DNA from: Parapedobacter luteus | Lineage (GTDB): Bacteria; Bacteroidota; Bacteroidia; Sphingobacteriales; Sphingobacteriaceae | Direction: 5' to 3' | DNA: 64,000 bases | Assembly (NCBI RefSeq): GCF_900168055.1 | Contig: NZ_FUYS01000004.1 | Coordinates: 248,001-312,000 of the forward strand | In this document: one piece after another, positions 1 to 64,000 of the stretch | How the letters are laid out: each line of letters starts with the position of its first letter | Numbering within the stretch: the stretch's first letter is position 1 | The notes under the pieces: model-generated | What the model was told of the DNA's origin: nothing | Databases searched by the model: none | Seen by the model: the letters and a program-made list of their open reading frames with translations, nothing else | Position numbers and translations under genes: made by a program

Positions 1-2098
1 TACCATAATCGTGATAATAAAGCACATCGCGTTGCCCTTTTACAAACTGGCGGTCCTCCATGGAAATGGGCAGTGCCCCGGCGTCATTAATAGGCTTCTT
101 CATCTGCCGCACCTGCCAGTCCATCCCCAGCAAGCTTAAATTTACGACACGGACATCCGGCCTTATGCCCTCCACCTCCTGCAAGTACCAAAGGGGGTAC
201 GAATCGTTATCGATATAAGTAAACAGAATGGCGTTCGGCGCGCAGGATTCCAGGTAATTGCGTGCTATATCCCGGGCCATAAACTTTTGCGAGCGGTCGT
301 GATCATCCCAACCTTCGGCAGCCATCAATATAGGCGCCGCGAACAATGCGATCCCGACGGCGACCGGTACGGCGGTGTGCCGATTCAATCGTCTGTTCAG
401 CAGGTCTGCCACCGCTGCCGCCCCCATGCCTATCCATATAGCAAACGCATAAAACGAACCTGCATAAGCATAATCCCGTTCACGGGGCTGCAGCGGGCTC
501 TGATTGAGGTAGAGCACAATAGCAAGGCCTGTAAAAAAGAACAGCAACCCCACGACTGCCATGTCTTTCCGATGCCGCCGCACATGCCAAACCAACCCCA
601 CAATGCCGAGCAACAACGGAAGGAAATAAAACGTATTGCGCGAAGGATCCATCCGCATCGCTTCGGGCAGATCATTTTGGCCGCCAAGCCGCCACTGATC
701 AAGGAAGCTGATGCCGCTAATCCAGTTGCCTTCCGTATAGTTTTCGAAAAGCGGCTGCCTGTCGTTCTGCCGCCCGGCAAAATTCCACATAAAATACCGC
801 CAATACATGTGACCGAGCTGGTAAGTGGTTAGAAACCTAAGGTTATCCGCAAATGCCGGCCGTTCCTGGTCGCCCAGGCCCAGCCAAGCGCGGTACGCCT
901 GCGGATGGAAATCGCGATCGCTGTAAACGCGGGGAAACACCGTCGTGCGATCATATACGTATGTCAATGCTTTCCCGGCCACTTCGTACTTGGTCTCACC
1001 CTTACGGTAGGTGTTGGATCCCTGTTTGACATCGACGATATTGGCATCAAAGTACGGTCCGCTCAGCAACGGCTCGCTGCCAAACTGCCCCCGATTCAGG
1101 TACCATAAAAACGAAAAAGCATCATCGGGTTGACTGTTGTTCAAGGACGGATTGGCTTTCGCCCTGATAAGCACCATGGCAAATGAGCTATACCCAAAAA
1201 TGATGAAGCTAAAACAGACAAACGCCATGTTCAGCATAGGTTTTGCACGGCGCATGGTATACCACAGGCCATAGGCAATACCACCTACCAACGACAGCGC
1301 AAACACAGCGGCGCCGGTTCCGAATCCTGCTCCCAACGTATTTACAAAGAAGAGGTCGGTATACGCAGCGAATTTGACGAGGTATTGAACCACTCCCCAA
1401 AGAATGAAGGCCAGCAGGGCACAACCAATCAATAACGCACGCGTCACGCCTCGGGCGGTCACTTTGGAAGTCCTGCGGAAATACACCACCAGCGCCAGTG
1501 CGGGAATGGTCAATAAATTGAGCAAGTGCACACCAATGGAGAGTCCCATGATGTATGCAATGAACACCAGCCACCGGTCGCCCCCCGGCTCATCGGCCCT
1601 CGCCTCCCATTTCAGGATGGCCCAAAAGACGACCGCCGTACATAGGGAAGACATGGCATAGACCTCTGATTCCACTGCGGAAAACCAAAACGTGTCCGAA
1701 AACGTGTACGCCATCGCGCCGACCACACCCGCCCCCATGATCTGAAGCAGCCCCATTGGGGTGAGCGGTTCACCGTTCTTCCAGCAAATTTTCCGCACCA
1801 GCGCCGTGATGGTCCAGAACAAGAACACAATGGTCAACCCGCTGGATAAGGCCGACCCGAAATTCATCCAATAGGCTATGCGTTGCGGATCACCGAATGC
1901 GAGGTTTGAAAACACATTTTGAAGCATCAAGAACAACGGCGCCCCCGGTTGGTGCACAATCTGCATACGGTACGCGGCAGCAATGAATTCGCCCGGATCC
2001 CACCAACTGGTTGTCGGTTCCATGGTCAATATATAGGTGATTGTGGCTGTCGCCGCACATAACCAGCCGACGAGATTGTTGATCTTTTGGTAATTCAT
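1..2098 (-). CDS. DUF2723 membrane glycosyltransferase (probable protein O-mannosyltransferase family), partial at left edge
   Basis: An open frame starts at an ATG at 2098 and reads without a stop to the left edge, about 699 codons, so the C-terminus is outside the window. The N-terminus (MNYQKINNLVGWLC) begins a polytopic membrane protein with an acidic pair in WWDPGEF early in the first periplasmic loop, followed by MQIVHQPGAPLFLM and an AVESEVYAMSS segment. The same landmarks occur in the complete paralogue at 2919-5948, with which this copy shares most residues. DUF2723 is related to TMEM260, a eukaryotic protein O-mannosyltransferase; Bacteroidota homologues are thought to glycosylate exported proteins using a lipid-linked sugar. 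That activity is inferred here. It lies 118 bp downstream of a WYL regulator on the same strand and may be co-transcribed with it. Confidence 0.88.
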   Translation of the reverse strand, partial: MNYQKINNLVGWLCAATATITYILTMEPTTSWWDPGEFIAAAYRMQIVHQPGAPLFLMLQNVFSNLAFGDPQRIAYWMNFGSALSSGLTIVFLFWTITALVRKICWKNGEPLTPMGLLQIMGAGVVGAMAYTFSDTFWFSAVESEVYAMSSLCTAVVFWAILKWEARADEPGGDRWLVFIAYIMGLSIGVHLLNLLTIPALALVVYFRRTSKVTARGVTRALLIGCALLAFILWGVVQYLVKFAAYTDLFFVNTLGAGFGTGAAVFALSLVGGIAYGLWYTMRRAKPMLNMAFVCFSFIIFGYSSFAMVLIRAKANPSLNNSQPDDAFSFLWYLNRGQFGSEPLLSGPYFDANIVDVKQGSNTYRKGETKYEVAGKALTYVYDRTTVFPRVYSDRDFHPQAYRAWLGLGDQERPAFADNLRFLTTYQLGHMYWRYFMWNFAGRQNDRQPLFENYTEGNWISGISFLDQWRLGGQNDLPEAMRMDPSRNTFYFLPLLLGIVGLVWHVRRHRKDMAVVGLLFFFTGLAIVLYLNQSPLQPRERDYAYAGSFYAFAIWIGMGAAAVADLLNRRLNRHTAVPVAVGIALFAAPILMAAEGWDDHDRSQKFMARDIARNYLESCAPNAILFTYIDNDSYPLWYLQEVEGIRPDVRVVNLSLLGMDWQVRQMKKPINDAGALPISMEDRQFVKGQRDVLYYHDYG

Positions 2099-2216
2099 GC
2101 TTATCCGGTTAGTCGGTATGCAATACGTTATTAATTGCATAAAATTAAGGGATAAGCAGATACGTTATCCTCACCACGGCCCGATTTAACATTTTTTAAC
2201 ATCGGCATGGCCGGTG

Positions 2217-2909
2217 TCAGTAATCCACAGGCAACTGCTTCATGAATTCGCTGACAGACGGGTGATCGGTCTTCTGAAAAGGCAGGCCCGTGCTACGCAA
2301 GCTTATGATTCGTGAGACCCTGAAGTCACGGTAGTCCTTGCGCAAGTGGCACCAGCCGATAACATGCCAGTTCAGCGCATAAAATATCAAGCCGACGGGC
2401 TCTATCCGCCTGCCGCTTTCTTCGCCGTCCGCCTTGCAATAGCGGATGTCCAGTATGGTCTTGGAGACGACCGCCTCCTGCAAGGCGGACAGGTGCTCAT
2501 AGTCATGCCCTTTCAGGTCCCTGGGAAGTTGAAACCCCGTATTGCTGGTCAGGTATTCCAGCTTTTCTTTTTGGGAGTCGCGCATCACCGCTTTTACTTT
2601 ATTCAGCGCGCTGGAATAATGCTTGCGGATGGATTTATCGGCAAACCCGGTCAGCAGATTTTCCATCAGTAACAGGGCATTGGCCTCCTCCAAGCTGAAC
2701 GATACCGGCCGGAGGAAATATCCCTCTACGACGAAATAGCCCTTGTTTGGCTCGAAGCCTACGGGTATCCCCTGCTCATTCAGCGCTTTGATATCGCGGT
2801 ACACGGTACGGATGCTAATATCGAACCGCTCGGCCAATTGATCGCCCATCACGTACCGGCGCGACTGCAAAAGGGTTAGGATGCCAAACAAACGGTCTAT
2901 CCTGTTCAT
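2217..2909 (-). CDS. YafY/WYL-family transcriptional regulator
   Basis: This 230-residue protein starts with a winged-helix HTH of the HTH_11 type (residues about 1-60, including GDQLAERFDISIRTVYRDI) and continues into a WYL domain (about 135-210) in which the RIEPVGLIFYALNWHVIGWCHLR stretch carries the usual ligand-binding signature. WYL proteins act as DNA-binding switches that sense nucleic acid or small ligands. The start at 2909 is 9 bp after the stop of the DUF2723 gene upstream, so the two are almost certainly one transcript; the second DUF2723 copy follows 118 bp downstream. The ligand and targets are unknown. A local role in controlling the glycosyltransferase pair is only an inference from position. 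Confidence 0.85.
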   Translation of the reverse strand: MNRIDRLFGILTLLQSRRYVMGDQLAERFDISIRTVYRDIKALNEQGIPVGFEPNKGYFVVEGYFLRPVSFSLEEANALLLMENLLTGFADKSIRKHYSSALNKVKAVMRDSQKEKLEYLTSNTGFQLPRDLKGHDYEHLSALQEAVVSKTILDIRYCKADGEESGRRIEPVGLIFYALNWHVIGWCHLRKDYRDFRVSRIISLRSTGLPFQKTDHPSVSEFMKQLPVDY

Positions 2910-2918
2910 GGCAGTCTC

Positions 2919-5900
2919 CTAATTCGAGGGCACGCCGCCTCCGAAGAACCTGACCTCATACTGGCCGAAAATTTTGGAAACACGCGCAGCCAGATCGTCC
3001 TGCCCATGTTCTTTGGCTGATTCAGCAAACCTATTCAACGTAAACATGCTATACTGAATGTTTTGCATTTCCAGGTTGGGCTTCGTTTCTGCAATGGCGG
3101 CGAAGTAGCGAAGTTGTTCCTCCAAATACTTCACATTGCGCTCGGTCAGTGCATTAGCCTTTTCCGTCTCCCCCACCGCATATAGGTTGTCTACAATAAA
3201 GGAATAGCTGTAAGCATCCATGATCCGGTAAATTCGTTCGGGCAAGGTCTCCAGCGCATTGTTCAGCAATTTTTTAGCTTCATCTATCCGGCCTTCCGCG
3301 ATAAGCGCCTCGGCGGGTGCCGCGTAGATATTGTTCAATATCAAGCTAATCATCCGATACGATTCCGGGTCGATGTACGGTGAATTCTTCATGTTACCCC
3401 ATACATATTTATTCATGGCATGGTCATATACAGCGTCTGCATTGACCAACCCCTGTGAGGAGTTCTGTACCATATTAATGGGCATCAGCCGGAGCGCAAA
3501 CCCCTCGGAAACCAAGTATTTGTCCAACCCCATGAAATTTTCGCTCGGCACCGTGGTCGCAAAATAAATAGGCCGTTCCCAATTGTTGTTTACCAGGATA
3601 TCCATGATGGCCAATTCTGCACGGGATACATAATTACGGTTGTAAGTCCACTGGAGGACGTCAACAATGCTATCCTGCCAGCGTTCGGGGACAACGTTGT
3701 GTTTGATGACGTCGTCTTTGTTGATGGTAAGCTGCAAGTTCTTGGTCGGCAGGAAATTCTCAGGCGCCTCGCCCTGTATCTGCCGTTTATCATTCGGATT
3801 GTCGGACAACATCAGGGCAACGATATTCTTCAGTTCGACCGCACCGGGAATTTTCGCGTCCTGATAGTAGATAACGTCGCGCACTCCCTTTACATATTTT
3901 TCATCCGGAATGGTGATGGGTAGCGGCTCCGCTTCATTCACCCCGTCTTTCATCTGCCGCACGTACCAATCCGCGCTCAATAAGCTGAGGTTGACCACGC
4001 GTACATCCGGCCGCACGTTCTCCACCTCCTGGGCATACCACAACGGATACGTATCGTTATCCCCGTATGTAAAAAGAATGGCATTCGGTGCGCAGGATTC
4101 CAAGTAATCCTTGGCAATATCGCGCGCCAGGAACTTCTGGGAGCGATCGTGGTCATCCCACCCGTCCTTAGCCAAAATCACCGGGCCAGCCAGCAGGCCG
4201 ATGACGGCAGCCACCAGCCCAGCCGTACGGGCATTGAGCTTCCGCACCAACCAATCACTGATCCCCACGACACCCAAGCCAATCCAGATGGCAAATGCAT
4301 AGAACGACCCTGCATACGCATAATCACGTTCGCGCGGTTGCAGGGGCGTTTGGTTGAGGTACAGGACGATGGCCAATCCGGTCATAAAAAACAACAGCCC
4401 CACCACGCCTGCATCCCGCTGGCGGCGTTTGAAGTGCCAGAACGCGCCTATCAATCCCAGAATCAGGGGCAAAAAATAAAACTTATTGTATGAAGGATCC
4501 GTCAGCTGCGATTGCGGCAGTGCGTCTTGTCCACCCACATGCAGCTGATCGATAAACTTGATGCCGCTAATCCAATTGCCCGTGGTGAGATCACCATGGC
4601 CCTGCTGATCATTCTGCCGGCCCACGAAATTCCAAAGGAAATACCGCCCATACATATGGCCTACCTGGTAGCTGAAGAAAAAGCGCAGGTTATCGCCAAA
4701 CGTGGGTTGCTCGTTTTCGCCCAAGTTGAGGTAGCTGCGGTAATATTGCTGGTGGGACGGCTCGCGATAGCCATATATCCTCGGGAAGATGGTCTCCCGA
4801 TCAAAAACGTAATCAAAATTTTGGCCGGCCACCTCATACTTTTCCGCCCCCTGCCGATAGATTTTACTTCCGTAGTTGACATCTATCGGCCGAGAGTCAA
4901 AGTAAGGCCCCTTAAAAAGCGGATTATCACCGTATTGTTCGCGGTTGAGGTAGCTTAAGAACGCAAACGCGTTGTCGGGGTCGCTGTTATTCAACGTCGG
5001 GTTCGCTTTGGCACGGATAAGAATCATGGCAAAAGAACTGTAACCGAATACGATGAAAGCGAACGACAGCAGGATAATGTTAAGCAACGGTTTTGCTCGC
5101 TGTATGGAATACCATATTCCGTAAACGGTGCCACCGATGAGCAGCAGGGCAAATACCACCACGCCGGACCCGAAACCCATCCCCAGTGTATTCACAAAAA
5201 ACAAATCAAAGTAAGCCGCAAACTTGATCAGGTATTGGATAATCCCCCACAATACGACGGCTACCACGACAAAGCCGATAAGTAATGCCTTAAGTGCCCC
5301 GCCGCTTGTGACCCGTTGCGTACGGCGGAAATAAATGACCAGAGCGATCGCAGGGATTGCCAGCAAATTCAGGAGATGCACACCGATGGATAGCCCCATA
5401 ATATAAGCGATGAAAAGCAGCCACTTGTCTGACCCCTGCTCATCAGCACGTGCTTCCCATTTCAAAATCGCCCAGAAGACCACCGCTGTACAAAGGGAAG
5501 ACATGGCGTATACCTCGGATTCGACCGCCGAAAACCAAAACGTATCTGAGAAAGTGTAAGCCAACGCACCTACCGCACCGGCTCCCATGATTTGAATTAA
5601 ACCACTTTCCGTAAGATCTGTCCCTGCCTTCCATACCACCTTGCGGGCCAGTGCCGTAATGCTCCAAAACAAAAAGACGATGGTCAATCCACTGGATACC
5701 GCCGAGCCAACGTTCATCCAAAACGCAATGCGCTCGGGGTTGCCAAACGCCAAATTCGAAAAGACATTCTGCAGCATCAGGAACAACGGGGCTCCCGGCT
5801 GGTGCACAATCTGCATCTTATAGGCCGAGGCGATAAACTCGCCCGTGTCCCAAAAGCTCGCGGTGCGCTCCGCCGTCAAAACGTATACAGTGGTCGCGAT

Positions 5901-5948
5901 CAACCCGCATAACCAACCGATAATATTATTGATCTTATTGTAGTTCAT
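2919..5948 (-). CDS. DUF2723 membrane glycosyltransferase, probable protein O-mannosyltransferase family
   Basis: A complete 1009-residue polytopic membrane protein. The N-terminal half has about ten hydrophobic segments; the first extracytoplasmic loop carries FWDTGEFIAS with the Asp and Glu expected at the active site of GT-C type transferases. The middle has LQPRERDYAYAGSFYAF and a long soluble C-terminal part (about 590-1009) with AILFTYGDNDTYPLWYAQEV and a helical, TPR-like tail (about 860-990). Length and order match Bacteroidota DUF2723 proteins. By relation to TMEM260 the likely job is transfer of mannose to exported proteins at the inner membrane; substrate and donor are not shown by the sequence. 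It heads a minus-strand unit with a WYL regulator and a second DUF2723 copy. A TATGTTTG element at 6020-6013 on the minus strand could be its -7 box. Confidence 0.9.
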   Translation of the reverse strand: MNYNKINNIIGWLCGLIATTVYVLTAERTASFWDTGEFIASAYKMQIVHQPGAPLFLMLQNVFSNLAFGNPERIAFWMNVGSAVSSGLTIVFLFWSITALARKVVWKAGTDLTESGLIQIMGAGAVGALAYTFSDTFWFSAVESEVYAMSSLCTAVVFWAILKWEARADEQGSDKWLLFIAYIMGLSIGVHLLNLLAIPAIALVIYFRRTQRVTSGGALKALLIGFVVVAVVLWGIIQYLIKFAAYFDLFFVNTLGMGFGSGVVVFALLLIGGTVYGIWYSIQRAKPLLNIILLSFAFIVFGYSSFAMILIRAKANPTLNNSDPDNAFAFLSYLNREQYGDNPLFKGPYFDSRPIDVNYGSKIYRQGAEKYEVAGQNFDYVFDRETIFPRIYGYREPSHQQYYRSYLNLGENEQPTFGDNLRFFFSYQVGHMYGRYFLWNFVGRQNDQQGHGDLTTGNWISGIKFIDQLHVGGQDALPQSQLTDPSYNKFYFLPLILGLIGAFWHFKRRQRDAGVVGLLFFMTGLAIVLYLNQTPLQPRERDYAYAGSFYAFAIWIGLGVVGISDWLVRKLNARTAGLVAAVIGLLAGPVILAKDGWDDHDRSQKFLARDIAKDYLESCAPNAILFTYGDNDTYPLWYAQEVENVRPDVRVVNLSLLSADWYVRQMKDGVNEAEPLPITIPDEKYVKGVRDVIYYQDAKIPGAVELKNIVALMLSDNPNDKRQIQGEAPENFLPTKNLQLTINKDDVIKHNVVPERWQDSIVDVLQWTYNRNYVSRAELAIMDILVNNNWERPIYFATTVPSENFMGLDKYLVSEGFALRLMPINMVQNSSQGLVNADAVYDHAMNKYVWGNMKNSPYIDPESYRMISLILNNIYAAPAEALIAEGRIDEAKKLLNNALETLPERIYRIMDAYSYSFIVDNLYAVGETEKANALTERNVKYLEEQLRYFAAIAETKPNLEMQNIQYSMFTLNRFAESAKEHGQDDLAARVSKIFGQYEVRFFGGGVPSN

Positions 5949-6082
5949 AAAATATCGTGCGAATGGTCCATTACAAAATCACGCCCCGAAAATAAAGAAT
6001 AGTACCGTAACACAAACATAATATTTGGTTTTTTAACACATGACGCATACTATCAAGCCCTTGCAGCAAAAAATAAAATATT

Positions 6083-6114
6083 TTTGCAATAATTGTTTTG
6101 TCGCCCTATATTTG
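6083..6114 (+). promoter_or_regulatory. Bacteroidota-type promoter for tRNA-Gln
   Basis: TTTG at 6083-6086, a 20-bp spacer, then TATATTTG at 6107-6114. This is an exact fit to the Bacteroidota housekeeping promoter (TTTG and TAnnTTTG) and lies about 38 bp before the tRNA. Confidence 0.75.
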
Positions 6115-6151
6115 CAGTCCCATTCGCAAGGGTGGTAATATAAGATTCGGA

Positions 6152-6224
6152 TTGCCCGATAGTATAATGGTAGTACGACAGATTTTGGTTCTGTTTGTCT
6201 AGGTTCGAATCCTGGTCGGGCAAC
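6152..6224 (+). tRNA. tRNA-Gln (anticodon TTG)
   Basis: A 73-nt cloverleaf can be drawn. The acceptor arm TTGCCCG (6152-6158) pairs with CGGGCAA (6217-6223). The anticodon stem ACAGA/TCTGT (6178-6182 and 6190-6194) encloses loop TTTTGGT with anticodon TTG at 6185-6187. The T arm contains GGTTCGAATCC. No CCA is encoded. It stands alone, with its own promoter and a terminator right after it. Confidence 0.95.
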
Positions 6225-6231
6225 AAAAAAA

Positions 6232-6268
6232 AATTACGGATTGTCTTGCGGCAATCCGTAATTTTTTA
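6232..6268 (+). terminator. Intrinsic terminator of tRNA-Gln
   Basis: A perfect 12-bp stem (6232-6243 with 6252-6263, core ATTACGGATTG/CAATCCGTAAT) with an 8-nt loop, running into a T-run. It sits 7 bp after the tRNA. Confidence 0.85.
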
Positions 6269-6489
6269 ACAGGTATTCTAATACGTGCAATCGAATCTTC
6301 ATGGCACACTGGCATCTCGTAAACTGTGCAGCGATACACTACACACCGTATGGACTGGCGCAGTATACTTATGAATAAAATGTTTTGAAAAAAACAGGAA
6401 AGTTGTGGAAACAATGTTTATCTTAGCCTTACAGTGAAACATCACCATATCCCAATCCATTTGCTAACCCCAAAAACAACAACAGAACC

Positions 6490-7434
6490 ATGCCTTTGCA
6501 ATTCAATCCGGTAAAGCTTTTTTCCGGTTCCGGCTCCACGGAATTAGCCAAAAAAATCGCTCATGCTTACGGCAAAGATCTCGGTGCGATGACCGTTTCG
6601 TGCTTCAGCGACGGCGAAATTCAGCCATTTTACAATGAATCCGTCCGCGGATGTGATATCTTTCTCATCCAGTCGACCAATCAACCTACGGACAATCTAT
6701 TTGAGTTGTTACTCATGATCGATGCTGCGAAGCGCGCTTCGGCACATTACATCACTGCCGTAGTGCCGTATTTCGGCTTTGCGCGGCAAGACCGCAAAGA
6801 CAAACCCCGTGTAGCTATCGGCGCGAAAATGATTGCCAATCTCATTACTGCGGCAGGTGCACACCGTATTATGACCATGGATCTCCATGCCGCCCAGATA
6901 CAGGGCTTCTTCGACATCCCGGTAGACCACCTGGATGCATCGGTTATCTTTGTGCCACACATCAAGTCACTTAACCTGCCGAACCTGACTATCGCCTCCC
7001 CCGACATGGGCGGATCATACCGTGCGCGCACATTTGCGAAGTTTTTCAACGCCGAGGTGGTCATTTGCGACAAGCAGCGCAAACGCGCCAATGAAATCGA
7101 ATCCATGTCCATTATCGGTGACGTCACCGGACAGGACATTGTCCTCATTGATGACATCTGCGACACAGCTGGCACATTATCCAAAGCCGCTTCGCTCATC
7201 ATGGAAAACGGCGCCACGAGCGTGCGTGCAGTGTGTACCCATCCTGTTTTATCCGGCAAGGCCTATGAAACAATCGAAAATTCTGCGCTCACCGAACTCA
7301 TTGTTACGGACACCATTCCGTTGAAGCAGCCCAGTCCCAAAATCAAGGTGCTTTCCACGGCCAATCTGTTTGCAGAAGCCATTAAGAATGTCAATGAACA
7401 CGGGTCTATCAGTAATCTTTTTAGAGTAGAATGA
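6490..7434 (+). CDS. prs: Ribose-phosphate pyrophosphokinase
   Basis: PRPP synthase converts ribose 5-phosphate and ATP to PRPP for nucleotide, His and Trp synthesis. The 314-residue length is standard for class I enzymes. Visible motifs are FSDGEIQ near the N-terminus, the flexible-loop region ARQDRKDKPRVAIGAK (about 97-112), the metal-binding MTMDLHAAQIQGFF (about 125-138) and the PRPP-binding loop VLIDDICDTAGTLSKAA (about 217-233). The N-terminal MPLQFNPVKLFSGSGSTELA supports the start at 6490. rplY follows after 73 bp that contain a separate TATCTTTG -7 element (7465-7472), so the two can be transcribed separately. Confidence 0.96.
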   Translation: MPLQFNPVKLFSGSGSTELAKKIAHAYGKDLGAMTVSCFSDGEIQPFYNESVRGCDIFLIQSTNQPTDNLFELLLMIDAAKRASAHYITAVVPYFGFARQDRKDKPRVAIGAKMIANLITAAGAHRIMTMDLHAAQIQGFFDIPVDHLDASVIFVPHIKSLNLPNLTIASPDMGGSYRARTFAKFFNAEVVICDKQRKRANEIESMSIIGDVTGQDIVLIDDICDTAGTLSKAASLIMENGATSVRAVCTHPVLSGKAYETIENSALTELIVTDTIPLKQPSPKIKVLSTANLFAEAIKNVNEHGSISNLFRVE

Positions 7435-7507
7435 CATAAAATAGAAATATAGAATATTTTTACATATCTTTGCGGCCTCAAATTTTAAACATAATTTTAG
7501 ATTCAAA

Positions 7508-8098
7508 ATGAAATCAATTGCTATTAGCGGTTCTTTGAGAAAGAACGTAGGGAAAAGAGATGCGAAGGAGCTGCGCTACGCTGGTAAGGTACCCGCAGTG
7601 CTCTACGGTGGTGAAAAACAATACCACTTTGCCGTATCCGCAACTGATTTGAAGCCGGCAATCTATACGCCGGATGTTCACTTCATCGACTTGGAAATTG
7701 AGGGCAAAAAGTTCGAAGCTGTCGTTCAGGACGCACAATTCCATCCCTTGACGGACCAGGTGCGCCATGTGGACTTCCTGGAGCTCAACGATAAAAAAGA
7801 AGTTGCCCTGGAAATCCCAATCAAGCTTACCGGTACTTCCCCCGGCGTAAAAATGGGTGGTAAATTGGTACAAAAACTTCGTAAACTACGCGTAAAAGCA
7901 CTTCCGAAAGACTTACCTCAATACATCGAGGTGAGCTTGGAAAGCCTGGAGGTAGGCAAGTCTGTCCGCGTCGGCGAAATCCAACTGGAAAATGCACGTG
8001 TACTCAATAACGCTGACGATACCATTGTATCAGTCATCATGTCGCGCGCATTGCGCCAAGCCGAACAAGAAGCGGCTAAGGCTGACAAGAAAAAATAA
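7508..8098 (+). CDS. rplY: 50S ribosomal protein L25/general stress protein Ctc
   Basis: A 196-residue L25 of the long (Ctc/TL5) type. The N-terminal 5S rRNA-binding L25 domain (about 1-90) begins MKSIAISGSLRKNVGKRDAKELRYAGKVPAVLYGG, cut here only as a description of the typical start; the C-terminal TL5 beta domain (about 95-185) has KLRKLRVKALPKDLPQYIEV. The tail is Lys/Ala-rich. The prs-rplY-pth order is widespread and is kept here apart from a small ORF between rplY and pth. A TATCTTTG -7 box lies at 7465-7472 and a strong terminator follows at 8124. Confidence 0.95.
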   Translation: MKSIAISGSLRKNVGKRDAKELRYAGKVPAVLYGGEKQYHFAVSATDLKPAIYTPDVHFIDLEIEGKKFEAVVQDAQFHPLTDQVRHVDFLELNDKKEVALEIPIKLTGTSPGVKMGGKLVQKLRKLRVKALPKDLPQYIEVSLESLEVGKSVRVGEIQLENARVLNNADDTIVSVIMSRALRQAEQEAAKADKKK

Positions 8099-8123
8099 CT
8101 TATCACACCACATCTGTGAATGG

Positions 8124-8165
8124 GCAACCCTCAGCTGCGCAAGCACTGAGGGTTGCTTGTTTTAG
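8124..8165 (+). terminator. Intrinsic terminator after rplY
   Basis: A perfect 11-bp stem, GCAACCCTCAG (8124-8134) with CTGAGGGTTGC (8146-8156), followed by TTGTTTTAG. It lies 26 bp after the rplY stop and closes that transcript. Confidence 0.88.
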
Positions 8166-8242
8166 TATGGGCTACCTGCCCCTGCCCGTCTTGAACATCC
8201 CTGGGAATAAATTCCCCATATTCCGCGGATACCCCGGAAACA

Positions 8243-8428
8243 ATGGTGGAATCAATCACTGAAATACTCGCGGCTTACAAGGCTGACCATGTTGACCCGC
8301 TGGATTTCGCGGGGATATTCGAAGAAATCACAAAGCGAAAAACACCTGAAGATGTATTGGCTTATCTCCATGTATACGGTGAATTTCCAGGGGGATACCC
8401 AATGAAGCTGGAAGATTACATGTTTTAG
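8243..8428 (+). CDS. Small protein of unknown function (61 residues)
   Basis: I do not recognise a family. The frame encodes a 61-residue acidic, mostly helical protein starting MVESITEILAAYKADHVDP and ending MKLEDYMF, with a Gly/Pro turn (FPGGYP) near the C-terminus and no signal peptide or membrane segment. In-frame upstream stops and the lack of another ATG support the start at 8243. It sits after the rplY terminator and before the -7 box of pth (8446-8453), so it needs its own promoter, which I could not identify. Codon use resembles the neighbours. It could still be a chance frame. Confidence 0.5.
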   Translation: MVESITEILAAYKADHVDPLDFAGIFEEITKRKTPEDVLAYLHVYGEFPGGYPMKLEDYMF

Positions 8429-8445
8429 CTTTAAGCCTTTATGTA

Positions 8446-8453
8446 TATCTTTG
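8446..8453 (+). promoter_or_regulatory. -7 element upstream of pth
   Basis: TATCTTTG matches TAnnTTTG exactly, 83 bp before pth. No clear TTTG was found about 20 bp upstream, so this is a partial promoter call. Confidence 0.45.
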
Positions 8454-8536
8454 CTGCCATCGATGCGTACAGTGCCGGACGATGTAGCAATCGTGCTGTC
8501 CAGCACAATAAATAACAAGCTGCATCATAACAGTTA

Positions 8537-9103
8537 ATGGCAAAAAAAACGTTGATAGTGGGCCTTGGCAACATTGGCCCGGAATACGCGGATACCCGGC
8601 ACAATATTGGCTTCATGGTGGCCGATGAGCTGGCTAAACAAGCAGGAACTACCTTCTCCACTCTTCGGCATGCTTACTATACCGAATACCGGCAACGCGG
8701 CAACAGCGTATACGTCATCAAGCCGACCACCTATATGAACTTAAGTGGCAAAGCCGTCAATTACTGGATGCACGAGTTGAAGATTCCATTGGAAGATATC
8801 CTGGTGATTGTAGATGATCTCGCCCTGCCATTTGGCAAGATACGGCTGCGGCCCAAAGGCAGTAGCGCCGGCCACAACGGACTAAAAAACATCGAAGCAC
8901 TGTGCGGAGGGCAAGGGTACCCCCGGCTGCGCTTTGGCATCGGCGATAACTTTCCGAAAGGTAGGCAGGTAGATTACGTGCTAAGCGGATTTGATGACGA
9001 TGAATTGCTGGAATTACCCACCCTCATCGAACGTGCGGTACAGATGGTAAACAGCGTTGTCCACGTAGGTGTGGAGCTGACCATGACACAGTTCAACAAA
9101 TAG
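8537..9103 (+). CDS. pth: Peptidyl-tRNA hydrolase
   Basis: This cytoplasmic enzyme releases peptides from peptidyl-tRNA that has dropped off the ribosome. The 188-residue length is typical. The N-terminal signature GLGNIGPEYADTRHNIGF contains the catalytic His in TRHN; the usual Pro of GLGNPG is Ile here. Further landmarks are KPTTYMNLSGKAV (about 56-68), VDDLALPFGKIRLR (about 92-105) and GSSAGHNGLKNIE (about 108-120). The stop at 9103 faces the M56 gene convergently across 38 bp. Confidence 0.95.
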   Translation: MAKKTLIVGLGNIGPEYADTRHNIGFMVADELAKQAGTTFSTLRHAYYTEYRQRGNSVYVIKPTTYMNLSGKAVNYWMHELKIPLEDILVIVDDLALPFGKIRLRPKGSSAGHNGLKNIEALCGGQGYPRLRFGIGDNFPKGRQVDYVLSGFDDDELLELPTLIERAVQMVNSVVHVGVELTMTQFNK

Positions 9104-9141
9104 CTCCTTTCCAAATTTGCAGGTCCCCAAGGCTACCTAAA

Positions 9142-10830
9142 TCATTGCCGGCGCTTGGTCGTGATTTCAATCACACCATTCCGCCCTTTGTCGCCGTACT
9201 TGTCGACCGCCGCCTTGTCCTTCCATACGCGGATCGCCTCAATATCATCGGGAGGAAGCAGCTTGAGCGTCATGTCCTCTTTTTCTTCGCCATCAATGAT
9301 AACCAAAGCCCCATTGAAGTCTGCATTGCCCGTTGCTACGCCCCTGACAGCCACACGGCCTGCGGCATTGTCCGCATTGTTGTCCGTCACGGCGTTGTCT
9401 CCCAGCGTTTGCATGCCGTAGCCCCTGATGCGGATGCTGCTTTCCTGAAGCGTATCCGTGGTGCGCATCGGACTTCCCACAACAGCAACCTCTTCGAGTC
9501 CATCCAACGTGCGGCGGCCGCCACCCTCCGAGGCATCCCGCTTCGTCGTTATATATACGATACCGTTATCGCCACGGCGGCCATACAGTGCCGTTGCGGC
9601 TTCTCCTCCTTTGAGCACATCAATGCGTTCGATATGGTTCGGATTCAGCCCGTTTAAATCCCGCTCGGGATATATTTCTCCATCTACAACAAATAATGGC
9701 GGTGATGAAGAAAGGCTATCTGTCCGCCAAGCAGCCTGCTTAGCCAGCGGCACGTTAGGAAACATGTCGGCGAAGTTGAGCCGCTCCGCTGCGCGATTGT
9801 CCGGAACGGTCCCCTTGGGCACCGTTTCCCCGATAGGGTCCGAGCCGCCGTCAAGCATCATCGTAGCGTCATCGTCGGATACCGTTGCTACGGAGGGAGT
9901 ATCCACCGCCGTCGCGACAGCCGGAATAATGCCGGCCGGATGTAGGCCATCCATTTCTGTTCGATGCTGGTATGCTTTTGTCACCGTAAATACCAGCACG
10001 AAAACAGCAACTGCGGGGATGGCAACCATGTATTTCCCCAGCTGCAACCGCGACGATCGCCGTTTATTCATCATCGCAATCCGGCGCTTCAGGCTTTTGA
10101 AATTAAACCCGTTCCCGATAGCCGGACTGCCGGCCGCATAGGTACCTACCTTCAGCAGGCTGTACTGATAGGCTTTCTTATCCACGCCGCTTTGCAGCAC
10201 CCTCCTGTCGGTGATGAATTCCAGATTCTCGTAGATTGCATGGCGGATCAGCCAAGCACCAGGGTTAAACCAGCAAATCACGCCGCACAATTCGGCCAAT
10301 AAGACGTCCAGCGTATGCAGCCCGTCCACATGGATTTGTTCGTGTTCAAAAATCTCCTCCAGTTCACATTCACTGTGGTTGTGTACATTGACATAGATGT
10401 GCTGCCAGAAAGAAAAAGGGAGCACATTACCAAAAACCTGCCGGTAACGGAATAGCCGCCACATTGCCGGCCGCGACCCGCGGTGTATGCGCCACAAGCT
10501 GCCCAGCCGCATCAACAACTTCATGGCAAACCATGCCACGCCACCGCCTATCAATGCCGTAACCAGCGGCCACCAATCAAACGTATCCGCAGGTACCTGC
10601 TGCCAGTCAGGAATGATATAGACAACCTCGCCTGGCAACGTCTGATCAGCCTTTTCCAACAGGGCACCCACGTCCACCAGGGGATAGCCCATCGAAAAAA
10701 ACAAGGCAAACAACAGGTAAAACCGGTTGAGGGTGTAGAATGTCAGCTTGCGCAACAGCCATCTGTAGACAACGTAAAACAGGATAACGGCCAGATTGGC
10801 CTTCAGCAGGTATATGACAACATCAGGCAC
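9142..10830 (-). CDS. BlaR1-like M56 metallopeptidase with two C-terminal TonB plug-like segments
   Basis: A 562-residue membrane protein. Residues 1-125 hold three hydrophobic segments. The M56 core follows, with the zinc motif HEQIH and a downstream ENLEFITD that supplies the third ligand, then a hydrophobic segment at about 260-285. The C-terminal half is extracytoplasmic and contains two plug-like repeats, each with a Val/Ile-[IV]DGE strand, an IERIDVLKG or IEAIRVWKD helix-strand and a closing [NG]GIVYITTKR or NGVIEITTKR (about 360-430 and 490-562). In BlaR1 systems the peptidase cleaves the BlaI-type repressor on signal. The gene follows blaI by 2 bp in the same unit. What the plug repeats bind is unknown; contact with TonB or with outer-membrane partners is inference. 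Confidence 0.88.
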   Translation of the reverse strand: MPDVVIYLLKANLAVILFYVVYRWLLRKLTFYTLNRFYLLFALFFSMGYPLVDVGALLEKADQTLPGEVVYIIPDWQQVPADTFDWWPLVTALIGGGVAWFAMKLLMRLGSLWRIHRGSRPAMWRLFRYRQVFGNVLPFSFWQHIYVNVHNHSECELEEIFEHEQIHVDGLHTLDVLLAELCGVICWFNPGAWLIRHAIYENLEFITDRRVLQSGVDKKAYQYSLLKVGTYAAGSPAIGNGFNFKSLKRRIAMMNKRRSSRLQLGKYMVAIPAVAVFVLVFTVTKAYQHRTEMDGLHPAGIIPAVATAVDTPSVATVSDDDATMMLDGGSDPIGETVPKGTVPDNRAAERLNFADMFPNVPLAKQAAWRTDSLSSSPPLFVVDGEIYPERDLNGLNPNHIERIDVLKGGEAATALYGRRGDNGIVYITTKRDASEGGGRRTLDGLEEVAVVGSPMRTTDTLQESSIRIRGYGMQTLGDNAVTDNNADNAAGRVAVRGVATGNADFNGALVIIDGEEKEDMTLKLLPPDDIEAIRVWKDKAAVDKYGDKGRNGVIEITTKRRQ

Positions 10831-10832
10831 GG

Positions 10833-11198
10833 CTATTCGCTTTTTTCTTCCTTAATCATCCTGATGATGTCGTCCAGTTCATCCGCACTGATTTTTTCTT
10901 CCTTAGCGAAAAAACTCACCAGTTCTTTATAGGAATTTTTGAAGTAGTCGCTCACAAAACCGCTCATAAACATTTTTTTGTAATCTTCCTCCGCAACGAT
11001 TGCCTCGTACCGATAAGCGTTGGCATACTTTACTGCCTTTACATACCCCTTGCGCTGCAAGTTTTTTATGGTGGAAGCCAGCGTAGTGTACGGCACTTTT
11101 TCTCCCGGCATGCGCTCAAGCAACTCTTTGACGAATCCACCGTTGTTGCGCCAAATCAATTGCATGGCATCCTCTTCCTGAATAGTCAGTTTTTCCAT
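10833..11198 (-). CDS. BlaI/MecI-family transcriptional repressor
   Basis: A 121-residue winged-helix repressor beginning MEKLTIQEEDAMQLIWRNNG. The DNA-binding part includes VPYTTLASTIKNLQRKGYV (about 34-52), typical of BlaI, and the C-terminal helices (ELDDIIRMIKEEKSE) should dimerise. The open frame extends upstream to 11246, but the added residues overlap a well-formed promoter (11217-11246), so the ATG at 11198 is the better start. It forms a two-gene unit with the M56 peptidase. A perfect dyad covers the -7 element and is the obvious autoregulatory operator. The inducing signal need not be a beta-lactam: no beta-lactamase gene is nearby. Confidence 0.92.
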   Translation of the reverse strand: MEKLTIQEEDAMQLIWRNNGGFVKELLERMPGEKVPYTTLASTIKNLQRKGYVKAVKYANAYRYEAIVAEEDYKKMFMSGFVSDYFKNSYKELVSFFAKEEKISADELDDIIRMIKEEKSE

Positions 11199-11214
11199 TT
11201 GCTTATGTTCGTGA

Positions 11215-11246
11215 CGTAAAGTTACGAGGAAAACGTAGAACTCCAA
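11215..11246 (-). promoter_or_regulatory. blaI promoter with overlapping dyad operator
   Basis: On the minus strand TTG (11246-11244), a 19-bp spacer and TAACTTTA (11224-11217, one mismatch to TAnnTTTG). A perfect dyad, CGTAA-AG-TTACG, spans 11215-11226 and covers the whole -7 element, so a bound repressor would block polymerase. The site is 16 bp before the blaI ATG. Confidence 0.65.
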
Positions 11247-11371
11247 TATTTCCGTTAAAAATGATTTGTTTTATGGCGCCACACATTGGCCACCGTCGTT
11301 ATTATATTAATTTAACATTAAAATGGCATCAAATAATCTGTTTAAACGCTTTTATATTTTCCCAATTTCAT

Positions 11372-11379
11372 TACATTTG
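11372..11379 (+). promoter_or_regulatory. -7 element of gltA
   Basis: TACATTTG matches TAnnTTTG exactly, 19 bp before the gltA ATG. A clear -33 TTTG is not seen. Confidence 0.5.
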
Positions 11380-11398
11380 CAATTCATCCAATTAGATT

Positions 11399-12685
11399 AT
11401 GTCAGAAACAGCTTCAATATCATTAAACGGAAAATCCTATGAACTGCCTGTTATCACAGGCACAGAAAATGAACAAGGTATCGATATATCGAAATTGCGC
11501 GATGTGTCGGGAGCAATTACCGTTGACCCAGGGTACAAAAATACGGGGGCCACTAAAAGTGCCATCACATTTTTAGACGGGGAAAAAGGCGTACTCCGCT
11601 ACCGAGGGTATCCGATTGAGCAATTGGCTGAACATTCGACATTTTTGGAAGTGGCGTACCTGCTGATTTATGGCGAATTGCCTTCTTCAGACACCTTACT
11701 TGACTTCAGGAAGAAAATCAGCCGCCATACGCTCATCCATGAAGACATGAAAAAATTTTTTGATGGTTTTCCATCAAAATCGCATCCTATGGGGCAGCTC
11801 TCCTGCCTGGTGGGAGCACTGTCAGCTTTCTACCCTGAATCACTTAACCCCAATCCCAGTGAGGAAGAAGAAAACCTGACCATCATCAAGCTATTGGCCA
11901 AGATGCCGACCATCGTATCATGGATCTATAAGAAATCCCTCGGCCACCCCGTTATTTATCCCCGCAATGAGCTCAACTATGTGCACAATTTCCTCAATAT
12001 GACATTCGGCCAAATCACCGAAGACATTGTCATTGATAAATCGGTGGTAAGTGCGATGCATAAGCTGCTTATCTTGCACGCCGACCATGAACAAAACTGC
12101 TCGACGTCCACGGTGCGTATCGTAGGCTCTTCAAATGCCAATTTATATGCATCCATATCAGCTGGCATCTCCGCACTTTGGGGGCCGCTGCACGGCGGCG
12201 CCAACCAAGCGGTCATTGAGATGCTCGAAAACATCAAAAACGATGGCGGCAACAGTGCAAAATGGTTGGCCAAGGCAAAAGACAAAAACGACCCCTTCCG
12301 GTTGATGGGCTTCGGTCACCGTGTATACAAAAATTTCGACCCGCGTGCAAAAATTATAAAAAAGGCCTGTGATGAGGTGCTGGATAAACTGGGCATCAAT
12401 GATCCGGTACTTGACATTGCCAAAGAGCTTGAGGAGGCTGCACTGAAAGACCAGTACTTTGTGGACCGCAAGCTTTATCCCAATGTTGATTTTTATTCGG
12501 GGATTATCTACCGTGCATTGGGCTTCCCGACGGATATGTTTACCGTGTTGTTTGCACTGGGAAGGCTACCCGGATGGATTGCCCAATGGAAGGAAATGAA
12601 AGCCAACAAGGAACCCATCGGTCGCCCCAGGCAGATATACACCGGCAGCACGATAAGAGATTATGTGCCGTTGGATCAACGATAA
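11399..12685 (+). CDS. gltA: Citrate synthase
   Basis: Condenses oxaloacetate and acetyl-CoA to citrate, the entry step of the TCA cycle. The 428-residue length and an N-terminal beta-rich extension are typical of the hexameric, NADH-sensitive type II enzyme of Gram-negative bacteria. Catalytic landmarks are visible: GPLHGGANQAVIEML with the first His, the GFGHRVYKNFDPRAKI motif with the second His, and the Asp in VDFYSGIIYR. The start MSETASISLNGKSYELPV is preceded by a -7 element. It is transcribed alone and ends in a hairpin; the complex I genes follow. Confidence 0.97.
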   Translation: MSETASISLNGKSYELPVITGTENEQGIDISKLRDVSGAITVDPGYKNTGATKSAITFLDGEKGVLRYRGYPIEQLAEHSTFLEVAYLLIYGELPSSDTLLDFRKKISRHTLIHEDMKKFFDGFPSKSHPMGQLSCLVGALSAFYPESLNPNPSEEEENLTIIKLLAKMPTIVSWIYKKSLGHPVIYPRNELNYVHNFLNMTFGQITEDIVIDKSVVSAMHKLLILHADHEQNCSTSTVRIVGSSNANLYASISAGISALWGPLHGGANQAVIEMLENIKNDGGNSAKWLAKAKDKNDPFRLMGFGHRVYKNFDPRAKIIKKACDEVLDKLGINDPVLDIAKELEEAALKDQYFVDRKLYPNVDFYSGIIYRALGFPTDMFTVLFALGRLPGWIAQWKEMKANKEPIGRPRQIYTGSTIRDYVPLDQR

Positions 12686-12690
12686 TCTTT

Positions 12691-12728
12691 TGTAAACCCA
12701 ACGGATTCGAGCATCGGTTGGGTTTACA
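12691..12728 (+). terminator. Hairpin after gltA, candidate terminator
   Basis: A perfect 12-bp stem, TGTAAACCCAAC (12691-12702) with GTTGGGTTTACA (12717-12728), 5 bp after the gltA stop. There is no T-run after it, so termination may be weak or the hairpin may stabilise the 3' end. Confidence 0.6.
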
Positions 12729-12786
12729 CGCTTAGAATCATTCAAAATAATCTAGCGTCCCGCTGCGTATTATCGGGCCAATTCCT

Positions 12787-12794
12787 TATGTTTG
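12787..12794 (+). promoter_or_regulatory. -7 element of the nuoH-N operon
   Basis: TATGTTTG, an exact TAnnTTTG, 27 bp before the GTG of nuoH. No -33 TTTG at the usual spacing was seen. It suggests that the nuoH-N half of complex I has its own transcription start. Confidence 0.45.
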
Positions 12795-12821
12795 CACGAA
12801 TGTTTTAGCGTGTAAAGCAAC

Positions 12822-13904
12822 GTGGTCTTCTATATTACATACATCATTGTCGCAATCGCATTATTTGGGTTCATTGCACTTTTCACCTTATTTGCGGTAT
12901 ACAGCGAGCGCAAGATAGCCGGCTTCGTCCAGGATCGTCTCGGTCCGATGGAAACGGGCAAGTACGGCAGCCTACAAACCTTGGCCGATATCCTCAAGCT
13001 TATCCAAAAGGAATTTATCACGCCTTCGGCAGCCGACAGCATATTGTTCAGCGTAGCGCCTGTTGTCATCTTCGCTGCCGTTTTTTTGGGTTTTGTCGTG
13101 ATGCCTTGGGCACCGGGCATTGCCCCGGCAGCACTTCATTTGGGGCTTTTTTATGGGTTGGCCATCGTTTCGGTTGATGCCATCGGCCTCCTGATGGCCG
13201 GATGGGGATCCAACAATAAGTTTTCACTGCTTGGCTCCATGCGGGCTGTGGCGCAGATCATCTCCTATGAGATTCCCGCCGGCATCGCATTGATTGCCGC
13301 CGTAATGATCGCGCAGACACTTGATATGCAGGAAATCACACGCCAACAAGGTATTATGGTTGAAGATGAGCGCATCCTGTTTCTCGGGCTCTGGGATGTC
13401 AGCCACATCGGCGGTATACTGGCTTGGAACATCTTCCAAGCTCCGCACCTTTTACTTGCATACGTTATTTTTTTCATCGCTTCGCTTGCAGAATGCAACC
13501 GCGCGCCGTTTGACATTCCCGAAGCCGAATCCGAATTGGTCGGGGGCTTCCATACCGAATATGGCGGCCTGCGGTTCGCGTTTATTTTTCTGGCGGAGTA
13601 TGCCATGATGTTTCTGGTAGCCATGATTGGCGTGACGGTCTTTCTTGGCGGATGGAATACACCATTACCCAACATCGGGACGGTGAAGCTGGCAGATTGG
13701 ACCACGGGGCTGGCTTGGGGGATTTTCTGGACACTCATCAAGACGTTACTTGTCGTGGGCCTCCAAATGTGGATTCGGTGGACTTTACCCCGCCTGCGGG
13801 CTGACCAGCTTATGGCGCTTTGCTGGAAGGTGCTTACTCCATTGGCGTTCCTCTGTATGGCCCTTTCGGGGATATGGCGGGTGTGGGTGATCGTTGGTGG
13901 GTGA
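12822..13904 (+). CDS. nuoH: NADH-quinone oxidoreductase subunit H
   Basis: NuoH anchors the peripheral arm of complex I to the membrane and forms part of the quinone site. The 360-residue protein has about eight to nine membrane segments and the family signature ERKIAGFVQDRLGPMETGKYGSLQTLADILKL (residues about 29-60, described in part) and ECNRAPFDIPEAESELVGGF (about 224-243). The start is a GTG at 12822; no in-frame ATG gives the expected first membrane helix. It is the first gene of the run nuoHIJKLMN; the genes for NuoA-G are not in front of it. Confidence 0.95.
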   Translation: MVFYITYIIVAIALFGFIALFTLFAVYSERKIAGFVQDRLGPMETGKYGSLQTLADILKLIQKEFITPSAADSILFSVAPVVIFAAVFLGFVVMPWAPGIAPAALHLGLFYGLAIVSVDAIGLLMAGWGSNNKFSLLGSMRAVAQIISYEIPAGIALIAAVMIAQTLDMQEITRQQGIMVEDERILFLGLWDVSHIGGILAWNIFQAPHLLLAYVIFFIASLAECNRAPFDIPEAESELVGGFHTEYGGLRFAFIFLAEYAMMFLVAMIGVTVFLGGWNTPLPNIGTVKLADWTTGLAWGIFWTLIKTLLVVGLQMWIRWTLPRLRADQLMALCWKVLTPLAFLCMALSGIWRVWVIVGG

Positions 13905-13942
13905 TTGGGAACTGGCCCTCCCACCACAAAAAATTTAAAAAA

Positions 13943-14503
13943 ATGTTCAAAACGACCTTACAAGCATTCATTACCGCAGCGAAGGGATTAGCTATCACGC
14001 TGGCGCACTTCATCGGCGCGCGCAGGTCTCGCCATGCGCTGGACATACGTAAGGCAGGTTATTTCGACAAACAGGAAGGGGTTACCACGGTACAATTCCC
14101 CAAGGAGAAGATGCCTATCCCCGAAGTAGCCCGCTACCAACTTGATGTGGAGATAGACGACTGCATTGTCTGCGACCTATGCGCCAAGGCCTGTCCCGTA
14201 GACTGCATCACCATCGAATCTGTCAAAGCCACAGGCGTCATCGGTAAAACTTCCGACGGTAGCGTCAAACGCTTATATGCTGCCAAATTTGATATCGACA
14301 TGGCCAAATGCATGTATTGCGGACTATGCACGGTGGTATGTCCCACGGAATGCATCACCATGACGGACCTATACGATCGCAGTATGACCAATCTGGCGGA
14401 ACTGACCTATTCCTTTGCGGAGATGAGCCCCCAGGAGGTAGAAGAAAAAAAACGGGAATGGTCCCTATTCCAGGCCGAAAAGGAGGCGGCAAAAAGGAAA
14501 TAG
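13943..14503 (+). CDS. nuoI: NADH-quinone oxidoreductase subunit I (two 4Fe-4S clusters)
   Basis: NuoI carries clusters N6a and N6b that pass electrons towards the quinone. Two ferredoxin motifs are present, CIVCDLCAKACPVDC and CMYCGLCTVVCPTEC, each with the four ligands of CxxCxxCxxxCP. An open frame extends upstream to 13820 inside nuoH, but the ATG at 13943 gives a normal N-terminus (MFKTTLQAFITAAKGL) and a usual length of 186-187 residues. It is 38 bp after nuoH and 6 bp before nuoJ. Confidence 0.94.
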   Translation: MFKTTLQAFITAAKGLAITLAHFIGARRSRHALDIRKAGYFDKQEGVTTVQFPKEKMPIPEVARYQLDVEIDDCIVCDLCAKACPVDCITIESVKATGVIGKTSDGSVKRLYAAKFDIDMAKCMYCGLCTVVCPTECITMTDLYDRSMTNLAELTYSFAEMSPQEVEEKKREWSLFQAEKEAAKRK

Positions 14504-14509
14504 CTGGCT

Positions 14510-15052
14510 ATGGAAACACTGGTATTTTACGGCTTTGCAGCCATGGCAATCGGTTCGGCCATCTTGTTGGTCAGTATGCGTAATATTGCCCGTGCGCTAT
14601 TCTTGTTTTTTATCGTCCTTTTCTCGGTAGCGGGTTTATACGTTTTTGCCTTGGCCGACTTCATCGCTATCACACAACTGCTTATTTATGTGGGTGGTGT
14701 ATTGGTATTACTGCTGTTTGCTTTCATGCTTTCTAATAAGGAGTTGCTCAACCAGCTCCAGCGTGGTGTATCCCACTTCTTCGCGATGCCGGTGTGGCAA
14801 GCGCTGTTGATTGCGGTTTCCTTCCTTGCGATATTAATCCATACCGCCATACAGGTTGGTGCGGATGAACCTGCCTGGATAACCGCTTCCAAAACGGCGG
14901 GGACGACCATCCAACCGGGGGACAACACTGTGCAACACATCGGTGTACAGGTGATGACCCAATACCTGCTGCCATTTGAAGTGGTCTCCATACTCCTGAT
15001 GATGGCCTTAATCGGCGCGGCCCACCTGACTCGAAAGGAGGAGACGCCATGA
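14510..15052 (+). CDS. nuoJ: NADH-quinone oxidoreductase subunit J
   Basis: A 180-residue membrane subunit with five hydrophobic segments; the stretch ALADFIAITQLLIYVGGVLVLLLFAFML has the pi-bulge helix TM3 region typical of NuoJ. It belongs to the membrane arm and couples quinone chemistry to proton pumping. The stop overlaps the nuoK start by four bases (ATGA), which implies coupled translation. Confidence 0.94.
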   Translation: METLVFYGFAAMAIGSAILLVSMRNIARALFLFFIVLFSVAGLYVFALADFIAITQLLIYVGGVLVLLLFAFMLSNKELLNQLQRGVSHFFAMPVWQALLIAVSFLAILIHTAIQVGADEPAWITASKTAGTTIQPGDNTVQHIGVQVMTQYLLPFEVVSILLMMALIGAAHLTRKEETP

Positions 15053-15354
15053 TTACACTCACGCACTTCCTGGTCGTCGGTGCCTGCCTGTTTTCAATCG
15101 GCCTTTATGCCGTTTTGGCACGCCGCAATGCGATCTTGGTATTGGTAGGCATTGAACTGATGATTAATGCGGCGATTGTGAACCTTGTGGCCTTCAGCCG
15201 CTATGATAAAGCGTTCTATGGTGGACAGGTTTTTGCGCTTTTTGCCATCGTACTGGCTGCGGCAGCGGTAGCCGTCGCATTGGCCATCATCCTGAATGTA
15301 TATAAATTTTACAAATCGGTCAACCCCGAGGACATTAGAAACTTAAAAGATTAA
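15049..15354 (+). CDS. nuoK: NADH-quinone oxidoreductase subunit K
   Basis: A 101-residue subunit with three membrane helices. LVGIELMINAAIVNLVAF contains the conserved membrane Glu of helix 2 that is part of the proton path. The ATG overlaps the nuoJ stop. The short C-terminal tail YKFYKSVNPEDIRNLKD is hydrophilic. Confidence 0.95.
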   Translation: MITLTHFLVVGACLFSIGLYAVLARRNAILVLVGIELMINAAIVNLVAFSRYDKAFYGGQVFALFAIVLAAAAVAVALAIILNVYKFYKSVNPEDIRNLKD

Positions 15355-15365
15355 CAAAAACGACA

Positions 15366-17414
15366 TTGCCTAACCTCACACTGACATATCCGCTGTTGGC
15401 TGCCTTATCGGCGGTGTTGTTGCCTTTCGCGGGTTTTCTCCTTTCCATCGCACTGGGCAAAAAAGCCAGACATGGAACCGTGGCCATCGTTGCCATCTCC
15501 CTCAGCCTCCTGGCTGCAGGATATGCGTTCGCGCAGGTATGGGGCCATGATCCTATCCACGTACGCTGGCATTGGTTTACGATAGGCCAGCATGCGTTTC
15601 ATGTAGGTCTACTTTTGGACAATGCCGCTGTGCTGATGCTCCTACTGGTCTGCCTTATCGCGCTGCCGGTCCACGCCTATTCCTTTGCCTATATGAAAGG
15701 CGACCCGGGCATCCACCGGTACTGGGCTTACTTAAGCTTATTTTGTTTTGCCATGCTTGGACTGGTGGTGGCCGACAACCTGTTGCTGATGTACATATTT
15801 TGGGAACTTGTAGGCTTTGCTTCCTACCTGCTCATTGGCTTCTGGTATACCCGGGATGCGGCGGCCCATGCCAACAAAAAAGCATTCATTATAAACCGTG
15901 TCGGTGATATCGGATTTCTCGTAGGCATTGCCATGGTCTATAGCAGTGTTGGCACACTGGACGTCCAGGCGCTTTTTGGCCCGCAAGGGGTGTTTGCTGC
16001 GCCTGCCGGGGCTGATATACCGGCTGCCAACGGGAAAGGCACCGTCACAGCCGGCTGGCTCACCGTCGCGGGATTTGCTTTTTTCCTCGGTGCTATGGCC
16101 AAGTCGGCACAATTCCCTTTCCATGTATGGTTGCCGGATGCCATGGAGGGGCCTACCTCCGTGTCGTCACTCATCCACGCAGCTACCATGGTGGCCGCCG
16201 GCGTCTTCCTGCTCGCCCGGGTGTTTCCGTTGTTCAACGAAGCGATGTTGCTGGTTATCGCCACCACCGGCACCATTACGGCTTTCGTCGCGGCCTATTT
16301 TGCGCTGACCCAATACGATATCAAAAAAATTCTGGCGTTTTCAACCATCTCACAACTGGGTTTCATGATGTCCGGTATCGGTATCGGCATGTACCACATC
16401 GCGCTGTTTCACCTTGTCACCCACGCTTTTTTTAAATGCTTGCTTTTCCTGGCAGCGGGTGCCATCATCCACGAGATGCAGCACATGAAGGAAAAACATG
16501 GGCTGGCCATCGACCCACAGGATATCCGGAATATGGGCGGCCTGCGCAAGCGGATGCCTATAACGTTTGCTACCATGCTCATCGCATCACTTGCGTTGGT
16601 CGGCTTCCCGCTGACCGCTGGCTATCTTTCCAAGGATGCCCTGCTCGTGCATGCCTTTGAATGGGCCGCCCTGCAACGGGGGCCTGTCAGTGCCATCCCT
16701 TATGTGCTTGCCATCGTGAGCATACTGACCAGCTTTTATATTTTCCGTTTATTAGCTAAGGTGTTCTTTGCACGGCCGGCCGCCATATTGGCCAACAAGG
16801 GTGTCAGCGCGCATGAAGCCCCTCGGCAGATGCTGGTACCCATGGTGTTCCTCGCGTTTTGCTCGCTTTTTCCTTTATTCACGTTTAATCCGCTGAATGA
16901 TGGACAGGTTTGGCTGCTGCAAGGCATCGCCGCGGAATTGCCTACATTGCCGCCACTCCGCCTGTTGCACCTGCTTGTGCCCATCTTGGCAACAATAACA
17001 ACAATAATCGTGGCTGTGGTCGTTTGGCGCTGGTATATCCGCGGGCATTATCCACTCAACACTACAGGAGCGTTGTATCGGCTGTCCGAACGCCAAGGCT
17101 ATGTAAACGAGCTATACGGTGCTGCCATTGTCCGTCCGCTGCTTAAATTGTCGGCCCTGCTGTGGTGGACGGATCGCCATGTGGTGGATGGCATCATAAA
17201 CGGTATAGCGGCTGCGGGACGGGCGCTCGCAGGCATAACCACATGGATAGACCGGCACATCGTGGATGGCGCCGTCCGCCTGGTGGGTAAGCTGGCCTGG
17301 GGTGCCGGCAATGTGCTGAGACGTTCACAGACCGGCAGGGTACAGCAATACCTTGCCCTGGTATTTTTTATTATTCTGTTGATTTTGCTTTATCTTATAT
17401 TCGCGCAAGCATGA
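15366..17414 (+). CDS. nuoL: NADH-quinone oxidoreductase subunit L
   Basis: The 682-residue antiporter-like subunit at the tip of the membrane arm. It has the family signature FWELVGFASYLLIGFWY with the essential membrane Glu, the AMAKSAQFPFHVWLPDAMEG lysine region and HAATMVAAGVFLLAR. The C-terminal part (about 560-682) holds the long lateral helix and a final membrane anchor. The likely start is a TTG at 15366, since no in-frame ATG precedes the first helix (MPNLTLTYPLLAALSAVLLP when read as Met). The stop overlaps nuoM by four bases. Confidence 0.94.
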   Translation: MPNLTLTYPLLAALSAVLLPFAGFLLSIALGKKARHGTVAIVAISLSLLAAGYAFAQVWGHDPIHVRWHWFTIGQHAFHVGLLLDNAAVLMLLLVCLIALPVHAYSFAYMKGDPGIHRYWAYLSLFCFAMLGLVVADNLLLMYIFWELVGFASYLLIGFWYTRDAAAHANKKAFIINRVGDIGFLVGIAMVYSSVGTLDVQALFGPQGVFAAPAGADIPAANGKGTVTAGWLTVAGFAFFLGAMAKSAQFPFHVWLPDAMEGPTSVSSLIHAATMVAAGVFLLARVFPLFNEAMLLVIATTGTITAFVAAYFALTQYDIKKILAFSTISQLGFMMSGIGIGMYHIALFHLVTHAFFKCLLFLAAGAIIHEMQHMKEKHGLAIDPQDIRNMGGLRKRMPITFATMLIASLALVGFPLTAGYLSKDALLVHAFEWAALQRGPVSAIPYVLAIVSILTSFYIFRLLAKVFFARPAAILANKGVSAHEAPRQMLVPMVFLAFCSLFPLFTFNPLNDGQVWLLQGIAAELPTLPPLRLLHLLVPILATITTIIVAVVVWRWYIRGHYPLNTTGALYRLSERQGYVNELYGAAIVRPLLKLSALLWWTDRHVVDGIINGIAAAGRALAGITTWIDRHIVDGAVRLVGKLAWGAGNVLRRSQTGRVQQYLALVFFIILLILLYLIFAQA

Positions 17415-19021
17415 ACCCGCATTTATTGACCATACTGATTTTTTTGCCGCTGGCTGCCGCCATGTTGATGATGCTTGTGCCATCAACCAAAAAGACTGTT
17501 TATAAATACATCGCATTAATCACCGGGCTCCTTCAATTGCTATTGAGCGGGGCAATGTATTGGTTGTTTCACCCCAAGGGATCCGGCATTACGGAAGAAA
17601 GATTATACCAGTTTGTCGATCATGTGCCTTGGATACGGTTGGACATGGGCAGCCTTGGCCTGTTGGAAATCGACTATTATGTCGGCGTCGATGGCCTCTC
17701 CATGCCGTTTCTTTTCCTTACAGCGTTCGTGATGGTCATCGCAATAGGTGCTTCATGGGACATTCAAAAGCGTGTAAAAGGTTATTTCATCCTCCTGATG
17801 GTGTTGGATATGGCCGTGATGGGCGTATTCTCCGCCCTCGATTTTTTCCTGTTTTACGTCTTTTATGAATTGATGCTGCTTCCCTTGTATTTCCTCATCG
17901 GCATTTGGGGCGGCGCGCGGCGCGAATATGCGGCGATCAAATTTTTCCTGTATACCTTATTTGGTTCGGTATTTATGCTTTTGGTCATTGTGGGGCTTTA
18001 TTTCTCGGTGACCAATCCGGATACCGGCGCCCACACGTTCAACATGTTGTACATGATGAATCCGGCTAATTATGCCCCCGATTCCATCTTTTCGGCCTTT
18101 ACCCAGCGGGAATTGTTCGGCATCTCGGCCCGGTTGCTCGGCTTCATCGTTTTGTTCGTCGCCTTTGCCATTAAAGTACCTGTGGTACCACTGCACACCT
18201 GGCTGCCCGATGCACACGTCGAAGCGCCTACGCCCATTTCCATCATCCTTGCGGGGATCTTGCTCAAAATCGGCGGATACGGTATCCTGCGGGTTTGCTT
18301 CAGCATTTTCCCTGATGCCGCATTGCAGTCTGCTTGGTGGTTGGGGCTCATCGGCGTGGTATCCATCATCTATGGGGCATTGGTCGCCCTGGGCCAGCGC
18401 GACCTGAAGCGCATGATCGCCTACTCGTCTGTGTCGCATATGGGTTTCGTAATGCTCGGTATAGCCTCCTTCACCGTGGAAGGCACTGCTGGGGCAGTAT
18501 TCCAGCTAATCAGCCATGGCTTCCTGTCGGCGGCGCTGTTTTTTCTCGTCGGCATGCTGTACGACCGCGTGCACGATCGCGATATCTACCATTTCCGGGG
18601 GCTTGCAAGCCTGATGCCCCGGTTTACGGTATTTGTGGCCATCACATTCTTCGCATCACTGGGGCTACCCGGTTTCTCGGCATTCATTGGGGAGGCATTC
18701 GTTATCATCGGGGCATTCAACGCTGAGGGTTTGCATGGTCTGCTGCCACGATGGATGGCCATTGGCGGATCGATTGGCATCCTGCTTAGTGCGGTATATT
18801 TCCTTTGGACGCTGCAACGAATGTTTTTTGGGCAGCTCCGTGTCAAGGGTGGCAACGCGTGGGTGGCAGCCCTCTCCGATGCCTCCCCGCGCGAGACATT
18901 CGTCATGGTGCCGATGCTTGCCCTGACGCTGGCATTGGGTGTATGTCCGGCCTTAGCCTTGGATAACATCAACGCATCGGTATTGGCGCTGGTGGAGCTG
19001 GTAACAGGAGTAGATCATTGA
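17411..19021 (+). CDS. nuoM: NADH-quinone oxidoreductase subunit M
   Basis: A 536-residue antiporter-like subunit with about 14 membrane helices. Key features are FYELMLLPLYFLIGIWG with the conserved Glu of helix 5, AIKVPVVPLHTWLPDAHVEA with the pumping Lys and HTWLPDAH, and ISHGFLSAALFFLVGMLYDR. Start and stop are fixed by the ATGA overlap with nuoL and by nuoN 68 bp later. Confidence 0.95.
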   Translation: MNPHLLTILIFLPLAAAMLMMLVPSTKKTVYKYIALITGLLQLLLSGAMYWLFHPKGSGITEERLYQFVDHVPWIRLDMGSLGLLEIDYYVGVDGLSMPFLFLTAFVMVIAIGASWDIQKRVKGYFILLMVLDMAVMGVFSALDFFLFYVFYELMLLPLYFLIGIWGGARREYAAIKFFLYTLFGSVFMLLVIVGLYFSVTNPDTGAHTFNMLYMMNPANYAPDSIFSAFTQRELFGISARLLGFIVLFVAFAIKVPVVPLHTWLPDAHVEAPTPISIILAGILLKIGGYGILRVCFSIFPDAALQSAWWLGLIGVVSIIYGALVALGQRDLKRMIAYSSVSHMGFVMLGIASFTVEGTAGAVFQLISHGFLSAALFFLVGMLYDRVHDRDIYHFRGLASLMPRFTVFVAITFFASLGLPGFSAFIGEAFVIIGAFNAEGLHGLLPRWMAIGGSIGILLSAVYFLWTLQRMFFGQLRVKGGNAWVAALSDASPRETFVMVPMLALTLALGVCPALALDNINASVLALVELVTGVDH

Positions 19022-19089
19022 AACGACTAATAGGTTGTGAGCTTAGGCGCTAAGCCATAAACTTGGACTGTAAGCTGTAAAGACATATA

Positions 19090-20574
19090 ATGACCGAGCT
19101 TTTACCCAATATAAGCAACAAACTGGACCATGTCCTCGCAGGGCTGCCGATGCTGCTGCCCGAACTGGTCCTGACAGCAACGTTCCTTACAGGCATAGGT
19201 GCCGGGTTGTTTGCCGACCGTTATTGGCGGCACGCCTCGTTTGCCGTCACCACGGTTGGCATTGTGCTTGCCGGGGTGTGCAGCGCCTGGCAACTGGCAT
19301 TACCCGCTGTCGACAATCTGCTGTTCGGGATGGCGACGATGGATGCCTTTGGCCGTTATGCCCGTCTGCTGACCGCTGCCGTTTGCTTGCTGTTCGTACT
19401 GTTTGCAAAAGCAAATCCGGGATTCAACGCACATCGGAAGAAGACGTCCGATTTGTACAGCATCTTGCTGGCCGTACATATCGGCCTCAATCTCATGGGA
19501 GTGGCCACCAATTGGCTGATGGTCTTCGTGGCTATAGAAATGGCGTCCATCGGTTCTTACCTCATGGTGGGATACCTCGCCAAGGAGGCCCGGCAGACCG
19601 AAGCCGCCATGAAGTACGTGCTATTTGGTTCGGTATGTTCCGCCGTGATGCTATACGGCCTATCATTTATGTACGGCTTCACGGGCGATCTCAATTTTAC
19701 GTCAGCCGCCCATATCCAAGGACTGGAAGGTACCGCTCCCCTGCTCGTTGCTACGGCGTTGCTGTTCGTCTTCACAGGCATCGGGTTCAAGCTGTCGTTT
19801 GTGCCTTTCCACTTCTGGACCCCCGACGTATACCAGGGGGCGTCTACGCCTGTGACGGCGTTCCTTTCCACCGCGCCGAAAATTGCCGGCATTGCTTTGC
19901 TGGCGCGAATAGGCTATGCCTGGCCTGCAGACAGCAATGCTTTCCAGTACTTACATACCCTGATATTGGTATCGGCTATCGTGACTATGCTGCTTGGCAA
20001 CCTCGCCGCGCTGCGCCAAACCAACGTGAAGCGGATGATGGCTTACTCTTCTATCGGCCATACCGGTTTTCTCATGATGGCGGTACTGGCCTACTCATCC
20101 GGGGAATTTGCCATTCTCCTGTTTTACCTTGCTGTATATGCGCTGATGAATATGGGCGTATTCATGCTCGCCGATTACATTGAAGCACGCACGGGTGCAG
20201 TCGACGTCGACGAGTACCGCGGATTGGGTAAGGTACTTCCCGCGGCCTTCGTCAGCTTCGTCATCCTGCTGATATCGCTTACCGGTCTACCCCCCACCGC
20301 AGGGTTCGTCGCCAAACTACTCGTATTCAGTGCGGTATTCAACAATTGGCAGCTGACGGGCAACGCCGGCATGCTGTTGCTGCTCATCGTTGGCGCGCTT
20401 ACTACCGTCATTTCTCTCTTTTATTACTTCAAGGTGCCATTGCATGCATTTCTACGGCAACCAGAGCAGGAAAGGAAGACCCTGCCCGCGCACCCCATTG
20501 TCGTTGGCCTGGCCCTACTTATGGCCGCGGCTGTATTGCTGCTGGGCATTTTCCCGAGTTGGTTGATGGCCTAA
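19090..20574 (+). CDS. nuoN: NADH-quinone oxidoreductase subunit N
   Basis: The 494-residue third antiporter-like subunit. FVAIEMASIGSYLMVGYL contains the conserved Glu, GFKLSFVPFHFWTPDVYQGA the Lys and the proline-broken helix, and RMMAYSSIGHTGFLMM a second conserved block. It is the last gene of the complex I run; the following gene is on the other strand. The 68-bp gap after nuoM has no recognisable element. Confidence 0.94.
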   Translation: MTELLPNISNKLDHVLAGLPMLLPELVLTATFLTGIGAGLFADRYWRHASFAVTTVGIVLAGVCSAWQLALPAVDNLLFGMATMDAFGRYARLLTAAVCLLFVLFAKANPGFNAHRKKTSDLYSILLAVHIGLNLMGVATNWLMVFVAIEMASIGSYLMVGYLAKEARQTEAAMKYVLFGSVCSAVMLYGLSFMYGFTGDLNFTSAAHIQGLEGTAPLLVATALLFVFTGIGFKLSFVPFHFWTPDVYQGASTPVTAFLSTAPKIAGIALLARIGYAWPADSNAFQYLHTLILVSAIVTMLLGNLAALRQTNVKRMMAYSSIGHTGFLMMAVLAYSSGEFAILLFYLAVYALMNMGVFMLADYIEARTGAVDVDEYRGLGKVLPAAFVSFVILLISLTGLPPTAGFVAKLLVFSAVFNNWQLTGNAGMLLLLIVGALTTVISLFYYFKVPLHAFLRQPEQERKTLPAHPIVVGLALLMAAAVLLLGIFPSWLMA

Positions 20575-20646
20575 CTTTGCCTGTATGCTTGGCCAACACA
20601 TCATCGCTTTTTATTCTGACAGCATAAAGCAGCGTGTAAGAGTCCG

Positions 20647-21963
20647 TTATTCCGGCACTACCGCCCAAATGGTATTGGCGGCATCGTCTGTCACCAACAG
20701 GTAGCCTTGTTGCGCGAAGGTCACGCCCACCGGACGGCCATATACCTCGCCTTTTTCCGCATCGGCGATGAACCCGGAGAGAAAATCCTCCGGCATACCG
20801 GTCGGCTTGCCATTATCAAAAGGTACGTAGACGACTTTATAGCCCACCAATTCGGAGCGATTCCACGACCCATGCTGGCCGATGTAAGCACCCGACCGGA
20901 ATCCTTCATGTTTGCTGAAAGCCAGTCCCAGCGATGCCGTATGTGATCCCAGGGCATAATCTGGCACAATGCTTTTGGCAACCAAATCCTCATGTTGTCC
21001 TTTCCAATTCGGGTCGGGATGCTTGCCCCAATAAGCATAGGGCCATCCGTAAAAACCGCCCTCCTGTACAGCTGTGATATAATCCGGCACCAACGCATCG
21101 CCCAGTTCGTCGCGCTCATTGACGGCTGTCCAAAGTACGCCGCTTTGCGGCTCCCAATCCATACCTACCGGATTGCGCAGGCCCGATGCGAAGATACGTT
21201 CGCCCGTGCCATCCGGGGCGACCTCGATAATGTTTGCCCGCCGGACTTCATGCTCCATGCCGTTTTCACCCACATTGCTGCCGGATCCGACCGAAATATA
21301 AATTTTGCTCCCATCGGCATTGGCAACGATATTGCGTGTCCAATGGTTGTTATATCCGCCAGCCGGCAGCGCCAGCAGCTTCTCCCCTTCGGCCACGATA
21401 CTCGATGCTTCCGGGTCATAGGGGAACCGCCACAGCCCATCGGTATTTGCTACATAGAAATAGTCGCCCAGTACAAGCATACCGAAGGGCTGGTTCAAGC
21501 CGTCCAGATAAACGCGCTGCAAGTCGGGTTTGGCATCGCCGTCCGTATCCCTGAGGAGAATGATTTGATGCGAGCTGACCGCCAGGTTTTCGTTTCGGGA
21601 TTTGGCTTTCCCGCTGACCAAATCTTTGATGCGTTCGGCACCACGTTTCACCGTGCGCGCTTCTGACACAAAAATGTCGCCATTCGGTGCTTGGTAAATC
21701 CATCGCGGGCTATTCAGCTTATCGGCAAACTTTACGACCCGATAGCCTTCCGGGGCGGTCGGCTTCTGCCCCTCCGGCCAACCAACAACCTTGGACAACT
21801 TGGTTGCCGACGGCGTCGCCATCGGCTGCGGCAGCGTTACATCCGTCCCATACTCGACAACTTCCTGCGTAAATGCACTCGAAATCGGATAAGCAGATAC
21901 TGCCATACAGCAGACAAAAAACCTGAAAAACGTGCCAGACAATAATTTGGGTGACTTCTTCAT
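20647..21963 (-). CDS. PQQ-dependent sugar (sorbosone-type) dehydrogenase homologue, exported
   Basis: A 438-residue six-bladed beta-propeller protein. The N-terminus MKKSPKLLSGTFFRFFVCCM followed by a hydrophobic stretch ending around SAFTQE is a signal peptide. The mature part has the family features SPRWIYQAPNGDIFVSEA, YVANTDGLWRFPY, FASGLRNPVGMDWEP, GWPYAYWGKHPDPNW and the C-terminal RPVGVTFAQQGYLLVTDDAANTIW. Relatives are soluble glucose or sorbosone dehydrogenases that oxidise sugars with PQQ; substrate cannot be told. It is single, 103 bp downstream of the GLPGLI gene on the same strand. Confidence 0.85.
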   Translation of the reverse strand: MKKSPKLLSGTFFRFFVCCMAVSAYPISSAFTQEVVEYGTDVTLPQPMATPSATKLSKVVGWPEGQKPTAPEGYRVVKFADKLNSPRWIYQAPNGDIFVSEARTVKRGAERIKDLVSGKAKSRNENLAVSSHQIILLRDTDGDAKPDLQRVYLDGLNQPFGMLVLGDYFYVANTDGLWRFPYDPEASSIVAEGEKLLALPAGGYNNHWTRNIVANADGSKIYISVGSGSNVGENGMEHEVRRANIIEVAPDGTGERIFASGLRNPVGMDWEPQSGVLWTAVNERDELGDALVPDYITAVQEGGFYGWPYAYWGKHPDPNWKGQHEDLVAKSIVPDYALGSHTASLGLAFSKHEGFRSGAYIGQHGSWNRSELVGYKVVYVPFDNGKPTGMPEDFLSGFIADAEKGEVYGRPVGVTFAQQGYLLVTDDAANTIWAVVPE

Positions 21964-22066
21964 ATTGCGATTTACCTAATGCTTGATTACATCGTAGCCA
22001 ACAACTGGCTATCGCAAATGTTTGTCTTTCCGTTGCGGATTTGACGGAAACTGGCAGTGGTTAGTA

Positions 22067-22846
22067 CTACAACAGGATAGCTTTCAGGATAGCCTGCGCA
22101 CGATCGCCCCAGTTTTTCAGGCTTGATTCGAGTTGGGTGCGCAATTCGCGGTAGTCAACGGCCTTGCCCTTTTTAGGGGCTTCCAGTTCTTTCGCCGACA
22201 CCGGCCGATCGTCCACTTTGGTCGCGAAATAGGTGGTATTTTCATAGGGAAGGGCTATGCCCAGGATCAAACCGGGCAAGCCGGTAAATGATTCGGGACC
22301 TCCGGTCACCGGAATCTGATCGGTATAAAAAGCAACCACGTAAACGGAATCCAGCACCAGGGCATTGGCCCGCCGGCATTCGTACCCCGCAATCTCCCGG
22401 GTCTCATTGGTAAGCCGCCACTGGATGCGCCTCGTGCTATCCGTAATCAGGTAGGTTTCCTCGTAAACACTTTTCTGGCTGATACTTTGTCCGGCAATCA
22501 AGTCCGTAACAATAGTATTAGCCATATCAACAGACGGATCATTGCCAAGGAACCCGGTACTGGAACCCGGCGCGGCATGGGGCCAAAACCGTGTTTTTCC
22601 ATCCGCGAAGGCCAGGCTGTATTTGAACGATTTGAACTGCGGATTGGTCTTCCGGTATTGTTCGAAAGCCTGTTCCATGAATGAGTTGTCGCCTATCCGG
22701 CTTTTGATTTTCGCGTACATATTGACCCGTTTTTCGAATTCGACGACACCGCTCTCGACAAAGCGGGCGTACTGCGCCCGCAGCGGCTGGGATACAGTCA
22801 TGAATACAACTAAACAGGCCAACAAGTGAAACGTATTCTTCTTCAT
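22067..22846 (-). CDS. GLPGLI family exported protein
   Basis: A 259-residue protein with a signal peptide (about 1-24, ending LRAQ). It contains the name-giving motif in SFTGLPGLILGIALP (about 192-206), preceded by the usual WRLTNETREIAGYECRRANAL block (about 130-150). Function of the family is unknown; its genes commonly sit beside outer-membrane TonB-family proteins in Bacteroidota, as here, 4 bp after the OMP gene. Together they are one transcription unit. Confidence 0.92.
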   Translation of the reverse strand: MKKNTFHLLACLVVFMTVSQPLRAQYARFVESGVVEFEKRVNMYAKIKSRIGDNSFMEQAFEQYRKTNPQFKSFKYSLAFADGKTRFWPHAAPGSSTGFLGNDPSVDMANTIVTDLIAGQSISQKSVYEETYLITDSTRRIQWRLTNETREIAGYECRRANALVLDSVYVVAFYTDQIPVTGGPESFTGLPGLILGIALPYENTTYFATKVDDRPVSAKELEAPKKGKAVDYRELRTQLESSLKNWGDRAQAILKAILL

Positions 22847-22850
22847 ATCG

Positions 22851-25643
22851 CTAATTTTGTATGGATACGCCGCCCATCTTATTGAAATCCCATGTAAGGG
22901 AGAACATCAGGTAGCGTGTAATGGTCGTATAGCTGTTCTGCGAAAGCATGTTGTTGCTGGCATAACGGCTAAAGCCCACGTTTTGCTTAAGCAGGTCGTT
23001 GACCCCCACGGAAAGGCGGAGTGTCTCATCTTTCAGGAACTTCTTGCTGACCGATGCATTGATAATAAACCGTTCAAACTCTTCATCAAATGACTGGGTG
23101 GCCGCCGTATAGGTATATTGGCCATCGGATGTAATCTGAAACTTCCAGGGCAGGTAAACATTGAAAGTGTAGTTACCGTTTAACCCCCAACCATTGTTAT
23201 TTTGCTGCCGTTGCAACGATGATTCGCCATGGGTATAGGTTGGGCCGAAATTGATGAAGAAATCATACTTATTTTGGATGTACTGCCGGATATTGACACT
23301 TCCGCCGTAGCTCGAGCTTTGGGTCTTATTCAATTCGCCGTTGGTCAGGTTATAATAGACGTTGCCATTCATATTGAGTCCGGCACCGACATTGAGATTC
23401 CATTTTTTCAGGTTCTTACTGAAGTTTGAATAGAAGAAATAATTGATGGGCGATTGATTATCCAGGTTTGCATACTGGAACGTGCTGCGGCCTACCGAGT
23501 CGGTAAACGTGTTGCTGACGATTGGGTTGTGCGTGTTGGAAAAGCTCCCCGAAAAAAATACGTATTGATTGCCGAGCACTTTGAATGAATTGTACGATAC
23601 GTTGAAGCGGTTGGTGTACGACGGTTTCAAATCCGGGTTGCCGAGTACGATGTTCATGGGATCATCGTTCACCCGCACAGGCTGGATTTGATTGATAGAC
23701 GGTTGTGTATTGTTGCCGTTATAAGATAGCGTAAACGACTTCTGCTGGGAAAACCGATATTGCCACCGCAATTGCGGATTGTGATTGGTGAAATTGCGTT
23801 CGAAGCGGCTATCAGCATACCGATCCGTCTGATCAAACCGAACCCTGCTGATCCGTGTCCCGAAATTGACCGTAGATTTGCCCTTTTTGAAATTAACGAT
23901 GGCTCCGAACTGGTTTGACAGTTGATTGAGTTTAAAATCGTTGCTGAATAAGGAATCCAGGTCCACGTAATTGCCGGCACCCACCGGATTGAACGATTGC
24001 CTCACTGACGTGCCGTTGCTTGCTGTGAGGCGATAATTCAAGACCAAGGCAAGTGCCTGCGAGAGGGGTTCGGAATAGGTGACATTGGAATTGAACACCA
24101 TGCTGTTGTTGTCGTTGATCTTGAGCTGATCGATTATCCAAACACTATCTACCGTACCACGTTCATAGAACGTGTTTTCCGAATACAAAAATCCCTGTGC
24201 GTTGCTTTGCTCGATCGTTTCGTTGAGTTCCCAAGAGAGTGTCCGTCCCTGTTTCCGGAGCTTTTTGGTCCACAATGCGGTCACGAAAGCGCTGAGTCCT
24301 TCGGTATCATTGGTGGTACGGCGCATCGACTGATTGAGCATGCCGCCTGTTCCGTCGGTACCCGTCGACTGGTTGAACCCGCTGGTCTCGCCCTTTCGGA
24401 GGGTCCCGTCCACAGTCACTTTCAACGTGGAGGTCGAATCAAACTGTGTTTCAAAGATAGCTCCGCCGCGCTGCCGGAATATCCGGCGATCGAACGCCTC
24501 GTCGGAGACGGTATTGATGGTCCCCGTGGGCAGGTTATTTTGCGTGATGGTATTGTTGGTGCCTTCGACGCTTAGTTCGCCGATTTTATAGTTCCCGTTG
24601 ATGGATTGCCTACCGTCGTTCCACTTGTTGCTGTAGAACGCGCCCCCGTTCAACGCAGAGGGAATTCCACGGCCGTCATACCGGCCGCCCCAGGATTCGA
24701 TATCGTCCTGGCCGCCCGTTATCATAATCATGATGCCACCGTCTTCCATCAAGCTCGTACTGCCGGATGGCGAATAGCGGTCGGCATCCTGCCAGCTCAA
24801 CCCTGTCCGCCCCGTGTTGCCGAGCGTGCCGAATGCCGAAAACCGCTGCTTATTATTGAAACGGTTGAACATCGCCTGGCCTTGGTAGAAGTCTTTATTG
24901 CCAACACCCGCATCTACTTTACCAAAATGCCCCGTCTTCTTATCTTCCTTAAGGACGATATTGAGTGTTTTCGACCGTTCGCCATCGTCTACCCCAGTAA
25001 ACTCGGCTTGGTCGCTCCGTTTGTCATAAAGCTGTACTTTATCAACCATGTCGCCGCGAAGATTTCGGGTGACCAAGGTCGGGTCATCACCGAAAAACTC
25101 CTCGCCATCCACCAATACTTTATTGACCGTCTGCCCTTGGGCAGTGATTTTGCCATCCTGATCGACTTGGATACCCGGCAATTGCTGGAGCAAATCTTCC
25201 ACCTTCGAATTGGGCTGGATGGTGAAACTGGCGGCATCATATTCCGTTGTATCCCCCCGAATCGTGATGGCCTGCCGGCGACTGACCAATACCTCTTCCA
25301 ACAGCTTGGAGCGGAGCACCAACCCCAAATTGCCAAAATCCAGCACCTTGGTCGCACTGTCCAAGGTAAACCGCTCCACATAGTCGGCATACTCGGGAAA
25401 CGTGGCGAAAAGGATGTACTCACCTGCATCCAGCCCCTCCAGTTGGAAATTGCCCGACGCGTCCGTACGGGTAAACGTAGAAAGCATGGAATCCTGGGCG
25501 TGCACAAGCACAATGGACGATTTGGCCAGTTTAATGCTGGATGCCGTATCCACTACCGTACCTTTGATGGCATAGCCTTCCTGAGCTACCGAAAACAACC
25601 AGCATGAACATACCGCTAACAGCGTAACGAGGAATCGCTTCAT
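22851..25643 (-). CDS. TonB-dependent outer-membrane beta-barrel protein (OMP_b-brl family)
   Basis: A 930-residue outer-membrane protein: signal peptide (about 1-21), a carboxypeptidase-regulatory-like domain (about 25-105, YAIKGTVVDTASSIKLAKSS), a plug domain (about 115-225, with VEDLLQQLPGIQVDQDGKI and VNKVLVDGEEFFGDDPTL), then a beta-barrel ending in the strand MFSLTWDFNKMGGVSIQN. The ligand is unknown. The GLPGLI gene follows directly. The well-formed promoter on the minus strand at 25746-25775 carries a symmetrical site in its spacer. Confidence 0.92.
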   Translation of the reverse strand: MKRFLVTLLAVCSCWLFSVAQEGYAIKGTVVDTASSIKLAKSSIVLVHAQDSMLSTFTRTDASGNFQLEGLDAGEYILFATFPEYADYVERFTLDSATKVLDFGNLGLVLRSKLLEEVLVSRRQAITIRGDTTEYDAASFTIQPNSKVEDLLQQLPGIQVDQDGKITAQGQTVNKVLVDGEEFFGDDPTLVTRNLRGDMVDKVQLYDKRSDQAEFTGVDDGERSKTLNIVLKEDKKTGHFGKVDAGVGNKDFYQGQAMFNRFNNKQRFSAFGTLGNTGRTGLSWQDADRYSPSGSTSLMEDGGIMIMITGGQDDIESWGGRYDGRGIPSALNGGAFYSNKWNDGRQSINGNYKIGELSVEGTNNTITQNNLPTGTINTVSDEAFDRRIFRQRGGAIFETQFDSTSTLKVTVDGTLRKGETSGFNQSTGTDGTGGMLNQSMRRTTNDTEGLSAFVTALWTKKLRKQGRTLSWELNETIEQSNAQGFLYSENTFYERGTVDSVWIIDQLKINDNNSMVFNSNVTYSEPLSQALALVLNYRLTASNGTSVRQSFNPVGAGNYVDLDSLFSNDFKLNQLSNQFGAIVNFKKGKSTVNFGTRISRVRFDQTDRYADSRFERNFTNHNPQLRWQYRFSQQKSFTLSYNGNNTQPSINQIQPVRVNDDPMNIVLGNPDLKPSYTNRFNVSYNSFKVLGNQYVFFSGSFSNTHNPIVSNTFTDSVGRSTFQYANLDNQSPINYFFYSNFSKNLKKWNLNVGAGLNMNGNVYYNLTNGELNKTQSSSYGGSVNIRQYIQNKYDFFINFGPTYTHGESSLQRQQNNNGWGLNGNYTFNVYLPWKFQITSDGQYTYTAATQSFDEEFERFIINASVSKKFLKDETLRLSVGVNDLLKQNVGFSRYASNNMLSQNSYTTITRYLMFSLTWDFNKMGGVSIQN

Positions 25644-25745
25644 AAATCGGGGTTTAATGCATATATTAGGTATCTTACCTTCTACTGATTACGTGCTGGA
25701 TTATTTCAGGCTGCCTCTAATCGTGTATACTATTTCCAACTGTCG

Positions 25746-25775
25746 CAAATATAAAACTAAAAAAATAGTTTCAAA
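25746..25775 (-). promoter_or_regulatory. Promoter of the OMP/GLPGLI operon with dyad in the spacer
   Basis: On the minus strand TTTG (25775-25772), an 18-bp spacer and TATATTTG (25753-25746). The spacer is exactly a palindrome on the plus strand, AAACTA-AAAAAA-TAGTTT (25754-25771), which could be an operator. It lies about 100 bp before the gene. Confidence 0.55.
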
Positions 25776-25944
25776 ACAAATTATCATCTTTTAACAGTCA
25801 TTGCCACGCCTACGGTACGTCAGGCAAACGCTATCAAGCCGATGCTCCGAGGTTTTTGACGCAGTTGCGGGCAATATGTTGCATAAACAAGCAGCATAAA
25901 TTACAGAAATCTGAACGCTGATGTACCCCCATGAGCGACTGCTA
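25776..25944. other. Intergenic stretch between divergent genes, nothing recognised
   Basis: Between the OMP-operon promoter and the dipeptidase promoter. I see no coding frame, repeat or hairpin of note in this part of the 350-bp gap. Confidence 0.5.
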
Positions 25945-25976
25945 TTTGTCTATATTTGGCAAATTACCTAAGTTTG
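25945..25976 (+). promoter_or_regulatory. Promoter of the M20 dipeptidase gene
   Basis: TTTG (25945-25948), 20-bp spacer, TAAGTTTG (25969-25976). It fits the Bacteroidota consensus in both boxes and decides the start of the next gene, because an upstream in-frame ATG at 25931 would lie inside the promoter. Confidence 0.75.
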
Positions 25977-25993
25977 CCGGAAAGCCTCTTACT

Positions 25994-27361
25994 ATGCAGA
26001 AGATCAAAGAATATGTGAAAGCGAACCAGCAGCGCTTTTTGGATGAGTTGTTTGCGTTACTCCGTTTTCCGTCCGTGAGCGCAGACCCGCAATATGCAGC
26101 CGATGTGCGAGACACGGCGGAATACGTTGCCCAAAAATTACGGGATGCGGGGGCCGATAACGTGGAAGTATGTGCTACCGCCGGCCATCCTATCGTATAC
26201 GGCGAGAAAATAATCGACCCCAACAAGCCCACGGTACTGGTATACGGCCATTATGATGTGCAACCCCCGGACCCGTTGGAGTTATGGGAGACCCCACCGT
26301 TTGAGCCTACTGTACGCGATGGCAAAATATTTGCCCGGGGCGCATGTGACGACAAAGGACAGTTTTACATGCACGTCAAGGCGTTTGAACTGATGCAAGC
26401 GACAGGTACCCTGGCCTGCAATGTCAAATTCATGATTGAAGGGGAAGAAGAAGTAGGTTCGGATAACTTGGGCGTGTTTGTAAAAGCCAATAAAGCGCGT
26501 TTGGCAGCCGACGTGGTACTCATCTCCGATACAGCGATGATCAGCTTGGAGACTCCTTCGCTGGAAACCGGACTCCGCGGCCTTTCTTACCTTGAAGTGG
26601 AGGTGACAGGCCCCAACCGCGACCTGCACTCCGGTGTATATGGCGGTGCTGTGGCCAACCCGATTACTATCCTGGCCAAACTCATCGCTTCGTTGCATGA
26701 TGAAAACAACCGCATCACCATCCCCGGCTTTTATGACGATGTAGCTGAGCTCAGTGACGCGGAACGCAACGCGCTGAACGAGGCACCATTTGACGAAGAT
26801 GAATACAAGCAGGATCTTGGCATAAAGGCACTTTGGGGCGAAAAGGGATACTCCACCATTGAACGCACTGGGATACGCCCCACGCTTGAAGTCAATGGCA
26901 TCTGGGGCGGATATATCGGCAAAGGTGCCAAAACGGTGCTGCCATCAAAGGCATATGCTAAGATTTCGATGCGGCTGGTGCCCAACCAAGATTCAGCCAC
27001 CATCACCGCCCTGTTCACCAAACACTTCGAACGCATCGCACCCGACTATGTATCCATGAAGGTGACGCCCCACCATGGTGGCCAGCCGGCGGTGACACCG
27101 ACCGACAGCCCAGCCTACCGAGCCGCCGAGAAGGCGATTGAGGAGGCCTTTGGCAAGAAACCTATCCCCACGCGGGGCGGCGGAAGCATTCCCATCGTAT
27201 CGTTGTTTGAAGACGAATTGGGATTGAAAACCGTACTGATGGGCTTTGGGCTGGACAGCGACAACCTGCATTCGCCCAACGAAAAGTATGACATCGCCAA
27301 TTATTTCAAAGGGATAGAAACGATTCCGCTGTTTCACAAGTATTTCGCGGAATTAAGCTAA
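25994..27361 (+). CDS. M20-family dipeptidase/peptidase
   Basis: A 455-residue zinc peptidase starting MQKIKEYVKANQQRFLDEL. Metal-site landmarks are VYGHYDVQPPDPLELW (first His and Asp), ARGACDDKGQFYMHVKAF (bridging Asp), MIEGEEEVGSDNL (catalytic and metal Glu), LISDT, and the last His in SDNLHSPNEKYDI. The RDLHSGVYGGAVANP block belongs to the lid/dimerisation domain. Relatives cleave dipeptides in the cytoplasm; the exact substrate is unknown. The ATG at 25994 is preferred over 25931 for the promoter reason given. The acyltransferase gene follows after about 20 bp. Confidence 0.93.
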   Translation: MQKIKEYVKANQQRFLDELFALLRFPSVSADPQYAADVRDTAEYVAQKLRDAGADNVEVCATAGHPIVYGEKIIDPNKPTVLVYGHYDVQPPDPLELWETPPFEPTVRDGKIFARGACDDKGQFYMHVKAFELMQATGTLACNVKFMIEGEEEVGSDNLGVFVKANKARLAADVVLISDTAMISLETPSLETGLRGLSYLEVEVTGPNRDLHSGVYGGAVANPITILAKLIASLHDENNRITIPGFYDDVAELSDAERNALNEAPFDEDEYKQDLGIKALWGEKGYSTIERTGIRPTLEVNGIWGGYIGKGAKTVLPSKAYAKISMRLVPNQDSATITALFTKHFERIAPDYVSMKVTPHHGGQPAVTPTDSPAYRAAEKAIEEAFGKKPIPTRGGGSIPIVSLFEDELGLKTVLMGFGLDSDNLHSPNEKYDIANYFKGIETIPLFHKYFAELS

Positions 27362-27381
27362 CTTCGGGGGGCTTGAAGGGG

Positions 27382-28125
27382 ATGATACACGTGATAAGAA
27401 AAATGCACAGATGCCTCTATTTAGCATCTGTTTTAGTTTTCTTTGCCCTCTTTTATCCGTTATTGAAGTTTTTAGCCCGCAATCCCGAACGCCATTCGCG
27501 AAGCATCGCACGTTGCCGCCGGGCCATTGGCTTTTTAAGCTCGGTATGTGTCGGAATAATTTACAGATTCCGATTTGAAACGTCCATCGATTGGTCGCGC
27601 CCATACGTCATTTGTGCGAACCACACGTCCAACCTGGACATTACGGCGTTGGTGTTGCTCTGTCCGGCTGATTTTTCCTTCATGGGAAAAATCGAGCTGT
27701 TGGACAATCCGGTGACGGGTATGTTTTTCAAGACAATCGATATTCCGCTGAACCGGCAAAGCAAAATCTCCGCCTTCAAGGCGTTCAAACGCGCCGACGG
27801 ATACCTCCGAAAAGGACGAAGTATGGCTATCTTTCCCGAGGGGCATATCGGTGAAGAATACCCGCCCCGCCTGTATGACTTTAAAAACGGCCCCTTCAAA
27901 TTAGCCATCGAAACGCAAGCGCCCATCATACCGGTCATTATCCACAATGCATGGAAAATTTTCTGGGATGATGCCAAAGCCTACGGAAGCCGGCCGGGAG
28001 TCATCGATATCGAAGTCCTGAAGCCAGTGGAGACCGCCGGCCTTGGATTGGACCAAGCCGATCAACTGCGGGATGAAGTCCACCAGCTGATAAAAAAACG
28101 CTGGGTCAAAATTGGAGGCTTGTAA
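27382..28125 (+). CDS. 1-acyl-sn-glycerol-3-phosphate acyltransferase-like (PlsC) protein
   Basis: A 247-residue acyltransferase: N-terminal membrane anchor (about 10-35), motif I NHTSNLDITAL with the catalytic His and Asp (HxxxxD) at about 75-85, and motif III FPEGHIGEE at about 152. The usual FPEGTR is FPEGHI here, so the residue after Gly is His rather than Thr or Ser. Late motif APIIPVIIHNAW fits motif IV. It probably acylates lysophosphatidate or a related lipid at the inner membrane. A TTG at 27373 is an alternative start; the ATG at 27382 is preferred. It follows the M20 gene closely and may share its transcript. Confidence 0.85.
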   Translation: MIHVIRKMHRCLYLASVLVFFALFYPLLKFLARNPERHSRSIARCRRAIGFLSSVCVGIIYRFRFETSIDWSRPYVICANHTSNLDITALVLLCPADFSFMGKIELLDNPVTGMFFKTIDIPLNRQSKISAFKAFKRADGYLRKGRSMAIFPEGHIGEEYPPRLYDFKNGPFKLAIETQAPIIPVIIHNAWKIFWDDAKAYGSRPGVIDIEVLKPVETAGLGLDQADQLRDEVHQLIKKRWVKIGGL

Positions 28126-28165
28126 CTTTTGCTATATTCGTACGTCTTAAGGAAAAGAAAAATTT

Positions 28166-28924
28166 ATGTCGCATCAGGCCCTCATTCAAATCAAGGATAT
28201 CGGACGCAAATATGTCATCGGCTCGGAAACCATCCACGCACTGAAGTCAGTGACGCTTGAAATCAATAAAGGTGAATTTGTTGCTCTCATGGGGCCATCG
28301 GGCTCCGGCAAATCGACCTTGATGAATATCCTTGGTTGCCTGGACACACCCACGCGTGGAGAGTATATCCTCAACGGCATCAATGTGAGCGACATGAGTG
28401 ATGATGAACTTGCCGAAGTGCGCAACAAGGAGATCGGCTTTGTATTCCAAACATTCAACCTGCTGCCACGCTCCACTTCCCTGGACAATGTCGCATTGCC
28501 CTTGGTTTACGCCGGATACAGCAAGAAGAAACGGGATGAAATGGCACAACGGGCCTTAGAAAGTGTCGGTTTAGGAAACCGTGTTGACCATAAGCCCAAC
28601 GAGCTTTCCGGTGGTCAGCGCCAACGGGTGGCTGTAGCCCGGGCCTTGATCAATAACCCGTCTATCATCCTTGCCGATGAGCCTACCGGTAACCTGGATA
28701 CGAAGACGTCGATCGAAATCATGGGGCTGATGGAAGAAATCCACTCCCGCGGTAATACCATCATCCTTGTCACACACGAAGAAGACATTGCGCAACATGC
28801 ACACCGGATTGTCCGCATGCGGGACGGCCTGGTGGAAGACGACTACCCCAACAAAGACATCAAAAGTGTATCGCCACGGCTCGCTGCTTTACGGGAAAAA
28901 GGAACCGATTTTGAAAACATTTAG
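28166..28924 (+). CDS. ABC transporter ATP-binding protein (MacB/LolD type)
   Basis: A 252-residue ATPase with Walker [11 protein letters not shown]-loop [14 protein letters not shown], signature [15 protein letters not shown], Walker [12 protein letters not shown] and the switch His in LVTHEED. This subfamily drives FtsX-type permeases in lipoprotein export or efflux. No permease gene lies next to it, so the partner is encoded elsewhere. The C-terminal extension [19 protein letters not shown] is common in Bacteroidota members. A strong terminator follows at 28970. Confidence 0.92.
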
Positions 28925-28969
28925 CCGTGTACTTGACGCGCGTTATTCCTCATTTTTACGGTTTCCCGT

Positions 28970-29001
28970 TGCCGCTTTTTGCTGAAAAAGCGGCATTTTT
29001 T
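28970..29001 (+). terminator. Intrinsic terminator after the ABC ATPase gene
   Basis: An 11-bp stem, TGCCGCTTTTT (28970-28980) with AAAAAGCGGCA (28985-28995), tetraloop GCTG and a T-run. Confidence 0.88.
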
Positions 29002-29107
29002 ACGCAAAAACAACGCCTTAACGCCAAACAACCAGCTGTTAGCCAACAGCTTAAACAAATATTAAAAAATATTGACAAAAAATTTAAAAATCATAATTGA
29101 AATATTA

Positions 29108-29115
29108 TATTTTTG
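29108..29115 (+). promoter_or_regulatory. -7 element of the DUF2795 gene
   Basis: TATTTTTG, an exact TAnnTTTG, 29 bp before the ATG, in an AT-rich stretch (about 29050-29110). A -33 box at normal spacing is not clear. Confidence 0.45.
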
Positions 29116-29144
29116 CGCAAAATTGGAACTTAAATTGACAAGTT

Positions 29145-29366
29145 ATGTATTGGACACTCGAGTTAGCCTCACATTTGGAAGATGCACCTTGGCCGGCAAC
29201 AAAAGACGAGCTTATTGATTATGCCATACGCTCAGGTGCTCCAGTGGAAGTAATCGAAAATTTGCAAGCCCTGGAGGACGATGGTGAGCCTTATGAAAAT
29301 ATAGAAGAAATTTGGCCCGACTACCCGACCAAGGATGACTTCTTCTTTAACGAAGATGAATATTGA
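29145..29366 (+). CDS. DUF2795 domain protein (73 residues)
   Basis: A small acidic protein starting MYWTLELASHLEDAPWPATK, with ELIDYAIRSGAPVEVIENL in the middle and an acidic aromatic tail (DDFFFNEDEY). The pattern of a small helical domain with APVEVIENLQ is that of DUF2795, whose function is not known. It has its own promoter element and a GC-rich terminator, so it is monocistronic and probably well expressed. Confidence 0.85.
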   Translation: MYWTLELASHLEDAPWPATKDELIDYAIRSGAPVEVIENLQALEDDGEPYENIEEIWPDYPTKDDFFFNEDEY

Positions 29367-29373
29367 CACATAG

Positions 29374-29411
29374 CCGCCCCGCACGATAAAGTCCGGGGCG
29401 GTTGTGTTTTT
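29374..29411 (+). terminator. Intrinsic terminator after the DUF2795 gene
   Basis: Perfect 8-bp GC stem, CCGCCCCG (29374-29381) with CGGGGCGG (29394-29401), followed by TTGTGTTTTT. Confidence 0.88.
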
Positions 29412-29466
29412 GTACCGATAATTACGACATCCTAAATCGGCAACCGGACTGGCAATTGATGTAATT

Positions 29467-30282
29467 TTATCTCATACCGAGGGTTTGCTTCGCTGCGATG
29501 TGTTTATTAGTCTTTACTTTTTTCGGTTGTATCCGTTTCGGCCTGGATACCATCGTTACCGGAACGTCCAACAAATCACGGATAACTACCGATGCACACA
29601 CGCCGCCGAACGCAGCCGGCAGATAGGAAATCGTACCGTAGGCCGAACGCTTGAAATTGCTGCCGTCGGTCATCACTAATGAATCCCGCTTTACCTCCTC
29701 GACCGAAAACACGGCCTTGACGTTACCGGCATTGGCCAACTTTTTCAGCCGCTTCCGTACATACTGCGCAAATACGCATTGGTAGGTTTCCGGCAACCGC
29801 GTGACGCGTATCATCGTGGGATCGAGCTTCCCACCGGCACCCATCGAACTGACGATTGGCACGCCCGAATGCAATGCGGTGGACAACAATGTCACCTTTG
29901 GCGTGATGCTGTCGATGCAGTCCATGACGTAGTCATACGGTTTGCTTAATATTTCCCGGCATTTCTGCGGGGTAAGGAAGTCTTGTATGACGTGCAACTT
30001 AAGACCGGGATTAATAGCCAGCAATCGCTCTTCCATGATGCGTGCCTTACTTTCGCCGTGGTTGGTCGCCAGCGCCGGCAGTTGGCGATTACGGTTGGAG
30101 GGATCGACCACATCCCCGTCAACGATGGTCATCTCCCCTACCCCTGCCCGGCAGATAAATTCCGCTGCAAAAGACCCTACACCGCCAAGTCCTACCACCA
30201 ATACGTGTTTCTGTTGTAACAATGCTATTCCCTCATCGCCCACGAGCAACGCCGAACGCGATAACCAGCTAGTATCGATCAT
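29467..30282 (-). CDS. tcdA: tRNA threonylcarbamoyladenosine dehydratase (ThiF/E1-like)
   Basis: A 271-residue E1-like adenylating protein. The nucleotide-binding loop is GLGGVGSFAAEFICRAGVG, followed by MTIVDGDVVDPSNRNRQLPAL and the DYVMDCIDSITPK block. TcdA cyclises t6A37 of tRNA to ct6A in an ATP-dependent reaction. Length and N-terminal SWLSRSALLVGDEGI match TcdA rather than ThiF or MoeB. Its start directly abuts the TatD stop, so the two are one unit. Confidence 0.9.
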   Translation of the reverse strand: MIDTSWLSRSALLVGDEGIALLQQKHVLVVGLGGVGSFAAEFICRAGVGEMTIVDGDVVDPSNRNRQLPALATNHGESKARIMEERLLAINPGLKLHVIQDFLTPQKCREILSKPYDYVMDCIDSITPKVTLLSTALHSGVPIVSSMGAGGKLDPTMIRVTRLPETYQCVFAQYVRKRLKKLANAGNVKAVFSVEEVKRDSLVMTDGSNFKRSAYGTISYLPAAFGGVCASVVIRDLLDVPVTMVSRPKRIQPKKVKTNKHIAAKQTLGMR

Positions 30283-30945
30283 TTAAGTCAGTTGAATTTT
30301 TTTCCAGCTGGCAAAAATAATATCTTTCAAGTCATCTAACGCCATTTTGCGCAAAAAAGCTGCTTGCTCATAAATGGCTTGTATGTTTACCCCGCTATCA
30401 TCCGTCTCGAGAAAAAAAGGCGGCGCTATCTGCCGGATGGTCTTCGCCGCATTGCTGGTTTCTTCCATTATTGCCGCACCAAACGAAAGGTAAAAACCTT
30501 GCCGTAATAGCTGGCCAGCCAAGGCCGGCGACTTGTTAAAACCGTGCACAATCATCGGTACTTTGGCAGCGTAGCGTTTGCCGTAGGACTGTAGCTCGTC
30601 AAATGCCCGCACACAATGAATAATCATCGGCTTATTGTGCCTCACAGCCAGTACGGCCTGCCGCTCGAAGGCGGCTTGCTGGATAGGCATAGCGGGGCCG
30701 CGCAGCCGGTCGAAGCCACATTCACCCACCAGCTTGACGCGGGTGTCACTGATGCGGTCCGCCAATACATCCATCTGCGGTTCCAGGTTTTCTTCGGTAA
30801 GATACCAAGGGTGTAGGCCGATGGAGATCCAGGTATTTACCGACGTTGGTTTTTCGTGCAACGGCAGGACATTATAAATTACCGAGGCGCCGGCCGAATG
30901 TGGCGCACCACGATGAGCATGGATGTCAAAAAAAGGCACAAGCAT
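30283..30945 (-). CDS. TatD-family metal-dependent hydrolase
   Basis: A 220-residue TIM-barrel hydrolase, shorter than typical TatD (about 260). Metal ligands are all visible: DIHAHRG at the N-terminus, the Glu in VGECGFDR, His in IIHCVRAFDEL, His in VHGFNKSP and Asp in ETDDSG. TatD proteins are nucleases or exonucleases, but the substrate of this short Bacteroidota group is not known. It is first in a two-gene unit with tcdA and is divergent to the trp operon. Confidence 0.88.
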   Translation of the reverse strand: MLVPFFDIHAHRGAPHSAGASVIYNVLPLHEKPTSVNTWISIGLHPWYLTEENLEPQMDVLADRISDTRVKLVGECGFDRLRGPAMPIQQAAFERQAVLAVRHNKPMIIHCVRAFDELQSYGKRYAAKVPMIVHGFNKSPALAGQLLRQGFYLSFGAAIMEETSNAAKTIRQIAPPFFLETDDSGVNIQAIYEQAAFLRKMALDDLKDIIFASWKKIQLT

Positions 30946-30988
30946 ACGCTATAAATCGAGTCAAATTTCAACTATTTATTTCACTTCC

Positions 30989-31019
30989 TTGCATCTTTCA
31001 AAACAAAAACGCATATTTG
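30989..31019 (+). promoter_or_regulatory. Candidate promoter of the trp operon
   Basis: TTG (30989-30991), 20-bp spacer and CATATTTG (31012-31019; one mismatch to TAnnTTTG). Transcription would begin near 31025, only a few bases before the leader peptide ATG. Confidence 0.5.
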
Positions 31020-31030
31020 CGTCAAACGAA

Positions 31031-31078
31031 ATGAATTGTAAAAACGAGCATATTACTTGGTGGTGGCACAGCAATTAA
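31031..31078 (+). CDS. trpL: trp operon leader peptide (MNCKNEHITWWWHSN)
   Basis: A 15-codon frame, ATG at 31031, TAA at 31076-31078, containing three consecutive TGG (Trp) codons at 31058-31066. It lies between a candidate promoter and an intrinsic terminator just before trpD. Ribosome stalling at the Trp codons when charged tRNA-Trp is scarce would let RNA of the next region form the antiterminator. There is no Shine-Dalgarno sequence, as expected in this phylum; the start is preceded by an A-rich stretch. Confidence 0.8.
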   Translation: MNCKNEHITWWWHSN

Positions 31079-31085
31079 ATGTTGT

Positions 31086-31160
31086 GGCAATCGCCTATTA
31101 TGACAAGTAATCATGTTACTGAAATATATAGCGGCTTGCCCATATCGGCAGGCTTTTTTT
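31086..31160 (+). promoter_or_regulatory. trp attenuator: antiterminator and terminator hairpins
   Basis: Terminator: GCTTGCC (31134-31140) pairs with GGCAGGC (31147-31153) around loop CATATC, followed by seven T (31154-31160). Antiterminator: GGCAA (31086-31090) and GCC (31093-31095) can pair with TTGCC (31136-31140) and GGC (31133-31135), an 8-bp helix with a 2-nt bulge that destroys the terminator. A weak pairing of GGTGG in the Trp codons with TCGCC (31091-31095) would be the protector stem. The terminator ends 27 bp before trpD. Confidence 0.78.
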
Positions 31161-31187
31161 ATGTGTTATCAACAGTGAAACCTGCAA

Positions 31188-32180
31188 ATGAAACAGATAC
31201 TAGCGCATTTATTCGAATTCAAAACATTCACCAAACGTGAAGCGTATGAAATACTGATCCATATCGCTTCAGGAAAATACAACAACTCGCAGATAGCGGC
31301 ATTTATGACCGCATATGGGATGAGAAGTATTCGGGTGGAAGAGCTGGAAGGGTTCCGCGATGCGATGTACGATCTTTGCCTGCAACTGGATTTTCCGGGT
31401 TATCAGCTAATTGACCTGTGCGGCACTGGCGGGGACGGGAAAAACACGTTTAATATTTCTACGCTCGCTTCTTTCGTGGTGGCCGGAGCGGGATATCCTG
31501 TGGCCAAACACGGCAATTATGGCGTATCTTCGGGATGCGGGTCGTCCAATGTCATGGAGTATCTCGGATACCGGTTTACGAACGACAGGGATGACATCAA
31601 CCGGCAACTGGATGAGGCAAACATTTGTTTCCTCCATGCGCCGCTGTTCCATCCGGCAATGAAAACCGTGGCACCTATCCGCCGTGAGTTGGGCGTAAAA
31701 ACCTTTTTCAATATGATTGGACCTCTGGTGAACCCCACGAACCCCCGCTACCAATCCGTCGGCGTATTCAGCCTCGAACTGGCACGCCTCTACGGCTACC
31801 TCTATCAGCAGACGAACAAGCAGTATACGATTCTCCATGCACTTGATGGATATGATGAAATCTCGTTGACAGGCGATTTTAAAACCGTTACCAACAATGG
31901 GGAACATTTCTATACCATTGAGCAACTTGGCTTTACGCCGCAATCCGCTCAAAGCATACACGGGGGCGAAACCATAGCGGATGCCGCAAAAATATTTACT
32001 ATGGTCATCAATGGCGATGGTACTGCGGAACAAAACAACGTGGTCCTCGCTAATGCGGCGATTGCCATACAGACCATCCATCCGGAGAAGAGTTTCGGCG
32101 ACTGTTACTACGAAGCAGAGGCATCATTATTGGGTAAGAAAGCCTTGGGTAGTTTTAACAGGTTAGTTAATGGAGCATAG
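31188..32180 (+). CDS. trpD: Anthranilate phosphoribosyltransferase
   Basis: Joins anthranilate and PRPP, the second step of Trp synthesis. A 330-residue protein with the PRPP-binding loop CGTGGDGKNTFNIST, KHGNYGVSSGCGSSNVMEYLG, the FFNMIGPLVNPTNP block and the acidic DGYDE region, all typical of TrpD. It is the first structural gene of the operon here and lies right behind the attenuator. trpE, trpG and trpC are not present in the run. Confidence 0.95.
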   Translation: MKQILAHLFEFKTFTKREAYEILIHIASGKYNNSQIAAFMTAYGMRSIRVEELEGFRDAMYDLCLQLDFPGYQLIDLCGTGGDGKNTFNISTLASFVVAGAGYPVAKHGNYGVSSGCGSSNVMEYLGYRFTNDRDDINRQLDEANICFLHAPLFHPAMKTVAPIRRELGVKTFFNMIGPLVNPTNPRYQSVGVFSLELARLYGYLYQQTNKQYTILHALDGYDEISLTGDFKTVTNNGEHFYTIEQLGFTPQSAQSIHGGETIADAAKIFTMVINGDGTAEQNNVVLANAAIAIQTIHPEKSFGDCYYEAEASLLGKKALGSFNRLVNGA

Positions 32181-32236
32181 GTAGGAAGCGATATGCACAG
32201 TGGGCAACTATGGCCCGGCGCAAGGCATAAAAAGAA

Positions 32237-32866
32237 ATGAACCCAAAAATCAAAATATGTGGATTGAAGTCCCCGGAAAACATTCGGGATGTGTTGGATT
32301 TGCAGCCGGATTATGCCGGTTTTATCTTCCACCCCACCTCTAAACGCTTCATCGGGGATCTGGACGCCGCATGGGTGGCGGAGCTACAAGGTCCGGCGAT
32401 AAAGACAGGCGTGTTCGTCGATGCGCAGTTGGAACGAATACGAACAACGATACATCAATACCGCTTGGCAGCGGTGCAATTGCATGGAAACGAAACGCCC
32501 GAATATTGTACTGAATTGCGTAACCTCGGAATCGAAATCATTAAGGCATTCGGCATCAGTGATGGCTTTGATTGGTCGGCATTAGCGGCATACGAAGCGG
32601 TAGCCGACTACTACCTATTTGACACCAAAAGCCCTCAGCATGGAGGCACGGGCATGAGCTTCGATTGGAAATTACTTGAGGGCTACCGATCCAGCAAGCC
32701 CTTTTTCCTGAGCGGCGGTCTGAGCGCCGACAATATCCATGATGCGGTGCGCTTAGGCGACGATCGGCTGTATGCCCTCGACCTGAATTCTAGATTTGAG
32801 ACCGAACCCGGAATCAAAAACATTGAATTACTGAAACGAACGTTACAAAACATCAACGATGAGTAA
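32237..32866 (+). CDS. trpF: Phosphoribosylanthranilate isomerase
   Basis: Isomerises phosphoribosylanthranilate to CdRP. A 209-residue TIM barrel starting [16 protein letters not shown] with the catalytic Cys in KICGLK; the catalytic Asp lies in [20 protein letters not shown]. Phosphate-binding SGGLSADNI follows. It overlaps trpB by 8 bp. Confidence 0.95.
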
Positions 32867-34043
32867 ATATCAGGTAAACGACAATGGATATTATGGCAAT
32901 TTCGGGGGGGCCTATATTCCAGAAATGCTTTATCCCAATGTGGATGAACTGCAGCGAAGCTATCTTCCCATTATCCAAAGCGAAAGCTTCCGGCAGGAAT
33001 TCGACCAGCTGTTGCGGGATTATGTAGGCCGGCCCTCGCCGCTGTACCGTGCCGGACGCCTTTCTGACCGGTACGGCACGAATATTTTCCTTAAACGGGA
33101 AGATCTCAACCACACCGGTGCACATAAAATAAACAACACCATTGGCCAAATCCTGCTTGCCGAACGACTGGGAAAGAAACGTATCATCGCCGAGACAGGG
33201 GCGGGACAGCACGGCGTGGCAACCGCCACGGTGTGTGCGCTGAAAGGGCTGCAATGTGTGGTATATATGGGAGCAATCGATATCGAGCGGCAGGCACCCA
33301 ACGTCGCCCGCATGAAGATGATGGGCGCCGAAGTGATAGCTGCCACTTCGGGCAGCAAAACCCTCAAGGATGCCACTAATGAGGCCTTGCGTGACTGGAT
33401 AAACAACCCATTGGATACCCACTACATCATCGGATCGGTGGTGGGCCCCCACCCTTATCCGGATATGGTAGCCCGGTTTCAATCGGTCATCTCGGCGGAG
33501 ACCCGGAAGCAATTGCTCGAAAAAACCGGACGCGAAACTCCCGACTATGCCGTTGCCTGCGTAGGGGGCGGGAGCAACGCCGCAGGCATGTTTTATCATT
33601 TTCTCGACGAGCCCTCCGTCAGACTGGTGGCTGTAGAGGCGGCCGGAAAAGGCGTGCACTCCGGCGAGTCAGCAGCGACCACCGTCCTCGGCCGCGAAGG
33701 CGTATTGCATGGCAGCCGTTCCATCCTGATGCAAACCGAAGACGGACAGGTCATTGAACCGTACTCTATATCAGCGGGGCTGGATTATCCCGGTATTGGG
33801 CCGCAGCACGCCTGGCTGCATAAATCAGGCCGTGCAACGTACGCTGCCATTACGGATGAGGAAGCTATGCAAGCCGGACTCTTGTTGACCCGTCTTGAAG
33901 GAATTATCCCGGCAATCGAAAGTGCACATGCGTTGGCACAGCTGGAAAAAATGACCTTCGGCAAAGACGAAAGTGTCGTGGTCTGCCTCTCTGGCCGCGG
34001 CGACAAAGATTTGGATAATTACATGAAGTATTTTGGCTTTTAA
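32859..34043 (+). CDS. trpB: Tryptophan synthase beta chain
   Basis: PLP enzyme that makes Trp from indole and Ser. 394 residues of the TrpB1 type. The PLP lysine is in [14 protein letters not shown], the catalytic Glu in [12 protein letters not shown], and the phosphate-binding loop is [13 protein letters not shown]. The C-terminal part has the monovalent-cation site and SAHALAQ. The frame starts ATGAGTAAATATCAG within the trpF end and is followed by trpA after 3 bp. Confidence 0.97.
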
Positions 34044-34046
34044 ACC

Positions 34047-34820
34047 ATGAACAGGATAAACGAATTATTTGCAAAAAAAGGCGACAAACGTATACTTTCC
34101 ATTTATTTCACCGCCGGATACCCCACACTCGACAGTACCCTCGACATTGCCGAGGCGCTGGAAAAGGCGGGCGTTGACTTCCTCGAAATCGGTTTTCCTT
34201 ACTCTGACCCGGTCGCCGACGGCCCTGTCATCCAACACAGCTCGGAAGCGGCCCTGCGTCACGGCATGACCCTTCACATCCTTTTTGAGCAACTCAAAGC
34301 GCTGCGTAAGCGGGTATCCATACCGGTACTGCTGATGGGATATGTCAATCCGGTATTGCAGTATGGTGTGGAAAACTTCTGTAAGTCATGCACGGCTGTA
34401 GGTGTAGACGGTGTTATTGTGCCTGACCTGCCGATGTATGAATTCGAGGAACACTACCGCCCTATCTTTGAAGCAAATGGATTGAGCAATATCTTCCTTG
34501 TGACACCACAAACATCGGAAGCGCGGATCCGTAAAATCGACGACTTATCCACCGGGTTTATTTATCTGCTCTCGTCATCGGCCACCACCGGCAAAAACCT
34601 GGCGGTATCTGAAGATACCACAACATATTTTTCGCGCATCCGCGGTATGGGCCTCAAAAATCCGGTGGTTATCGGATTTGGCATTTCCAACCAGGAAACG
34701 TTTATCCAAGCGACAGACTATGCCGACGGCGCTATTGTGGGAAGTGCTTTCGTCCGGCTACTCGGCGAGGCAGACTACATGGAAAAAATACCCCGGTTTG
34801 TCCGCCAACTGCGGGACTAG
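34047..34820 (+). CDS. trpA: Tryptophan synthase alpha chain
   Basis: Releases indole from indole-3-glycerol phosphate and channels it to TrpB. A 257-residue TIM barrel with the catalytic Glu in FLEIGFPYSDPVADGP and Asp in the same motif, and the phosphate-binding IGFGISNQE and GAIVGSAFVR. It is the last gene of the operon; a hairpin at 34819 overlaps the stop region. Confidence 0.96.
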   Translation: MNRINELFAKKGDKRILSIYFTAGYPTLDSTLDIAEALEKAGVDFLEIGFPYSDPVADGPVIQHSSEAALRHGMTLHILFEQLKALRKRVSIPVLLMGYVNPVLQYGVENFCKSCTAVGVDGVIVPDLPMYEFEEHYRPIFEANGLSNIFLVTPQTSEARIRKIDDLSTGFIYLLSSSATTGKNLAVSEDTTTYFSRIRGMGLKNPVVIGFGISNQETFIQATDYADGAIVGSAFVRLLGEADYMEKIPRFVRQLRD

Positions 34821-34845
34821 CGGATTGGACATCAGTCCATCCGCT
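34819..34845. terminator. Convergent hairpin between trpA and the PepSY-like gene
   Basis: AGCGGAT-T-GGAC (34819-34830) pairs with GTCC-ATCCGCT (34835-34845), an 11-bp stem with one bulged T and loop ATCA, followed by CTTTC. It lies between two convergent genes and can serve both. Confidence 0.6.
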
Positions 34846-35281
34846 CTTTCAGGATTTTACCGTCCGCATTGAAGCGAACTTTCAAATCGCCCTTCCGGTT
34901 TTCAAGCTCGACTTCATACGCCACCGCATGGCCCGTGCTGATCTTCTTCGCTTCTTCCGTACGGTATCCGCCAAATTGAACCTTTATTTGATTTTTTACA
35001 GCCTCTGGAAGCGAGCTGGAGGCAATTTCTTCCTCATGCACCAGTACCTTTCCTTCGGGGCTGATGACCGCCGTTTGGTCTCTTCCGATTAAACCAACAT
35101 TGAATTCGGCTTCGTAAGTACCGTCCTGCTTTCGATCCCATTCTACTTGCCGGGCTTTTGGAAATTGCTGTTGAAATGCATTAATCACCACTGCGGGCAC
35201 ACGGTTCACGGAGGCATTTTGAGCCATTACCGGTACACCGGCCAAAAAAAAGACACACAGATTGAACACTAACTTTTTCAT
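34832..35281 (-). CDS. Exported PepSY-like (DUF2874) protein
   Basis: A 149-residue secreted protein: signal peptide MKKLVFNLCVFFLAGVPVMAQ (about 1-21, shown only as its start and end), then two PepSY-like repeats with VVINAFQQQFPKARQVEW and DRKQDGTYEAEFNV, and EELENRKGDLKVRFNADGKIL at the end. Such proteins occur in Bacteroidota periplasms, often near metal or envelope stress genes; no activity is known. An upstream extension to 35311 exists; the ATG at 35281 gives the best signal peptide. It is divergent to the HYC protein gene. Confidence 0.8.
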   Translation of the reverse strand: MKKLVFNLCVFFLAGVPVMAQNASVNRVPAVVINAFQQQFPKARQVEWDRKQDGTYEAEFNVGLIGRDQTAVISPEGKVLVHEEEIASSSLPEAVKNQIKVQFGGYRTEEAKKISTGHAVAYEVELENRKGDLKVRFNADGKILKERMD

Positions 35282-35400
35282 GGTCATACATTTTGATTCA
35301 AGGCAAAACAACGAATCAAAGTAGGAAAGACTTTGGAAATTGAATCATTGCACCGAAAAAAGCCGAAGGGCTACTATTAGAAAATTGGCAGGTTTTTGCT

Positions 35401-35408
35401 TACCTTTG
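35401..35408 (+). promoter_or_regulatory. -7 element directly upstream of the HYC gene
   Basis: TACCTTTG, an exact TAnnTTTG, only 4 bp before the GTG at 35413. Transcription would start at or next to the start codon, so the mRNA could be leaderless. Confidence 0.45.
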
Positions 35409-35412
35409 CATT

Positions 35413-35871
35413 GTGGCAAAGGTACTCGTCATATTACTCACCTGCATTTATGCGTTCTCCGCAACCGGAGCAACCGTACACCTCCATTATTGCTGCGGTG
35501 AACTCCAGAAACTCGCAATACAGCATGAGCAAGAAAAGCCCGAACACCAAGATTGCCCACTTTGCTTAACGCATGACGAGAAGAAAGAGGCTGATGCTGC
35601 ATGCTGTGGCGACGATAGTTGTGATAATGACCCTGCAGCGCATCCGCACTGCCAGCATGTAAAGGTCGAGGCAAAGAAAACGACCGAAGAACACCTCCCC
35701 GGTGGAGACAAAAATGTCTTGAAAATCCATCCACTGGAGTTATTGGTTTTTACCTTAGTGCATATCAACGACCTGCCGCCGGAATTTCACCATTCCGTCC
35801 GAACGATTGATGAAGCCCCTCCCCATGTAACTGTACCGTTATTCATCCAGCATTGCACGTACCGCATTTGA
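35413..35871 (+). CDS. HYC_CC_PP-type exported Cys/His-rich protein
   Basis: A 152-residue protein: signal peptide (MAKVLVILLTCIYAFSATGA), then VHLHYCCGE (the HYC motif), CPLC, and a cluster ACCGDDSCDNDPAAHPHCQH rich in Cys, His and Asp at about 64-83, which looks like a metal site. A hydrophobic stretch at about 110-117 and PPEFHHSV and VPLFIQHCTYRI follow. The gene starts with GTG; no ATG gives the signal peptide. It is 124 bp ahead of the HMA-TonB receptor on the same strand and probably forms a metal-handling unit with it. The metal is likely Cu or Zn by inference. Confidence 0.78.
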   Translation: MAKVLVILLTCIYAFSATGATVHLHYCCGELQKLAIQHEQEKPEHQDCPLCLTHDEKKEADAACCGDDSCDNDPAAHPHCQHVKVEAKKTTEEHLPGGDKNVLKIHPLELLVFTLVHINDLPPEFHHSVRTIDEAPPHVTVPLFIQHCTYRI

Positions 35872-35995
35872 TTTTGCTGACCGTTGATCATTCGCCAGCG
35901 GGCCAAGCCTAAAAACTGCTTCGCCCCGTTCGGCGGTTGCGCAACAGCATACGATTTAGTTTTTTAAATCAAATCAGCAATCAAATTAATATACC

Positions 35996-38863
35996 ATGAA
36001 TTTCGTTATTAAAGCGTACATCACGCTATTTCTGTTGCTACCGGCGCCATTATTGATCAAGGCCCAAGACAGCAGCAGCCATCTATTTACCGTAGCTGGC
36101 AACTGTGGCATGTGCAAATCACGAATTGAAAAGGCCGCAAAAGATGCAGGCGCCGAAACGGCCGTATGGGATGCAGAAAGCCAACAGCTCCGGCTGGCGG
36201 CCAATACCAAACTCATCGACATCGTAAATATCAAAAAAAGCATTGCCGCGGCAGGCCACGATGTTGATGGGCTACGTGCTGACGATAAAGCATACAACGC
36301 GCTGCCCGAATGCTGCTTGTATACCCGCATCGAACCAGGACACGACAGCAAAGCCGCGGCAGCCGATCAGAGCAGGGTATCTTTCGAAGTGGCGGGCGTA
36401 TGCGGCATGTGTAAATCGCGGATCGAAAAGGCTGCCAGGGCAGACGGCCTGAAAAACGCACGTTGGGAAGCCCGCACCCAACTACTTACCCTTTCGTTTG
36501 ACCCCTCCGTGTATGATTTGGAAGCCGCCAAGGCGCGCATTCTTGCTGCTGGCCATGATGTCGAAGGACGTGCCGCCGATGCTGACGCCTACACGAAATT
36601 ACCCGCTTGCTGCCATTATCGAGACGAGGCCAATGTGCATAAAGTCACCGGGCGGGACCACGACGACCACGACGACCACACCATCACGGGTGTCGTCATG
36701 CATGAAAATAACCGTGGCGAGCTCACCGCTATTGAATCGGCCAATGTTTATTGGGTAGAAGACACTACCATCCAGACTCAGACTGACGCATCAGGGGTAT
36801 TCAGAATCGACCACCAGGAGCACCTGAAACGGCTCGTGATTTCGTATGCCGGACACCAGCCGGATACCCTGGCAATCGTTGACCCCCATGAGGTGGTAGT
36901 AGTCACCGCCAAGGACAATGTATTGGCCGAAGTAACCGTGTCAGCGAGACGGCGTTCTAACTACATCGCAGCGCTTAGTCCAACCAGACTGGAGGTTTTG
37001 ACAGGACAGGAACTATTTAAAGCGGCGTGTTGTGACCTCAGCGAAAGCTTTGAAACCAATGCATCTGTGGATGTAGTGAGTAGCGACGCGGTCACCGGCA
37101 GCAAACAAATCCAGATGCTGGGCCTGAGCGGTATCTATACCCAGCTGACGGTAGAGAACCTTCCAGGTCCCCGTGGCCTGGCCATCCCGCTGGGACTGAA
37201 CAGTATTTCTGGAACCTGGATCGAGTCTATCCAAATCGGAAAAGGGATTGGATCGGTGGTCAATGGCTTTGAAAACATCGCCGGGCAGATCAATGTGGAG
37301 CTGAAGAAGCCGGAGACGTCCGATAGGCTATTTTTCAATGCATATACCAATAATATGGGACGATCTGATATCAACCTCAACCTATCCCACCGGTTTAATG
37401 AACGGTGGACAGGCGGGCTGCTCCTGCACGATAATTTCATGTATAACAAAAACATGAATTTCAGCAATAATGGCTTTCGGGATATCCCCGTGGGCAACCT
37501 CTTTTCGGGTGTAAACAGGTGGAAGTATGAAGACGGCAAGGGCTTCGTCCTCCAATTTGGCTTCAAGTTCCTTAGCGACGATCGCACCGGCGGGCAAATT
37601 GACTTTGACCCAGCTACGGACAAGCTGACCGAAAACCGGTACGGGCTGGGGTTTGACATTGAGCGTTATGAAGTATTTGCCAAAATCGGTTATGTCTTCC
37701 CCCAGCAAACCCAGCGCAGTATTGGCCTGCAGCTCTCGGGCTCTGCTTATGATCAGCATTCCTATTTCGGCCTGCGCACATACGATGCCCGACAACGAAA
37801 TGCCTATGCCAACCTGATTTACCAGGACATCATCGGTACCGTCGTGCACAAATACCGCACAGGCCTGAGTATGCAGTACGACCGATATGACGAACATTAC
37901 ATCGGGCAGCGATTTGCACGCACTGAAGCGGTTCCGGGCGGCTTCTTTGAGTACACGTACAGTCCATCGGAAAAATTTGATGCCGTATTGGGCATGCGGG
38001 GCGACTACAACAACCTTTATGGTTGGTTTGCCACGCCGCGCGCGCATATACGCTATCAACCCATAGCCGGCACCACGTTTCGGATCAGCAGCGGCCGCGG
38101 ACAACGCACGGCCAACATCTTCGCAGAAAATACCGCTGCATTGGCCAGCTCACGGATAGTTCGCATCGCCACAGCAAATCACGGCGAAAATGCGTATGGC
38201 CTCAAACCGGAAATCGCGTGGAATACGGGCATCAGCTTCGACCAGTCATTCCGGTTGTTCCAGCGCGAGGCATCGTTCAGTGCCGAATTTTTCAGGAACG
38301 ACTTCACCAATCAGGTGGTGGTTGACTATGAAAACCCACGCGAGCTGGTGTTTTACAACCTGGAAGGCAAATCCTATTCCAATAGCATGCAGACGGAACT
38401 GCGCCTGATGCCTTTGCCACATTTTGAAGCCCGTATGGCTTACCGCTTTTTTGATGTGAAGACCACGTATACCAATACGCTGATGCAACGGCCATTGGTG
38501 GCACGTCACCGCGGGTTTCTCAATCTTGGCTACCGTACCCACAGTGGCGGCTGGCATTTCGATTATACGCTCAATATCACAGGCCAGAAGCGCCTTCCAT
38601 CCACGGCAGCCAACCCGATAGCATACCAAATGCCCGAATATTCACAAACCTATACCACGATGAATGCGCAAATCAGTAAAACCATCGGCAAAAACCGTCC
38701 TATCGACCTTTATATCGGTGGGGAAAATTTAACCGACTTTTTCCAGCAAAATCCGGTATTGGCGGCAGACCAGCCCTTCAGTGAGTTCTTTGACTCGTCG
38801 TTGCTTTGGGGCCCGATCACCGGCAGAATGTTTTACATCGGGGTGAGGTTTAGCGTCAAGTAG
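35996..38863 (+). CDS. TonB-dependent receptor with two N-terminal HMA metal-binding domains
   Basis: A 955-residue protein. Signal peptide about 1-23. Two heavy-metal-associated domains follow, each starting CGMCKSRIEKAA (Cys37/Cys40 and Cys136/Cys139) and each ending in a Cys-Cys motif (LPECC, LPACC). Next comes a DHDDHDDH cluster (about 223), a carboxypeptidase-regulatory domain (about 232-310), a plug domain (about 320-440) with AACCDLSESFETNASVDV and VENLPGPRGLAIPLG, and a 22-strand barrel to the C-terminus. HMA domains bind soft metals through CxxC and TonB receptors import substrates over the outer membrane; a copper-related role is inferred. The HYC protein gene precedes it. Confidence 0.9.
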   Translation: MNFVIKAYITLFLLLPAPLLIKAQDSSSHLFTVAGNCGMCKSRIEKAAKDAGAETAVWDAESQQLRLAANTKLIDIVNIKKSIAAAGHDVDGLRADDKAYNALPECCLYTRIEPGHDSKAAAADQSRVSFEVAGVCGMCKSRIEKAARADGLKNARWEARTQLLTLSFDPSVYDLEAAKARILAAGHDVEGRAADADAYTKLPACCHYRDEANVHKVTGRDHDDHDDHTITGVVMHENNRGELTAIESANVYWVEDTTIQTQTDASGVFRIDHQEHLKRLVISYAGHQPDTLAIVDPHEVVVVTAKDNVLAEVTVSARRRSNYIAALSPTRLEVLTGQELFKAACCDLSESFETNASVDVVSSDAVTGSKQIQMLGLSGIYTQLTVENLPGPRGLAIPLGLNSISGTWIESIQIGKGIGSVVNGFENIAGQINVELKKPETSDRLFFNAYTNNMGRSDINLNLSHRFNERWTGGLLLHDNFMYNKNMNFSNNGFRDIPVGNLFSGVNRWKYEDGKGFVLQFGFKFLSDDRTGGQIDFDPATDKLTENRYGLGFDIERYEVFAKIGYVFPQQTQRSIGLQLSGSAYDQHSYFGLRTYDARQRNAYANLIYQDIIGTVVHKYRTGLSMQYDRYDEHYIGQRFARTEAVPGGFFEYTYSPSEKFDAVLGMRGDYNNLYGWFATPRAHIRYQPIAGTTFRISSGRGQRTANIFAENTAALASSRIVRIATANHGENAYGLKPEIAWNTGISFDQSFRLFQREASFSAEFFRNDFTNQVVVDYENPRELVFYNLEGKSYSNSMQTELRLMPLPHFEARMAYRFFDVKTTYTNTLMQRPLVARHRGFLNLGYRTHSGGWHFDYTLNITGQKRLPSTAANPIAYQMPEYSQTYTTMNAQISKTIGKNRPIDLYIGGENLTDFFQQNPVLAADQPFSEFFDSSLLWGPITGRMFYIGVRFSVK

Positions 38864-38877
38864 GACGTCGGACTTGG

Positions 38878-38930
38878 AGCAACGATTGAAGGAGTAACGA
38901 TGTCCTTACTCCTTCAATCGTTGCTTTTTG
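38878..38930 (+). terminator. Long perfect hairpin, strong intrinsic terminator
   Basis: A perfect 20-bp stem: 38878-38897 (starts AGCAACGATTG) pairs with 38906-38925 around an 8-nt loop, followed by TTTTG. It sits between the TonB receptor gene and the convergent VOC gene. Confidence 0.92.
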
Positions 38931-38934
38931 TTCA

Positions 38935-39777
38935 TTAAGCATTCAGCAGTGCTTCGATATCAAACTTCTTCATCTTCATGTAAGCTTGCATGACCCGCCC
39001 CGCACGTTCAGGATCGCGCAGCAGCTTTGGCAGAACCGCGGGTACGACCTGCCACCATACCCCAAAGCGGTCTTTCAGCCAGCCGCACATACTTTCTTCG
39101 CCGCCTTCGCTCAGCTTATTCCAATAGTAATCCACCTCTTCTTGCGTCTCGCAGTCGATCACCAACGAGACGCCTTCATTAAAGTCAAACGGCTGCAAAA
39201 CAGCGCTATCCATAGCCATAAACAACTGACTACCAAGCACGCGGAAGCGTGCATGTACGATGGTCGCATCATGGGCTACCTGCCCCGGCGTGTATTTTGC
39301 AATAAACAGAATGGCTGAATCGGCGAATACCGAGACGTAATAGTCCATCGCAGCGCTGGCCTTCCCCTGCTGATTGCCACAGAACATCAGCAATGGCACA
39401 AACCGTTGCCCCACCTCGTCGCTGCCGCCCAATGACAACTGCCAACTGACCCCGAAGCGATCCTGCACCCATCCATATTGTTCACTCCATTCGTACGCTT
39501 GCAATGGCATCAACGCCGATCCGCCAGCGATAAGCAGGTGCCATGCACGTTCCAGTACTTCGCGGCTTTCAAGCGTCACATAAAACGAGATGGCAGCGTT
39601 GGGCTTGAATTGCGCACCGCCATTTAACCCCATGAACTTAGTGCCGTCAAGTTCAAAAGTAACCACCATCGGGGTGTCTGCCGTGACGGTTGAATTGGCA
39701 AAAGCCGAACAGTATAAATCGGCAGCCGCTCTTGCGTTGCCATCAAACCAGAGGCACGGGTATACGGTATTTTTCAT
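38935..39777 (-). CDS. VOC/PhnB-like glyoxalase-fold protein (two domains)
   Basis: A 280-residue protein with two tandem VOC domains of the 3-demethylubiquinone/PhnB type: the first starts MKNTVYPCLWFDGNARAAADLY and contains KFMGLNGG and SWQLSLGG; the second contains MDYYVSVFADSAILFIAKY, LFMAMDS and RFGVWWQVVP. Substrate is unknown. The ATG at 39777 fits the domain start better than the upstream 39804. It is convergent with the TonB receptor gene. Confidence 0.87.
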   Translation of the reverse strand: MKNTVYPCLWFDGNARAAADLYCSAFANSTVTADTPMVVTFELDGTKFMGLNGGAQFKPNAAISFYVTLESREVLERAWHLLIAGGSALMPLQAYEWSEQYGWVQDRFGVSWQLSLGGSDEVGQRFVPLLMFCGNQQGKASAAMDYYVSVFADSAILFIAKYTPGQVAHDATIVHARFRVLGSQLFMAMDSAVLQPFDFNEGVSLVIDCETQEEVDYYWNKLSEGGEESMCGWLKDRFGVWWQVVPAVLPKLLRDPERAGRVMQAYMKMKKFDIEALLNA

Positions 39778-39861
39778 TTGATCACACGCCTTGTATAATC
39801 GCAAAGCTATAACCTTCTCGTCAAAACGGTGCTGGGTGAACGCGACAACTGCTGGGGGTAT

Positions 39862-40431
39862 TTATGACAACTTTAAGGGATATCGTTTCAATTCAATGCT
39901 AAGCCGGGCTGTAGGCAGGCCCACGACGTTGGTATAGGAGCCGACGATCTGCTCGATGGCAACGGCTCCGATCCACTCCTGTATACCATAAGCACCGGCC
40001 TTGTCGAATGGTTGATAGCGGTCAATATAATACGCTATCTCCGCGTGGCTAAGCGATCGGAAATAAACCGAAGTCACTTCATGAAACACCGTGATGCCTC
40101 CTTGATGGAGCAATGCCACGGCAGTAATCACTTCATGCCGTCTTCCGGATAAGCGCATCAGCATGTCGGTAGCATGCGCGTCATCGGTCGGTTTACCGAG
40201 GATAAGATCGTCAATGGTCACAATCGTATCAGCCGTAATGACTAACTCGTCGGTGACCTCGGAAATAAAGGCCCTGGCTTTCTTTTCGGCAATAAACCGG
40301 ACGGCGGTTATCGGATCAAACTCGGCCGGAAATGACTCATCCACCGATTTGACTATCACCTCAAAAGGAATTCCCATGAGCGACAGCAGTTCCTTCCGTC
40401 GGGGTGATTGCGAAGCAAGAATAATATTCAT
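39862..40431 (-). CDS. maf: Maf-like nucleotide pyrophosphatase
   Basis: A 189-residue house-cleaning pyrophosphatase that hydrolyses non-canonical or excess NTPs (dTTP/UTP in the YhdE group). Motifs: ASQSPRRKELLSLMGIPFEV at the N-terminus, VITADTIVTIDDLILGKP with the conserved Asp, and FDKAGAYGIQEWIGA (about 140-154). It overlaps or abuts kdsC in a two-gene unit (4 bp apart). Confidence 0.93.
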   Translation of the reverse strand: MNIILASQSPRRKELLSLMGIPFEVIVKSVDESFPAEFDPITAVRFIAEKKARAFISEVTDELVITADTIVTIDDLILGKPTDDAHATDMLMRLSGRRHEVITAVALLHQGGITVFHEVTSVYFRSLSHAEIAYYIDRYQPFDKAGAYGIQEWIGAVAIEQIVGSYTNVVGLPTARLSIELKRYPLKLS

Positions 40432-40435
40432 TGAG

Positions 40436-40933
40436 TCAGCCCTCCCACGTGCCCTGAAGTTTCATCACCTTTTCCATGACATCCCGGACCGCACCTGTAC
40501 CACCATTACGGAAGGAGATGTAAGCAGCCACCGCTTTTATTTCTTCCACGGCATCGGCAGGACATGCGGGTAGTCCTGCAATCCGCATATTTGCCAAATC
40601 AGGAATATCATCACCCATATATAACACATCTGCCGGGGAGAGCCCCAAGGATGACAACCAGTCATGAAAAACCGCACTTTTGTCATCTACTCCCAAAAAC
40701 ACATCGGTAATCCCCAGGCCGGCCAGGCGCTTTTTCACGCCCAGTGATTTTCCGCCCGTGATAACTGCGATTGGATACTTCTTTTTGACAGCAAGCTGCA
40801 TAGCATAACCATCCTTGATGTTGAATGACCGGAGCTGCTCACCGTGCTCGGTTACCAGCACATTGCCATCGGACAACACCCCGTCTACGTCAAAGACAAA
40901 GGCTTTTACCTGTTTAAATCTATCAAATAACAT
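40436..40933 (-). CDS. kdsC: 3-deoxy-D-manno-octulosonate 8-phosphate phosphatase (KdsC)
   Basis: Removes phosphate from KDO-8-P in lipid A inner-core synthesis. The 165-residue HAD phosphatase lacks a cap domain. Motifs: FVFDVDGVLSDGN with the Asp nucleophile, VITGGKS, and YMGDDIPDLANM. The start at the ATG 40933 is preferred; an upstream TTG at 40945 would add four residues. It forms a unit with maf. Confidence 0.92.
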   Translation of the reverse strand: MLFDRFKQVKAFVFDVDGVLSDGNVLVTEHGEQLRSFNIKDGYAMQLAVKKKYPIAVITGGKSLGVKKRLAGLGITDVFLGVDDKSAVFHDWLSSLGLSPADVLYMGDDIPDLANMRIAGLPACPADAVEEIKAVAAYISFRNGGTGAVRDVMEKVMKLQGTWEG

Positions 40934-41290
40934 GATTTTTGTCAACTAACCGGCCAAACTTACCCAAAATCTGCTGAATAGCGGACCTCCTATTAAAAAA
41001 ACACTGCGTCAATCCGGTGTACAGGCTGTCTTGTTTTGTGTTCCGCACGAAAGTAGTTCCATTGTTAAGTTGTTTGGGAACCGCGTACAAAGGCGTACGG
41101 CAAATCTCAGATTTGAGGGACTAATGAATGTTTCCGGCTATGTTTTTTGACCCGGCAGCGTGAATTGCGTAGGCTTGTCGTGCCTCCGCACACAAAACAC
41201 GGATGGCAGTATTTTTTCAATTTGGCACGAGGTTTGTAAAATACCTTTACAGAAACGCTTGAAAAATAGCTTCAGGCCAACTAACAGCAA
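40934..41290. other. Intergenic stretch upstream of kdsC
   Basis: No gene recognised. A 17-bp dyad TGTAAA-ATACC-TTTACA lies at 41235-41251. The stretch from 40934 to 41230 shows no long frame and no clear repeat; it should hold the kdsC promoter, which I could not pick. Confidence 0.5.
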
Positions 41291-41322
41291 GGTTCTTTTG
41301 ACAATTTGTTAACAAAAGAACC
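41291..41322. repeat. Perfect 10-bp inverted repeat next to the sRNA promoter
   Basis: GGTTCTTTTG (41291-41300), a 12-base spacer, CAAAAGAACC (41313-41322). The last base is directly before the -33 box of the promoter at 41323, so it may be an operator. It could instead be a hairpin ending an upstream transcript. Confidence 0.7.
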
Positions 41323-41353
41323 ATTGAAAAATAAAAAAGTGGTGTTAATTTTG
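41323..41353 (+). promoter_or_regulatory. Promoter of a candidate small RNA
   Basis: ATTG (41323-41326), 19-bp spacer, TAATTTTG (41346-41353), an exact -7 box. There is no coding frame downstream on this strand before a terminator 80 bp later. Confidence 0.6.
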
Positions 41354-41357
41354 CACC

Positions 41358-41462
41358 AGAAAATTTAACTCGGGTATCCGAGGATTAAAATTGTCTTTTC
41401 ATAATTTAGGTTTATAATTGGTTAGTAACAAACCCCGGTGCCCATCACCGGGGCTTTGTTTT
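41358..41462 (+). ncRNA. Candidate small RNA of about 105 nt
   Basis: It would start near 41358 and end at the terminator at 41434-41462. A first hairpin pairs 41362-41373 (ending ACTCGG) with 41378-41392 around loop GTAT, with small bulges. A second is the GC-rich terminator stem. The middle is AT-rich. No frame with an ATG fits inside. A 6S-like RNA is one possibility on size and position, but no signature was established. It could also be an antisense tail to floA, which ends at 41468 on the other strand. Confidence 0.45.
41434..41462. terminator. Terminator hairpin at the sRNA and floA 3' ends
   Basis: CCCCGGTG (41433-41440) pairs with CACCGGGG around CCCAT, followed by CTTTGTTTTT on the plus strand. 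The minus strand tail is weaker (TTTGTTAC), so the plus strand direction is favoured; it may serve both. Confidence 0.8.
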
Positions 41463-41467
41463 TATGG

Positions 41468-42457
41468 CTATTTTTTATCGCCTTTGCTTGTATCACCACC
41501 CGGCTTCGCAATAGCGCCGCGCATATCTGTATCCGCTTGAATATTCTGCATCCTGTAATAGTCCATTACGCCGAGGTTGCCACTGCGGAATGCTTCAGCC
41601 ATCGCAAGCGGCACCTGGGCTTCCGCTTCGATGACTTTTGCCCGAGCTTCCTGTGCCTTGGATCGCATTTCCTGTTCGGACGCCACAGCCATTGCCCGGC
41701 GTTCCTCAGCACGGGCATTGGCAACTTTAAGGTCTGCTTCGGCTTGATCGGTCTGCAACTTCGCCCCCACGTTTTCACCGATATCAATATCAGCGATATC
41801 AATGGATAGAATCTCAAATGCCGTACCGCTATCAAGGCCTTTAGAAAGCACGGTCTTTGATATCCGATCGGGATTTTCCAGCACTTCTTTATGATCTCTG
41901 GATGATCCGATGGTTGTCACTATCCCCTCGCCTACCCGGGCAAGAATCGTTTCTTCTCCGGCTCCCCCCACCAACTGGTTGATGTTGGCCCTTACAGTCA
42001 CGCGTGCCTTGGCGATGAGCTGAATACCGTCCTTGGCCACAGCCGCCACCGGCGGCGTATTGATAACCCTTGGGTTTACCGAAAGCTGCACGGCATCAAA
42101 CACGTCTCGACCCGCCAGATCGATGGCCGTGGCCAGCTTAAAATCCAATGGAATATTCGCCTTGTCTGCCGAAATCAATGCTTTGATGACATTATTGACA
42201 TTGCCTCCGGCTAAAAAGTGGGTCTCGATATCATTGGACGTGATATTCAATCCTGCTTTCGTGGAGGTAATCATCGCATTGGTGACCAATGATGGCGGCA
42301 CCTTACGGAGACGCATCAACAGCAAGTTCAACAGGTTGACACGGACACCGGACAACTGCGCGGTAAACCACAAATTTACAGGAAGGAGGTATAGTAAGAT
42401 AAAAAACGCTACTACAGCTCCTACAACAAACAAAATAGGGGTGAAATTGGGTTCCAT
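41468..42457 (-). CDS. floA: Flotillin-like protein FloA (SPFH domain)
   Basis: A 329-residue membrane protein: N-terminal membrane segment (about 7-30), SPFH domain (about 40-200, [30 protein letters not shown]) and a helical coiled-coil tail rich in Ala, Glu and Lys (about 225-290, with repeats of the [19 protein letters not shown] kind). It organises membrane microdomains. A promoter lies at 42499-42528 on the minus strand. The 3' end faces the candidate small RNA. Confidence 0.94.
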
Positions 42458-42498
42458 AAGGTCAACAAGTTTAAAGCTATCATTTTTATAACAGTCTC

Positions 42499-42528
42499 TA
42501 AAGGTACAACTTTTTGATTGTTATGCAA
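42499..42528 (-). promoter_or_regulatory. Promoter of floA
   Basis: On the minus strand TTG (42528-42526), 19-bp spacer and TACCTTTA (42506-42499; one mismatch), about 42 bp before the floA start. Confidence 0.55.
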
Positions 42529-42577
42529 GGATTGCTGGTACTTTTTGGCTTGTTGATCCGTGACAAAGTCCGATACA

Positions 42578-43297
42578 CTATATTCTACGAAGCCTTCCCG
42601 AGCCGGATGTACGCACGTTGGTCTGTGCGTTCCCGCTGTAATGAACGTTGCCGGATCCGCTGATGGATGCTTCCAGGCGTTCATCCGCATGAATCATAAT
42701 ATTGCCGGAGCCCGATACCTTGAGGTTCGCAGACCGGCTTTTCAGTTCACGTCCGTCGAATCGCCCTGAACCACTTATAGAGACGTTGCTCTCCGTGGCA
42801 CTTCCGCTGGCCGTTATCCGCCCCGAACCGCTAACCGATGCATTGCATAGCTGTACATTTGCGGCAAATGCAATCCGGCCCGAACCACTAACCGATGCAT
42901 TCAGTTCATCGCCCGATATCGTACCCATGACCGTGATACTGCCTGAACCAGATTGGGCAACCCCATCAAGCCGCTTGGCCGTCACATAAGCGGTCACGCT
43001 GCCCCAGTTGCGCCCCATCTTCCATGCATGCTTTTTATACCTGATTTTTAACGTACCTTTTTCCACGATGGTCTCAATTTCACGGATTGCTGCCGCGTCG
43101 CCCTCCAGCCTCACGGACTCGCTGGCGCCAAAACGCACTTCGACATTGATGCTGCCACCGCTGGCCAATGCGTGGAATCCAGTCACATCGCGGGTCTCAT
43201 CCCGGGCGGATAAGCCCGTAGCGGCGTGGACCAGCCCGATACTAAAAATTGGCAGCAGCAACGCCAGCCAGCCTAATGAAGATAGTGTTCTTTTCAT
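42578..43297 (-). CDS. Exported GIN-domain (DUF2807) protein with SGSG repeats
   Basis: A 239-residue protein with a signal peptide (MKRTLSSLGWLALLLPIFSIG, up to about residue 25) and a GIN domain from about 30. Seven copies of a short [AVIT]SGSG[RSN] motif at roughly 15-22 residue spacing suggest a beta-helix, as in the family. The function is not known. An open frame extends upstream to 43402 but the ATG at 43297 gives the signal peptide. floA lies 120 bp further on the same strand. Confidence 0.85.
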   Translation of the reverse strand: MKRTLSSLGWLALLLPIFSIGLVHAATGLSARDETRDVTGFHALASGGSINVEVRFGASESVRLEGDAAAIREIETIVEKGTLKIRYKKHAWKMGRNWGSVTAYVTAKRLDGVAQSGSGSITVMGTISGDELNASVSGSGRIAFAANVQLCNASVSGSGRITASGSATESNVSISGSGRFDGRELKSRSANLKVSGSGNIMIHADERLEASISGSGNVHYSGNAQTNVRTSGSGRLRRI

Positions 43298-43457
43298 GGT
43301 ATTCCTTTTTTTGTGTTCTTTCCCAATAAGACGCCGCAAAAACCAATAGGTTGCAGCCGTCTCGTTTTTTTTTGGCGTACCCGGGCACATGTCATTTTGC
43401 ATAAACCGCCTTAAACTTCTATTTTTAACGCGTTTCGAAAATTATACCGTATCATTT

Positions 43458-44624
43458 ATGAAAATACTACCCGTAGCCGGAGCAGAACTAGATCGGTTAT
43501 TCGTAACGATGGCGCCGCCACTTTACGAGGGAGACCCCAATTATATCAGGCCATTGGATCAGGATGTCCTTGATGTATTCAATCCAATGACCAACTCCTA
43601 TCATGACCGCGGCCGATGTACCCGCTGGCTTCTACATGACGATTCCGGTCGTGTCATTGGGCGTATTGCGGCCTTCTACAACTTAGACACCTTTGAACGC
43701 GATGAGTTCCCTACCGGCGGTTGTGGCTTTTTTGAATGCATTGATAGCCAGGAGGCGGCAAACATCTTGTTTGACACGGCGAAGGCCTGGCTGCAGGAAA
43801 ACGGCATACAAGCGATGGACGGGCCTATAAACTTCGGCAACAGGGAACGGTGGTGGGGGTTGCTTGTGGACGGCTTCCACCCGCCGTGTTATTGCTGCAA
43901 TTACAATCCACCATATTATCAGCGGCTTTTCGAGCAATACGGTTTCCAGCTTTATTTCAAACAATTTACGTACCGCCGTGAACTCGCTGCCCACATTTCC
44001 AGCAGGGTGGGCGAAAAGGCTACATACGCCTTGCGTGATGCGGGATACACCTTCCGTCACATCGATCCCGGTCAGCTTGATAAAGCTGCCGAGGACTTCC
44101 GCACGGTATATAATGAGGCCTGGGCGCGCCACGAGGGGGTAAGCCCGATGAGCAGCGACAATGCACGCAAACTTATGCAAACCATGAAACCCATCATCGA
44201 CCCAAAGATTATCTGGTTTGCCTACTACCATGGCCAACCCGTGGGCTTTTGGGTAAACATTCCCGATGTAAATCAGCTCATTGTAAAATATATGAATGGA
44301 CGGCTGGCGTTGTGGGGAAAGGTGCTCTTCCTTTGGAACCGTTGGCGGAAGCGTTGCAAAACGATGTTTGGCATTGTATTTGGCGTAGTGCCAAAGCACC
44401 AGCGGAAAGGCGTGGAAGCCGCCCTTGTAATGGCTGCGGCAAAGGTCATGCGAGATCGAACGCAATTGCGCTATGAAGACTTGCAAATGAACTGGATTGG
44501 CGATTTCAATCCAAAGATGATGAATGTAGCACGGTATGTAGGGGGTACGATATTCAAAACCCATCACACTTACCGGTATCTATTTGACCGCAGCAAACCA
44601 TTCGAAAGGCATCCTATCCTTTGA
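43458..44624 (+). CDS. GNAT-like acyltransferase of the YghO type
   Basis: A 388-residue cytoplasmic protein beginning MKILPVAGAELDRLFVTMAP. It contains SGRVIGRIAAFYN (about 63-75), GPINFGNRERWWGLLVDGF (about 118-136), a second domain with YEPVGFWVNIPDVNQL-like residues (about 258-275), and a GVVPKHQRKGVEAALVMAA block (about 313-331) that fits an acetyl-CoA binding loop. The activity is unknown. A longer frame from 43389 exists; the start at 43458 is chosen because the extension overlaps the GIN promoter region. Confidence 0.8.
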   Translation: MKILPVAGAELDRLFVTMAPPLYEGDPNYIRPLDQDVLDVFNPMTNSYHDRGRCTRWLLHDDSGRVIGRIAAFYNLDTFERDEFPTGGCGFFECIDSQEAANILFDTAKAWLQENGIQAMDGPINFGNRERWWGLLVDGFHPPCYCCNYNPPYYQRLFEQYGFQLYFKQFTYRRELAAHISSRVGEKATYALRDAGYTFRHIDPGQLDKAAEDFRTVYNEAWARHEGVSPMSSDNARKLMQTMKPIIDPKIIWFAYYHGQPVGFWVNIPDVNQLIVKYMNGRLALWGKVLFLWNRWRKRCKTMFGIVFGVVPKHQRKGVEAALVMAAAKVMRDRTQLRYEDLQMNWIGDFNPKMMNVARYVGGTIFKTHHTYRYLFDRSKPFERHPIL

Positions 44625-44677
44625 CAGCAGCTTGCCACCATGATTGGCAAGCCAAGGCCTGCGACAGTGACGTTTTA

Positions 44678-44685
44678 TATTTTTG
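44678..44685 (+). promoter_or_regulatory. -7 element of the signalling cassette
   Basis: TATTTTTG, an exact TAnnTTTG, 24 bp before the ATG at 44710. It overlaps the alternative start at 44683 and so argues against it. Confidence 0.45.
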
Positions 44686-44709
44686 CAAAAACAGGGGATT
44701 GAGTCCATC

Positions 44710-47700
44710 ATGAAAAAGCTAAAATTCAAGACACATATCTATTTAGGTTTTTCTGTATTAGTTATTCTTCTGTTGGCCAGTTTGTTGCATGTATCCCTAT
44801 TATTCTCGAAACTGGATGCAGCGCATACGATACTCGACCATATCAAAACCACGTTCCTGGTTACCGCTGTTTTGGTGTTTATAGTGATCCTGTGGCTGCT
44901 GGTGTATGTGACCAAGACGTTTGAACATTACAAAAAAACAGAACGCCTTATCCGCAAATCAAACGCCGATCTAAATAAGCTTTCGAAGGAAAAAGAAGTG
45001 GATAATTGGGCCTTGAATGGTTTAGCGACGCTGGATGACAACACACGCGGTGGACTAAGCGAACGGGTAATCGCTGTAAACGCCATCCAGACCATTTGCC
45101 AATACCTCGACGCAAAGGTAGGTGTCATCTACCTGAAAAGTGAAGCCGATGACAACGAATACCTGCATGGCGGCTCTTATGCGGTGCCAACCGAACATAT
45201 ACGGCCGAAAATCACAAAAAGCCAGGGGTTAATGGGGGAAAGTATTGCCTCCAAAAAACAGGTCGTCCTTACCGATATCCCGGATGGCTATTTAACGGTC
45301 ACCTCCGCACTTGGCGAGACAAAGCCCAAACATATCGTTATCCAGCCTTTTGTGTATGAAGACGAGGTTATTGGCGTCATGGAAATAGGTTTCTTCCACA
45401 AAATTGAGTCAGCCGTCGAGCATTTTCTAATCCGCGCAGGGGTCGATTTAGCTGTGGCGCTTAAAGTATCACGCACGCATGCTGCGCTTACCCACCTCGT
45501 TGAGGAAACCCGGCAACAAGCCGAGGAGTTGGCAGCCCAACGGGAAATACTCCGCACCACCAATGAAGAGCTGACGCACAAGACGTATTTGCTGGAGGCG
45601 TCCGAAGAAGAATTAAGGGTACAACAGGAAGAACTCAAGCACGCCAATACCGAGTTGGAAGAAAAGGCCCGGCTATTGGAGGAACGTAATTTTTCGATCG
45701 AACAGGCCCGGCAGTCCATTGCGATGAAAGCCAAAGAGCTTGAGCAGTCGGGCCAGTATAAAACGGAGTTTATGGCGAATATGAGCCACGAATTGCGTAC
45801 CCCGCTCAACAGCATCCTCATACTGGCCAAATTGCTGGAAGACAATAAATCCGGCAACCTCTTGCCTGAACAAGTAAGGTACGCAACGGTAATCCACCGA
45901 GCAGGTACCGATTTGCTTCAACTGATCAACAACATCCTGGATTTGGCGAAAATCGAGTCGGGCAGTGTCGAGCTGATCATTGAACGCATCGAATGTTCGA
46001 GCATTGCACAGGATTTGCTCGATCTGTTTGGAAGTATCGCCGATAGTAAAACCATCGACTTCTTCATTACGATCAACGACGGGCTGCCCCCCTTTATAAC
46101 CACCGATGAGCAGCGCCTTAAACAAATACTCAAGAACTTATTGTCCAATGCGTTTAAATTCACGCCGGAGGGCGGGCAGGTAACGCTTTCATTTGCCTTA
46201 GCAAGCCAATCGCCGGCATGGAAAACAGGCATGCTCCGCGGTATCCGTGCAAATGACGCCCTGGCGATATCCGTGATAGACAATGGTATAGGAATCGCGG
46301 AAGATAAGCAGCAGCTGATTTTTGAGGCCTTTAAACAAGCCGACGGTTCCATCAGCCGAAAATTCGGCGGTACCGGGTTGGGACTATCCATCTGCCGGGA
46401 GCTGGCCACCATGCTTGGCGGCGAACTTCACGTAAGCAGTATCGAACAGCGAGGCAGCACATTTACCCTGTTCATACCATTGCGTTATACCGGAAGCGCC
46501 CTCCTTACGTCGGCGAAAGAAGAACAGGGTGTATTCCCTTTGCCACCCAATGATGCAAAATATGGCAAGAAGCCGGAACCTTCTGCATCGTCAGCTATCG
46601 CTAAGCCACGGCGTCTGCTGATCGTTGAAGATGATCAGCATTTCGCCGATTTGCTGGCGCTTTGCGCACGCGAACATGGGTTTGAACCGTTGGTAGCCAA
46701 CGAAGGCCCTATTGGATTGCAGATGGCCTTCGATCACGTGCCGGATGCCATTATTTTAGACATCTTATTGCCCGTCATGGATGGATGGACAGTACTCAGA
46801 AAGCTTAAGGACAATCCAGACACCAAGGATATCCCTGTGCACCTGATGTCTGCCGATAAGTCCAGCAAACGGAAAATCGAGGATGAGACCGTCGGATTCC
46901 TCACGAAGCCAGCTGACAAACGATCACTTGAAGCACTCTTCGCCTTATTGGATAAAACCCTCATGCCACCTGTGAAAAAGGTATTGATTGTGGAGGATCA
47001 GATTGTCCAAAGCGACAGCCTCAAATCAACCCTCACCGCAAAAGGTGTGGAAGTGGAGCAGGCATTTACAGGTGCGGATGCGCTTGAGCTGCTCCAATCG
47101 GACATCCACTACGATTGCATCATTCTTGACATCAATTTGCCTGACAGGTCGGGCATTGAGGTGTTGGACGATATCAGACATACCGCAAAACATGCACAGA
47201 CGCCCGTCGTCATCAATACGGCAATGGAACTCAATGCCGAAATGACCGGGCGGATAATGCGCCATACCAAAACCCTGGTCATGAAGTCTGATCAATCGGG
47301 CCATCGCATCCTGGATGAGATCGATTTATTTATCAACAACGTCAAAAATAACCCGGCGCATAACAAACCGTCTAATGGACAAGGCTCACCTGCGCAACGT
47401 ACCCCACAAGTAGATAAAATATTACAAGGCAAGCGTATTCTCCTTGCCGACGACGATATGCGTAACATTTTTGCACTGAGCACCGTGTTTTCATCGTGCG
47501 GCTTGGAGATAGAGACCGCCAACAACGGACTCGAAGTGCTGCAGGCTATCCAGAAACAGTCTCATATTGACCTGATCTTGATGGATATCATGATGCCCGA
47601 AATGGACGGTTTTGAAGCCATCACAAAAATCAGATCGTTTAAGAAATTCGCCAAGCTGCCTATCATTGCCATGACTGCCAAAGCTATGCCTGGCGATCGA

Positions 47701-47793
47701 CAGCGCGCATTGGATGCCGGTGCAAATGATTACATTACCAAACCTGTAGATGCCAACAGACTGTTGTCCTTGATGCGTGTGTGGTTAAGCTAA
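44710..47793 (+). CDS. Hybrid sensor histidine kinase: TM, GAF, HisKA, HATPase, three REC domains
   Basis: A 1027-residue membrane kinase. Two membrane segments (about 7-30 and 43-65) bracket a very short loop, then a GAF domain (about 110-255), a long coiled coil (about 260-345) and the HisKA domain with phospho-His360 in ANMSHELRTPLNSI. HATPase motifs NLLSNAFKFTPEGG and GGTGLGLSICREL follow. Three receiver domains start near 635, 757 and 908, with phospho-Asp at 684, 807 and 959. It is the first gene of a four-gene run with CheR, CheB and another hybrid kinase; the signal is unknown. Confidence 0.93.
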   Translation: MKKLKFKTHIYLGFSVLVILLLASLLHVSLLFSKLDAAHTILDHIKTTFLVTAVLVFIVILWLLVYVTKTFEHYKKTERLIRKSNADLNKLSKEKEVDNWALNGLATLDDNTRGGLSERVIAVNAIQTICQYLDAKVGVIYLKSEADDNEYLHGGSYAVPTEHIRPKITKSQGLMGESIASKKQVVLTDIPDGYLTVTSALGETKPKHIVIQPFVYEDEVIGVMEIGFFHKIESAVEHFLIRAGVDLAVALKVSRTHAALTHLVEETRQQAEELAAQREILRTTNEELTHKTYLLEASEEELRVQQEELKHANTELEEKARLLEERNFSIEQARQSIAMKAKELEQSGQYKTEFMANMSHELRTPLNSILILAKLLEDNKSGNLLPEQVRYATVIHRAGTDLLQLINNILDLAKIESGSVELIIERIECSSIAQDLLDLFGSIADSKTIDFFITINDGLPPFITTDEQRLKQILKNLLSNAFKFTPEGGQVTLSFALASQSPAWKTGMLRGIRANDALAISVIDNGIGIAEDKQQLIFEAFKQADGSISRKFGGTGLGLSICRELATMLGGELHVSSIEQRGSTFTLFIPLRYTGSALLTSAKEEQGVFPLPPNDAKYGKKPEPSASSAIAKPRRLLIVEDDQHFADLLALCAREHGFEPLVANEGPIGLQMAFDHVPDAIILDILLPVMDGWTVLRKLKDNPDTKDIPVHLMSADKSSKRKIEDETVGFLTKPADKRSLEALFALLDKTLMPPVKKVLIVEDQIVQSDSLKSTLTAKGVEVEQAFTGADALELLQSDIHYDCIILDINLPDRSGIEVLDDIRHTAKHAQTPVVINTAMELNAEMTGRIMRHTKTLVMKSDQSGHRILDEIDLFINNVKNNPAHNKPSNGQGSPAQRTPQVDKILQGKRILLADDDMRNIFALSTVFSSCGLEIETANNGLEVLQAIQKQSHIDLILMDIMMPEMDGFEAITKIRSFKKFAKLPIIAMTAKAMPGDRQRALDAGANDYITKPVDANRLLSLMRVWLS

Positions 47794-47806
47794 CATCAAA
47801 ATAAAA

Positions 47807-48619
47807 ATGGGTATATCGTTCGAAAACCTGGAAGAGCTTATCGAGCTGGTCAATAATGTTCACGGCTTTGATTTACGTGGCTATACCCGAGCGTCACTCA
47901 AAAGACGGATTACACGCATCATGGAACTTTACCGCCTTGATTTCAGCAGCCTCAAAGATAATTTGGTGAATACTTCGGGATTTTTCAATCGGTTTCTAAC
48001 AGAAGTGACCGTTAACGTCACGGAGATGTTCCGCGATCCCGCTTTCTACGGCACATTGCGCGAAGAAGTTTTTCCGTACCTCGCGACCTTCCCTCATATC
48101 AAGATTTGGAGTGCCGGATGTTCAAGCGGTGAGGAAGCTTACTCCTTAGCCATCATGCTAAAAAAGCAAGGACTATACGATCGGTCTTTCATATATGGCA
48201 CCGATATCAACGCTAAGATGCTGGAGCGCGCCAAACAAGGCACCATTGATCTGAGAAAGATGAAAACATATTCTGACAACTACCTCCAAACGGCATCCGG
48301 CGAATCGCTTTCCGAATATTATGCCGTCCGGTACGATGCTGCTATCATCCATCATGATTTGCGGAAAAACATGCTGTTTTCCATCCACAACCTCGTGTCA
48401 GACGGCGTATTCAATGAATTCCAGCTCGTTACTTGCCGTAACGTCTTGATTTATTTCGATTTAACATTACAACAGCGTGTACTCAATTTGTTGTACGAAA
48501 GTCTCGCGTTATTTGGTTTTCTTTGCCTGGGATCGAAAGAAAGCCTTCGGTCCGAATCGTTAAAGCACAAATTCCGGTTAATTAACAAAAAGCAAAACAT
48601 ATATCAAAAAATTGCTTAA
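47807..48619 (+). CDS. CheR-type protein-glutamate methyltransferase
   Basis: A 270-residue SAM methyltransferase with the CheR N-terminal helical domain (about 1-70, LKRRITRIMELYRLDF) and the catalytic domain with WSAGCSSGEEAYSLAI (SAM loop), FIYGTDINAKMLERAKQG and VTCRNVLIYFDLTLQQR. CheR methylates chemoreceptors in chemotaxis; here no receptor gene is present and the partners are two hybrid kinases. It is 13 bp after the first kinase and overlaps cheB. Confidence 0.92.
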   Translation: MGISFENLEELIELVNNVHGFDLRGYTRASLKRRITRIMELYRLDFSSLKDNLVNTSGFFNRFLTEVTVNVTEMFRDPAFYGTLREEVFPYLATFPHIKIWSAGCSSGEEAYSLAIMLKKQGLYDRSFIYGTDINAKMLERAKQGTIDLRKMKTYSDNYLQTASGESLSEYYAVRYDAAIIHHDLRKNMLFSIHNLVSDGVFNEFQLVTCRNVLIYFDLTLQQRVLNLLYESLALFGFLCLGSKESLRSESLKHKFRLINKKQNIYQKIA

Positions 48620-49244
48620 ATTAACACCACATATCGCCCGCAAACTTCAAGGGACTGAAGTGCTCATATTAGCTTGTTCTGCGGGCGGATTTAAGGTTAT
48701 GTTTGAAATGCTCAAGGTGTTTCCGGAAAATTTGTCTATTGGCGTACTGGTCATTATCCACCGGAATCCCAAGTATGAAACGAATATCGAGGAAAGCATC
48801 AGGTCCAAGTGCCGCATTATGGTTAAGGTCGCGGAGGAAAAGGAACGCATCAAGCCCGCTACGGCGTACTTTGCTCCAGCCGGCTACCACTTATTAATAG
48901 AGCCTGACCGGAGCCTGTCCCTTGACGTCTCGGAACCGGTGAATTTCTGCAGACCGTCGATTGACGTAACGATGCAGAGTGTTGCCGATGTATATGGTGC
49001 CTCGACGACGGCGGTACTGTTGTCCGGAGCCAACCAAGATGGTGCAAAGGGTATGCAATCCATCCAACAAGCTGGTGGTTTATGCGTTGTACAGCGCCCT
49101 GAATATGCGGAAATCAAAACGATGCCCGAGGCGGCAATTGCACTTGGGGCGGCAGAACTCCTTCTGAGCGATGAGGAGCTTATCGCGTTCGGTCAAGAAT
49201 TAAACAACCATATATTGAAGAGCGATCAATCATGGAGAAATTGA
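48612..49244 (+). CDS. CheB-type methylesterase domain protein (no receiver domain)
   Basis: A 210-residue stand-alone CheB catalytic domain. The triad can be assigned to Ser23 (LACSAGGF), His50 (IIHRNPKYE) and the Asp in LLSGANQDGAKGM at about 144. The usual N-terminal receiver is absent. Translation probably starts at the TTG at 48612 inside the cheR end. Its end overlaps the next kinase start by 13 bp, so all three are translationally coupled. Confidence 0.88.
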   Translation: MLKLTPHIARKLQGTEVLILACSAGGFKVMFEMLKVFPENLSIGVLVIIHRNPKYETNIEESIRSKCRIMVKVAEEKERIKPATAYFAPAGYHLLIEPDRSLSLDVSEPVNFCRPSIDVTMQSVADVYGASTTAVLLSGANQDGAKGMQSIQQAGGLCVVQRPEYAEIKTMPEAAIALGAAELLLSDEELIAFGQELNNHILKSDQSWRN

Positions 49245-50845
49245 AGCTGGTCATCGTCGATGACAAAGAAGAGAATGTATTGAGTTTAAAGGCACTGCTC
49301 GCTGATATAGACGACTTGGAGATCTGGGGCAGCACTTCGCCCAACGAAGCGTTGCGCTATTGCTGGAACCAGGAGGTTGCCATTGCCCTGGTTGATGTGC
49401 AAATGCCGGAGATCAATGGCTTTGAATTCGTTTCGCTTTTGCAAAGCAACCCCAAGACTTGGCAAATCATGGTCATCATGGTTACAGCCATATCCAAAGA
49501 AGACAAGTCCCTATTGAAGGGCCTGTACAGCGGTGCAGTGGATTACCTATATAAACCCTTAAATCCGGATATCACAACGGCGAAGGTCAAGTCGTTTATG
49601 CAACAGGTGTATATCCAACGGGAACTGAAGCGGAAGAACGAAGAGTTGGAGCGATCGCACCTGGAACTGGTCAAAGCCAAAAAGGAGGCGGACCTGGCCC
49701 GTAAATCGAAAGAAAACTTCTTAGCGAATATGAGTCATGAAATCCGGACCCCTATCAATGGCATTATGGGAATCACCACCATGCTCCGGAACTCGCCGCT
49801 CAATGAAGAACAATCCGAATGGCTCGACTACCTGGAAAACGCTTCGCAGCAATTGCTTCTCATCATCAATGACATCCTCGATCTCTCGAAAATTGACTCG
49901 GGTAAGATGCGGATCGACTTTGCCAAAACTTCACTTCCCAATATTATCAAGGAGCTCTCCAATCTTTTTGCCTACAAAGCAGAACAGAAAGGCATCGCAT
50001 TTCATGTCATTACCGATGAAAACCTACCGAAGTTTATCCTCGCGGATTCCCTGCGGCTGACTCAAATATTGAGTAACCTGATTTCAAATGGCATCAAATT
50101 TACCGAGCGAGGGAGCGTCACATTGGAAACCAAGTTGCTTAGCCGGGCCAAACACCGGGTTCACATTCAGTTTTCGGTGAAAGATACGGGCATTGGCATC
50201 AACAGCAACGCTATAGACAAGATTTTCCAATCGTTTGAACAGGGCGAAGAAGGAATCACCAAACGATTTGGCGGCACGGGATTGGGACTCGCCATTGTAA
50301 AACGGCTGGTAAATCTGCACCAAGGACAAATCCATGCCTACAGCGAGGTGGATAAGGGCAGTGAATTTGTATTCGAATGCTGGTTTGATGAAGAAGCCTC
50401 CGAAGCAGCACCGAAATCGGACAAGAAACAATACACCGACATGCCGCCATTCAGCGACTTGCATATCCTCCTGGCCGAAGACAATGAGCTGAACAGCTTC
50501 ATGGTCAAACACATGCTGAATACATGGGGGATCTCCGTAGATACAGTAAAAAACGGAAAAGAAGCGTTGGACAAGGTGGAGGAAACGCCGTACAGCCTCA
50601 TCCTCATGGACGCACACATGCCTGTAATGAGTGGCTTTGACGCTATCCGAACCATCAGAAACGACCACAGGGAACACATCCGCCACATTCCCATTATTTC
50701 CATATCAGCATCGGTACTGCAACGGGAGCAGCAAGCCGCATATGCCGCTGGGGCTGACGCCGTCGTGGGTAAACCGTTTGATCCGGTATCTTTATACCAA
50801 ATCATTAAAACATTGACACAAGCGAAAACAGCGCCCCAACAGTAA
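49232..50845 (+). CDS. Hybrid response regulator/histidine kinase (REC-HisKA-HATPase-REC)
   Basis: A 537-residue soluble kinase. N-terminal receiver (about 1-120; phospho-Asp55 in ALVDVQMPEING), a linker helix, HisKA with phospho-His169 in ANMSHEIRTPINGI, HATPase (NLISNGIKFTERG, GGTGLGLAIVKRL), and a C-terminal receiver (about 405-530; phospho-Asp460 in LILMDAHMPVMSG). No sensor or membrane segment is present, so its input probably comes through the N-terminal receiver, perhaps from the membrane kinase upstream. It is the last gene of the cassette. Confidence 0.93.
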   Translation: MEKLKLVIVDDKEENVLSLKALLADIDDLEIWGSTSPNEALRYCWNQEVAIALVDVQMPEINGFEFVSLLQSNPKTWQIMVIMVTAISKEDKSLLKGLYSGAVDYLYKPLNPDITTAKVKSFMQQVYIQRELKRKNEELERSHLELVKAKKEADLARKSKENFLANMSHEIRTPINGIMGITTMLRNSPLNEEQSEWLDYLENASQQLLLIINDILDLSKIDSGKMRIDFAKTSLPNIIKELSNLFAYKAEQKGIAFHVITDENLPKFILADSLRLTQILSNLISNGIKFTERGSVTLETKLLSRAKHRVHIQFSVKDTGIGINSNAIDKIFQSFEQGEEGITKRFGGTGLGLAIVKRLVNLHQGQIHAYSEVDKGSEFVFECWFDEEASEAAPKSDKKQYTDMPPFSDLHILLAEDNELNSFMVKHMLNTWGISVDTVKNGKEALDKVEETPYSLILMDAHMPVMSGFDAIRTIRNDHREHIRHIPIISISASVLQREQQAAYAAGADAVVGKPFDPVSLYQIIKTLTQAKTAPQQ

Positions 50846-50899
50846 CATTAAAATTACAATTACGTGATAAATGCACTTTTCTACCTCTCCAAATTCAAC

Positions 50900-50907
50900 T
50901 ACCTTTG
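50900..50907 (+). promoter_or_regulatory. -7 element of the azurin gene
   Basis: TACCTTTG, an exact TAnnTTTG, 70 bp before the azurin ATG. No -33 at proper spacing was found. Confidence 0.4.
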
Positions 50908-50976
50908 GGGCGCAAACAACAGCACGGTTTGTATTGTTAACATATATTGATAACCCTGAAAGATTATAAAAAAGCA

Positions 50977-51510
50977 ATGAAACAGTTATTTTTAATTCCA
51001 GTAGTAGCAGGTTCGTTTTTTATCGCGGCATGTGGTGGTAGCCAAACAAAGGAAGAGTCAACCGACACGACGGAAGCGGCAGCTGAGCAGTCGGCCCCCG
51101 CGGTGGACATCCCCGGCTTAGACACGGTAACGGTAAGCAACGAGATAGCTTTGGAAGGGAACGACCTGATGAAATATGACAAGACCCTGTTTAGGGTAAA
51201 AGCCGGCCAGCCGGTAAAACTGACATTTCACAATGTCGGCGAAATGCCGAAGGAATCAATGGGACATAATGTGGTCGTTCTTCAACCGGGCACTGACTTA
51301 CCTGCGTTTGGTGGCGAAGCCATCAAGGCTCCAGACACCGAATACATTCCGGTGACTTTCGCATCGTCCATCGTAGCCCATACCAAACTGTTGGGCCCTG
51401 GGGAAACGGATGTCATTGAATTTACGTTGGATAGCAAAGGTGTATATCCATTTCTATGTAGCTTCCCTGGCCACTATGGTGTTATGCAGGGAAAAATTGT
51501 CGCTGAATAA
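50977..51510 (+). CDS. Azurin-type blue copper lipoprotein
   Basis: A 177-residue protein with a lipoprotein signal (MKQLFLIPVVAGSFFIAACG, lipobox Cys in FIAACGG), a Ser/Thr/Glu-rich linker, and an azurin cupredoxin domain. Copper ligands are visible: His in KESMGHNVVVL, and Cys, His, Met in FLCSFPGHYGVMQG. It carries electrons in the periplasm. The ATG at 50977 makes the signal peptide start; 50947 adds ten residues with no role. A terminator follows at 51535. Confidence 0.94.
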   Translation: MKQLFLIPVVAGSFFIAACGGSQTKEESTDTTEAAAEQSAPAVDIPGLDTVTVSNEIALEGNDLMKYDKTLFRVKAGQPVKLTFHNVGEMPKESMGHNVVVLQPGTDLPAFGGEAIKAPDTEYIPVTFASSIVAHTKLLGPGETDVIEFTLDSKGVYPFLCSFPGHYGVMQGKIVAE

Positions 51511-51534
51511 GGCTTGGCGATCCCATGGAATAAC

Positions 51535-51564
51535 AAAAAAGACAGTCGGCAGGCTGTCTTTTTT
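51535..51564 (+). terminator. Intrinsic terminator after azurin
   Basis: An 11-bp stem, AAAAAAGACAG (51535-51545) with CTGTCTTTTTT (51554-51564), directly followed by GC. A bidirectional type with A and T tracts. Confidence 0.82.
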
Positions 51565-51633
51565 GCTATACACTTTCTGCCTCAGCGTAATTATGCTTAC
51601 CTTTGAATCATCGAATCGAATAATTTTCATCAC

Positions 51634-53040
51634 ATGCAATACGACGTCATAGTAATCGGTAGCGGGCCCGGTGGGTATGTGGCTGCTATCCGTTGCGCAC
51701 AATTGGGCTTAAAAACAGCTGTTATCGAAAAATACAACACCTTTGGTGGCACCTGCCTTAACGTAGGATGTATCCCGTCAAAGGCGTTATTGGACTCGTC
51801 CGAACATTATCACAATGCCGCCAAGCACTTCGGTGCCCATGGCATCAACTTGAGCAACCTTCAGGTAGACATGAAGCAAATGATGGCTCGGAAGAGCGAT
51901 GTCATTGCCCAAAACGTAGCGGGCATCGAATTTCTGTTCAAGAAGAATAAAATCGACAGCTTCACCGGGGTGGGTTCCTTTGTCGATAAAAACACCGTTA
52001 AGGTGACGAAGAGCGACGGCGCAACCGAGCAGATTACGGCGAAGAACGTAATCATAGCCACGGGGTCAAAACCCACGGCACTGCCCTTCCTTCCGGTAGA
52101 CAAAAAACGGATCATTACCTCTACCGAAGCGCTGACGCTTACCGAAGTACCTAATCACCTCATCGTCATTGGCGGCGGAGTCATCGGGCTGGAACTTGGC
52201 TCGGTCTACGCCCGCCTGGGGGCCAAGGTATCCGTGGTAGAATACGAAAAATCCATCATCCCAACCATGGACGGGGGCCTGGGCAAAGAATTACAACGCG
52301 TCTTGAAGAAATCGCTTGGCATGGAGTTCTTTCTGGGTCACAAAGTTACAGGCGCTACCGCCAAAGGCAAAAAGGTAACCGTCACCGCGGAGAGCCCGAA
52401 AGGAGAAGCCGTGAAATGGGAAGGCGACTACTGTATTGTAGCGGTGGGCCGCACAGCCTACACCGAAGGATTAGGCTTGGAAAATATCGGCATCACACTG
52501 GAGGAACGTGGAAAAAAAGTCCCCGTAAACGAACACTTGGAGACTTCCGTGCAGGGCGTATATGCCATTGGCGATGTTATCAAGGGAGCCATGCTTGCCC
52601 ATAAGGCCGAAGATGAAGGTGTTTTCGTAGCCGAACACATCGCGGGCCAGAAACCCCACATCGACTATAACCTTATTCCGGGGGTCGTCTATACTTGGCC
52701 TGAAGTAGCCAGTGTAGGAAAAACCGAAGAACAGCTCAAGGCTGCGGGCCATGCGTACAAGACCGGCTCCTTCCCATTCAAAGCCAGTGGGCGCGCAAAG
52801 GCCAGCGGCGATACGGATGGATTTGTCAAAGTGCTGGCTGACGCATCGACCGATGAAGTGCTCGGTGTACACATGATAGGACCGCGTGCCGCAGACATGA
52901 TTGCAGAGGCAGCCGTAGCAATGGAATACCGCGCATCGGCCGAAGACATCGGCCGGATCTGCCATGCGCATCCCACTTTTACCGAAGCATTTAAGGAAGC
53001 TTCCCTTGCCGCTACCGCCAATAGGCCCATACACATGTAA
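51634..53040 (+). CDS. lpdA: Dihydrolipoyl dehydrogenase
   Basis: E3 subunit that reoxidises lipoamide for 2-oxoacid dehydrogenases or the glycine system. 468 residues with the FAD loop VIGSGPGGYVAAIRCAQLG, redox disulphide GGTCLNVGCIPSK, NAD loop VIGGGVIGLELGSVYARLG, the FAD-binding YAIGDV and the catalytic His-Glu pair in HAHPTFTEA. Sequence type is that of the classical E3 of 2-oxoglutarate dehydrogenase. A second E3-like gene lies at 54038. A long hairpin follows the stop. Confidence 0.95.
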   Translation: MQYDVIVIGSGPGGYVAAIRCAQLGLKTAVIEKYNTFGGTCLNVGCIPSKALLDSSEHYHNAAKHFGAHGINLSNLQVDMKQMMARKSDVIAQNVAGIEFLFKKNKIDSFTGVGSFVDKNTVKVTKSDGATEQITAKNVIIATGSKPTALPFLPVDKKRIITSTEALTLTEVPNHLIVIGGGVIGLELGSVYARLGAKVSVVEYEKSIIPTMDGGLGKELQRVLKKSLGMEFFLGHKVTGATAKGKKVTVTAESPKGEAVKWEGDYCIVAVGRTAYTEGLGLENIGITLEERGKKVPVNEHLETSVQGVYAIGDVIKGAMLAHKAEDEGVFVAEHIAGQKPHIDYNLIPGVVYTWPEVASVGKTEEQLKAAGHAYKTGSFPFKASGRAKASGDTDGFVKVLADASTDEVLGVHMIGPRAADMIAEAAVAMEYRASAEDIGRICHAHPTFTEAFKEASLAATANRPIHM

Positions 53041-53046
53041 AAAAAA

Positions 53047-53091
53047 GCCGTTTAATGCCGCCGTAGAAGACGTACAGCGGCATTAAACGGC
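53047..53091. terminator. Perfect 15-bp hairpin after lpdA
   Basis: GCCGTTTAATGCCGC (53047-53061) pairs perfectly with GCGGCATTAAACGGC (53077-53091), loop of 15 nt in which GTA/TAC can add pairs. An A-run precedes and a short AGCCTTTCT tail follows. Confidence 0.82.
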
Positions 53092-53155
53092 AGCCTTTCT
53101 ATAAACCGTGTTATGCAGTGAACAATTGAGTCGTTAATTTACTGATAATACGCAT

Positions 53156-53545
53156 ATGAATTTCCACACGCGCAAATGGGTCAAGCCCGAAGACCTCAAC
53201 CCAAATGGGACATTATTCGGAGGCACACTGCTCCGATGGATCGATGAAGAAGCAGTGATTTATGCGATTGTACAATTGGGCAATCCGCATGTCGTGACCA
53301 AGTTTATCTCTGAAATAAACTTTGTGAGTTCGGCCAAGCAAGGCGATATCATCGAACTGGGCATCACGGCGACGCATTTCGGCCGTACGTCGATTACGCT
53401 CACTTGCCAAGTACGCAATAAAATCACCCGCAAAAGCATCCTGACCATCGATAAGCTCGTATTTGTGAACCTGGACCGCGATGGCAATCCAACGCCCCAT
53501 GGCAAGACGGAAATCACCTATGCTTATGCAGGAAATCGGCCTTGA
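53156..53545 (+). CDS. Acyl-CoA thioesterase (hotdog fold)
   Basis: A 129-residue hotdog protein of the YciA/BACH type. The active-site region is NPNGTLFGGTLLRWIDEEAV, with the Asp at the helix start, and KFISEINFVSSAKQGD with HFGRTSITLTCQV follows. It hydrolyses acyl-CoA; chain-length preference is unknown. It is convergent with the DUF3817 gene 3 bp away. Confidence 0.88.
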   Translation: MNFHTRKWVKPEDLNPNGTLFGGTLLRWIDEEAVIYAIVQLGNPHVVTKFISEINFVSSAKQGDIIELGITATHFGRTSITLTCQVRNKITRKSILTIDKLVFVNLDRDGNPTPHGKTEITYAYAGNRP

Positions 53546-53548
53546 CGT

Positions 53549-53854
53549 TTAGGCCTCCTGCTTCACTTTCCGCTCTACGAAAAACGGTGCAAACGGAATC
53601 AACGAAGCGATGAAAAACAAGACAACGCGGCTGAACTTCCACTTATACCGATCTGTGCACATCCACAGTAGATAGCAATATGCTATAAACAGGATACCGT
53701 GTGCCCAGCCCACGTATTTGACGCCTAACGTGGCCCATTCGTAGTCTGTGGTTCGTTTCAGAATGGAGAATGTGACTAACACGACCATGGATATTCCTTC
53801 GACAACAGCGACGTTGCGGAACCAGTTTAAAAGTTGCTTAAGATGATTGCTCAT
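53549..53854 (-). CDS. DUF3817 membrane protein
   Basis: A 101-residue protein with three hydrophobic segments: LLNWFRNVAVVEGISMVVLV, YVGWAHGILFIAYCYLLW and VVLFFIASLIPFAPFF. The VVEGIS...GWAHG...PFAPFFVER pattern is that of DUF3817. The start at ATG 53854 fits better than 53884. Function unknown. Confidence 0.88.
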   Translation of the reverse strand: MSNHLKQLLNWFRNVAVVEGISMVVLVTFSILKRTTDYEWATLGVKYVGWAHGILFIAYCYLLWMCTDRYKWKFSRVVLFFIASLIPFAPFFVERKVKQEA

Positions 53855-53968
53855 GATTAATGATTTGCCCGGCAAGTTAGCCAATTATCTCCGGCACCGA
53901 TAATTGACCGGCGGGGTTTGACGGAAATGTGACGGTCGGCCTCCCCTACAGCTTATCAAAAAAATACG

Positions 53969-53976
53969 TAAGTTTG
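53969..53976 (+). promoter_or_regulatory. -7 element of the second lpd gene
   Basis: TAAGTTTG, exact TAnnTTTG, about 60 bp before the ATG at 54038. Confidence 0.4.
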
Positions 53977-54037
53977 TAGCCACCGTATTTTGATTGGACA
54001 ACACAAAGTGAATCAATCTCAAGAAACAATTAACTAT

Positions 54038-55426
54038 ATGAACTACGACATCATTGTAATCGGGAGCGGGCCAGGTGGGTATGTAGCCGCCATCAGGGCT
54101 TCCCAGCTCGGCTTTAAAACCGCTATTGTGGAACGGGAATCCCTGGGTGGTATCTGCCTTAATTGGGGATGTATTCCCACCAAAGCACTACTCAAAAGTG
54201 CCCAGGTATTTGAATACCTAAACCACGCTGAGGACTACGGTATTAAGGTAAACGGCGGTGAGGCAGATTTCGGCGCTATCATTAAACGTAGCCGGGGTGT
54301 CGCCGATGGCATGAGCAAGGGCATTCAGTTTCTGATGAAAAAGAACAAGATTGACGTGATCATGGGTACAGCCAAAATTAAAAAAGGCGGCAAGGTAGAA
54401 GTGAAGGATGCAGAGGGAGCCACAAAGGAGTATAGCGCTAAGCATACCATATTGGCTACAGGTGCACGCTCGCGCGAGTTGCCCGCCCTGAAGCAAGACG
54501 GCAAACGAATCATCGGGTACCGCCAAGCCATGAGTCTCGAAAAACAGCCTAAATCGTTGGTCGTAGTCGGGTCCGGCGCTATCGGTGTCGAGTTTGCTTA
54601 TTTTTACAACGCCATCGGCACCAAGGTAACCATTGTGGAGTTCCTTGATCGCATCGTACCCGTGGAAGACGAAGAGATATCCAAGCAGCTGGAGCGCAGC
54701 CTGAAAAAGGCAGGGATAACGATACTTACCAGTGCGGAAGTACAAGCTGTGGACACATCAAATGAACTGAGCAAGGTACAGATCAAAACCGCAAAGGGGA
54801 CCGAAACCATCGAGGCGGAAGTCGTGTTATCCGCGGTAGGTATTACGCCAAATATCGAAAATATAGGCTTGGAAGAAGTGGGCGTTAAAACGGATAAGGG
54901 CCGTGTTGTGGTAGACGATTTCTATAAAACCAACATCGACGGCGTATACGCCATAGGCGATATTGTCAAAGGCCAGGCGTTAGCCCATGTGGCGTCAGCA
55001 GAAGGCATCACATGTGTCGAAAAGATAAAAGGACTGGATGTTTCACCCATTAACTATAACAACATCCCCGGCTGCACCTACTGCTCACCTGAAATTGCAT
55101 CGGTAGGCTACACGGAGAAGGCGGCGAAAGAAGCAGGTTATGAAATAAAAGTAGGCAAATTCCCGTTCTCCGCGTCTGGGAAGGCCAGTGCTGCGGGTGC
55201 GAAGGATGGTTTTGTCAAGGTCATCTTCGATGCCAAATATGGTGAATTTCTGGGAGCCCACATGATTGGTGCCAACGTTACCGAGATGATCGCCGAAGTG
55301 GTGGTAGCTCGCAAACTGGAGACCACCGGGCACGAAATTATCAAAGCTGTACATCCGCATCCCACCATGAGTGAAGCTATCATGGAAGCCGCGGCAGATG
55401 CTTACGGCGAAGTGATCCATTTATAA
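54038..55426 (+). CDS. lpdA: Dihydrolipoyl dehydrogenase (second copy, PDH-type)
   Basis: 462 residues with FAD loop VIGSGPGGYVAAIRASQLG, disulphide GGICLNWGCIPTK, NAD loop VVGSGAIGVEFAYFYNAIG, YAIGDIVKGQAL and HPHPTMSEA. The CLNWGC variant is typical of the pyruvate-dehydrogenase-linked group. It differs clearly from the copy at 51634, so the two probably serve different complexes. The ATG at 54038 is chosen (MNYDIIVIGSG); upstream codons up to 53990 overlap the promoter. Confidence 0.94.
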   Translation: MNYDIIVIGSGPGGYVAAIRASQLGFKTAIVERESLGGICLNWGCIPTKALLKSAQVFEYLNHAEDYGIKVNGGEADFGAIIKRSRGVADGMSKGIQFLMKKNKIDVIMGTAKIKKGGKVEVKDAEGATKEYSAKHTILATGARSRELPALKQDGKRIIGYRQAMSLEKQPKSLVVVGSGAIGVEFAYFYNAIGTKVTIVEFLDRIVPVEDEEISKQLERSLKKAGITILTSAEVQAVDTSNELSKVQIKTAKGTETIEAEVVLSAVGITPNIENIGLEEVGVKTDKGRVVVDDFYKTNIDGVYAIGDIVKGQALAHVASAEGITCVEKIKGLDVSPINYNNIPGCTYCSPEIASVGYTEKAAKEAGYEIKVGKFPFSASGKASAAGAKDGFVKVIFDAKYGEFLGAHMIGANVTEMIAEVVVARKLETTGHEIIKAVHPHPTMSEAIMEAAADAYGEVIHL

Positions 55427-55564
55427 CCGGAAGTCCGGAGCCCGGCGTTGGGAGTGTTGAACTTCAATCTCCGGTCTCCGGACCCCGGTTTAACCAGCCT
55501 GAACTTAACAAAAACGTAATAACAAAAAAAAACCGGGATTATTTCCCTAAGCCAAAACAATTAT

Positions 55565-55572
55565 TATATTTG
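55565..55572 (+). promoter_or_regulatory. -7 element of the actin-like gene
   Basis: TATATTTG, exact TAnnTTTG, 22 bp before the ATG at 55595. It fixes the N-terminus of that gene. Confidence 0.55.
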
Positions 55573-55594
55573 CCATAACACACCTAAAAAGAAC

Positions 55595-56674
55595 ATGGCA
55601 ACAAAATTCCTAAGTATTCCGAGTGTTATCGAACGACATGACAAACCCTTAATGCAGCTCACTTCACCCCTGGAAAAGCGCATCCAGCTATTTGAAAGCG
55701 GTAGCGGTTTTTTGGTTGGTGAACTGGCGTTGTCCCAAGGGCATGCCCCTTACCGCAATATCAACAGTTCGCCTGCCGATTTGGATTACCAACTACTGGC
55801 GAAGACAGGGCTGCTGTTGGCCTCGGGGGCCAAGTCAGGGGAGCTTGTCGTCACGACGGGGTTTCCATCAGCAGTCTATGAACTGTTCAAGCAACAAGCA
55901 GAGAAATTCTTCGCCGTGCGCGACGTCATCACGGAATATAACAGCGATACGCTGAATGGCGGTGGCCGGAGCCGCGTGCAACTGACCATCTCGCACCTGG
56001 AAGTCATGTCCGAAATCATGGGCTGCATTACCGCCGTTCGAAAAGGTCCCTTAGCGGATGACGGCAATTTCTTCATCGTGAGCTTGGGCTACGGCACCTG
56101 CGAAACTGCGTTAAGTACTGCCGAAGGTCCGATCGCCCGGACATGTGTCAGCGTCCCTGGACTTAGGCACGCTGTCAACACGCTTTACGACGAGCTGACA
56201 GCAAGCTACTACCTATCCATGAAAAACGAACACATGATCAACCAGAGCTTCCAACGCGGCGACATGGTCATTGGCCGCAAGCGTATGAGCCTATTAGGTG
56301 CAAGGAGTACGCACCTGGCAAGCTATTACAATGAGATCGTCTCTCCGGCCATGCGAAAAGCGTTCACCGACACCGATTTCGAAAAAACCAATCGGTTATA
56401 TTTGGTCGGCGGAGGGGCGCGGTACCCGGAATTGGTAGCACACTTCAAGCAGGAGTTCAATGAAGTACTTGATGTCATTGTTCCTGAGGGCGCTGAAAAT
56501 TTTGCCGCGTTGGGCTATTACCTACGATCGGCCTTGTGGTGTGGTCCAAACCACATCGAGCGTGCAGTAGGGCTCGATATCGGCAATGCTTATACCGTCA
56601 TATCTACTTATGAAGCGGATAAGCCCGTAAACCAACACGTGGAGGCACAATCGCCGGTGTTCATGGAAGAATAA
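55595..56674 (+). CDS. Actin-like (ParM/Alp-type) ATPase-fold protein with the phosphate-1 motif at its C-terminus
   Basis: A 359-residue protein. The N-terminus (FLSIPSVIER, then GFLVGELALSQG at about 38 and VVTTGFPSAVYELF at about 84) matches the part of ParM/Alp proteins that comes after the first beta hairpin. A phosphate-2-like segment IVSLGYGTCET has Ser163 where Asp is usual. The adenosine motif YLVGGGARYPEL is at 269-280. A typical phosphate-1 strand, VGLDIGNAYTVIST, is at 325-338, the end of the protein rather than the start. In-frame stops are found upstream at about 55518 and no other start lies between, so nothing is missing in front. Filament formation and partners are unknown; there is no plasmid-partition context. 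Confidence 0.72.
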   Translation: MATKFLSIPSVIERHDKPLMQLTSPLEKRIQLFESGSGFLVGELALSQGHAPYRNINSSPADLDYQLLAKTGLLLASGAKSGELVVTTGFPSAVYELFKQQAEKFFAVRDVITEYNSDTLNGGGRSRVQLTISHLEVMSEIMGCITAVRKGPLADDGNFFIVSLGYGTCETALSTAEGPIARTCVSVPGLRHAVNTLYDELTASYYLSMKNEHMINQSFQRGDMVIGRKRMSLLGARSTHLASYYNEIVSPAMRKAFTDTDFEKTNRLYLVGGGARYPELVAHFKQEFNEVLDVIVPEGAENFAALGYYLRSALWCGPNHIERAVGLDIGNAYTVISTYEADKPVNQHVEAQSPVFMEE

Positions 56675-56691
56675 TAAAAACCGGTGGTATA

Positions 56692-57702
56692 TTACACTTG
56701 ATTGATGAGCCGTGAATTAAAAACAACCTTTACAGGCTCCTTACGGCCGGGAGTCTTAATAAGATCAAAAAGTAATGCTGCGGCTTTCCTTCCCTGATCG
56801 CCGGGGAACTGTTCGATGGACGCCATCGGTGGGTTTTCCATGTACTTCCAGAGCGGGTAATTGGCATAGCTGATAAAATGAATGTCCTGATTGAGTGTCA
56901 AGCCCCGTTGGCGGACGGTCATCATTACATCCAACGCTACGTAATCATTAAATGAGACCACGGCAGATGGTCGGTCAGGCAGGGCAAGCAATTGCAAAAT
57001 AGCGGCTTCGTTGCCCTCGGGCGTAAGATCCGTATGTACGATGTATTCCTCACGATAGGGAATATTATTCTTCTGTAAGCCTTTGATATAGGCATTTTTT
57101 CGTTCGATACTGGCGGGTAAGAGCTCAGGTCCGTTAATGAGCGATATGGCGTGATGTCCACAAGAGACAAAAATATCGATTGCCTCCAGCATCCCGGTTT
57201 CCAGCTCACTCATTACTTTGTTAATGTTATCCAAATCGGGTACGCAATCAAAAAAAACGATGGGGATGCCCGCGCTCTCCAGCAGGTCAATAAACCGATA
57301 ATCTCGCGTGTTTTTACCGATAGACATTAATATGCCATCCACGCGGTGTGTTTTCAAGGTTTGCAGGATACGCAACTCGCGTTCGGGGTCATCAAGCGAT
57401 TGCCCCATGATAACGGTATACTGCTCTTCGTGCGCGACATTTTCGATTTCACTGATGGCGGCGGAAAAAAACGGTTCTGACAAGCTTGGCAAGACTACAC
57501 CTATCGTGAAGGTCTTCCGCTGCTTGAAAAAAATAGCGGTTTGATTCGGTTCGTAGTTCAGCTCCGCGGCCACCTTTTTGACCCGCATGGTGGTCACCAA
57601 CCCGATGCTCGGATGGTCATTCAATGCACGGGAGACCGTAGAAGGCGATATCTTCAATCGTTTTGCAATCTCCTTTATTGTCGCAGGTTTGCCCTCTTTC
57701 AT
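56692..57702 (-). CDS. LacI-family transcriptional regulator
   Basis: A 336-residue regulator. The N-terminal HTH is TIKEIAKRLKISPSTVSRALNDHPSIG, with the hinge and then the periplasmic-binding-like ligand domain (TIGVVLPSLSEPFFSAAI, about 68-85). It should respond to a sugar or nucleoside. No matching transport or catabolic gene is adjacent, so its target is elsewhere. It converges with the actin-like gene with an 18-bp gap. Confidence 0.93.
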   Translation of the reverse strand: MKEGKPATIKEIAKRLKISPSTVSRALNDHPSIGLVTTMRVKKVAAELNYEPNQTAIFFKQRKTFTIGVVLPSLSEPFFSAAISEIENVAHEEQYTVIMGQSLDDPERELRILQTLKTHRVDGILMSIGKNTRDYRFIDLLESAGIPIVFFDCVPDLDNINKVMSELETGMLEAIDIFVSCGHHAISLINGPELLPASIERKNAYIKGLQKNNIPYREEYIVHTDLTPEGNEAAILQLLALPDRPSAVVSFNDYVALDVMMTVRQRGLTLNQDIHFISYANYPLWKYMENPPMASIEQFPGDQGRKAAALLFDLIKTPGRKEPVKVVFNSRLINQV

Positions 57703-57928
57703 TAGATTCAGTTCGTTATCAAGCGGGATTTCCGTCTAAAGTATGCGCAATATACTAATAATTTGGTAAAGTCTGACATGCAATAGTAGCCTCGGGTACG
57801 CGGCGTGCCATGGTCTAAGCATTAAGGACGTTTCCTGCTATTGTTTTTGGGCTTGAACAAAAACAGCTGCGGGAAACAAACGGAAATTTGCCGTACTCCC
57901 AGTTTCGCCGCTCGTGCAATTAACACAA

Positions 57929-59371
57929 TCAGCGCGCAAATTGATACATTCCTTTCTGCCCATGCCGGTCCAGCAGGCTATTGATACGGCCTGAAGCCGG
58001 CCCGGCATGGGCAGTTCGCTCACTTGATTGCGTACTGGCCACATTGGATGAAAAGTGGTTATTGGTGGCATAATACAATGCCTCGGCGATCATATCTTCG
58101 GCCGGGTCCCCGAAATCCCTGGTCAAGTCGTCATATATCAGCTTATCGACAGGCATCCCCGAAAAGTAGTCCCCCTCTCCCATCGCGTTGAACGTCTGGT
58201 AGGAAACCGCATACAAATCTACTCCCAAGATATTCCAATTAAAATACCCCACAGGTTTTCCGTAGGTTGCATGTTCTCCTATTAGCTTGACATCCATGTA
58301 GGGCTTCAAGTTGTTGATCAGCAGCTCACTCGCCGACGCGGTGCCTTCCGTCACGAGAAAATAAATCCGTTCGAGATTGAGCGCATTGGGCTTGTTAAAA
58401 TGCACCGGCGAAAAATCAAGGGATACGCCTTCGGCGCGCAAGAAGGCGTCAAGCCCATCATTTGTCTGGTTGGAATACATCAATTGATGCCCAACAGCGG
58501 CAGGTGCCAATAAATTCGACAGGTACTCAGCCGTTATGACCGCCCCGCCCCCATTATATCGTAGATCAACAATCAACTCGCGGATACCCGATTCTTCAAA
58601 TTCCGCCATCAATTGATCCAACTGTCCCTTTACATAAGTCGGGTTGCCGCGTGCATTGAGTGTCGAAATAAAAATATCAAAGGCAAAGTAACCGACTTTC
58701 TTGCTTCCCGCATCGTACACCTGATGGGCGAGGATGGGCTGCAATTGATAGTTTCCCCTATTCAGGTTGACGGACACCTCTCCGCCGTCAGGTTTACGCA
58801 GCGACAGGCTGATATGCGTTCCGTCCAGTGCATTAAAAAGAAAAGCGAGATTATCACGTTCCATCGATGCGAGCGAAAGATCGCTGTTGCCATTGATTTG
58901 CAGGATTTGCCACCCCCGCCTTATGCCCATGGCATATGCCGGCGATCCGATATCCACTTTTTTCACATACAAACTATTCTCATCGTGATAGCGCACATCA
59001 ATACCGAAGCTGCCTGCAAGCCCCTGCTGCACTTCGGCATTTATCGTACCCCATCGATCCAGGAAGCTGAACCGATCGTATGGGTTGCCGTGATCATCCC
59101 GCGCATAGCCCTTTAATGCTTCCAACACCGCATCGGCGGAATTATAGCGGATGGTGTTTGCCCGTACGTCCGCGAACCAATCCGGCAAAGCGTCCTGCCA
59201 TAAATAAAATTGATAGGTGTAGGTATACACGGAATCTTTCAGCAAATCTTCTTGGCTCTCAGCACGTGCCGGTCGCTCCAAAGCAGGCATAACCGTATCG
59301 CGATTGCAGCCAGCCAACGCCATGCCCAACAGCAGTGAGGCAACGAAAGGCTTAACTAAATTTATCTCCAT
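57929..59371 (-). CDS. S41-family (C-terminal processing) peptidase lipoprotein
   Basis: A 480-residue lipoprotein: signal MEINLVKPFVASLLLGMALAGC with lipobox Cys22, a PDZ domain (about 130-215; VDIGSPAYAMGIRRGWQILQING) and a tail-specific-protease domain. The nucleophile is in TEGTASASELLINNL, and the Lys in HATYGKPVGYFN, so the Ser/Lys dyad appears intact. The family processes C-terminal ends of periplasmic proteins. It follows the HAD gene by 27 bp and is likely co-transcribed. Confidence 0.91.
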   Translation of the reverse strand: MEINLVKPFVASLLLGMALAGCNRDTVMPALERPARAESQEDLLKDSVYTYTYQFYLWQDALPDWFADVRANTIRYNSADAVLEALKGYARDDHGNPYDRFSFLDRWGTINAEVQQGLAGSFGIDVRYHDENSLYVKKVDIGSPAYAMGIRRGWQILQINGNSDLSLASMERDNLAFLFNALDGTHISLSLRKPDGGEVSVNLNRGNYQLQPILAHQVYDAGSKKVGYFAFDIFISTLNARGNPTYVKGQLDQLMAEFEESGIRELIVDLRYNGGGAVITAEYLSNLLAPAAVGHQLMYSNQTNDGLDAFLRAEGVSLDFSPVHFNKPNALNLERIYFLVTEGTASASELLINNLKPYMDVKLIGEHATYGKPVGYFNWNILGVDLYAVSYQTFNAMGEGDYFSGMPVDKLIYDDLTRDFGDPAEDMIAEALYYATNNHFSSNVASTQSSERTAHAGPASGRINSLLDRHGQKGMYQFAR

Positions 59372-59398
59372 TTTCTAAAAACTAATCATCGATGCTAC

Positions 59399-60013
59399 CT
59401 ATGAGCCCAAGAACCGCTCCGCATCGATGGTGTCGATACCCAAGTCGTTTGGCAATACGGAGCTATCCACAGCGTGGACATACAAAACGTCCGGCGCTTG
59501 CAAGCTATTGTCTTGCAGGAGAAACCCCAACGGATCAAGCTGCCTCTTCAACAGTTCCTCTTGGAAATATACTTTTACCACGCGGTCAAGCCCGCTCCAT
59601 TCCATGTGTTTCAGTTTGTTCAGCTGCATGGTGGGGTTACCTTCCGTCAATACGAACAATTGCTTTCCTTGCTGATGCAACGCCTCCATCAACGCCAGCA
59701 TGGGTTGGTACGGCAAAAGCTTTAGGGGCAGCCGGGCAGCCAAATGCAGGCGATCAAAATGCTCTTTATATTTGCGGTCAATGCCGAATGCTTCTGCCGC
59801 ACGTTCGAAAATCCCCTCTTCGCCGTGGTGCGTGTAAGCAGTCTTAAAAAAATCCGTTAAATCATTAGCCGGGGGTACAGTTTCGGTGTACTCCAATAGA
59901 TTGGCAAACAGGTAATATACCTGCAATACATAATCCTTTCTTGGAAAAAGCACATCATCCAATTCGAAAACAACGGCTTTTTTTCCGGCAGGGATATCCG
60001 CGTACGTCAACAT
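59399..60013 (-). CDS. HAD-like protein with altered catalytic residues
   Basis: A 204-residue protein with HAD fold landmarks: motif I VVFELDDVLFPRK, motif II VLTEGNPTMQ and a possible motif IV VHAVDSSVLPNDLG. The usual nucleophile Asp (FDLDDTL) is Glu in motif I, and motif IV lacks the normal GDS, so catalysis by the standard mechanism looks unlikely. It may bind a phosphorylated ligand or protein. It lies between an unknown gene and the S41 protease on one strand. Confidence 0.8.
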   Translation of the reverse strand: MLTYADIPAGKKAVVFELDDVLFPRKDYVLQVYYLFANLLEYTETVPPANDLTDFFKTAYTHHGEEGIFERAAEAFGIDRKYKEHFDRLHLAARLPLKLLPYQPMLALMEALHQQGKQLFVLTEGNPTMQLNKLKHMEWSGLDRVVKVYFQEELLKRQLDPLGFLLQDNSLQAPDVLYVHAVDSSVLPNDLGIDTIDAERFLGS

Positions 60014-60046
60014 ATTCGGTTTGAATCAAAAATATGGAAATGGTTT

Positions 60047-60078
60047 AATGATTCCGTGTCCGTTTTCGCGGAATCATT
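60047..60078. repeat. Perfect 10-bp inverted repeat (hairpin)
   Basis: AATGATTCCG (60047-60056) and CGGAATCATT (60069-60078) with a 12-base loop, between the HAD gene and the unknown gene. No T-run on the minus strand follows, so it may be an operator or a weak terminator. Confidence 0.6.
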
Positions 60079-60095
60079 GCTATCGTTTCGCCAGG

Positions 60096-60593
60096 TTAAT
60101 CACCGACGCAGCACAGCGCCAGTTCGTCGCCTGACTCCAGCTGTGTAAAAACCCCGGATAACGTGCCATAGGATTTATCTCCTACAGTGGGCGGCTCGGC
60201 TATTTTTCCGTCGAGCAATAAGAGCAACGGCAGCTGCTTTGGTGGGTTTTTAATGACCGCCACTGCAGCAAGTTCAGCCAGGGCAGGCACCCACACCGCT
60301 ATCCCATATTCCGAAAAAAGTTGCCGTGCCTCCGATAGCGGATATAGTTCATTGACACCCAGCGGGATGAGGGCACTAATATTTCTATCGAGGCAGATTT
60401 TTAGCATCTCATGTGCGAAAGCCGGCGCGTTTGCCTTGGGGATTTCAAGGTAGTTCTCCAAGCTTAACAACGCTTGTGGCATTCCATCTGCAGATCCAAA
60501 CACCATATGCTGCCGTTGCCCTGCCGGCAAACGGTTTGCCACCCGCTGTGCAAATGGCTGTGTGCCCTGTGTAATTAACATTTTGCTCGACAT
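60096..60593 (-). CDS. Unknown protein, pre-ATP-grasp-like fold, linked to LolD
   Basis: A 165-residue protein starting MSSKMLITQGTQPFAQRVANRLP. VFGSADGMPQALLSL, CLDRNISALIPLGVNELYPLSEA and YGIAVWVPALA follow, a Rossmann-like alternation that resembles the N-terminal domain of CarB or other ATP-grasp proteins, but no ATP-grasp domain follows. The start at 60593 is just 1 bp after the lolD stop (TGATATG), so the two are translated together. An upstream extension to 60671 exists inside lolD. I cannot name its function. Confidence 0.72.
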   Translation of the reverse strand: MSSKMLITQGTQPFAQRVANRLPAGQRQHMVFGSADGMPQALLSLENYLEIPKANAPAFAHEMLKICLDRNISALIPLGVNELYPLSEARQLFSEYGIAVWVPALAELAAVAVIKNPPKQLPLLLLLDGKIAEPPTVGDKSYGTLSGVFTQLESGDELALCCVGD

Positions 60594-60594
60594 A

Positions 60595-61260
60595 TCACTG
60601 TGCTTGGCCAGGCTCAATCTGTCCGTCTTTGATGTGTACGATGCGATCGGCGATGTTCGCCAATTCTTCATTGTGCGTTACGACCACAAATGTCTGGTTC
60701 AGTTGAGCCCGCAGTTCGACAAACAACTGGTGGAGAGCCGTTGCGTTTTCCGAATCTAAATTTCCTGACGGCTCATCCGCCAGCACAATAGCCGGATTGT
60801 TTACCAACGCACGGGCCACGGCCACCCGCTGTTGCTCACCACCCGACATTTCGCCCGGTTTGTGAGCGCTGCGATGGCTCACCCCGAGCAGTTCCAACAA
60901 TTCGGAAGCCCGGTGTTCGGCAGCTTTCCTGTCTACCCGCTTGATAAAAGCAGGAATACATACATTTTCCAGCGCCGTGAATTCAGGCAACAGGTGATGG
61001 AACTGAAAGACGAATCCGATGTGCGCATTGCGGAAAGCACTCAACTGTTTGGTACTTAGCTTATCGATGTTTGTCCCATCGATGACGAGGGTTCCCCTGT
61101 CAGGGCGATCCAGCGTGCCGATGATGTGCAGCAAGGTGCTCTTTCCGGCGCCGGAGGCCCCCACAAGGCTGACAATCTCTCCCTTGGCAACGTGCAGGTC
61201 TATCCCCTTCAGGATAGCCAGTGTTCCGTACGACTTATATATGCCTTTTGCTTCTAGCAT
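60595..61260 (-). CDS. lolD: Lipoprotein-releasing system ATP-binding protein (LolD)
   Basis: A 221-residue ABC ATPase. Walker [10 protein letters not shown], signature [15 protein letters not shown], Walker [12 protein letters not shown] and H-loop VTHNEEL are all present. The LolD-type Q-loop [18 protein letters not shown] supports the assignment. It works with LolC/E permeases in lipoprotein sorting; those genes are not adjacent here. It heads a unit with the unknown gene, HAD protein and S41 protease. Confidence 0.9.
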
Positions 61261-61393
61261 TCCGCGAAGGTAGGAAATTCCAAATCAATACAGAAAATGG
61301 CAAGGAAACAAAACAGCCTGACCGGTATTAAGTTATCTTGAAGACAGTAAACATAACGCTGTTTCAAAATAGGAAATTAAGCCGGATATACGT

Positions 61394-61401
61394 TATGTTT
61401 G
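61394..61401 (+). promoter_or_regulatory. -7 element of kup
   Basis: TATGTTTG, exact TAnnTTTG, 26 bp before the kup start. Confidence 0.45.
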
Positions 61402-61426
61402 CAGGCGAAAAATAACGACAGCAAAA

Positions 61427-63367
61427 ATGCAGCAGCCGTCTTCCAAACATCCGCTTACCACCGCGGGACTTCTTATTGCACTTGGCATTATTTACGGAGA
61501 TATCGGCACTTCCCCGCTATACGTGTTCAAGGCCATCATGGGTACGGACCGTATCGAGGCGGATTTGGTATACGGGGGATTATCGTGCATTTTTTGGACA
61601 TTGACGCTCCAGACGACCATAAAATATGTCATCATCACGCTGCGGGCGGACAACAAGGGGGAGGGTGGTATCCTCTCCTTGTATTCGCTGGTCAGAAAAC
61701 AAGGCAAATGGGTGGTATTTCCGGCAATGCTTGGCGGGGCAGCACTATTGGCTGACGGCATGATTACGCCAGCCATCACGATTTCGTCGGCTATCGAAGG
61801 GTTGGACATCTTTTATCCGCATCTGCAGACCGTACCCATTGTGTTGATTATCGTCGTTACCCTATTTTCGCTGCAACGGTTCGGAACGGCGGTTGTAGGG
61901 CGGCTATTCGGGCCGATTATGTTTGTCTGGTTTTCGATGCTTGCAATCATCGGGATTACACTATTTGCGGATACCCCGTCAATCCTTAAGGCCTTAAGCC
62001 CGCATTATGCCATCCTGACCATCGCTTCACACCCTAATGCACTGCTGATTATCGGTGCTGTATTTCTGTGTACAACAGGGGCTGAAGCCTTATATTCAGA
62101 CCTCGGCCACTGCGGCTTGAAAAACATCCGGATTTCGTGGATATTTGTAAAAACCTGCTTACTATGCAATTACTTTGGACAAGGCGCTTGGCTGTTAAGA
62201 AACGAAGGCGCATTGCTTGATGGCGGCAACCCGTTTTACCTCATGATGCCTGTATGGTTTCTCCCCTACGGCATTTCCGTGGCCACCATCGCAGCGGTAA
62301 TCGCCAGCCAAGCCATGATTTCAGGCGCCTTCACGCTGATCTCGGAGGCTGTAAGGCTTAACGTCTGGCCCAAGGTACGGATTGTACATCCCAATATGCT
62401 GAAAGGCCAACTTTATGTGCCGTCGGTCAATTGGATATTGCTCATCGGCTGTATCCTTGTGGTGCTGATATTCCGCGAATCTGCCCGGATGGAGGCCGCA
62501 TATGGGCTCGCGATCAACATCAGCTTCATCGTTACCACAATATTGATGACCGCATTTCTTTTACAGAAACGGGTTTCGGTATGGCTGTCGGTGTGTTTTC
62601 TACTGTTGTACCTTTCGATTGAAGTCACATTTTTCGTGGGCAACGTCTCCAAATTCACCCATGGCGGATGGCTTACTTTGCTCATCACAGCCATATCGTT
62701 CATGCTGATGCTGTGCTGGTGGTGGGCGAGAAAGATTAAGAATAGGCATACGCGGTTTGTAAACATTGAAAAATACCTGCCCCTTATCTCTGAAATTGGC
62801 AAGGATACCTCCATACCGCTTTATGCTTCCCAACTTGTCTATCTGACGAGCGCAAATTTTGATTCCGAAATTGAAGAAAGCATCATCTATTCGATCACCA
62901 AAAAGAAACCCAAAAGAGCCGATGTATACTGGTTGGTACATGTGGATGTCACAGATGCTCCTTACACAGGTGAGTATGAAGTCACCCAACTGGTGCCGGG
63001 GAAACTAATCAGGATAGATTTCAGGTTAGGGTTCCGCGATGAACAGCGCATCAGTGTATTATTCCGGGAGGTTGTGGAAAATTTGGTTGCCAATGGAGAG
63101 GTAGATATCAAAAGCAACTTCGCCACGCTCCGTAGGTACGGAATAGACGGCGATTTTCGGTTCGTTGTGCTGGAGCGTATCCTATCGAACACCTCCGAGC
63201 TCAACTTTATTGAGCGGATCGTACTTGACGTTTACAGTTTGCTGAAAACGCTCAGCCTGTCGGAAGAACGCGGCTTTGGTCTTGACTCAAGCTTCGTGAC
63301 CATTGAACGGGTTCCGTTGATGGTGCCCTCGCAATCCAAGCGCGGGAAGCTGAAAAGGATAAAATAG
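61427..63367 (+). CDS. kup: Kup-family potassium transporter
   Basis: A 646-residue K+ uptake protein (KUP/HAK/KT). The first membrane segment region has ALGIIYGDIGTSPLYVFKAI, the family signature, and there are about 12 hydrophobic segments to residue about 430. NKGEGGILSLYSLVRK follows the second helix. The C-terminal soluble domain (about 440-646) is typical. It mediates H+-coupled K+ import. It is followed by sucC after 71 bp. Confidence 0.94.
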   Translation: MQQPSSKHPLTTAGLLIALGIIYGDIGTSPLYVFKAIMGTDRIEADLVYGGLSCIFWTLTLQTTIKYVIITLRADNKGEGGILSLYSLVRKQGKWVVFPAMLGGAALLADGMITPAITISSAIEGLDIFYPHLQTVPIVLIIVVTLFSLQRFGTAVVGRLFGPIMFVWFSMLAIIGITLFADTPSILKALSPHYAILTIASHPNALLIIGAVFLCTTGAEALYSDLGHCGLKNIRISWIFVKTCLLCNYFGQGAWLLRNEGALLDGGNPFYLMMPVWFLPYGISVATIAAVIASQAMISGAFTLISEAVRLNVWPKVRIVHPNMLKGQLYVPSVNWILLIGCILVVLIFRESARMEAAYGLAINISFIVTTILMTAFLLQKRVSVWLSVCFLLLYLSIEVTFFVGNVSKFTHGGWLTLLITAISFMLMLCWWWARKIKNRHTRFVNIEKYLPLISEIGKDTSIPLYASQLVYLTSANFDSEIEESIIYSITKKKPKRADVYWLVHVDVTDAPYTGEYEVTQLVPGKLIRIDFRLGFRDEQRISVLFREVVENLVANGEVDIKSNFATLRRYGIDGDFRFVVLERILSNTSELNFIERIVLDVYSLLKTLSLSEERGFGLDSSFVTIERVPLMVPSQSKRGKLKRIK

Positions 63368-63390
63368 CTACCGGTTTTTGGCTATTTTCC

Positions 63391-63421
63391 TTGACCGTTC
63401 CCAATTAAAACGCTACTTTTA
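63391..63421 (+). promoter_or_regulatory. Promoter of sucC
   Basis: TTG (63391-63393), 20-bp spacer and TACTTTTA (63414-63421; one mismatch), 17 bp before the ATG. Confidence 0.5.
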
Positions 63422-63438
63422 CGGCAAATTTTTCGCAA

Positions 63439-64000
63439 ATGAACATTCACGAATATCAAGGCAAGCAAATACTGAAGAGTTTCGGTGTGCGGGTGCAGGA
63501 AGGCATCGTGGCCGAAACGCCTGAACAAGCTGTGGAAGCAGCCAAAAAGCTGAAAGAAGACTACAACTCGGATTGGGTAGTGGTGAAAGCTCAAATCCAC
63601 GCCGGTGGCCGTGGTAAAGGCGGCGGCGTGAAATTAGCCAAGAACCTGGATGAAGTGAAACAACGGGCCTCCGACATCATTGGCATGCAACTGGTCACCC
63701 CACAGACCGGCCCAGAAGGCAAAAAGGTAAACAAAGTATTAATTGCCCAGGATGTTTATTATCCCGGTGAAAGTGAGACTAAAGAATTTTACATGAGCGT
63801 ATTGCTCGACCGTGGACGCGGCCGCAACATCATCATGTACTCCACCGAAGGTGGTATGGACATCGAAGAAGTAGCCGAAAAGACCCCGCATCTGATTTTT
63901 AAGGAGGAAGTCGATCCGAAAGTGGGGCTCCAAGCCTTCCAGGCACGCAAAATCGCTTTCAATCTTGGACTGAGTGGTGCTGCGTTTAAGGACATGACCA
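63439..64000 (+). CDS. sucC: Succinate-CoA ligase beta subunit, partial at right edge
   Basis: The frame starts [17 protein letters not shown] at 63439 and stays open to the right edge, 187 codons, about half of the usual 390-400. The ATP-grasp N-terminal part shows [43 protein letters not shown] and [22 protein letters not shown], all characteristic of SucC. It couples succinyl-CoA to ATP or GTP in the TCA cycle. Confidence 0.95.

Follow-up and report, generated by a model that had tools for sequence, protein, structure and literature searches.

An apparently circularly permuted actin-like protein family of Bacteroidota and its frequent bactofilin neighbours

The locus examined here raises the question of whether an actin-like protein can carry its phosphate-1 (P1) hairpin C-terminally rather than N-terminally. 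The window, a stretch of 64,000 nucleotides from the 4.83 Mb genome of Parapedobacter luteus, contains a plus-strand open reading frame of 359 residues (55595..56674) that the first-pass annotation described as a permuted actin-like ATPase. The frame and the motif places given there were all recovered: PSVIER lies at residues 9-14, VGELA at 41-45, the adenosine motif VGGGA at 271-275 (56405..56419, +) and the P1 motif VGLDIGNAYTVIST at 325-338, and Ser163 sits within FFIVSLGYGT. The gene was assigned by a match to the Pfam profile ALP_N (PF17989), by same-genus homologues, which are present in four other Parapedobacter genomes, and by a confidently predicted actin-like fold; the NCBIfam models gave no match to the protein. 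The ALP_N score is 35.3 bits against a curated cut-off of 26.3 bits, and the match covers profile positions 18-145 only. It corresponds to residues 5-140 (55607..56014, +), a region that includes PSVIER, VGELA and TGFP and lacks the first strand hairpin.

The simplest explanation, a missed N-terminus, is ruled out by two observations: the in-frame open stretch upstream of the ATG is 24 codons long and devoid of a P1 motif, and P1 is C-terminal throughout the family. Indeed, the motif G-[LIMV]-D-[ILMV]-G-N is found in exactly one copy, beyond residue 300, in 53/53 family ORFs, with G326, D328, G330 and N331 invariant, and none of the 53 loci, all from the Bacteroidota searched, has an ordinary N-terminal P1. 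The first-pass annotation had also relied on a promoter element to exclude a missed start, and this part of its argument carries less weight. The octamer TATATTTG (55565..55572, +), possibly a Bacteroidota -7 box, does lie 22 bp 5' of the start codon, but the window has six copies of it, where chance would give 3.1 on average, and 9 of 100 shuffles reach six, so that it is weak evidence when taken alone. A scan for sigma-70-type promoters found none, and the sigma-70 consensus says little in Bacteroidota.

If the chain is permuted, moving the hairpin back to the front should restore the missing part of the profile match. When the last 26 core residues were shifted to the front, with residues 1-4 and 343-359 left off, ALP_N scored 46.5 bits, up from 35.3, and the match now began at profile position 1. 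Two relatives treated in the same way gained as well, one going from 40.7 to 51.4 bits and the other from 50.8 to 60.0 bits. In a shortened construct, the true hairpin gave 45.9 bits, whereas three scrambled hairpins, made by hand with a composition identical to the real one, gave 35.1, 35.2 and 35.5 bits, and another piece of the protein 34.2 bits.

Profile comparisons with MreB (sequences from 17 genomes) and DnaK, which served as references of normal order, led in the same direction. In its native order, the family profile aligned by hhalign with MreB in three pieces, columns 265-304 matching 299-336, columns 321-332 matching 26-37 and columns 130-177 matching 144-190; the order of the MreB-matching pieces is thus rotated in the family profile. 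Taken singly these pieces are weak, with E-values of 3.1e-5, 0.0011 (P1) and 0.0041 (P2, phosphate-2) and hhalign probabilities of 73, 21 and 8%. Against DnaK, the best piece placed columns 321-336 on 5-20, and a further one columns 248-318 on 312-382. The P1 piece disappeared in 6/6 column scrambles against both references, whereas the other MreB pieces persisted. Rotation of the whole profile brought no gain in the MreB top score (44.0 to 43.9), which belongs to a separate local piece, and lifted that for DnaK from 33.6 to 35.1. When solved structures were searched with a profile, the C-terminal piece aligned with the N-terminal P1 in four of the five displayed alignments, all of them Hsp70/BiP chains, although these P1 pieces score only 0.2-1.9 bits; the fifth, a ParM chain, spans 38-142 alone, without a P1 piece. 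The family shares with Hsp70/DnaK and MreB a common superfamily and local matches to the P1, P2 and adenosine segments, but it differs from them in order, is distant in sequence and lacks the P2 Asp present in MreB.

Structure prediction adds a further layer. AlphaFold with 28 sequences gave a pLDDT of 88.8 and a pTM of 0.88, the five models ranging from 87.4 to 88.8, and it confidently predicted two strands, 324-329 and 333-339, for the C-terminal P1 hairpin (56564..56611, +), a block with pLDDT 92-95. With nine sequences, the best model reached 81.0 and the remaining four 35-55; the hairpin strands were present here too. The C-terminal tail, residues 343-359 (56621..56671, +), has pLDDT below 50 and is predicted to be disordered. 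The Foldseek list was headed by Ta0583, an actin homologue from archaea (E 5.5e-15, TM 0.66 by query); a clostridial ParM and, at rank 9, the cyanobacterial CorM were other leading matches. The models thus predict with confidence an actin-like fold, that of the actin superfamily (ASKHA).

One could still argue that no permutation took place, the first hairpin having been lost and the C-terminal GLDIGN stretch being a chance or unrelated sequence. What can be said for it is that the case concerns one short motif, that the individual profile pieces are weak and that we infer the place of the hairpin in the three-dimensional actin fold from sequence comparison. Yet a chance stretch would hardly be found in 53/53 proteins or be predicted as two strands in such a confident block, and its transfer to the front regains ALP_N positions 1-17, worth about 11 bits, which scrambles fail to do; nor would its alignment to MreB and DnaK be expected to vanish on scrambling. 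We regard this loss scenario as extremely improbable. Another reading keeps the permutation but lets the C-terminal hairpin be swapped between subunits, each completing the actin fold of its neighbour, so that the permutation drives assembly. Nothing supports it directly, though the monomer models are compatible with it; all five of these models are confident as monomers, hairpin included, and we consider such a swap improbable. The circular permutation put forward by the first-pass annotation is thus supported by the ALP_N gain, the rotated MreB pieces and the scramble controls: as judged from sequence, the protein is a circularly permuted member of the actin superfamily, closest to ParM/Alp, with the P1 hairpin last and the remaining order as usual.

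To place this architecture, its distribution was surveyed. Of 60 close genomes, five contained relatives, as did 23 of 395 from the phylum, 17 of 300 from the order, and 24 of 195 and 5 of 197 from two other classes; the draws overlap and every tally counts its own centre genome, the last two also taking in three genomes with fragments only (G388, G736 and G839), which were excluded from the reading of loci. The 53 loci include close relatives, for example two with identical proteins (L086 and L094), while the Olivibacter locus, met twice (L013, L087), was counted once. They span ten family codes, the S. alkalisoli locus being without a code, and the family is present in three classes of Bacteroidota. 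Both the permutation and the P2 change described below are conserved across these three classes and are thus not accounted for by a sequencing error or by a missed start. A search of 198 genomes of the phylum with ALP_N gave matches in six, all of them genes of the permuted family, and revealed no close relative of normal order; the sensitivity of this search is limited, as it missed the window genome although the protein of that genome scores above the cut-off. When part of a solved ParM was used in tblastn to look for normal-order Alps, a single unannotated match in a phage resulted, which was left unused. Finally, an origin in a plasmid, phage or virus was rejected, since no relative emerged when phages and plasmids were searched by tblastn with the window protein and with a distant member, or when viral contigs were scanned with the family alignment.

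In the active site, the P1, P2 and adenosine motifs can all be aligned to MreB, and D328 of P1, E140, G165, G167, E170 and the adenosine glycines G272 and G273 are invariant in 53/53 proteins. In the hhalign alignment, Glu140 (56012..56014, +) pairs with the Glu of MreB EPMAAA and Glu170 with that of GGTTE. The P2 motif FFIVSLGYGTCE (residues 159-170; 56069..56104, +), aligned to VDIGGGTTE of MreB, carries Ser163 in place of the Asp, a change that the first-pass annotation had pointed out and that extends to the whole family: position 163 is Ser in 48 proteins, Gly in four and Asn in one, and the Asp is missing in 53/53. Hsp70 and ParM that lack the P2 Asp hydrolyse their nucleotide more slowly and may still bind it. 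The chain probably folds into a whole actin-like domain; by this precedent, it would bind ATP-Mg and hydrolyse it slowly or not at all, which would suit a nucleotide-gated adaptor or switch better than a fast treadmilling motor.

The surroundings of the family genes suggest a partner for such a switch. At 30/53 loci, a gene for a bactofilin, a protein of the cytoskeleton, lies directly downstream on the same strand, at a distance of -29 to 440 bp. A bactofilin is found within 1.3 kb at 35/53 loci and is missing from that range at 18/53. Genomes contain 0-4 bactofilin matches (50 genomes), so that adjacency by chance would be rare. Pfam PF04519 confirmed 19 of the 30 linked bactofilins above its cut-off (L056 and 18 others); the other 11 were identified by our own bactofilin profile alone, built from the first set of bactofilins found, with a lowest score of 29 bits.

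The C-terminal residue is aromatic in each of the 30 directly downstream bactofilins (Trp in 25, Tyr in three and Phe in two), whereas this is the case for only 3 of 47 unlinked bactofilins from genomes with and without the family (1 Trp, 2 Phe; Fisher p 2.6e-18, with relatedness ignored). The unlinked set excludes L127, located 1.2 kb from a family gene, and does not contain three weak PF04519 places (L161, L162) that our profile missed. The linked proteins carry a long polar linker before the aromatic end: the median number of residues after the bactofilin domain is 72 in 31 tailed proteins, including one encoded at 1012 bp (L106), versus 12.5 in 58 others. The tailed pair is present in nine of the ten family codes. 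The single unlinked bactofilin with a terminal Trp (L159) ends in HFW, and its genome also holds a linked tailed pair.

Some family members also adjoin M23 peptidase and bactofilin genes, as in known bactofilin-M23 modules, but the directly downstream bactofilin of the family is a second, tailed kind. Among the 47 unlinked bactofilins, an M23-type ORF shares the stretch with 40, and 44 have no aromatic end. In two Parapedobacter genomes (G005 and G003; loci L060 and L061), a second family member, 37-40% identical, lies between an untailed and a WW-ended bactofilin, and at L061 an M23 peptidase gene is also nearby. Three other loci (L055, L057 and L058) show the cluster M23, permuted actin, TPR protein and bactofilin, the last without an aromatic end.

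A different arrangement is observed at 4/53 loci (L082, L084, L090 and L092), where a receiver-domain protein adjoins the family gene on the upstream side and there is no bactofilin. A KRWW end is present at all four; at L092 (10294-11060) the receiver part and the KRWW tail are split over two ORFs, unlike at the other three. The cluster order is conserved, the receiver protein being followed by the permuted actin, a protein of about 360 residues and a family 2 glycosyltransferase; at L084, where the last two were tested, the former was HEAT-like below the cut-off. In the tree of the 53 proteins, midpoint-rooted for drawing only, a single branch with support 100 separates the four receiver-linked rows. 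With neither a bactofilin within 1.3 kb nor an adjacent receiver-domain protein, 14/53 loci remain; seven loci outside the window clade and the receiver group are bactofilin-free, and four more have a bactofilin that is not directly downstream. Three loci sharing one family code (L051, L110 and L111) have no bactofilin near; there the family gene is preceded by a protein of about 1240 residues, pentapeptide-repeat-like by eye, and followed by one of about 1170 residues.

Since the same kind of end occurs on two unrelated partners, a bactofilin and a receiver protein, it looks like a docking peptide. Such a mode of recognition has precedents: the tail of FtsZ binds FtsA and that of ParR binds ParM. 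By analogy, the bactofilin may dock on the permuted protein through its aromatic end. The proposed logic resembles that of FtsA and the FtsZ C-terminal peptide, in which a polymer protein with a long linker docks a short end on an actin-like protein, although here the polymer would be a bactofilin instead of a tubulin, the fold is permuted and the interaction is putative. The resulting complex could position or regulate bactofilin polymers and, in some lineages, also the neighbouring M23 cell-wall peptidase.

Passages of a study on Myxococcus (PMC12448750) describe a client, PadC, bound to the long unstructured C-terminal tail of the bactofilin BacP, a likeness to the arrangement proposed here; the BacP motif given there, KKKVVVKK, has no terminal aromatic residue. 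The same study states that most bactofilins have much shorter and poorly conserved tails than BacP, that bactofilin assembly needs no nucleotides and that the contact between bactofilins and their clients is poorly understood. Among the papers found by searching an open-access library, no title or opening of an abstract describes a natural permuted actin or an actin-like partner of bactofilins; the record PMC7203096 combines the terms actin, bactofilin and permutation.

Could the protein instead be an ordinary ParM-type filament in all but its permutation, one that transports a cargo such as DNA or a complex, and could co-transcription with the adjacent bactofilin gene be incidental? The family has in common with ParM/Alp an ALP_N score above the gathering threshold, the adenosine glycines and the top Foldseek matches, and the closeness to the filaments of Ta0583 and ParM, the retention of Glu140, P1 and the adenosine motif, and the 18 loci with no bactofilin within 1.3 kb all fit this alternative. 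It sits poorly, however, with the failure of our searches to find a plasmid, phage or viral home, with the family-wide loss of the P2 Asp and with a tailed bactofilin downstream at 30/53 loci from nine family codes; the C-terminal hairpin further sets the family apart from ParM/Alp. We therefore judge an ordinary filament unlikely. As more than half of the relatives lie directly upstream of an aromatic-ended bactofilin, a bactofilin adaptor or switch is favoured over a segregation filament, and the overall explanation that we find probable, with moderate confidence, is a permuted, slowly hydrolysing actin-like adaptor or switch partnered with a tailed bactofilin. A more elaborate version is a two-component cytoskeleton, in which the nucleotide state, acting through the aromatic docking peptide, would control bactofilin assembly and the adjacent peptidase, and in a side branch a receiver-domain protein with a peptide of this kind would have taken the place of bactofilin, coupling the system to signalling and to a glycosyltransferase; we offer it tentatively only.

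The window locus itself departs from the bactofilin arrangement. Its gene is flanked by a dihydrolipoamide dehydrogenase gene and an opposite-strand LacI-type regulator, and the same two neighbours are found at four other Parapedobacter loci. Two dihydrolipoamide dehydrogenase-like genes, assigned to one cluster, are in fact present (51634-53040 and 53990-55426, both +), separated by two small ORFs; the second, the one on which Pfam was run, stops 168 bp short of the permuted actin gene. The tree places the window in a group of eight, the other members being four Parapedobacter, S. alkalisoli, one further genome and Olivibacter; none has an adjacent tailed bactofilin. Seven of these eight rows have no nearby bactofilin, and in the eighth, Olivibacter, the family gene adjoins an M23 peptidase and an untailed bactofilin. 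The directly downstream aromatic-ended bactofilin that marks 30/53 family loci is thus absent from the window locus and throughout its clade. The only bactofilin match in the window genome has an M23 gene beside it and lacks an aromatic end. In that genome, a terminal Trp-Trp pattern matches 134 places and the reversed pattern 110, and no convincing Trp-Trp-ended partner was found among the 100 of the 134 places examined; two WW-ended frames among these (L241 and L314) were judged spurious by eye.

We propose that the window gene is an orphan of the tailed-bactofilin system in its own genome. It may even have been repurposed to act on a target other than a bactofilin, perhaps via its C-terminal tail, which is longer than in other members: from P1 to the end the chain measures 30-42 residues in the window clade versus 15-32 elsewhere, wherever the motif script located P1, and the five Parapedobacter tails have F-L or F-M near the terminus. 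The eight-member clade without an adjacent tailed bactofilin and the untailed state of the only bactofilin of the window genome are in line with such a change of target, whereas the Olivibacter relative, located beside a bactofilin and an M23 gene, speaks against it. So does the 81-91% identity among Parapedobacter species, which shows that the protein is under constraint, though not for which function. Repurposing is possible, if somewhat doubtful in our estimation.

Few proteins have been studied as much as those with the actin fold, and a conserved permuted family would show that this fold tolerates, without loss, a cut placed between its last helix and first strand, providing a natural test of the part played by P1 in nucleotide binding and in folding. 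Of possibly greater importance is the link to bactofilins: with a putative nucleotide-binding partner encoded next door and a candidate docking peptide, the question of how bactofilins contact their clients would become directly testable.
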